A DNA stretch of 26,109 nt from a virus. Positions 1-26,109 of the stretch are shown in pieces. The stretch covers positions 1 to 26,109 of the IMG/VR virus record IMGVR_UViG_3300030202_001564; one strand, written 5' to 3'. The notes below the pieces were generated by a model. That model made no database searches. It had not been told where the DNA came from and was given only the letters and a program-made list of their open reading frames with translations. Within the stretch, counting starts at the first letter, position 1, and every line of letters begins with the position of its first letter. The position numbers and the translations under genes are program-made.

Positions 1-2541
1 CCCTGATTTCTGCATCTCAAATCCGTTTGCAGAGCCTACAGTAACCACACCAGCGGTTGATGAACCAGCCGTGATATTGCCAGTAGATGTTACTGTGCCA
101 TTGACGGTTAAGTTATCGTCTACTGTGGTAGCACCATTGAGATAAGAAGTGCCGTTGTTATAGAAATCAAAACTCGTATTAGTAGACCCAACATATAATC
201 CTGTAGTTTGAAGGTCTCCAGTCATTGTACCACCAGCTTTAGGTAAGGCAGCACCAGCAGTTGTAGTAGTAGAAGTTAGCACTGCATCTCTAGCTGCTAT
301 ATCTACACCATCGACTGTGCCTGAGAGAGTAATATTGTTATATACATCAAGCCCAGTTGCTGTAAATTTATGCTCTCTTATTGAGGAGTCGTCATTTATT
401 TGTATTCGAAGACTACCTTCTTTGCCATTTGTACCAGCAAAAGGGTCTTCAGCGTAGCCACGTAATGTAACGTAAGCAATATAATTATCACTTGTGTCTT
501 TCCCATAAAGTTGTAACGCGCCCAACATACTTGGCGTTTGCGCTGAAACATCACTAGTATCATAACTACCAATTACAGGATTGCTTCCCTGGAGCCTTAT
601 ATCATCACCACCTGTGGCAGACGCTGATATTTGAACATAAGCAGCGGTGCTGTTAGTATCATTGCCGTAGACCATAAGGTCAGCGTTCATGTTTACTGTA
701 CCAGAGCCGTTTGGAAATATATTAATATCACCATTTGTGTTTGTTGAGCTGAAAGTACTGCCATCTAATTGTAGGTTATCAATAGTTAAAGAATTAAAAC
801 TTGGGGTGGCAGTCGTTACTAGGCTTTGATTGATAGCTTTTACTGCCGCTAAGTTTGTTAACTCACTGTCCATTAACGCACCAGCAGCCGTAACATTCAC
901 GGTATCAGTTACATCTGCACTAGCTTCAATAGCATTTAATTTACTGTGGTCAGCATCGGTAAAGGTATTTGAGTTAGATGCAGCTTCAACGGCTGTTGCG
1001 ATTTGCGCTGCACTTATAGCACCAGTGTTTCCATTAACACTAAGCACCGCATCAGTAGGTGTTGCAAGTAAAGTAAAATCTGACATCGAGCCAGCAGTAC
1101 CACCATTGTGCATATATGATTTGTTTTCGTCTGAGCGAACTACAACATCGCCTTCTTGAGTTGTTAAAGCTAGATGTGCTGATTGACTATTTGCGGTTTG
1201 CACTGTTACTAAAGCTACTGCTGTAACACTAATTTCTCCAGCGTTTGAAATGCCTACACCTGTTCCAGCAGATAATGCAGCAACAACATTTGCAGTGTCT
1301 GTAACATCAGCTGATGCTTCTATTGCGTTTAACTTAGAATGGTCAGCGTCAGTAAACACATTACTATCAGAAGCACTTTCTACGAGTGTTCTAATTTCAG
1401 CAGCAGTCTGGTCAGCTGTGGCGCTTGCTTCTATGCCATCTAGTTTTGTGCCATCAGCAGCTAAATCACGCCCATCAACTGTGCCAGCTACAACTATATT
1501 TGCACCGTCAAAAGTTGTATTAAGGGTGCCAGTTCCTGTACCTGTATATATTTTAACTTTATTTGCTTCATCTAATTTCAAATAACCACGTTGGGTTCCG
1601 CTATCTTTTAAAGCTATCGAACCTCCACCAGTATCAAGCTCAACACTGGCACCACTACTTTTTAAAACAAGCTCAGTAGAACTTGCAGAGTAGTGATTAG
1701 TTTTTATAGTTGCGTAAGCACTAGAGCCACTGTGCGTATTTAAAAGTCTTATTTCTTGAGAGCTAGAAGGAGCAACAAAAGATATTTGATTTACCCCAGC
1801 TTCTTTCATAACGACTTCAGCGTTAGCGCCAAAATCTAAATTTATTGATTGTGTTGCATCAACTGTAATTTCTTGGGTGCCAGATAATATTGCTGCGTCT
1901 AATTTAAGTGTATCTACCGTAAGGTGAGGGGAAACTATAACGCCACCAGTTCCATTTCCAAACAGCTCTAATGGGTCATTTGTTGTCGATGGTGTTATTT
2001 GCCCGTTATTAAATGTAAAGCCTGTAATGACTACTGGGTCGCCCACAGTCACACTTCCGTTAGTATCAAAGGCAAGTGTATGATTTGCCCTGGTCGTTGC
2101 TGAAGGCAATTCCATATTTATGCTTAGAGGTTCTGTTGGCCCAACGCGCAATGTTCGACTGTCTCGCTCTTCTCTGTCGGCAAGAGCCATCGTTATTGTG
2201 TCAAAGTCAGACTCTAGAGCCGCAGCTGTAATGCTACCACCAGCGGTATATACGCTTGTTCTGGCAAGCGGCACGTCAGATACAATTGTAACGACAGCGT
2301 TGTTTGCTGGTATATTGTCAGAAGTAAACACCACAACACCTGTTCCTGTTGCACTTAACCCAGCATTAGATGAGCCGTCTTGAATAGCGTAGTGTGTGGA
2401 TTCAGACTTTAAAGTTGTGTCAACATATACCTTAAGGTCACTTGTTGCGTTAACCTGGAAGCTAAAAGAAAATGTCGTAAGGCTACCGTTACCCGTGGCC
2501 TGGGTTCGTCTTACCGTATCTGTTACACTAAATGTAGCCAT
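1..2541 (-). CDS. Tail fibre protein (C-terminal part cut by window edge)
   Basis: The frame is open from an ATG at 2541 to the left edge (847 codons, no stop), so the gene continues outside the window. The ATG is preceded by AGGA seven bases upstream. The N-terminus (MATFSVTDTVRRTQATG, then FSFSFQVNATSDLKVYVD) resembles the T7 gp17-type virion-attachment domain that docks a tail fibre on the tail tube. The rest is low-complexity, rich in Gly, Thr, Ser, Asn and Ala, with shaft-like repeats: two copies of FTDADHSKLNAIEASADVTD, one KLDGIEASATADQTAAEI segment and a VDGVDIAARDAVL segment near the left edge. Such repeats are common in marine phage fibres. The likely role is host receptor binding, with the tip beyond the window. 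It follows the internal virion protein genes, as in T7-like virion modules. The family call is firm; receptor and chaperone needs are unknown. Confidence 0.85.
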   Translation of the reverse strand, partial: MATFSVTDTVRRTQATGNGSLTTFSFSFQVNATSDLKVYVDTTLKSESTHYAIQDGSSNAGLSATGTGVVVFTSDNIPANNAVVTIVSDVPLARTSVYTAGGSITAAALESDFDTITMALADREERDSRTLRVGPTEPLSINMELPSATTRANHTLAFDTNGSVTVGDPVVITGFTFNNGQITPSTTNDPLELFGNGTGGVIVSPHLTVDTLKLDAAILSGTQEITVDATQSINLDFGANAEVVMKEAGVNQISFVAPSSSQEIRLLNTHSGSSAYATIKTNHYSASSTELVLKSSGASVELDTGGGSIALKDSGTQRGYLKLDEANKVKIYTGTGTGTLNTTFDGANIVVAGTVDGRDLAADGTKLDGIEASATADQTAAEIRTLVESASDSNVFTDADHSKLNAIEASADVTDTANVVAALSAGTGVGISNAGEISVTAVALVTVQTANSQSAHLALTTQEGDVVVRSDENKSYMHNGGTAGSMSDFTLLATPTDAVLSVNGNTGAISAAQIATAVEAASNSNTFTDADHSKLNAIEASADVTDTVNVTAAGALMDSELTNLAAVKAINQSLVTTATPSFNSLTIDNLQLDGSTFSSTNTNGDINIFPNGSGTVNMNADLMVYGNDTNSTAAYVQISASATGGDDIRLQGSNPVIGSYDTSDVSAQTPSMLGALQLYGKDTSDNYIAYVTLRGYAEDPFAGTNGKEGSLRIQINDDSSIREHKFTATGLDVYNNITLSGTVDGVDIAARDAVLTSTTTTAGAALPKAGGTMTGDLQTTGLYVGSTNTSFDFYNNGTSYLNGATTVDDNLTVNGTVTSTGNITAGSSTAGVVTVGSANGFEMQKSG
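901..1011 (-). repeat. Tail-fibre shaft repeat, copy 2
   Basis: This 37-codon block reads AAQIATAVEAASNSN followed by FTDADHSKLNAIEASADVTDT. It matches the block at 1294-1404 at the protein level, with many synonymous differences. Start-to-start distance is 393 bp. It probably encodes a repeated trimeric shaft element. Confidence 0.75.
1294..1404 (-). repeat. Tail-fibre shaft repeat, copy 1
   Basis: This 37-codon block reads TAAEIRTLVESASDSNV followed by FTDADHSKLNAIEASADVTDT. Twenty consecutive residues are shared with copy 2 while the DNA has drifted, which points to selection on the protein rather than a recent duplication. Confidence 0.75.
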
Positions 2542-2587
2542 AATCTATTCCTAACATTTTGGTTTTGTATATCATAGTCAAATTTTT

Positions 2588-5500
2588 TTAATTCAATAAT
2601 TTTAAAAATTGGTTAACCTCATCGGATGTTGGTGGGTATAAGTTTGTTGGATTTCTACCTGTTTGGTTTCTAAATTCATCTCTTTGCATAGTAAGCGCCC
2701 CTAATTCTGGGTATTCAAAAAGCATAAGATTTTTTGCCATTTGTACACGCATTGAGTTTAATTTTTTTAAGACAGTAATTTTTTGATTAACATTATCTAG
2801 CATCATATAATTATTGCTTTTTATTAAATCGCTAAATTCCTCAACAGCTGTTGGTGTTTTTTGCTTTTGAAATATACTTATGTCTGGATTGTTATATAAT
2901 TGAATAAACCTATCGTATTGTTCTCCATTAAGTTTAATTCTAGGTTCACCCATATTTCTGGGTAAATTTGGAAACCCAAAGCCTAGTGCTTCAAATTCTT
3001 GATTTATAATATTTGCACCAGGTAGTTTTTTAACCTTATAGGGTAAGAATGTTTGCCAACGATTACCACGAGGAGTTCCGTCTTCTAGTGTGTAATCTGT
3101 CTGCATAACAATTTCGCCCCATCTGTTTCTTTTTGGTGGCAACCCTTCAGACAAACCAGGTATACGTGAGCGCATTTGATTTAAAGCTTCATAAAAACCT
3201 CTAATTTCTGGCTGAAATCCAAAATGCTCTACATAGTCATATTGATTTTCTGGCATTGTAGAGCTGGCGCCTGGGTTCATATAGCGCTCAAAAGTAGCTG
3301 TAAGGCTGTTTGGTGCAAGCCCTAATGTGCCAACAGACTGCCCCACAATCATTCCAGCTGTTGCAACTTGCTTTGTTAAAAGCTGTCTAATTCTATCAAT
3401 TTTATCTCTTGATGTTTCGTATTTTGACCCAGCTATATCCATAAATTCGCCAAGAAATTGCACCATTGGCAGTGCAGTTGTAACGTATTTGACTGAACTT
3501 AATGTTAAAAGAACAGCTAAATCATCATGTAATGCGTCATCGTCAGAATATTCAAATGCATTTGCAGCGTCCATTGCCATTGCCATAAGACCAGAAATTG
3601 GGTCATACCGCTCGTAACTTATCCACTCAAAACTGCCGTCATCCTGGCGTATGCCAATAGAGTAGGGGCGATGGTTTTCTAGCCATCTACTTCGCTCACC
3701 ACGAATAGTTGGCCCATAGCCTGTCATTACAACATCATCAAAATATGCCCCTTTTCCCATTGTCACCATAGTTCCCATTAATGTAGAGCCGAATGCTATT
3801 TTAGACGCCATTTCGCGTCGCTCTGCACTGCTGCCTTTTATCAATTTATTTTTAACATTTGGAAAATGAAGTAAAGCAAATGGTGTTCGCTCTGTTATTC
3901 TTCTAATAATCTGCGTTGGTGTTTTGTAAAACGGCAACCATATTTTCGTTATTGGATGAGATACTAAGCCCATTGGTTTTCGCAGTAATTCGGGTAAATC
4001 ATCTTGAAACGTTACCATCTTGGCAAATTCAACACCCTCATCAAAAGCAGATTCTGAATGTAGTGTTTTTAAATAAACAGCATTTGCTGCTTCTTTAGCT
4101 TCTTTGCGTGTTTTAAATTGATTACGATTGGCTCTATAAGCTTCATTTTTTGCCCGTACTGCTAATGCTTCTATTTGCATACCGCGCGCTAGTGACTTTG
4201 AAAACTCATCCATAGTTACCATAGGTCGGTATCCACCCATTCTCATTAAGACGCCAAACGTATCAAATGTGCCAGCAGCAATGCTTTCCATTTTGCCGCC
4301 ACCTTCAGCTGTATTTCTAAGACCAGCACCAGCCCTTGAAATCGCGCGCATATCTATATCAAGTTTTGAAGTGTTGTCTGTTAAACTATTTTCAGTTTTA
4401 AGCGCATGCCAGGCAGCTCTAAAAGCTTGCGGTGCGTATTTAGCTTGAGCTGTTAACATTGTTAAAGCTTCACTTGGACGCCCCTGTAGCAATCTTTCAA
4501 CAACTTGAAGCTCCATCATTACAAAGTTTGATGCAAGGTTAAACGAATGGGTTAATGGGTTGCTTAGAAGTGCTGATGTGTAAATTTCCACAAGCATATC
4601 AGCGCCCCGTCTTAAAACCGAACGCCTTGCAAAATTATGTTTATTCTCAGCTGGTAAAGCATCATACATTGCTAAGATTAAATCAACGCCAGCTTCACCT
4701 CCATACGCATCAAGAAAATCAATTGCATTGTCTTCACCAATTGTTGCTGTTGGTCCTAGATTAGCGTCAGTTGCACCTAACAAAGTACGCATAGCCGCTG
4801 ACCGTTCCTTTGACGGAGACGCTATTATTTTTTGTGTAACAAGACTTCTGCCAATATCTTCTTGAATGCCTACAAGCTGAATAGAAGCAAAACCTTCAAG
4901 TGAAATAGCCTGGGCTGCTTTTATTTTATCTAAAGTGCTATTGGTTTGTTTTGCCTGTTTTATAAGTCTTATTGTTTCTGTTTGCAGCGATAGCACTGTA
5001 CGACGAGCGGCTAATAGCTCTGAATCAGTAAAAAGGCGGTCTCCAGGTTTGCGCTGCATTAAGTCAATAAAGATATCAACAGCGTCAATAGCTTCTGCAT
5101 CTGCTACAACTTCTTTAAACCCTCTATTTCCTTTTCTTAAAATTCTCTGTTTGTCAGCTGTAACGGAGTCTTTGTATGTATTAAAAGTTGCAGATATTAA
5201 GCGTTTAAGCTCTGCTTCTGCTTCGCTCATTGGCTCAACATATTTGCCCTCAGAAACTAACCCAATTTTTGTTAAGTTGGGCAGTATAATTCCTAAACTT
5301 TTATCAGCTTCAGTTGAAAATTCTTGTAAGCGTTGTAACTCATCAGCGCTTGCTGACCGTACAATTACATCATTACCACTAACAGTAACTAATGGTTCGC
5401 TTTCAGTTTTAACAGCAGTACCTAAATCTGTTTTAGGTTTTGGCTTGTTTATAACATCAGCTGCGTCACCAAACAATTTTTTGCCTATTTTCGAAGCTAC

Positions 5501-5641
5501 ACTGCCTAACCCAGCAACTTCAACGCCCTCATCAATTATAGGCTCTTGGGCCATAGGGTCAGCTGTTACAATGCCGTCAGGATTAACAACGTCATTTAAT
5601 TCTAAATTTGGGTCTTGTGCTTCAGAATATTCAATTGCCAT
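2588..5641 (-). CDS. Giant internal virion / polyvalent protein (about 1017 aa)
   Basis: I place the start at the ATG at 5641: AAGGAG lies six bases upstream, whereas the adjacent ATG at 5644 is too close to it and upstream starts run deep into the preceding gene. The protein is largely helical. The N-terminal third is polar. The middle has segments such as LSNPLTHSFNLASNFVMMEL and PITKIWLPFYKTPTQIIRRI, followed by hydrophobic Gly/Ala-rich stretches (FGSTLMGTMVTMGKGAYF; VATAGMIVGQSVGTLGLAP). This matches large phage polyvalent proteins seen at the end of virion operons. By position it corresponds to T7 gp16-like ejection proteins that travel with the DNA into the host envelope. I see no lysozyme or transglycosylase motif. 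It overlaps the upstream gene by 11 bp. The role is inferred from size, composition and gene order. Confidence 0.7.
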   Translation of the reverse strand: MAIEYSEAQDPNLELNDVVNPDGIVTADPMAQEPIIDEGVEVAGLGSVASKIGKKLFGDAADVINKPKPKTDLGTAVKTESEPLVTVSGNDVIVRSASADELQRLQEFSTEADKSLGIILPNLTKIGLVSEGKYVEPMSEAEAELKRLISATFNTYKDSVTADKQRILRKGNRGFKEVVADAEAIDAVDIFIDLMQRKPGDRLFTDSELLAARRTVLSLQTETIRLIKQAKQTNSTLDKIKAAQAISLEGFASIQLVGIQEDIGRSLVTQKIIASPSKERSAAMRTLLGATDANLGPTATIGEDNAIDFLDAYGGEAGVDLILAMYDALPAENKHNFARRSVLRRGADMLVEIYTSALLSNPLTHSFNLASNFVMMELQVVERLLQGRPSEALTMLTAQAKYAPQAFRAAWHALKTENSLTDNTSKLDIDMRAISRAGAGLRNTAEGGGKMESIAAGTFDTFGVLMRMGGYRPMVTMDEFSKSLARGMQIEALAVRAKNEAYRANRNQFKTRKEAKEAANAVYLKTLHSESAFDEGVEFAKMVTFQDDLPELLRKPMGLVSHPITKIWLPFYKTPTQIIRRITERTPFALLHFPNVKNKLIKGSSAERREMASKIAFGSTLMGTMVTMGKGAYFDDVVMTGYGPTIRGERSRWLENHRPYSIGIRQDDGSFEWISYERYDPISGLMAMAMDAANAFEYSDDDALHDDLAVLLTLSSVKYVTTALPMVQFLGEFMDIAGSKYETSRDKIDRIRQLLTKQVATAGMIVGQSVGTLGLAPNSLTATFERYMNPGASSTMPENQYDYVEHFGFQPEIRGFYEALNQMRSRIPGLSEGLPPKRNRWGEIVMQTDYTLEDGTPRGNRWQTFLPYKVKKLPGANIINQEFEALGFGFPNLPRNMGEPRIKLNGEQYDRFIQLYNNPDISIFQKQKTPTAVEEFSDLIKSNNYMMLDNVNQKITVLKKLNSMRVQMAKNLMLFEYPELGALTMQRDEFRNQTGRNPTNLYPPTSDEVNQFLKLLN

Positions 5642-8408
5642 CATTTTCTCCTTGAGAAGCAAATGCACCAGCTGCCACTGCGCTTGGAACGCTAAAGAGC
5701 GCTTGCCCATTTTTTACTTTTTCTTTTAATTGGTTTGTTAATTTTATAGCTAATGTTGGTTGTTTTCCAAATTCTATATCTAAATCAACTGTAACAAGTG
5801 CGCCTTTATCTAATTTCTTAACAACTTTTTGAGCATTTTTTGGGACTATTTTGTCGTAATAATTTTTAACGCCCTCATCGCGCCATCGAGCAAATTGTAC
5901 ATCTCCAGGAGAAATAGCGACATAATCGTAATTGCCTTCTTCAACTGCTTTAGCTAATAATTTTTTAAGTGTTAATTGTGTCCATTTATCTGTGTCGGTT
6001 ACAAAAGGCGCTTTATCTAAACTTCTAGTCATTTTAGCTTGTAATTGGTTAATCTCTTCCCCAAGAATAATAAACTTGTTATCGTAAGATTTATTATTTT
6101 CAAACGGATTAATATCTGAATTTTTATATCTAACAAACCCTAAACGGCCTTCATTATTAAAAGTTCTTCCTAAGAAATTAATGTCTGTAATGTTGTCATT
6201 TTCTCTAAAACTAACATTACTTTCTTTTTTTGCCAAATCAAACCAATCAGAAAAAGGTGTGCGATTTCCTTGTAAATCAACAAAATCATATTCATTCATT
6301 TTGTTAATATATTCTTGTCGAAGATTATCTGTTTTTTCAGACAACGATTTTAATTCTTCTTTTGAAGGTTTAAACCCTCGGCTTCTTCCTTGTTGCGCCC
6401 AATCGCTTTGAATTTCCTCAGCATATAAGACTTTTTCGCCGTCAGCAGAAACAGTTCTATCAGAAACACGCATATGGGCGAGAACATCGTCAAAATCTTC
6501 AAAATGACCCCCCTTATAAGTTTGTTTGCTATCAGGGTATGTTAATAAAAGTTCTCTATAATTTTCTCCACCTGGCTGCGTATAATCATGGAACCTAGTT
6601 GTTTCAGAGTCATAATTTAATAACCCTTCATCTCTTTTAATTTCTTCTAATGCTATTTGCGCTTCATGTAAGGAATAAACAGGTTTATATAGCAACGTAT
6701 TTCGATAATTTTTACTTTCTTCTTTACTGACAAATATGTTGTATCCAAATTCATCATTGCCAGTAATAGTGTAGCCATCTTTGCGGTCTACTTTTTGAAT
6801 AACTTGATAATCTTTATTGTTATAATAAATGTCGCTATGTAAACGATTTCCAGCTTCTTCAAGCACCGCTATTTCGTCAGACTCAAATTCATTACGAAAA
6901 TTTTTGTCAACAATACCGTCATCAGAATAAACTGTTTTAAATTTTTCAATTGTTTTATTTTTTGTTTCTTGATTAAACCCTGTCTCTTTAATGGCTGTTT
7001 CAATATCGCTCAATCTTCCTGGTTCGAGTAAATATTGCTCAAACATTTCTTCAGCACCGTGATTTGGCCCGTAAACTTCATCAGGTGTTAAAATTGTTGG
7101 TTCGTCAAAGTCTATTGTAACACTGTCGGGGTCGCCTGATAATTCAAACGTGTCCAATTCAACACGATTGTCCCGTATGTGTTGTTCTATTTCATCTTTA
7201 GTAACCTTATCTTTATTTAATATTTCATCTAGGCCAAGCCAATCTATCTCGTCTTGTTTTACACCATTTTTTAATAATTGAGATTTAAATTGCTGACCTG
7301 TTCCTTTTTTTTGGTTTAAGGCTTTTGTCACTTCTAATGCTTGAGAGGTAAAACCCTCATAGTCAACTTCTGGCTTAATCTCGTCGCTTTCGTCAGACAC
7401 AAGTTCACCAACTTTTGCCAAAAGGGGGTCTATATCAATTCCTGTATTAAGTTGGCTGCCACCATCAGCCATACGGCTAGATGCCCCTTCACCAAGGCTT
7501 ACAAGCCCTCTACGAGCCGCTTCTACTGCACCAGGGCCAACGCCAGCCAGTAATGTCCCAGCACCGCCGCCAATCGCTGTTGATAAAGCTGTTTGTCCTA
7601 AATTAAAACCATCTTGCGCGTCAGCGCTAACTCCCACATTTTGTCGAGCTAAATCGTAAGCAGCTCCGTATAATGCACCTTCTGTGCCTACCACAGCTGT
7701 CGTTTTAGATAGCATGTTTTTTCTAAGTATTTCTTTAAACGCCATTTTACTCATTTTTTGACCAGCAAATTTACCAGCTGTGCCAATCCCAAGCGTTCCC
7801 AGGCCAACCCACATAAAAGGGTCAGTTGCCATATTTAATGCGGCTCTACCAATGTTGCTGCCTAAAATGCCTGACCTGTCACCCGTTTCGAGTAAGTAAT
7901 ACATTGCCTGGGAAACTTCTGGCGGTGCGTCCATTAATCGAGCTGTATTTACTGCCATAGCAACAGTGTTGTTTTCAAAGGCATTTATAAATTTAACACC
8001 CCAGGCAGCGTATTCATCAAAGTCCATTTCTCTCTTGCTAGGAGGTGCTAGACGCATCGGCCCAGTTTCTTTTCTCCCAGGCGCTTCTAAGTATTTGTGT
8101 AGTGTTCTTGATGCTTTCATCCACATAGGGTCTTCTAGCTGAGAACCTTCTTCTAAGTTTTGTATCTCCTCTAAGCCACCAGGTTTGAAAAGCTCAGAGG
8201 GTAGGGGTCTAATGTCGGCTCTGTACATGTCATAATTTTGAGCTGCTTCAGAGTCCTCATCCATGTTTTCTGGATATTGACCCCAGGGCAGTGGACCCTG
8301 ACCAATGCCTTCATGGGTTTTACCTGTAACAGGATTTACATATATCCAATTATTATCACTATTGCGTGAGTTTTGAAGCGTTTGAAACATTTTAGAAAAT
8401 TCATCCAT
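5631..8408 (-). CDS. Giant polyvalent virion protein with GGENYRE / EEIQSDW domain (about 925 aa)
   Basis: The ATG at 8408 overlaps the previous stop as TAATG; a TTG four codons upstream is possible but less likely. Residues ~170-310 carry Gly/Ala-rich hydrophobic stretches (MWVGLGTLGIGTAGKFAG; GQTALSTAIGGGAGTLLAG), as in ejected proteins that contact membranes. The C-terminal third has a signature I recognise from many large phage polyvalent proteins: YTQPGGENYRELLLTYP, then LAHMRVSDRTVSADGEKVLY, EEIQSDWAQQGRSRGF and finally KWTQLTLKKLLAKAVEEGNY. The biochemical activity of that domain is not known to me; an enzymatic function is plausible from the conserved acidic, Trp and Gln residues. The C-terminus (PSAVAAGAFASQGEN) is typical of such proteins. 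Its place between two internal virion proteins suggests it is packaged and injected. Confidence 0.7.
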   Translation of the reverse strand: MDEFSKMFQTLQNSRNSDNNWIYVNPVTGKTHEGIGQGPLPWGQYPENMDEDSEAAQNYDMYRADIRPLPSELFKPGGLEEIQNLEEGSQLEDPMWMKASRTLHKYLEAPGRKETGPMRLAPPSKREMDFDEYAAWGVKFINAFENNTVAMAVNTARLMDAPPEVSQAMYYLLETGDRSGILGSNIGRAALNMATDPFMWVGLGTLGIGTAGKFAGQKMSKMAFKEILRKNMLSKTTAVVGTEGALYGAAYDLARQNVGVSADAQDGFNLGQTALSTAIGGGAGTLLAGVGPGAVEAARRGLVSLGEGASSRMADGGSQLNTGIDIDPLLAKVGELVSDESDEIKPEVDYEGFTSQALEVTKALNQKKGTGQQFKSQLLKNGVKQDEIDWLGLDEILNKDKVTKDEIEQHIRDNRVELDTFELSGDPDSVTIDFDEPTILTPDEVYGPNHGAEEMFEQYLLEPGRLSDIETAIKETGFNQETKNKTIEKFKTVYSDDGIVDKNFRNEFESDEIAVLEEAGNRLHSDIYYNNKDYQVIQKVDRKDGYTITGNDEFGYNIFVSKEESKNYRNTLLYKPVYSLHEAQIALEEIKRDEGLLNYDSETTRFHDYTQPGGENYRELLLTYPDSKQTYKGGHFEDFDDVLAHMRVSDRTVSADGEKVLYAEEIQSDWAQQGRSRGFKPSKEELKSLSEKTDNLRQEYINKMNEYDFVDLQGNRTPFSDWFDLAKKESNVSFRENDNITDINFLGRTFNNEGRLGFVRYKNSDINPFENNKSYDNKFIILGEEINQLQAKMTRSLDKAPFVTDTDKWTQLTLKKLLAKAVEEGNYDYVAISPGDVQFARWRDEGVKNYYDKIVPKNAQKVVKKLDKGALVTVDLDIEFGKQPTLAIKLTNQLKEKVKNGQALFSVPSAVAAGAFASQGENDGN

Positions 8409-10165
8409 TAATTTTTCCAATTGCTAGGAAGGTCATTGGCATCTAAAGTTTTCGCAGCTTCTAAAATTGCAGTAGCTGTACTCGGTGTAACATTATTAGT
8501 AGTTTTTTGGCTGCTTACGATTGCTTCTAATTCAGCTTTTGTTAGGGTGTTTTTATTAACTAAATTTTTATTATCATTATAAATTTTAGTCTCAGCACTC
8601 AAAATGTACGTATCTTTGTTTTCTGCGTACCAAACAAAAGGGTCGAACTCTGAACCGCCAGCTCTTTTAGCGCGGTTTAAGGCATTGTCTAATGCGTTTA
8701 ATGCGTTAACACGCTCATTATCTTCATTAGGATTAACTATAAATCCTTCTGGAATTTTTAATTCTGTTTTAGCATCTCTTAAAATATCTTTTATATCTGT
8801 ATCTAATCGCCCTACATACTTATTTGAATAATCAATAAAATCAGCCCTTGTTAATTCACCGTTTTGAAAAGCTTTTGTAACGTGTCCTATGTTTAATTGT
8901 GGGTCATTTTGATTTAAGTCATTAGCAAAATTAAATAATGTATCTTCATTACTTACATTCGGAATCCGAATATTTCCTAATTTTGGTTTTGATGCAGCTA
9001 ATTCGGCTAAATCTTCTTCGACATATGCAACGCCAGTTGCGTCTTCAATTAATTTGTCAAGAGCCGCACTTCCATCTTCAAAATCTTTAGTTTGTAAAAT
9101 TAAAGCTTCATTTTTTTTCCGTTGAAATTGTTCTTTTGCAAGTTTTTCTCTTCGCTCTTCAATAGTTATTCTTTGACCTTCTATTGTAATAAAGTCATTT
9201 ACAGCGTCTAGCGCCAATTCATTTACCTTATCTCTTTCACTAGCTGGTAAAAGTTCTAATGCGGCATCTATATTGCCTGGTAAACCTTTATTTTCAATTA
9301 ATTGTCGATAGCGTTCTGTTGCATTTGTTGAGTTCTCAGATTGTAAAATAAAATTACTAACAGTGTCTTTTGCTGAAGAAACTACGGCAGCATCAAATTC
9401 ATCTAAAATTTCTTTTATTTTTGGCGCTGAAAATTCAGCCTTTTGTAATCTTAAAACTAATTGTAGTTTTTCAGACCGTATTATTTCTGTAGTTGCCACC
9501 GAATTTTCTGACGTACTTGCAGATTGAGTTGAAACCCCAGCTTCAATAAGTTTTGGCAAAACTTCATTTAATGATATTTGAATGCTAGCTAAAACTTGTG
9601 ATTGTTTTTGTTTTTTTATTTTAGTGACATAATCATTGGTATAGCTTTTGTATTCTGCATTAGAAAACACACCTATTTGTGCGCGTAATCGCTTTGCAAA
9701 TTTTGGCTCTTCAATATCTAATGTAGCAGCGTAACCGCTCATAATAGCGTCAAATTTCTCACGCATTTCGACAGGTGTTAGATTATTTTCTTTACCATCA
9801 ATACTGGCAGCTATTATTTCTGAGCGCGCTTTAAACGTTAATTCATCATGTAGAATTTCCATTGTTGCATTACGCGCAGCTCGTTCAAAGACTGAACCTC
9901 TTTTATTACCTGGCAGTTCTAAGTCTTCGCCAGTCTTTAGAGAAGTTTCTATTTGCTCTAGCGTTGGAGAGTTTGCGGCTCCATATTCAGCGCCCTCAAT
10001 TTGTGCTGTAATTTCTGCCTGACTTTCCATAAATGCTGTAAGACGGTTAATGCTCTGGTTAAGCATAGAGTTACCAGCCGCTACTGCCTTTGCATTAGTA
10101 TAATCAACTTGAGGTATATTTAATGAGCGTCTGTTGCGCTGATATACAACATTTCTTTCAGCCAT
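8408..10165 (-). CDS. Internal virion protein, helical (585 aa)
   Basis: The protein is almost entirely charged and helical, rich in Glu, Lys, Ala and Leu, with coiled-coil-like stretches (for example residues ~30-60 and ~340-360, RITIEERREKLAKEQFQRKK). There is no signal peptide, no clear membrane segment and no catalytic motif that I recognise. It starts at 10165 with an ATG that overlaps the preceding stop as TGATG, and its stop overlaps the next start as TAATG, so the four internal-virion genes look translationally coupled. By position and size it matches T7 gp15-type ejection proteins. The assignment rests on gene order and composition rather than a motif. Confidence 0.6.
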   Translation of the reverse strand: MAERNVVYQRNRRSLNIPQVDYTNAKAVAAGNSMLNQSINRLTAFMESQAEITAQIEGAEYGAANSPTLEQIETSLKTGEDLELPGNKRGSVFERAARNATMEILHDELTFKARSEIIAASIDGKENNLTPVEMREKFDAIMSGYAATLDIEEPKFAKRLRAQIGVFSNAEYKSYTNDYVTKIKKQKQSQVLASIQISLNEVLPKLIEAGVSTQSASTSENSVATTEIIRSEKLQLVLRLQKAEFSAPKIKEILDEFDAAVVSSAKDTVSNFILQSENSTNATERYRQLIENKGLPGNIDAALELLPASERDKVNELALDAVNDFITIEGQRITIEERREKLAKEQFQRKKNEALILQTKDFEDGSAALDKLIEDATGVAYVEEDLAELAASKPKLGNIRIPNVSNEDTLFNFANDLNQNDPQLNIGHVTKAFQNGELTRADFIDYSNKYVGRLDTDIKDILRDAKTELKIPEGFIVNPNEDNERVNALNALDNALNRAKRAGGSEFDPFVWYAENKDTYILSAETKIYNDNKNLVNKNTLTKAELEAIVSSQKTTNNVTPSTATAILEAAKTLDANDLPSNWKN

Positions 10166-10629
10166 CAGCTTTCCTTCTCAATCTTTGACATTTTTATTGC
10201 AGATTTTGTGGCGTCAGTTGCCGCACTTAAATATCCAAACTGCATAGTGGTTGCCGCCGCGTCATTATATTGTTCAGCTTGTTGCTCTGAAATTAAAACA
10301 GAAAGCTCCGCATTATCGCGGGCCATATATTGGTCAGACGCGCCTTGCTTTAAATTATTAACGTTTAGCATTGCAAATGTCTCACCAGCAGCAAATGGGT
10401 CAAGATTACCAGCTGCACCGCGAGCTAGATTTGCAGCAATAGACAAACGTAATTCACGTAATTTTTCTGTACCTTCTCGCGTATAAGCGAGGGCGTCAGA
10501 GCGTCCTTTTAATTTTGCATCGTAAGCTTGCTGTCTTAATCTGCCTGATTCAGCTGAAGCCTGTGCAATTGTTGTAACAAAGCTCATAGCTTGCCCAGCG
10601 TATTTTAAAAACGGAAGTATTGCGGCCAT
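10165..10629 (-). CDS. Small internal virion protein (gp14-like, 154 aa)
   Basis: The N-terminus (LPFLKYAGQAMSFVTTIAQA) is amphipathic to hydrophobic and the remainder is a long Ala/Gln/Arg-rich helix (RLRQQAYDAKLKGRSDALAY, then LRELRLSIAANLARGAAGNL). This pattern, a short hydrophobic start plus a helical body of 150-200 residues just after the nozzle gene, is typical of podovirus internal virion protein B (T7 gp14), which forms part of the DNA ejection channel in the outer membrane. Start and stop overlap both neighbours by one base (TAATG and TGATG). Function is inferred from family resemblance and position. Confidence 0.65.
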   Translation of the reverse strand: MAAILPFLKYAGQAMSFVTTIAQASAESGRLRQQAYDAKLKGRSDALAYTREGTEKLRELRLSIAANLARGAAGNLDPFAAGETFAMLNVNNLKQGASDQYMARDNAELSVLISEQQAEQYNDAAATTMQFGYLSAATDATKSAIKMSKIEKES

Positions 10630-12698
10630 TATAATGCTACCTTGTAATCGAGAGCCAAGACGGTAAAGAATACTGGCTTGTCTTGGCTGATGGTTATTTG
10701 TGCATCTCTGTCATATCCCAAAAACCCTTGTGTCTTTTTTGGTCCCGTGAAAGTTGGAACTGCGCCACTTCCAGAAAGGGGTAGGGTGTCTAATGAAATG
10801 CTGCGTGAATTTATCGTAATGTTTTGACTTTTGTATAAAATCGGTGTGATTTCCATAATGCGACGTTTGTTGCTTTGAGAGCTGCCGCCTGGCAACCTTG
10901 GTTCAAACGGATTTGTTTTAATCGTGACTGTGTAATTTAATCCAACTTCTGCATATGTCGTTGGCACACCGCCTAAAGTTACTGCACCGCTGGCAACTGT
11001 TCTGTCTGTATCAACAATATCATCTCTAATAATTTTTACAGTTTTGCCGTTTAAATGCGCTAATCCACTTGCCGTTGTGTTTGATGGCTTGGCTTGGTCA
11101 GGCGCTACAGGATTATCGTAATATTGAATGCCGCAATCCGTTGTTCGGTCATCGTCAAAGATTTCCACATAATATTTAACTGCACCGCCAATTGTGCGTT
11201 TTACAACAGTGTAAATTGTATCCAGGTCAACAGCTACGTCTATAAAGTCACCGTCAGTCGTAAACGTAGAGGGCGCAACAATTTGTTGGGGTCTATTTAA
11301 CATAAATGCCGTTATAGTGCCTACAAAGCCCGTAGAAGCTGCTCTGTAGCCCGTTGAGTTCAATCCATTAACAATCAGCAGCAAATCACCGTCTGTCGTG
11401 TCAGTGGACGGCCTAAGCGCAATCTTAGTGGGGTCAACAATCATATGTGAGCTGAGCAGAGAGATATTATTAGAAACATAACTTAACTCAACGTCCGAAA
11501 ATAACATTTCTCGAAGTGCTTTGCCAGAACGCTGGATAAATAACGTTCCACCTTCGGCTGCCTGGGGGCGTGTTCCAAACTTATGCCCTCGTCGGGTCGC
11601 AGATTTTACGACAATATTTGACGGCGTTATTGGGCTTAAATCCCCCTGGGGAATAAAAAACTCTGCGGAACTTGTAAATATTTGCAAATCTCGCCCAGAG
11701 CGAAGGGCAGTGATTGCGTTTAAACTATCTGTAGACAAAGTTGCTACAATTGCATCGTCATCTAATCCTTCAGCTATTTTAAAATTAAAAAAGTCTCCAA
11801 CTTTTGAGCCAAACAGAGTATCTGGTTTTAAAGCTGAACCACCAAAATACAGCCGTCCTTCGTGAAAAGTACAGGTTCGCGGCCAACCTTTAGCGTTAGA
11901 CCAGGCATTTTCATAACCAGATTCCAACTCCCAATCGTTTGCCGCGATTGCCACGTCTTTTTCATAAAATGGTATTTCAGTTGTAACCTTAACGACAGTA
12001 GAGCTGACATATTCAACTATTTTAGCGCGTCCAAAATCATTGGTAACATTAATAAATTGATTAACATTTGCAGTAGAAAACACACCAGCACTTGCCGTAA
12101 TTGTAACTGACCCACTTACTGCATCAGGCGTTATTGTGGCAGAAGGATTAGTAATTTGAAGTGTGTATGCGATTGAAGGCATAATGAGTGATAGAGCGCT
12201 AACTGTCCAAGTTTGATTGTTTGCACCCCTTACAATCTTAAAAGGCACAAAATTTTCATGGGTACAGATTAATGTATCTGCGCTCTGCGTAAAATAAAGC
12301 TTAGAAATGTCTATTGTTGAAGCTGAATATAAAGTGCCCACGTTATAATCAACAGAATCTTGTGAGCCGCCATTAAGATTTTCTATTCTTTGGTTGCCGC
12401 TAAAAAACTGAAACCTTATTGTTGACGCTGCGGTTTTTACGGTTGCCAATATCATAAAATGTTGGCTTGTTGAAAATTCAAATGGAATTAAATAAACGCC
12501 ATTTTCAGACCCATCTCCTGTGGCATCATAAACAAACTTTAATCCAGGGCGTCGAGAAACACCGCCTTGGGGTTCAAATATAACATTGTCAGCTGTTGCG
12601 ACAGAAGCATAGTATTGCTCTAGGTCAATGCGGCCACGCAATAACGGGTCTATCTCACCTATTGTAAAATTTGCTTGGTATTGTTGAACACTGGTCAT
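10629..12698 (-). CDS. Tail nozzle / tail tubular protein B-like (689 aa)
   Basis: The N-terminus (NFTIGEIDPLLRGRIDLEQY, then NVIFEPQGGVSRRPGL) is the hallmark of podovirus tail proteins encoded directly after the adaptor. 'GGVSRRPG' and a following beta-rich body are seen in T7 gp12-type nozzles and related tail stabilisation proteins. It would form the distal tail tube below the adaptor and bind the fibres. The body is beta-rich with many Thr, Ser, Val and Asp residues and a later ARPGL-type region is absent. Its start overlaps the adaptor stop as ATGA, and its stop overlaps the next gene as TAATG. The structural role is well supported; equivalence to T7 gp12 in detail is inferred. Confidence 0.78.
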   Translation of the reverse strand: MTSVQQYQANFTIGEIDPLLRGRIDLEQYYASVATADNVIFEPQGGVSRRPGLKFVYDATGDGSENGVYLIPFEFSTSQHFMILATVKTAASTIRFQFFSGNQRIENLNGGSQDSVDYNVGTLYSASTIDISKLYFTQSADTLICTHENFVPFKIVRGANNQTWTVSALSLIMPSIAYTLQITNPSATITPDAVSGSVTITASAGVFSTANVNQFINVTNDFGRAKIVEYVSSTVVKVTTEIPFYEKDVAIAANDWELESGYENAWSNAKGWPRTCTFHEGRLYFGGSALKPDTLFGSKVGDFFNFKIAEGLDDDAIVATLSTDSLNAITALRSGRDLQIFTSSAEFFIPQGDLSPITPSNIVVKSATRRGHKFGTRPQAAEGGTLFIQRSGKALREMLFSDVELSYVSNNISLLSSHMIVDPTKIALRPSTDTTDGDLLLIVNGLNSTGYRAASTGFVGTITAFMLNRPQQIVAPSTFTTDGDFIDVAVDLDTIYTVVKRTIGGAVKYYVEIFDDDRTTDCGIQYYDNPVAPDQAKPSNTTASGLAHLNGKTVKIIRDDIVDTDRTVASGAVTLGGVPTTYAEVGLNYTVTIKTNPFEPRLPGGSSQSNKRRIMEITPILYKSQNITINSRSISLDTLPLSGSGAVPTFTGPKKTQGFLGYDRDAQITISQDKPVFFTVLALDYKVAL

Positions 12699-13324
12699 CT
12701 AATGTCCGTTAATAAATAATCTGAAATCACACTTGGGGTTTGACCAGCTGCGTCCATAGAAACTGCTTGTCTAAAATATCCACCGCGCAATCCTTCAGCT
12801 GGTGTACCCAAAGAAGTTGTACGCCAAAATTCTGCTTTATTCATTTGCTCAGTAATGATTTGAGCAAGATGCCAGGCCATTTGATAAGTTAACAATGTTA
12901 CAAAATATGTAGGCATTGTGCCCTCAGCCACAGCTTTTTGATAATCAATGTGTATTGTTGTTGATTCAGCAAACAACACGGTTGTGCCAGCTGCACTTTG
13001 CCCAATCTCCCAATTTTTATATAACCCAGCGCCAGCTGACCCAGATGTTCGAACTGCCCGTGGCACTCCGTTTAACATGTCAGAGGGTAGCGTAAATTGA
13101 TATGACCATTCGCTCGCTGGTGTAGCGCTTTCTTTAGAAAGTTCTGCTTTTTTAACTGTAAAGCTCCAGGGGTACATGCCCATAGTGCTTAATTTAACTT
13201 CATCATAAATTGTGTTACACGCGGTTCCAGCCGCCGAACCATCAGAAAAACTGGTTATTGTGTCGCTGCCTAAAAGGATTAGAGCTTTATTACAAATACC
13301 AACATTCGTATCACCACTTGCCAT
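12695..13324 (-). CDS. Tail tubular protein A / head-tail adaptor (209 aa)
   Basis: ICNKALILLGSDTITSFSDG, then CNTIYDEVKLSTMGMYPWSF and LPSDMLNGVPRAVR, is the typical pattern of T7 gp11-like tail tubular A proteins: an N-terminal helical bundle followed by 'YPW-F' and a 'LP-D' strand. Twelve copies would sit below the portal and connect it to the nozzle. Length is close to the usual ~190-210 residues. The ATG at 13324 has AGGAG seven bases upstream and is the first gene after the terminator at 13342-13364, so it needs read-through or its own promoter. Its stop overlaps the nozzle start (ATGA). Confidence 0.85.
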   Translation of the reverse strand: MASGDTNVGICNKALILLGSDTITSFSDGSAAGTACNTIYDEVKLSTMGMYPWSFTVKKAELSKESATPASEWSYQFTLPSDMLNGVPRAVRTSGSAGAGLYKNWEIGQSAAGTTVLFAESTTIHIDYQKAVAEGTMPTYFVTLLTYQMAWHLAQIITEQMNKAEFWRTTSLGTPAEGLRGGYFRQAVSMDAAGQTPSVISDYLLTDIR

Positions 13325-13341
13325 ATTTTTCTCCTATAAAG

Positions 13342-13364
13342 AAAAGGGGCGGCGAACCGCCCCC
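13342..13364 (-). terminator. Rho-independent terminator with UUCG loop
   Basis: On the minus strand a perfect 7-bp stem GGGGCGG / CCGCCCC closes a TTCG tetraloop and is followed by TTTTCTTT. It lies after the small decoration-like gene (stop at 13373) and before the adaptor gene. It would end or attenuate the abundant scaffold/capsid transcript, with partial read-through into the tail genes. Confidence 0.88.
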
Positions 13365-13372
13365 TTCATTTA

Positions 13373-13654
13373 TTAATCGCTGTCGGTTACGGCGATTGTT
13401 ACACCGTCACCTACATCAACCACGCCAGAAGCGTTTGAAACGACGACGTGCCAACATGCTGTCGCGGTTCCACCTGTTGATGCCCATGAGTAAATAATAT
13501 CACCCACGGTTACATCGTCGGAAACATCGTTAAAATAACCAGCTCCGTCGATATCGGTTTTTGCATCAGTTGATGTGTAACTCCACATCGCTGGTGCTGA
13601 ACCTTTCATGGATTGACCGCCCATCGCGTTCCATCCAGCTCTAGAAAATGCCAT
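13373..13654 (-). CDS. Small virion protein, possible capsid decoration or cement protein (93 aa)
   Basis: The sequence begins MAFSRAGWNAMGGQSMKGSA and continues with APAMWSYTSTDAKTDIDGAGYFND and a Gly/Thr/Val-rich beta domain ending DVGDGVTIAVTDSD. Small proteins of this type (a Trp-Tyr-Ser strand, then GYFNDVSD and 'GD-IY') are frequent next to capsid genes in marine phages. I do not know a characterised member. Position directly after the capsid gene, likely high expression (AGGAG seven bases before the ATG) and small beta-rich composition suggest a head decoration or cement protein, comparable in position to the BPP-1 cement protein. It could instead be a head-completion protein. A strong terminator follows. 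Confidence 0.6.
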   Translation of the reverse strand: MAFSRAGWNAMGGQSMKGSAPAMWSYTSTDAKTDIDGAGYFNDVSDDVTVGDIIYSWASTGGTATACWHVVVSNASGVVDVGDGVTIAVTDSD

Positions 13655-13675
13655 TGCTAAATCTCCTTTCTAAGA

Positions 13676-14524
13676 TTATTCGTCACAAACGACGTCAACG
13701 ATTCCGTCAACATCAATTGCACCAGCGCCCATTGAAAGCATTGCACTCACGAGGAATGACGTTTTCTCAGGTACGTAGTTAACTTCTGTTTTAGGAGCGA
13801 TACCAACAGCACAACCAACAGCGCTTTTATGAAACGCAAAAGTTGTTCGGTCTCCAGAAGAGATTGGCAAGCCGCCCTCATCTCTATCGCCGACGACATG
13901 GAATTGGAAACCCATCATTGTATTGATTTGGCCGCCAACAAGAGCTTGTAGTGTCTGATAGTCACCACTAACTGCACGTTCATCACCAAGCAAGCCAGCT
14001 AGGTTATTTGCGTGAATGATAAAATGCCTATCCGTTGGTGGAACATTTTTTGCATCTAAAGCTTTTTTAGCTGCAATAATTTTACCAACATTAAGGTCAG
14101 AGTTAGCTGCTGAACCAGATGTTACAACTGTTTTTGCAACAGAAGAACCAGCTGATGCTGCATTTAAAGCGTCGATAATAATTTGGTCTTCTCGACGTCC
14201 AATTGCATTGCCCACAACTTGTGCAAGCTCCTGGCGCTCATCAAAATTAATCTTAGCTTGATTGAATATGTCTGAATATTCAGCTGCGATATAATCTGTA
14301 AGTGTGACAGAAACTTGACTAAATGCAGCATTAATTGGCACTACATCTGTTTGTGGTGTACGGACTGAGGCTTGGCCTTTGCCCACTTTTGGAAATTTTA
14401 CGGTGTCTCCAACAACACCTGAACGCATTCTGCAAACTCCGCGAAGTGTAGCGGCGGCCTGATAAGCCTGATGTACTTCAGCTTCAAAAAGTTCAACGAA
14501 TGCTGGGGATAGATTGGTACTCAT
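13676..14524 (-). CDS. Major capsid protein (282 aa)
   Basis: MSTNLSPAFVELFEAEVHQA, then LRGVCRMRSGVVGDTVKFPK, the NFDERQELAQVVGNAIGRRE region with RREDQIIIDALNAAS, and a C-terminal AIDVDGIVDVVCDE are typical of the HK97-fold capsid protein of podoviruses. The RREDQ...DAL helix corresponds to the family's spine helix. The N-terminus shows no long propeptide, so the separately encoded scaffold (14713-15510) would direct assembly. GGAGG lies eight bases before the ATG, the strongest ribosome binding site in the region, as expected for the most abundant virion protein. A 188-bp leader with a -10 element and hairpin precedes it. Confidence 0.88.
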   Translation of the reverse strand: MSTNLSPAFVELFEAEVHQAYQAAATLRGVCRMRSGVVGDTVKFPKVGKGQASVRTPQTDVVPINAAFSQVSVTLTDYIAAEYSDIFNQAKINFDERQELAQVVGNAIGRREDQIIIDALNAASAGSSVAKTVVTSGSAANSDLNVGKIIAAKKALDAKNVPPTDRHFIIHANNLAGLLGDERAVSGDYQTLQALVGGQINTMMGFQFHVVGDRDEGGLPISSGDRTTFAFHKSAVGCAVGIAPKTEVNYVPEKTSFLVSAMLSMGAGAIDVDGIVDVVCDE

Positions 14525-14593
14525 TTGAGAAACCTCCAGTTAAGTTAAAGCTATTTTTCGCCTCAAGTTATCGAAGATTTCGGCCATCGGCTT

Positions 14594-14609
14594 CCGCGAA
14601 ACGTCGCGG
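14594..14609 (-). promoter_or_regulatory. Hairpin in the capsid mRNA leader
   Basis: The minus strand reads CCGCGA-CGTT-TCGCGG, a perfect 6-bp GC-rich stem with a 4-base loop. No T-run follows, so it is not a terminator. It lies between the candidate -10 box and the capsid start. A role in stabilising the capsid mRNA or as a processing site is inferred. Confidence 0.5.
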
Positions 14610-14616
14610 CACGTCA

Positions 14617-14622
14617 ATTATA
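14617..14622 (-). promoter_or_regulatory. Candidate -10 box of a capsid promoter
   Basis: The minus strand carries a perfect TATAAT (CTATAATTGACG) in the only long gap (188 bp) of the structural operon, about 90 bp upstream of the capsid ATG. I find no good -35 hexamer at 16-18 bp, so it is a weak call that rests on the -10 match and on position. Confidence 0.4.
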
Positions 14623-14704
14623 GACGGGCCAGATGGTTATCCGTTATGCTTTTTTAGCATTACAAAATACAATTTGTAAAGAAATTAATTGTTACGTTTT
14701 GATT

Positions 14705-14712
14705 TTGTACAA
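14705..14712. promoter_or_regulatory. TTGTACAA palindrome, site 1
   Basis: This 8-bp palindrome directly abuts the scaffold stop codon and begins the capsid leader. Two other full copies (20552-20559, 25488-25495) also lie in intergenic DNA. It is a candidate operator half-set; the binding protein is unknown. Confidence 0.35.
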
Positions 14713-15510
14713 TTACTTATATCTTTTTGTAAACCTATTTTCTACTTCTCGCGTAAATTTAGGGTCACTTCCGTAACGTGGGTCAGCCATAAGTGACTGC
14801 GTTTCTGCTTTGAAATCACTTTCACTTTGACCAGCTTCTGCAACATCAGCTAGTGGTATCTTTGACATATCGCCTGTCATGCCACGCACTTTTTGCATAA
14901 GTCTTTGACCTAGAGCTGTACCGCCCCAATCATTTAATTCTTCGCGCTCTTGCTCTGAAATAATACCTTTGCGCTCTAAGCCGTCTGACCAATCAATATT
15001 TGATTTTATAATTGCGTCAGCATTGGGACCTAGTGCAGCCCTTTCAGTTTCATAATCAGCAGCTGCTTGCTTAGAGTTTTCATTGCCAAGAGATGTAACC
15101 GAGCCAACAAGTTCGTCAAAGGCTGCCTGGTTAATGTTATATTTCTTAGCCCAATCAAGAGTGCTTGAAACAATAGGGTCATCTGTTTCGTATCCAGATT
15201 CCTCAACAACACTTGTATCGTATTTTTCTGGCGCTTTATGTTTGCCTTGAGAAAATTGTTTTTGCAATTCATCATAGCTTTTTGCCATTTTTTCAAGTTC
15301 GGGGCCTTCTTTTTCATCCCAAAACTTCTCAGGCAACCATTCTGGCCGCTCTAGTTTTTCCTGTTCAACTTCCTCTTCGGCCTTAACGTCTTCTGCTTTG
15401 TGCGGTATTTCGCTTTCTGTTTCTTCTGCTAACGCTGTTTCGGCCATCAAACCATCTGGAGCTGCCTGTTCTGCTGCTTCCGTTGCCTGTTGGTTATCGT
15501 CATTCGCCAT
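14713..15510 (-). CDS. Scaffolding protein (265 aa)
   Basis: The N-terminal third is very acidic (many Glu and Asp, few hydrophobics). It is followed by LERPEWLPEKFWDEKEGPEL, a motif common in podovirus scaffolds, and helical stretches with low complexity. The C-terminus has LMADPRYGSDPKFTREVENRF and ends basic (TKRYK), the usual capsid-binding end of scaffolds. The protein would line the procapsid interior and leave on DNA packaging. The start at 15510 has AAGGAG five bases upstream and overlaps the previous gene by 11 bp. The position just upstream of the capsid gene supports the call. Confidence 0.82.
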   Translation of the reverse strand: MANDDNQQATEAAEQAAPDGLMAETALAEETESEIPHKAEDVKAEEEVEQEKLERPEWLPEKFWDEKEGPELEKMAKSYDELQKQFSQGKHKAPEKYDTSVVEESGYETDDPIVSSTLDWAKKYNINQAAFDELVGSVTSLGNENSKQAAADYETERAALGPNADAIIKSNIDWSDGLERKGIISEQEREELNDWGGTALGQRLMQKVRGMTGDMSKIPLADVAEAGQSESDFKAETQSLMADPRYGSDPKFTREVENRFTKRYK

Positions 15511-15796
15511 CTGCTCTCCTTATCCTTTGCTGTATTTCTCTAACCAGTGAGTTTTGCCCCTCACGCGCATATCCAAAAGATGCATCCGCGCCTGGCACCC
15601 AAGCTGGTTGGTTAATTGTAATATTTACTAAATGCTCTAAAACTTTTTGCCCTGACTCAGAGCCAAAACATCTTTTAAATTGAATATCTAATTCTTTTTG
15701 TAAATCTTGGTTTGTTAATTTTATTGGTTGATTTTCCGCGTTTACGCCATCCCAGCCAATAGCATTTATACTTCGTATTCTATCTGCTTGGTTCAT
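15500..15796 (-). CDS. Bbp19-like phage protein (98 aa)
   Basis: The pattern ELDIQFKRCFGSESGQKVLE, then LVNITINQPAWVPGAD and YAREGQNSLVREIQQRIR matches the small family named for Bbp19 of Bordetella phage BPP-1: a Phe/Cys-Phe helix, G-x-x-VL, 'P-W-P' and 'REGQ--LV--I'. Its function is not established; it sits between portal and scaffold, suggesting a head-assembly role. The ATG overlaps the portal stop as ATGA, and its stop overlaps the scaffold start by 11 bp, so the three are probably translated in a coupled way. Confidence 0.7.
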   Translation of the reverse strand: MNQADRIRSINAIGWDGVNAENQPIKLTNQDLQKELDIQFKRCFGSESGQKVLEHLVNITINQPAWVPGADASFGYAREGQNSLVREIQQRIRRADGE

Positions 15797-17349
15797 ACGG
15801 GCGCTCCCTCAACTTCTTGCCCAGGGGCTTGCATTCCTTGTGCTTGCATTGCCATTTGAGCTGCTTGCATCATTTCTTCTTTCATAGCTTCGCGCTCTTC
15901 GGGCGTTGTTCGTAATTTTGCTGGTATGCCCAGCTGGTCGGCAATGTAATCTCCAACTGCTTCCATCTTTAACAACGTTTGACCCGTTGGGCCCAATGCC
16001 TGAGACACTTCCATAAATTGCATTACTTCATTTAATTTATCCATGTTAGAAGCCATAGCCAGTGGTGATATTGGATTGACCGTCACCTCAAGCCCATTAA
16101 TCCGCAGCGGTAAATCAATCATGCCCATCTCGTCCATTAATTCTAAGCTTCTGCGAACAATTGGAAACATTGTTTCATTTATTAACCGCCCAAACGCCGC
16201 CCCCAGGTTTTGCGATAATTCTTTCATACGTTCCACAATTTCGGTAGCGCTCCTGGCGCTCATGTTATCTGGTGGTAAGCTCTCATCTAACAACGTCTTT
16301 TTTATTGCCATGCGTAAATCATTTGCAATTATTTGAGACGTGTTTGCATCACCAGAACGAGGAAGGGGCTGGAGAGATGGACCCCTTGGACCTCCATTTG
16401 AACTTACACCAATCACGGCGCCAGGAACAATTGATATCGCTTGTGGGTTTAACACGCCATCATCAACAGCTGTAAACACACCGCCAATCGAAATACTTGC
16501 ATTTTTTAAAGTTAACTCAACAACTTTGTTTAAAGTTTTTATGTCGGGTAGGGCGTAAAGCACTGGCCCACGGCCATATCGCTCGTTTGAAGCTTTCATG
16601 TAACGAGACACAACCCAGGGAAAAGATTTTAAATCACGCGAAACAAGTTTAATATCTTCTTCTTTTGTAATAATGCAGTAATGAATATAACCATCTGCCG
16701 TGTATGTTGCTTCAATTAACTCAACTTCTTTATTTGGGTCTTCTTTATAACGCGCAGCTAGGTCAGCTGGTATGTTTATGTCAGGAAATTCTGTTTCTAA
16801 AACACGAAATGGCCGTCGTAATGTTCGATAAACCGTATCAACTGACCCATTTGGCCCTTCTTCAAAAGTCACATGGTAACTTGGAACCGCTGTATATCTA
16901 ATAGGCGTTGTTTCATCACCTGGTTGAATAAGCATCACAGCTGTTCCAACAGCTAAATCTAATAAAAACTCACCCATTGCTAGGTCAAAACCTGACTGAT
17001 TCATTACGCCAAACATCTTTTCTGTATATAAATCAAGAGCTTGCTGCGCTTCTAAATGTCTATCAGCTGGTATGTCATTGCCAGGTTGCAATCGGCACCA
17101 AGGTCTCTGGGGAGGGAAAAGCGAGCTTTGTATCCGATTTGCAAACCTGGCGGTTGAGTGAATGGCTGTACTATCAAACACTCTTTTCATTTTATCCTGA
17201 CCAGGAATATTTTGTTCTGCGTACCCGTCATAAAGATTTCGCATAGGCAGCGCGTATTCATATGCTTCTTCATAAATGCTGCGCCACAAATCCTTGTGAC
17301 TTCTTGCTTTTTTATAGCGCGTTTTTATTTGCTCAACGCTAAGTGCCAT
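15793..17349 (-). CDS. Portal protein (head-tail connector, T7 gp8-like, 518 aa)
   Basis: The protein forms the dodecameric ring through which DNA enters and leaves the head. The N-terminus reads LWRSIYEEAYEYALPMRNLY, followed by STARFANRIQSSLFPPQRPW, LAVGTAVMLI, the 'P-Y-V-FEEG--G-VDTVYR' strand, SRYMKASNERYGRGPVLYAL and, near the C-terminus, SARSATEIVERMKELSQNLG with a Met/Gln/Ala-rich tail. This is the full domain order of T7-like portals and the length is typical (500-540). The ATG overlaps the stop of a small basic ORF as TAATG. The upstream Shine-Dalgarno is weak (AGGG), so coupling to that small ORF may matter. Confidence 0.9.
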   Translation of the reverse strand: MALSVEQIKTRYKKARSHKDLWRSIYEEAYEYALPMRNLYDGYAEQNIPGQDKMKRVFDSTAIHSTARFANRIQSSLFPPQRPWCRLQPGNDIPADRHLEAQQALDLYTEKMFGVMNQSGFDLAMGEFLLDLAVGTAVMLIQPGDETTPIRYTAVPSYHVTFEEGPNGSVDTVYRTLRRPFRVLETEFPDINIPADLAARYKEDPNKEVELIEATYTADGYIHYCIITKEEDIKLVSRDLKSFPWVVSRYMKASNERYGRGPVLYALPDIKTLNKVVELTLKNASISIGGVFTAVDDGVLNPQAISIVPGAVIGVSSNGGPRGPSLQPLPRSGDANTSQIIANDLRMAIKKTLLDESLPPDNMSARSATEIVERMKELSQNLGAAFGRLINETMFPIVRRSLELMDEMGMIDLPLRINGLEVTVNPISPLAMASNMDKLNEVMQFMEVSQALGPTGQTLLKMEAVGDYIADQLGIPAKLRTTPEEREAMKEEMMQAAQMAMQAQGMQAPGQEVEGAPV

Positions 17350-17456
17350 TACTTATAACCCTTTTTATATTTACTCGCCGCCTTCTTCTTCACTTTCTGA
17401 AGCTTCGAGTTCATTTTTGTGCTTAATGGCTTTTTCGCCCCTTTGCGTGTCGGCAT
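17349..17456 (-). CDS. Tiny Lys-rich protein upstream of portal (35 aa)
   Basis: The sequence MPTRKGAKKPLSTKMNSKLQ continues KVKKKAASKYKKGYK. It is strongly basic, with 14 Lys/Arg. GGGAG lies ten bases before the ATG, and the stop overlaps the portal start as TAATG, the same junction used elsewhere in this operon. Small basic proteins next to portals occur in other marine phages, but I know no function; nucleic-acid binding is a guess. It overlaps a second small ORF (17371-17502) in another frame, and only one may be real. I favour this one because of its ribosome binding site and coupling. Confidence 0.5.
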   Translation of the reverse strand: MPTRKGAKKPLSTKMNSKLQKVKKKAASKYKKGYK

Positions 17457-17502
17457 CTTGGTTATGCTCCCTTAATTTTGGGTTTCGAAGGTATTGTCGC
17501 AT
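17371..17502 (-). CDS. Alternative tiny acidic-tailed ORF (43 aa)
   Basis: It starts at an ATG directly after the stop of the 90-residue gene (TAAATG, no gap) and ends in a Glu-rich tail (ELEASESEEEGGE). It lacks a Shine-Dalgarno of its own but could be reached by re-initiation. It overlaps the Lys-rich ORF at 17349-17456 over 86 bp in a different frame. No homologue is known to me. It is listed because it fills the gap between two coupled genes. Confidence 0.35.
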   Translation of the reverse strand: MRQYLRNPKLREHNQDADTQRGEKAIKHKNELEASESEEEGGE

Positions 17503-17775
17503 TTAATTTTGCGGTCCATATGTATTATTATTTGAAAAACTTTTTCGGCCAGCGCCTAATTGATTTGAAAGCTGTGTGCGCCTGTCTTCACCAAATGGAT
17601 TACCTTGCAAGCTCATTAGCTGGCTTTTGCCACTTTTGGAGCGAGACCTTTTTGTAGCCATTAACGCTTTTTGCTCTTCACGGTTATCTGCTTCTGCTTG
17701 CCGCTCCTGATTTTCTAATCGTTGCTCCGCTGCATCATTTGTTTTGGGCTTTGACCCACCGAATAATCCACTCAT
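17503..17775 (-). CDS. Small polar phage protein of unknown function (90 aa)
   Basis: It begins MSGLFGGSKPKTNDAAEQRL, continues with a charged coiled-coil-like helix (ENQERQAEADNREEQKALMA) and ends in a Gly/Asn/Ser-rich, probably disordered tail. 'GLFGGSKP' starts are common in small proteins between terminase and portal genes of marine phages; the function is unknown. The ATG overlaps the GNAT-like gene stop as ATGA. A structural or head-completion role is possible from position only. Confidence 0.6.
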   Translation of the reverse strand: MSGLFGGSKPKTNDAAEQRLENQERQAEADNREEQKALMATKRSRSKSGKSQLMSLQGNPFGEDRRTQLSNQLGAGRKSFSNNNTYGPQN

Positions 17776-18266
17776 TTAAAAAACCTCGCATACATTCTGT
17801 AATCTGAACCATCAGGCCCATATTGTTTTAAGATACCTTCGGATTCAAAATAACAGCGCTTAGCCCACCTGTCAGCTAGGACATTTGATGTACAGACCGT
17901 GAACTGTAACCGCTTTGTTCTTGTTTGCTGTGCAGCGTATTCAAAAAATTGCAATGCGCCGCGATGAAATGTGATGGTTCGACGTCCCACATGTGCGCTA
18001 GGAATAAGCCAGCCCTCACTGACCCCAGGCCACAATTGATATATGCCAAACATTCCATAAATCTCACCCTCAGACATTGCCGTGAATGCTAAAGAATTGT
18101 TTGTAAGATTTTCTAAATGTTTTTTATAATCAGGAAATGTCGTTAAAATTTTCTTATCAAACTCATTGAGGTCGCAAATATCTAAATGATGTATGTTAAA
18201 TTTTACAATTCGGTCTGTTTCCCAATCCAATCGTAATATTTTTGATAAGCTCTCAGGCGAAAACAT
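17772..18266 (-). CDS. GNAT-like phage protein in the packaging module (164 aa)
   Basis: The segment AMSEGEIYGMFGIYQLWPGV, then SEGWLIPSAHVGRRTITFHR, LQFTVCTSNVLADRWAKRCY and FESEGILKQYGPDGSDYRMY follows the GNAT N-acetyltransferase fold: beta4, then an alpha helix, then 'N--A--W-----F--EG-L--YGP-G-D--MY'. Such proteins are frequent in podovirus structural operons; whether they acetylate anything or act structurally is not established. I chose the ATG at 18266, which overlaps the terminase by 14 bp; a GTG at 18293 would add nine residues. The acetyl-CoA-binding Gly-rich loop is not obvious, so catalysis is uncertain. Confidence 0.65.
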   Translation of the reverse strand: MFSPESLSKILRLDWETDRIVKFNIHHLDICDLNEFDKKILTTFPDYKKHLENLTNNSLAFTAMSEGEIYGMFGIYQLWPGVSEGWLIPSAHVGRRTITFHRGALQFFEYAAQQTRTKRLQFTVCTSNVLADRWAKRCYFESEGILKQYGPDGSDYRMYARFFK

Positions 18267-19773
18267 CAAAATCCAGCACTTTTGCCTGTACACTTTGGCG
18301 ATTTGACGTGGGGCTTCTGGTCATAATGCGATGCTCAGAGCCTAGTAAGCAATATCCAGCTGCGTCCCCAACGTGTGAATGTTCATTTTTGTTAGGCGTA
18401 TCTCTAAATCTTTCATGTCCAGCGCCAACGGCCACCCGTTTAAAGTGATAACCACCTATCAAGGCTTTGCGAAGACGCATACATTTTTTAGAAACAAGAA
18501 ACCCAGGCTTGCCATCAATTAATCTTCCCATCGGAATTGCCATCGCTTCTCTTCGAGTTCTAAATTCGTTGGTTGCGGTAGGTCTGGCTAAAATCCCGTG
18601 TGTTTTTAAATGGTCAAATGCCGTTGTTTCATAGATTTGGTCACGCTGCATGCCAGCTGGGTCGCCCCAAATCATCGTGTCCCACCCAGGAAAATGGCTT
18701 TCAAGTTCAGATTTTAGCATAGAACAAAACCGCTCAAGGCCCATATCAAACGTGACCAGCTCATGCAGTATTTGCCAGCGGTTATTGGGTAGTCTTTGAG
18801 CAAATATAGCTGCTGGTGTCAGTCCAAAGTCTAAGCCAATCTGTATGGGTACGTTCCTTTCGGGCTCGATATCAGCTGCCATTAGCTCATCATTGTACTC
18901 AGGCCATACGGGTCGGCCTTCCTGAACAAACGTGTATTTCCCTTCCGCATAACATCTAATCCAATCGAGGTTTTTACCGCCCAGCAGCTGGTCATAGTAT
19001 CCCGTTGGCAAATTACCAAGGTTCTCAGCCTTGTCATTTGTTTTCCACCACTTTCCAGCTGTGTGCATATACCCTTGTGCTTCGGGCATATCTTCGGGCA
19101 ATTTATCTAACGGAACCTCTAAAACACCGCCAGGTTGCCTAAAAAATTCCCAGGCAAAGCGTCCACCAGGCTTTTCCTTCTCAGCAACACGGTAATACCA
19201 GTGGTCATCATCCATCGGGTTCGTATCCAAAATAATACCGTGCCAAGTAGCCCCTCCATCGGCCTTGGTCGGAAACCGTCCCACGCGGTGGGTTAGGCCA
19301 TCAATCACGGCCTTGGGCAATTCGCGACACTCATTGACCCAGGCGCCCGTAAGTTCCAGGGACAAAAGCTTTCTTACATCTTTGGGGTCATCGAGTGCTA
19401 AGAATATAACTTCCATATCTATTCCAGCGGCCCCATCTCTAGAGGGTAATTTAATATGATGCGTAATGGGCGGTGAGTATTTAACGGGTCCCCAGGTGTT
19501 TTCGGGCAACAACTCCAGCCACGTTTTTAGCGTCGTGGTTCTAAGCATCGGGTGGGTATTTCGCACAATGGCCCATCTTGAATACTTAATTCCATCACGC
19601 GGTGAGGGCTTTTGCTGCACCGCTCTTCGAAATATCTCAGCGCAACAGGCATAAGATTTACCACTGCCCACAGGTCCCATTATTCCCCTGACAAATCCTT
19701 TGCTGTTAAAAAACTTAGCCACAGTGGGTGAGCTGGAAAAATTAAGCTTTAAGCCTTGCTGTTCTTTACTCAT
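18253..19773 (-). CDS. terL: Terminase large subunit (506 aa)
   Basis: The ATPase-nuclease motor that pumps DNA into the procapsid and cuts genome ends. The Walker A motif GPVGSGKS is at residues 33-40; the Walker B/catalytic Glu region is LELTGAWVNECREL, with E148 as the likely catalytic residue. The C-terminal RNase H-like nuclease domain shows IGLDFGLTP (D315), WGDPAG (D371) and HVGDAAGY (D470), the usual acidic triad. All key residues are present and the length is normal. Its start overlaps the small subunit stop as ATGA. It precedes the portal rather than following the fibre as in T7, which separates this phage from T7-type genomes. Confidence 0.93.
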   Translation of the reverse strand: MSKEQQGLKLNFSSSPTVAKFFNSKGFVRGIMGPVGSGKSYACCAEIFRRAVQQKPSPRDGIKYSRWAIVRNTHPMLRTTTLKTWLELLPENTWGPVKYSPPITHHIKLPSRDGAAGIDMEVIFLALDDPKDVRKLLSLELTGAWVNECRELPKAVIDGLTHRVGRFPTKADGGATWHGIILDTNPMDDDHWYYRVAEKEKPGGRFAWEFFRQPGGVLEVPLDKLPEDMPEAQGYMHTAGKWWKTNDKAENLGNLPTGYYDQLLGGKNLDWIRCYAEGKYTFVQEGRPVWPEYNDELMAADIEPERNVPIQIGLDFGLTPAAIFAQRLPNNRWQILHELVTFDMGLERFCSMLKSELESHFPGWDTMIWGDPAGMQRDQIYETTAFDHLKTHGILARPTATNEFRTRREAMAIPMGRLIDGKPGFLVSKKCMRLRKALIGGYHFKRVAVGAGHERFRDTPNKNEHSHVGDAAGYCLLGSEHRIMTRSPTSNRQSVQAKVLDFDVFA

Positions 19774-20171
19774 TTTTTCTCCTCATCAGGCATTACCATC
19801 TCAATTGACACCACAGAGGGCTTATCAATCTCTTTCTCAGCGTCCAGCAATCCAGCGCTCTTAGCCAAAAGCTGTAACACCCGAACCTTATCTATCATCT
19901 CCACCTCTAAAATATCCCCCTTGGCCGAGGGCGTAACCTTAATCTTCTTAATTGCCGTGAGCGCGTTCTCAGGAATGTCCTCAATCGCCTTCACATTCAC
20001 ATTCCCCTCATCATCCCAATTAATTACATCGGTTATCTTCGCAGAGCCTAGCCGCATTAACTCCATCGCCAACTCATCACGGCTCTCATAAATTATCTTA
20101 GAACCCCGTAACCGTTTATTTAACTTCCGCATCGCATAAACGGGGGTCTTGGGAACCTTCTGCTTAGCCAT
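19770..20171 (-). CDS. terS: Terminase small subunit (133 aa)
   Basis: The C-terminal half, NALTAIKKIKVTPSAKGDI followed by LEVEMIDKVRVLQLLAKSAGLLD, is the conserved part of many phage small terminase subunits, in which 'I-E--DK--AL--LAK--GL' forms the oligomerisation/portal side helix. The N-terminus is basic (AKQKVPKTPVYAMRKLNKRL). It would recognise the packaging site and load the large subunit. The stop overlaps the large subunit start (ATGA) and the start overlaps the previous stop (TAATG). The call combines the motif with position. Confidence 0.78.
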   Translation of the reverse strand: MAKQKVPKTPVYAMRKLNKRLRGSKIIYESRDELAMELMRLGSAKITDVINWDDEGNVNVKAIEDIPENALTAIKKIKVTPSAKGDILEVEMIDKVRVLQLLAKSAGLLDAEKEIDKPSVVSIEMVMPDEEKK

Positions 20172-20401
20172 TAACCGCCCCAGGGAGCCTGATTGCCGCC
20201 CCCAAATTGCCCAGAAGACTCCGACTTGTTCTCATCTTCCTTAAATAACCGTAACCAAATATCCCCCTTCGCGTCAGGTAAGGGTAATACATCCAGCTTT
20301 ATCCCCGAAATCTTGCCCTCTTTCTCAAAGGCAGTGCCTAAACGTAACCATAGTGGCTTCTCTCTACCTGGTATCTCCTTGGCTTGAACAACTCTATACA
20401 T
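20171..20401 (-). CDS. Small protein, DUF-like 'RLGTAFEKEGKISGIKLDVLP' fold (76 aa)
   Basis: WLRLGTAFEKEGKISGIKLD followed by VLPLPDAKGDIWLRLF resembles small bacterial and phage proteins of the form 'W-R-G-A--H-DGKG---LDALP--GR--LR', which are of unknown function and may have an OB-like beta barrel. The C-terminus is Gly/Gln/Ser-rich (SSGQFGGGNQAPWGG), recalling acidic or flexible tails of single-stranded DNA-binding proteins, but there is no proof of DNA binding. I prefer the second of two adjacent ATGs (20401; AGGA six bases upstream) over the first at 20404. It opens the packaging operon after a 157-bp gap and ends with TAATG at the small terminase. Confidence 0.55.
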   Translation of the reverse strand: MYRVVQAKEIPGREKPLWLRLGTAFEKEGKISGIKLDVLPLPDAKGDIWLRLFKEDENKSESSGQFGGGNQAPWGG

Positions 20402-20444
20402 CATATTTCCTTTTTTTCTGGTTTCATAAAATATTTTTGTGTTG

Positions 20445-20476
20445 GCCCCCTACGTATATAGCGACACGGGGGGGGC
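20445..20476 (-). other. GC-rich hairpin in the gap between initiator and packaging genes
   Basis: GCCCCC (20445-20450) and GGGGGC (20471-20476) form a 6-bp stem around a 20-base AT-containing loop; eight consecutive G residues occur on the plus strand at 20468-20475. On the minus (coding) strand it is followed by an A-run, not a T-run, so it is not a normal terminator. It may mark a boundary or processing site upstream of the packaging genes. The rest of the 20402-20561 gap shows no gene. Confidence 0.35.
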
Positions 20477-20545
20477 ATAAGGGTGCCTTTTTGTGTGGCA
20501 GCGTGGTCAGTTAATTGCATCATGTACAAATCCTTAACCAACCTC

Positions 20546-20560
20546 TTGGAATTGTACAAC
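20546..20560. repeat. 15-bp direct repeat TTGGAATTGTACAAC, copy 1
   Basis: It is identical to 25482-25496 and contains the palindrome TTGTACAA (20552-20559). It starts just after the stop of the replication initiator gene. A chance 15-bp identity in 26 kb is unlikely, and both copies are intergenic. An operator or recombination site is possible. Confidence 0.5.
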
Positions 20561-20561
20561 A

Positions 20562-21488
20562 TCATCGTCTTACTTTCATTTTGTTAGTGACCTTGCTTAG
20601 AATAGCCTGTGCATCCATTGGTTCCTTGGCCTTATCTCTTCTTACAATGAAGTATTGCAGTGACTGTACGGGCTGCTTGCCTTTGCTCCTCATCCACTTC
20701 AACAACCTTACTGCATCCTCAATGAACTTATCAGCTGGCTGAGATTGCAGTATGTCCCTGGCAAGTTCGAGCTGTCTCATGTCGTACTTCCAGGGCTTTC
20801 CGTACTGCTCGTACACCTTTTGAGAGTACTCATTGCACAAACGTATACACTCCTCTTCCCGTACTTCTCTTCTTATACTTCTCTTCTGTTGTTTACTCAC
20901 AAGCTGGGGCTTGTAGCTTTTGGGCTCATCTACAAGGTGGGGCTTGTAGGCTGTGCCTATGTCTACAAGCTGGGGCTTGTGGGCTTTAGAGTTATCCACA
21001 GGCTTCTTACGTTTCATATGTCCCTTTGGTCCCCGTGCGGCCAGCTCCATTGTTTCGGTCATATCTAGGACTTCATCCTCTTCACTCTTGGCATCACTGG
21101 GTATGCTTTGCATGACCTCTTTGTATGACATTGTGGGGTCAAATATGACGCGCCACAGAGCGCCTTGTTTACCCCATTCTCTCCGATTGTCCTCTTTACG
21201 TATCTTCTCCAGGTATCCGTACTTTACGAGCCTTCTCATGTGCAGTGAGACTGCTTGCTGTGTGCATTTCATTGTCTTGGCCATTGTAGTTTGGTTGACG
21301 AAGAACGTGGCCGTATAAGTCTTGGCGTGACCGCAGCAGAATGCCAGTACTCTGAGCGTCATTGGGAACTGATTGAACCGCTCGTCTACAATTGAACGTC
21401 CTGGTAATACAGCTGTTCCCCCTGGGGATTGATAGTGACCTTTGGGTGCGTCACGTATTGGGTCAGGTGCGAGGTCAGTCTTTAGCAT
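20562..21488 (-). CDS. Winged-helix replication initiator with intragenic origin (308 aa)
   Basis: The N-terminal domain (~residues 30-118) reads as a winged helix: DERFNQFPMTLRVLAFCC, recognition region VNQTTMAKTMKCTQQAVSLH and MRRLVKYGYLEKIRKE, then a wing ending WRVIFDP. A charged linker carries three 11-residue repeats with core KPQLV / KPHLV / KPQLV (residues 170-202), encoded by iterons. The C-terminal part (EYSQKVYEQYGKPWKYDMRQ, then ADKFIEDAVRLLKWM) is helical, like DnaD/replisome-loading domains of phage initiators. By analogy to lambda O it would bind its own coding sequence and load the helicase; no helicase gene is in the window, so host DnaB is the likely partner. The ATG at 21488 overlaps the upstream gene by 14 bp. 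No close family is recalled, so the initiator call is inference from domain plus iterons. Confidence 0.68.
   Translation of the reverse strand: MLKTDLAPDPIRDAPKGHYQSPGGTAVLPGRSIVDERFNQFPMTLRVLAFCCGHAKTYTATFFVNQTTMAKTMKCTQQAVSLHMRRLVKYGYLEKIRKEDNRREWGKQGALWRVIFDPTMSYKEVMQSIPSDAKSEEDEVLDMTETMELAARGPKGHMKRKKPVDNSKAHKPQLVDIGTAYKPHLVDEPKSYKPQLVSKQQKRSIRREVREEECIRLCNEYSQKVYEQYGKPWKYDMRQLELARDILQSQPADKFIEDAVRLLKWMRSKGKQPVQSLQYFIVRRDKAKEPMDAQAILSKVTNKMKVRR
20862..20887. repeat. 12-bp direct repeats, candidate unwinding element
   Basis: TACTTCTCTTCT occurs at 20862-20873 and 20876-20887 (14-bp period), within a polypyrimidine/polypurine tract at about 20850-20898. It lies right beside the iterons, where lambda-type origins have their easily melted region. 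The assignment as an unwinding element is inference. Confidence 0.4.
20899..20914. repeat. Iteron 1 (palindromic)
   Basis: Plus-strand ACAAGC-TGGG-GCTTGT is a perfect 6-bp inverted repeat with 4-base spacer. The idealised element on the minus strand is CTACAAGCCCCAGCTTGTAG. It lies 33 bp from iteron 2. Confidence 0.75.
20932..20947. repeat. Iteron 2
   Basis: ACAAGGTGGGGCTTGT differs from iterons 1 and 3 at a single base (the C of the left arm). It is exactly 33 bp from each neighbour, about three helical turns. Confidence 0.75.
20965..20980. repeat. Iteron 3 (palindromic)
   Basis: It is identical over 16 bp to iteron 1, 66 bp away, and sits 11 bp from the DnaA box. Codons for K-P and L-V use the same third bases in all three copies, which suggests selection on the DNA itself. 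Confidence 0.75.
20992..21000 (+). promoter_or_regulatory. Perfect DnaA box in the putative origin
   Basis: TTATCCACA matches the E. coli DnaA-box consensus at all nine positions. It lies inside the initiator gene, directly next to iteron 3. Together with the iterons and pyrimidine tract it makes 20850-21000 the best origin candidate. Confidence 0.65.
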
Positions 21489-21645
21489 TAGATATAATCT
21501 CTATCTTGCCGTAACCATCACACATGCCACAGGTCTGTTCCTTGGTGTTGTCCTCATTCACTGGGTCAACTTCCAAGAAACAGCCAGCTCCTTCACACAG
21601 CCAGCATTCTATTTCAGTAGTTTTACTTGAAACGGAACAATGCAC
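21475..21645 (-). CDS. Small zinc-ribbon-like protein with two CxxC-Gly motifs (56 aa)
   Basis: CWLCEGAGC and CGMCDGYGK form a pair of CxxCxGxG-like knuckles, as in the zinc centre of DnaJ and many small phage zinc proteins, so one zinc ion is probably bound. The reading frame extends upstream to 21813, but that part is covered by another gene. I chose the GTG at 21645, which has GGAG seven bases upstream and gives a 23-bp overlap with the previous gene. The stop overlaps the initiator start by 14 bp, so both are likely translated together. The partner is unknown; an accessory role in replication is inferred from position. Confidence 0.55.
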   Translation of the reverse strand: MHCSVSSKTTEIECWLCEGAGCFLEVDPVNEDNTKEQTCGMCDGYGKIEIISNAKD

Positions 21646-21850
21646 GGAAGCGCTCCAGTATTGTAGTTCGTGGGTTGCATCGAGGACAATCAACGTTGGT
21701 GCATTTGCACTTGTAGAGAATGTACTCCAGTTGATTTTCTGTGAGATTATACATCTCCGCGATTTCATGGTTCTTGAGCTTGTCTTCCACAAAACCGTGA
21801 TAATGAATTTCATCGATAATTAACTGATTGTATTTTATAGGTCTAACCAT
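21623..21850 (-). CDS. Small HTH and Cys-cluster protein (75 aa)
   Basis: Residues ~24-45 (KLKNHEIAEMYNLTENQLEY) look like a helix-turn-helix; they are followed by a Cys cluster CKCTNVDCPRC that could bind zinc, and a basic end (FRALFRFK). The protein may be a small DNA-binding regulator or a nuclease accessory. The ATG at 21850 has GAGG about seven bases upstream and lies inside the end of the nuclease gene (16-bp overlap). I do not recognise a named family. Confidence 0.5.
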   Translation of the reverse strand: MVRPIKYNQLIIDEIHYHGFVEDKLKNHEIAEMYNLTENQLEYILYKCKCTNVDCPRCNPRTTILERFRALFRFK

Positions 21851-22329
21851 GTGCCGCCCTCTGCTTTTTTTGCTACTGAAATAGGCATCAATATGCCCTT
21901 TGCGTCTGGGCCTTTGTCGCCCATCGAAATCACCTTGCCGCCCCAGCTCTGCGCGTGCATCTCAACGAGAGAGCGAATAATGTCTGTCTTGATGAACCAG
22001 GCTGTGTCACCCACGCCATGCACCCATAAATCGGGCCTTGGCCCTTGTGGATGTATGCCGCTGGGCTTGCCACCATCAAATGTTTGAAGAGCCAGATTGC
22101 CTGTGGAGTGAGCCATGTCGTCGTATTTGCACTCGCAGTTAAAGGGTAGGGTGCCTAAAAGCTCAGTCTCAACGTTAAATCTGATGTCATAAATATGCCC
22201 TGACGCTATCCAGGCTTCATACCCCATTTTCTTTAATGCCTGGACCACGCGCTTTTCAAACCGCTCACCTTGTGCGCGCTTGGCTTGGAAGCTCATACCA
22301 TAGGTATTGGTTTTGTACACTTTAGACAA
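21835..22329 (-). CDS. PD-(D/E)XK nuclease-like protein (164 aa)
   Basis: The pattern GERFEKRVVQALKKMGYEAW, then GHIYDIRFN and NCECKYDDMAHSTGN has the core of the PD-(D/E)XK nuclease fold: helix with Glu (E22/E25), D48 and E66-x-K68. The following WFIKTDIIRSLVEMH helix is seen in phage and resolvase-like members. It may act as a Holliday-junction resolvase or replication nuclease. The TTG at 22329 comes one base after the previous stop, so re-initiation is likely; an ATG at 22296 would remove 11 residues that precede the fold. Substrate cannot be read from sequence. Confidence 0.6.
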   Translation of the reverse strand: MSKVYKTNTYGMSFQAKRAQGERFEKRVVQALKKMGYEAWIASGHIYDIRFNVETELLGTLPFNCECKYDDMAHSTGNLALQTFDGGKPSGIHPQGPRPDLWVHGVGDTAWFIKTDIIRSLVEMHAQSWGGKVISMGDKGPDAKGILMPISVAKKAEGGTWLDL

Positions 22330-22330
22330 A

Positions 22331-22813
22331 TTAAGTATCGAGCTCCTTCACCAATATTAAATACTCTTCTAAAATCTTTTCTTCTTTAAGCAGTCCAAAA
22401 GCTTTCTTTTTGCCCATTAAAATAGTGGTGTGGTCTCGATTAAATGCTTCACCTATCTCGGTGGTGCTTTGACCCGTCAGCTGATGCGCTAAAAGATACG
22501 CTAGCTGCCGCCAGCCTGTCAGTGTTGAAAGCCTGGAGTGTCCCAGTAAATCGGTCACGCTTACGTTTGCTCGCTTGGCGACGGCTCTGGCAACGTCATT
22601 CGGCGATACGGTGAACCCGATATTTCGACGATTACCGTGCCTGGATAAAGTGCTTCTACCAGCTTCTTCTTTAACTTGTAGATGTCCGTCTTGTACCCTT
22701 TGACGTCCTCTATCACCTGACACCCGATTTGACCCTGGGGACCTATCTTTGTCTTTGAAAGGTAGCGAAAGTCGGCCAGATAATCGCACACTTTTTTCCC
22801 GTTTATCTCGCAT
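22331..22813 (-). CDS. Stand-alone DnaA domain IV protein (up to 160 aa, start uncertain)
   Basis: Residues ~70-145 match the DNA-binding domain IV of DnaA: VSVTDLLGHSRLSTLTGWRQ, then LAYLLAHQLTGQSTTEIGEA and FNRDHTTIL. Aligned by eye with E. coli DnaA, the DNA-contact residues are kept (R94 ~ R399, R102/Q103 ~ R407/Q408, D127-H128-T129-T130 ~ D433-T436). There is no AAA+ ATPase domain, so it can bind DnaA boxes but not build an initiation filament. The first ~60 residues are coded opposite no gene but inside the DUF1064 frame (253-bp overlap) and look like frame shadow (Arg/Ser/Gly-rich). No ATG, GTG or TTG lies just before the domain; GTG at 22723, GTG at 22789 or ATG at 22813 are the available starts, or a -1 shift from the DUF1064 gene. 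Confidence 0.72.
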   Translation of the reverse strand: MRDKREKSVRLSGRLSLPFKDKDRSPGSNRVSGDRGRQRVQDGHLQVKEEAGRSTLSRHGNRRNIGFTVSPNDVARAVAKRANVSVTDLLGHSRLSTLTGWRQLAYLLAHQLTGQSTTEIGEAFNRDHTTILMGKKKAFGLLKEEKILEEYLILVKELDT

Positions 22814-22971
22814 CGTATTCTCGGCTGAAGTTCCAAGTTTCTAATTTCACCGCGCTCAAAAGCTGGCTTAAGTGTAAAATAATAGTGCTTTGCTTCAGCC
22901 TGGCTATCAAATTTATGCCCATCAATAGTTACCTTTTTGTTAGAATATTTGTTTCTTCGCGTTTTAAACAT
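22561..22971 (-). CDS. DUF1064 family nuclease-like protein (136 aa)
   Basis: NKYSNKKVTIDGHKFDSQAE, then AFERGEIRNLELQPRIRCEI, DYLADFRY and VIEDVKGYKTDIYKLKKKLV is the full signature of the DUF1064 family of phage proteins, thought to be PD-(D/E)XK endonucleases. Possible active-site residues are E26, D67 and E88-D-V-K91. The ATG at 22971 has AAGG six bases upstream; an upstream TTG adds two residues. It is the first gene of the long leftward operon. The C-terminal ~20 residues after the last strand (EISGSPYRRMTLPEPSPSEQ) overlap the DnaA-like frame and are probably not essential to the fold. Confidence 0.75.
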   Translation of the reverse strand: MFKTRRNKYSNKKVTIDGHKFDSQAEAKHYYFTLKPAFERGEIRNLELQPRIRCEINGKKVCDYLADFRYLSKTKIGPQGQIGCQVIEDVKGYKTDIYKLKKKLVEALYPGTVIVEISGSPYRRMTLPEPSPSEQT

Positions 22972-22992
22972 ACACAACCTTACGATTTGGAC

Positions 22993-23021
22993 TTGTACAC
23001 AGCTTAATCACAACCTATATG
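22993..23021 (+). promoter_or_regulatory. Candidate promoter of the rightward recombinase operon
   Basis: TTGTAC (22993-22998) and TATATG (23016-23021) are separated by 17 bp, a fair sigma-70 match (4/6 and 5/6). Transcription would begin near 23028. That excludes the ATG at 23024 from the mRNA and favours the GTG at 23054. The same 52-bp gap must hold the leftward promoter, for which I find no good match. Confidence 0.45.
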
Positions 23022-23053
23022 TTATGGCAACGGGTACAAATGAAGGAAATTTA

Positions 23054-23620
23054 GTGTACAAATCACGTAAATTGGTCAAGTTACTAACTGAAGGCGAAGT
23101 AGACAGCTTGCTAGCTGTTGCAGCCCGTGACCCGTTTCACGATGCAGTTATTAAAACATTTTATATGTGTGGGCTACGGGTCAGTGAGCTGGTGTCGCTG
23201 CCAAGTCAGATACTTAAAGCCAACTCAGATATGATTTTCATAACAGGGAAGGGGGGTCGTGAGCGCATGGTGCCTTTTCCCCCAGTTGTGCGTGATTGCC
23301 TGATGAACTGTAAGCCAGGCGCACAATATATATTCCCAAAAGGAAATGGTCATATAAGTCGCCAGGCCATTTTAAACATTATTAAAGAATTAGCGCAGAG
23401 TGCTGGCATTCGACAAACCGTTACGCCCCACCAGCTGCGCCATTCATTTGCCACCCACATGTTAGAGGGTGGGGCAGACCTAGTGAGTTTAATGTTGCTC
23501 CTGGGGCATTCAGACATTTCAACAACTGAGAAATATCTGCATGTGAGAACCAAGCATTTAATTGAGACTATAAAGAAACATCCATTAGCGAGGGAGAACA
23601 ATGGAACAAACACACTATAG
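23054..23620 (+). CDS. Short tyrosine recombinase / integrase catalytic domain (188 aa)
   Basis: The catalytic set is complete: R42 (CGLRVSEL), K66 (TGKGGRER), H126 and R129 (HQLRHSFATH), H152 (LGHSDIST) and nucleophile Y161 (EKYLHV). It is related to XerC/XerD-type recombinases. At 188 residues it has only the catalytic domain; the N-terminal SAM-like core-binding domain and any arm-binding domain are missing, since upstream in-frame sequence offers only ~40 codons. I chose the GTG at 23054 because AAGGA is six bases upstream and the candidate promoter would start transcription downstream of the ATG at 23024, which adds ten residues. The stop overlaps the serine recombinase by 20 bp. It may integrate the phage or resolve dimers. 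Confidence 0.83.
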   Translation: MYKSRKLVKLLTEGEVDSLLAVAARDPFHDAVIKTFYMCGLRVSELVSLPSQILKANSDMIFITGKGGRERMVPFPPVVRDCLMNCKPGAQYIFPKGNGHISRQAILNIIKELAQSAGIRQTVTPHQLRHSFATHMLEGGADLVSLMLLLGHSDISTTEKYLHVRTKHLIETIKKHPLARENNGTNTL

Positions 23621-24377
23621 ACCTGACCACGGGCAAGAGCATAGCGGCAAGTACGCGGCGTATGTCAGGGTCAGTACAGACAAACAGGACGTTAAGACCC
23701 AAGAGTTTCGCATTAAGAACTATCTTAATGGCGGTGACTACCAGGTTAAATGGTTTCGCGATGAGGGTGTCAGTTCTGGTAAAGATTGGCACAAACGCGA
23801 AGCATTACAACTTTGCCTGGATTACTGCCGCAAAAATGAAGCAACGTTAATTATCTATTCAATATCTCGAATGGCTAGACGTACTTGGGAAGCGCTGCGG
23901 TTTTTAGAACAAGAAGTACTGCCAGGTAAAATTAAACTAGTGGTCGTTGATAATCCAAACCTCGACCATAAAACGGTCGGGTTGCTTGCAGCTGTTGCTG
24001 AGATGGAGCGCGCCAACATAAGAGAGCGCACAAAAGCTTCAATAGACCGCATTCAAGCTGAAATAAAAGAAAAGGGTTATTTTGTTAGCAAAGCTGGCAA
24101 GCGCTTAACGTCTCTAGGTTCCAGGCAAATGAATGCGATTTCCAAAAAAGGAACTGAAACTGTTATTGACGCAACAAATGAACGGACACAAGAAGTAGGC
24201 CCGTTAATTGCAAAGTATCGAAAAGATAATATTAGCTATAGAGATATTGCAGCACACTTAAATCGATTAAGTATTCCAACGCCCACCAAGCTTAGAAACC
24301 CCGATACAACAGTAAAAAATATCTGGCATGCTAGCTCTGTGCGTAATTATTACCTGAGATATGAGGGAGATAAATAA
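23601..24377 (+). CDS. Serine recombinase, resolvase/invertase type (258 aa)
   Basis: YAAYVRVSTDKQD puts the nucleophile at S25 with R23 nearby. Other family motifs follow: WFRDEGVSSGKDWHKREAL, IIYSISRMARRTWEALRFL and AAVAEMERANIRERTKAS (the long dimerisation E-helix). Residues ~200-250 form a C-terminal helix-turn-helix (YRKDNISYRDIAAHLNRLSI), with a final WHASSVRNYYLRYEG. All catalytic-domain parts are present. It is longer than Hin/resolvase (~190) but lacks the large-serine-integrase zinc domain. GAGGGAG lies close to the ATG and the gene overlaps the tyrosine recombinase by 20 bp. It could invert or resolve phage DNA; target sites are not seen. Confidence 0.88.
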   Translation: MEQTHYRPDHGQEHSGKYAAYVRVSTDKQDVKTQEFRIKNYLNGGDYQVKWFRDEGVSSGKDWHKREALQLCLDYCRKNEATLIIYSISRMARRTWEALRFLEQEVLPGKIKLVVVDNPNLDHKTVGLLAAVAEMERANIRERTKASIDRIQAEIKEKGYFVSKAGKRLTSLGSRQMNAISKKGTETVIDATNERTQEVGPLIAKYRKDNISYRDIAAHLNRLSIPTPTKLRNPDTTVKNIWHASSVRNYYLRYEGDK

Positions 24378-24979
24378 TGAAAATGAGCAAAGAAGATAAA
24401 CGCTTTTTTAAACGTCACAAAAACGCTCGGTGGTTTAATTTTTTAAATCCTAGCGATGCCTTTACAGAACGTCGGTGGGAAAAATTTACAAAAATGGGGT
24501 ATGCTTTTTTCTTTGGTGATAAAATTGTGCATGATTATGTTAAAGAAACCATCCAATGGGAACTAAAAAGATTTGCAATGAGAGCAGAGCGTGAAACCGA
24601 GCCGAGCGTTCGATTTTTTCGACAATCTTTAAATTCCTACACCATATGGATGGAGCTGATGAACTCAAATATTCATCATGGTAACACTCAACGATTGACA
24701 ACCGTGCTGTCAATCATTGATAAATACGAAATTTCTCGAAACACAGTAAAACGTGTCCTAAATCAGGCTATAGAAGCTGGCTGGGTGGTGGAATATCAAC
24801 CAACTGAAACCTGTCCTTATGTTCATTATGAAGCTACAGAGCAGTGTATGTTTGAGTTTTTTAAGCGCGTTAAGCGAGAAGCAACTTTATTTAACGACGG
24901 TTTTCAGCACACATCAATTGCTTTTCATAAGCTCTTAGAATTTGAAAAATATATCGACGATAAATCGCATATTGGCTAA
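24377..24979 (+). CDS. Winged-helix-like protein, possible regulator (200 aa)
   Basis: The start overlaps the serine recombinase stop as TAATG. The N-terminus is basic and aromatic (FKRHKNARWFNFLNPSDAFT). A helix-turn-helix-like segment lies at ~residues 107-130 (LTTVLSIIDKYEISRNTVKR, then VLNQAIEAGWVVEYQP), the form of GntR or MarR-like winged helices. The remainder is helical and charged with no known catalytic motif. Since it follows two recombinases, it may regulate them, or control lysogeny; neither is proven. Confidence 0.5.
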   Translation: MKMSKEDKRFFKRHKNARWFNFLNPSDAFTERRWEKFTKMGYAFFFGDKIVHDYVKETIQWELKRFAMRAERETEPSVRFFRQSLNSYTIWMELMNSNIHHGNTQRLTTVLSIIDKYEISRNTVKRVLNQAIEAGWVVEYQPTETCPYVHYEATEQCMFEFFKRVKREATLFNDGFQHTSIAFHKLLEFEKYIDDKSHIG

Positions 24980-24991
24980 ATATGTGTCAGC

Positions 24992-25014
24992 CGTTGATAC
25001 CTCAAGTGTCAACG
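24992..25014. promoter_or_regulatory. Inverted repeat in the gap before the 125-aa gene
   Basis: CGTTGATA (24992-24999) and TGTCAACG (25007-25014) are complementary with one G-T pair, loop CCTCAAG. No T-run follows, so an operator is more likely than a terminator. The surrounding gap (24980-25072) has no gene. Confidence 0.35.
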
Positions 25015-25072
25015 ATGGATACTTGTTTTATAAAATAATGGTTTTAAACTATAAGAACGGAGAGGGAATAAG

Positions 25073-25450
25073 ATGCGCACAAAAATAACACGAAACAAAA
25101 AGCTACGTGCCAATGACACAGTGCTGGCTATGGAAGCTGGGCAGCTGCGATTTGCACGTCGTCTTAATGTTAAAATGTGGCATCCAAATCATTTACGTGG
25201 CGCGATTGATGTTCTGGCAAAATCTGTCGAAGAACTCAAAAGGTTATCGGATAGCAATTCACTTAGACAGGTTGATAAATTAATTTATGCTCAGTCTGTC
25301 CTAATTGCGACGAATAATAACCTTGCTAAAGTTTCCCCATCTGACCCCAGAACCAGGGGGGCTGAACGTTTAAAGTTTAAATCAAGTGGCATGGTAGATA
25401 CCAACGGCCACATTGAATTGGGCTTGAGAGAGGACTTATCCAATATCTAA
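25073..25450 (+). CDS. Hypothetical protein (125 aa)
   Basis: AGAGGG lies six bases before the ATG, a good ribosome binding site. The N-terminus is basic (MRTKITRNKKLRANDTVLAM), followed by a helical middle (LRGAIDVLAKSVEELKRLSD, then QVDKLIYAQSVLIATNNNLA) and a Gly/Lys-rich end. I do not recognise a family. It has no signal peptide, no membrane segment and no obvious metal-binding motif. Its place between recombinases and the exonuclease gene suggests an early-gene role in DNA metabolism, but that is a guess. Confidence 0.5.
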   Translation: MRTKITRNKKLRANDTVLAMEAGQLRFARRLNVKMWHPNHLRGAIDVLAKSVEELKRLSDSNSLRQVDKLIYAQSVLIATNNNLAKVSPSDPRTRGAERLKFKSSGMVDTNGHIELGLREDLSNI

Positions 25451-25451
25451 T

Positions 25452-25509
25452 CGTTAGGTATTGGTCGAGAACGGAAACGTTTTGGAATTGTACAACCAGG
25501 CCGTTAGGT
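25452..25509. repeat. Direct repeats CGTTAGGT flanking a palindrome cluster
   Basis: CGTTAGGT occurs at 25452-25459 and 25502-25509. Between them lie the palindrome AAACGTTT (25475-25482) and the repeat TTGGAATTGTACAAC. The 120-bp gap 25451-25570 contains no gene; its dense repeats suggest a control region for the genes to the right. Confidence 0.4.
25482..25496. repeat. 15-bp direct repeat TTGGAATTGTACAAC, copy 2
   Basis: It is identical to 20546-20560 and carries the third TTGTACAA palindrome (25488-25495). It lies in the control region upstream of the small membrane protein. Confidence 0.5.
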
Positions 25510-25570
25510 GAGCGGTACGAGATAAGTAATTGAACCCAAAGGGGAATGTTACATTTTTGAGGAGAATAAT

Positions 25571-25747
25571 ATGGATAAGAATCGCATAATATATAAAAAA
25601 CCTATTAATGCTATAGTTCAGAGTAATCTGTTTAAACAGCACAAACAGGCCTGTGAAACAGTATTAACAGCATTTCTGTTTTTTACAATAGTCATTGGTT
25701 TCATTGTGTTTTCTTGGGGTTTAACCCCTGAGATTGTGAGCCAGTAA
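25571..25747 (+). CDS. Small single-span membrane protein (58 aa)
   Basis: GAGGAG lies six bases before the ATG. The sequence begins with a basic segment (MDKNRIIYKKPINAIVQSNL) followed by a hydrophobic stretch TVLTAFLFFTIVIGFIVFSW (residues ~30-49), one clear membrane helix. The basic N-terminus predicts N-in orientation. It is too small to be an enzyme; possible roles are a membrane anchor, superinfection-exclusion factor or holin-like protein, none of them shown. The stop is one base before the next start. Confidence 0.55.
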   Translation: MDKNRIIYKKPINAIVQSNLFKQHKQACETVLTAFLFFTIVIGFIVFSWGLTPEIVSQ

Positions 25748-25748
25748 C

Positions 25749-26109
25749 ATGCCTAAACTTACAAAAACAGGCTGGGAAATCGGTAGTAGCGAAGCTGGCG
25801 CTATCGTTTTACACAAGACCGCCTTTCAAACAAGGCACGAAGTTTTGCACAATCACAAAATGGCACGAGCTGGTGTTGAAACTATTGATAGAGCTGAGAC
25901 AGCTGCAATGCGTCGTGGCAACGCCTTGGAAGGTGGTGTAGCGGATTGGGCATCAATGGAAATTAGAATACAAACAGGCGTTGAGAACAACGTCTGGGAG
26001 CCAACAGAGCCATTCAAAATTAAAGAGCTCGGTATTGCTTCGAGCATCGATAGGTTGATTGAGGTTAATGAGCCTATGTATTTGCCCACCTTAGATGATA
26101 ATATTGTTG
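25749..26109 (+). CDS. YqaJ / lambda-exonuclease-like nuclease (5' part, cut by window edge)
   Basis: The ATG at 25749 follows the previous stop by one base. WEIGSSEAGAIVLHKTAFQT (the 'IG-SD-A-I-G-SPY-T' start of the family), then AMRRGNALEGGVADWASMEI and LGIASSIDRLIEV match the N-terminal part of YqaJ-type viral recombinase nucleases (PD-(D/E)XK fold). The metal-binding Glu in ALEGG is present and the 'ASSID' region corresponds to the usual 'A--DG' strand. It would resect double-strand ends for single-strand annealing recombination, normally together with a RecT/Bet partner that should lie to the right of the window. The gene continues past 26109. Confidence 0.65.
   Translation, partial: MPKLTKTGWEIGSSEAGAIVLHKTAFQTRHEVLHNHKMARAGVETIDRAETAAMRRGNALEGGVADWASMEIRIQTGVENNVWEPTEPFKIKELGIASSIDRLIEVNEPMYLPTLDDNIV

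Follow-up and report, generated by a model that had tools for sequence, protein, structure and literature searches.

Small proteins corresponding to the C-terminal part of DnaA are already annotated in many phages, and hundreds of them are present in BFVD. Annotated examples come from the Pelagibacter phages HTVC203P and Greip, Octadecabacter DB virus 2 (gp52), EBPR podovirus 2 (gp7), and the Cellulophaga phage phi19:3. A literature search, in which subscription journals were thinly covered, retrieved no functional study of these proteins; this is a weak negative. Diverting the host replication machinery is a frequent need of phages. YfdR, a protein of an E. coli cryptic prophage, is linked to host initiation and binds DnaA (PMC4776307). 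Two known origins provide further points of comparison, the lambda origin with its iterons inside gene O and the P1 plasmid origin, which is composed of iterons and a DnaA box (Abeles, 1990, as cited in PMC5043065).

The DNA analyzed here, referred to as the window, is an IMG/VR virus fragment of 26,109 nucleotides. Its large terminase (18253-19773) is 67% identical to that of the Methylophilales (OM43) phage MEP301. In MEP301, the closest cultured phage by terminase, no match to domain IV of DnaA was found; this phage has a RusA gene. Genome contigs scanned with the initiator protein of the window yielded no prophage hits pointing to a host. The window encodes a stand-alone DnaA C-terminal protein, that is, a domain IV without the ATPase located in a phage replication module:

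22331..22789, minus strand: stand-alone DnaA domain IV protein, 152 aa from its probable start (PF08299, family start codon, AlphaFold2 model)
22334..22609, minus strand: domain IV proper, residues 61-152 (six predicted helices, Z 18.0 to 1j1v)

The open reading frame at 22331-22813 on the minus strand is present in the window and holds a complete DnaA domain IV. Its residues 72-137 score 62.3 bits against Pfam family PF08299 (Bac_DnaA_C; E 4e-17), exceeding the curated cut-off of 31.5 bits. The NCBIfam DnaA models align to it via their C-terminal positions only (344-429 of 437 for TIGR00362). It is matched by phmmer to the E. coli domain IV 1j1v (1.7e-9) and, likewise on the sequence level, to the M. 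tuberculosis domain IV. Searches against Pfam and NCBIfam found no AAA+ module, PF08299 being the sole domain above the cut-off, which agrees with the preliminary description of a DnaA-type domain without the ATPase. The protein is not a full DnaA initiator, which has the AAA+ domain III and the N-terminal domain I. It was assigned to no PHROG family, and its homologue in locus L018 gives only a weak match to phrog_16091.

In the AlphaFold2 model of the 152-aa protein, built with 34 aligned sequences, residues 1-60 are disordered, and residues 61-152 form six confident helices with pLDDT mostly 92-97. The model resembles the box-bound E. coli domain IV 1j1v (Z 18.0, rmsd 1.0 Å, 92 residues) and M. 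tuberculosis 3pvp (Z 17.9), whereas for non-DnaA helix-turn-helix proteins Z is 6.2 or less. Given this difference, the predicted structure is not that of a generic helix-turn-helix protein, the possibility that the preliminary description had raised against its own interpretation. By sequence and predicted structure, the product is a DnaA domain IV with the full-length fold and without the ATPase.

Compared with DnaA domain IV (PF08299; PDB 1j1v, 3pvp), the window protein has the same fold, helix-turn-helix, and several of the same contact residues, but it lacks domains I-III and carries a 60-aa disordered leader. The bases of the DnaA box are contacted in E. coli DnaA by R399, P423, D433, H434, T435, and H439, and position 423 may differ among DnaAs with similar specificity (PMC7561715; PMC5043019). 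All main DNA contacts had been proposed to be retained; this is true for the equivalents of R399, R407, Q408, D433, H434, T435, and T436, but not for P423, H439, R401, and P406, which are replaced by T, M, S, and W, respectively. In the alignment of 34 non-redundant family members, where the mean column identity is only 30%, the equivalents of R399, R407, and R432 are found in 34/34 proteins and those of D433 and H434 in 33/34, and positions 435-436 are always T or S. The variable positions are P423, H439, and P406, with P406W in 19/34. Because the contact residues are near-invariant and position 423 tolerates variation, the domain IV protein likely reads DnaA boxes.

The putative replication origin of the phage lies within its initiator gene and comprises the following elements:

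20562..21488, minus strand: O-like/DnaD-like replication initiator, with the origin in a predicted disordered linker (weak phrog_270/391 and helix-turn-helix matches)
20992..21000, plus strand: perfect DnaA box TTATCCACA, 11 bp from iteron 1, within the initiator gene
20965..20980, no strand: iteron 1, an ACAAG-N6-CTTGT dyad
20932..20947, no strand: iteron 2
20899..20914, no strand: iteron 3
20893..20901, minus strand: degenerate box-like TGTGAGTAA abutting iteron 3 ([AT]GTNN[AG]TAA in 29/35 clusters)
20839..20898, no strand: AT-richer stretch past the iterons (62% AT in the window), a candidate unwinding element

The initiator homologue in L018 matches phrog_270 with E 9e-7. In the predicted structure of the window's initiator, the linker residues 149-206 have pLDDT below 50; the model as a whole was too uncertain (mean pLDDT 57), and a fold search with it was dropped.

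The perfect DnaA box reported in the preliminary description is indeed present inside the initiator gene, next to three ACAAG-N6-CTTGT iterons at 33-bp spacing. Box count alone is non-significant in 26 kb, with one perfect copy and looser patterns at chance level. A scan of viral contigs for a box plus an iteron yielded 55 stretches, 54 of them within homologues of the window's initiator. For a sample independent of the box, 80 loci were retrieved by the initiator protein; together with the window, they form 35 clusters at 90% identity. The exact box occurs in 66/80 of these loci and in 30/35 clusters (window included). The expectation from codon usage, given the amino acids xVD[KN], is 0.03-0.04 (product of codon fractions), far below the observed frequency, although the excess is no formal probability, since the clusters share ancestry. 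In L132 (4499-4527), the usual single TGTGGATAA is replaced by two TTATCCACA boxes that are inverted, lie 19 bp from each other, and hence occupy different reading frames. The 60 nt past the last iteron are on average 73% AT in the family, compared with 53% for the gene. The [AT]GTNN[AG]TAA element right after the last iteron may mark the boundary of the unwinding element or serve as a weak site for DnaA. As judged from these comparisons, conservation of the box, its spacing, and the iterons extends to the DNA sequence itself, and the origin is real.

In structure, this origin looks like a lambda-type iteron array in an O-like initiator gene combined with a P1-like DnaA box. As in lambda, the iterons are situated where the initiator gene encodes the linker, and an AT-rich stretch follows them; the window differs in having a DnaA box beside the iterons, another iteron sequence, and an initiator that is only remotely O-like. 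As in the P1 plasmid, tandem iterons adjoin one or few DnaA boxes, but here the initiator gene contains the origin, and a domain IV protein is encoded by the phage as well. The family offers a conserved phage origin in which iterons and a DnaA box are linked.

The family consists mostly of marine phages, most of which keep a DnaA box in their own putative origin, and the tree suggests that the box and the protein were probably both ancestral. The preliminary description regarded a dedicated system of the two as plausible. Strict pairing is ruled out by phages that have only one of the two. In the clade of L141, L144, L147, and L151, the box is exact and no PF08299 match was found on the contigs, which are fragments; on these contigs, the DUF1064 gene leads straight into the initiator gene at the place expected for domain IV. 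Conversely, L093, L094, L096, L099, L154, L155, and L156 retain domain IV and have no exact box, and the contact residues are intact in those that were aligned (L093, L094, L096, L099, L154, and L156). L025 was scored as lacking domain IV in the cluster table, a call that may merely reflect how little upstream DNA is available for it. Whole DnaA proteins in records labeled as phage, such as H3, H5, H10, H12, and H19, were excluded because these records probably represent host DNA or contamination. Since the box stays exact in the clade lacking domain IV, it is best read as a site for host DnaA, and the retention of contact residues in phages without the exact box suggests that the protein has targets outside that box.

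The annotated phage DnaA C-terminal proteins are likewise stand-alone domains IV, and several of them adjoin O-like initiators. Unlike the window, the loci examined have neither a perfect DnaA box, as far as the loci were read, nor an out-of-frame overlap with DUF1064. The domain IV gene directly precedes an O-like/DnaD-like initiator gene in MW202613 and EBPR2 and is within two genes of one in DB2 and L003. Because of this proximity in four unrelated phages, a role of the domain IV protein in replication is likely.

The reading that we tentatively favor is that the protein is a phage-controlled competitor of host DnaA that binds boxes independently of ATP. With its flexible 60-residue leader and domain IV, the 152-aa protein would attach to TTATCCACA boxes in duplex DNA as a single unit. 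Lacking domains I-III, it cannot oligomerize, melt DNA, or load the helicase as DnaA does, and a box binder without these parts should act by box occupancy. Host DnaA would lose boxes to it mainly at the host oriC, a target that we infer from what is missing, and perhaps also at the single box beside the phage iterons. The preliminary description had likewise suggested that the protein could occupy the phage box, recruit or exclude host DnaA, or titrate the host oriC. As a result, host initiation would be damped, the timing of host-DnaA use at the phage origin would be set, or both. The protein may share with YfdR the nature of a prophage-encoded product linked to host initiation; YfdR, however, binds DnaA, whereas the window protein resembles the DNA-binding part of DnaA. 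A phage copy of the box-reading part alone would provide direct control over the placement of host DnaA. Two considerations speak against such competition: P423T and H439M change two base-contact positions of E. coli DnaA, and the phage's own box would also be blocked if host DnaA is needed there. The family of 80 initiator loci and the window, in 35 clusters, offers natural matched pairs lacking either the box or the domain in which the competition idea can be addressed.

Somewhat less likely is an accessory role at the phage origin, with domain IV on the box beside the iterons aiding the O-like initiator by bending or by contacts of the leader, so that the origin would open without host DnaA. 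The DNA-level conservation of box, spacing, and iterons (exact box in 30/35 clusters, two inverted boxes in L132) is consistent with this role, as are the likely ancestral co-presence of box and protein on the tree and the domain IV gene abutting the initiator gene in several relatives. It is at odds with the box without domain IV in one clade, with domain IV without the exact box in others, and with the five unrelated domain IV phages MW202613, EBPR2, DB2, L003, and contig405706, where TTATNCACA was not found in the loci read.

Regulation of transcription is improbable. Host DnaA doubles as a transcription factor, and a helix-turn-helix of the DnaA-box type could act on phage or host promoters in the same manner; EBPR2 gp7 weakly matches a PHROG repressor family. 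However, no further perfect boxes were seen at promoters in the window, and the domain IV gene sits in replication modules. At least as improbable is a domain IV fold with altered DNA specificity, for example toward the iterons or the post-iteron element TGTNNATAA. The substitution of W for P406 in more than half of the family, the variability of P423 and H439, and the presence of the post-iteron element in 29/35 clusters would fit such a change, but hardly any variation is seen in the strongest base contacts.

The domain IV gene overlaps the neighboring gene in a different frame:

22561..22977, minus strand: DUF1064/phrog_190 Holliday-junction-resolvase-like gene (Pfam 66 bits, PHROG 100 bits)
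22610..22789, minus strand: N-terminal leader of ~60 aa, predicted disordered (pLDDT ~50), out of frame within the DUF1064 gene

The phase of the overlap is identical in all 50 of the 50 loci carrying both genes. In most of the 34 non-redundant relatives, the start codon is exactly 61 aa before the domain and is preceded by a Shine-Dalgarno-like GGGA, GGAGG, or AGGAGG. The family start codon and such a sequence (cGGGA) fall at GTG 22789 in the window, which is therefore probably the start of the gene. Thus, the open reading frame of the preliminary description exists, but the start moves from ATG 22813 to GTG 22789, and the 483-nt frame was dropped as the gene.

The overlapping frame was assessed by resampling codons with the DUF1064 protein held fixed. 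The chance of an open alternative frame is 5e-5 for codons 1-64 in the window and 8e-5 for codons 1 to 66 in L018; counted from codon 9, it is ~3e-4. Synonymous-site constraint was abandoned as a proof of coding: the pair L018/L019 pointed that way (1.2% vs. 8.4%), but no general drop in the overlap was seen across 62 close pairs (0.215 vs. 0.222). Neither does the open frame prove that domain IV depends on it, as most phages lacking the domain retain an 80-aa open reading frame there with the same ATG. Because synonymous change is not generally reduced and this remnant is retained in most such relatives, the leader, which is probably translated, appears to be under little sequence constraint. 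In L141 (3756-3995), L147 (3744-3995), and L144 (3748-4005), the frames of 80-86 aa, in the alternative frame of DUF1064, start with MRLHSRL or MRLHCRL; they may be remnants or serve a function of their own.

Production of domain IV as a DUF1064 fusion by -1 frameshifting is very improbable and was rejected: the -1 phase is constant in the 50 pairs, and in L018 (5380-5766, codon 116) and L019 a TTTAAAG heptamer stands in the slippery register at the end of DUF1064, at the onset of domain IV in the -1 frame, but the heptamer was not found in the window, being restricted to L018/L019 among the three loci checked, and the start codon and Shine-Dalgarno-like sequence are conserved at a fixed place.

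Returning to competition with host DnaA, a broader scenario combines it with these features. A widespread phage family would encode a DnaA decoy, an ATPase-less domain IV protein whose gene is nested within a resolvase-like gene in another frame. The decoy would swap with host DnaA at boxes, switch off oriC, and time a phage origin of the lambda type at which host DnaA is used; as a whole, this scenario is possible but rather doubtful.

Two other observations concern the gene neighborhood. A small protein encoded at 21475-21813, near the initiator gene, has a weak match to a DnaJ-type zinc finger. Genes for a tyrosine recombinase and a serine recombinase lie side by side at 22937-24377 on the plus strand, divergent from the replication genes.
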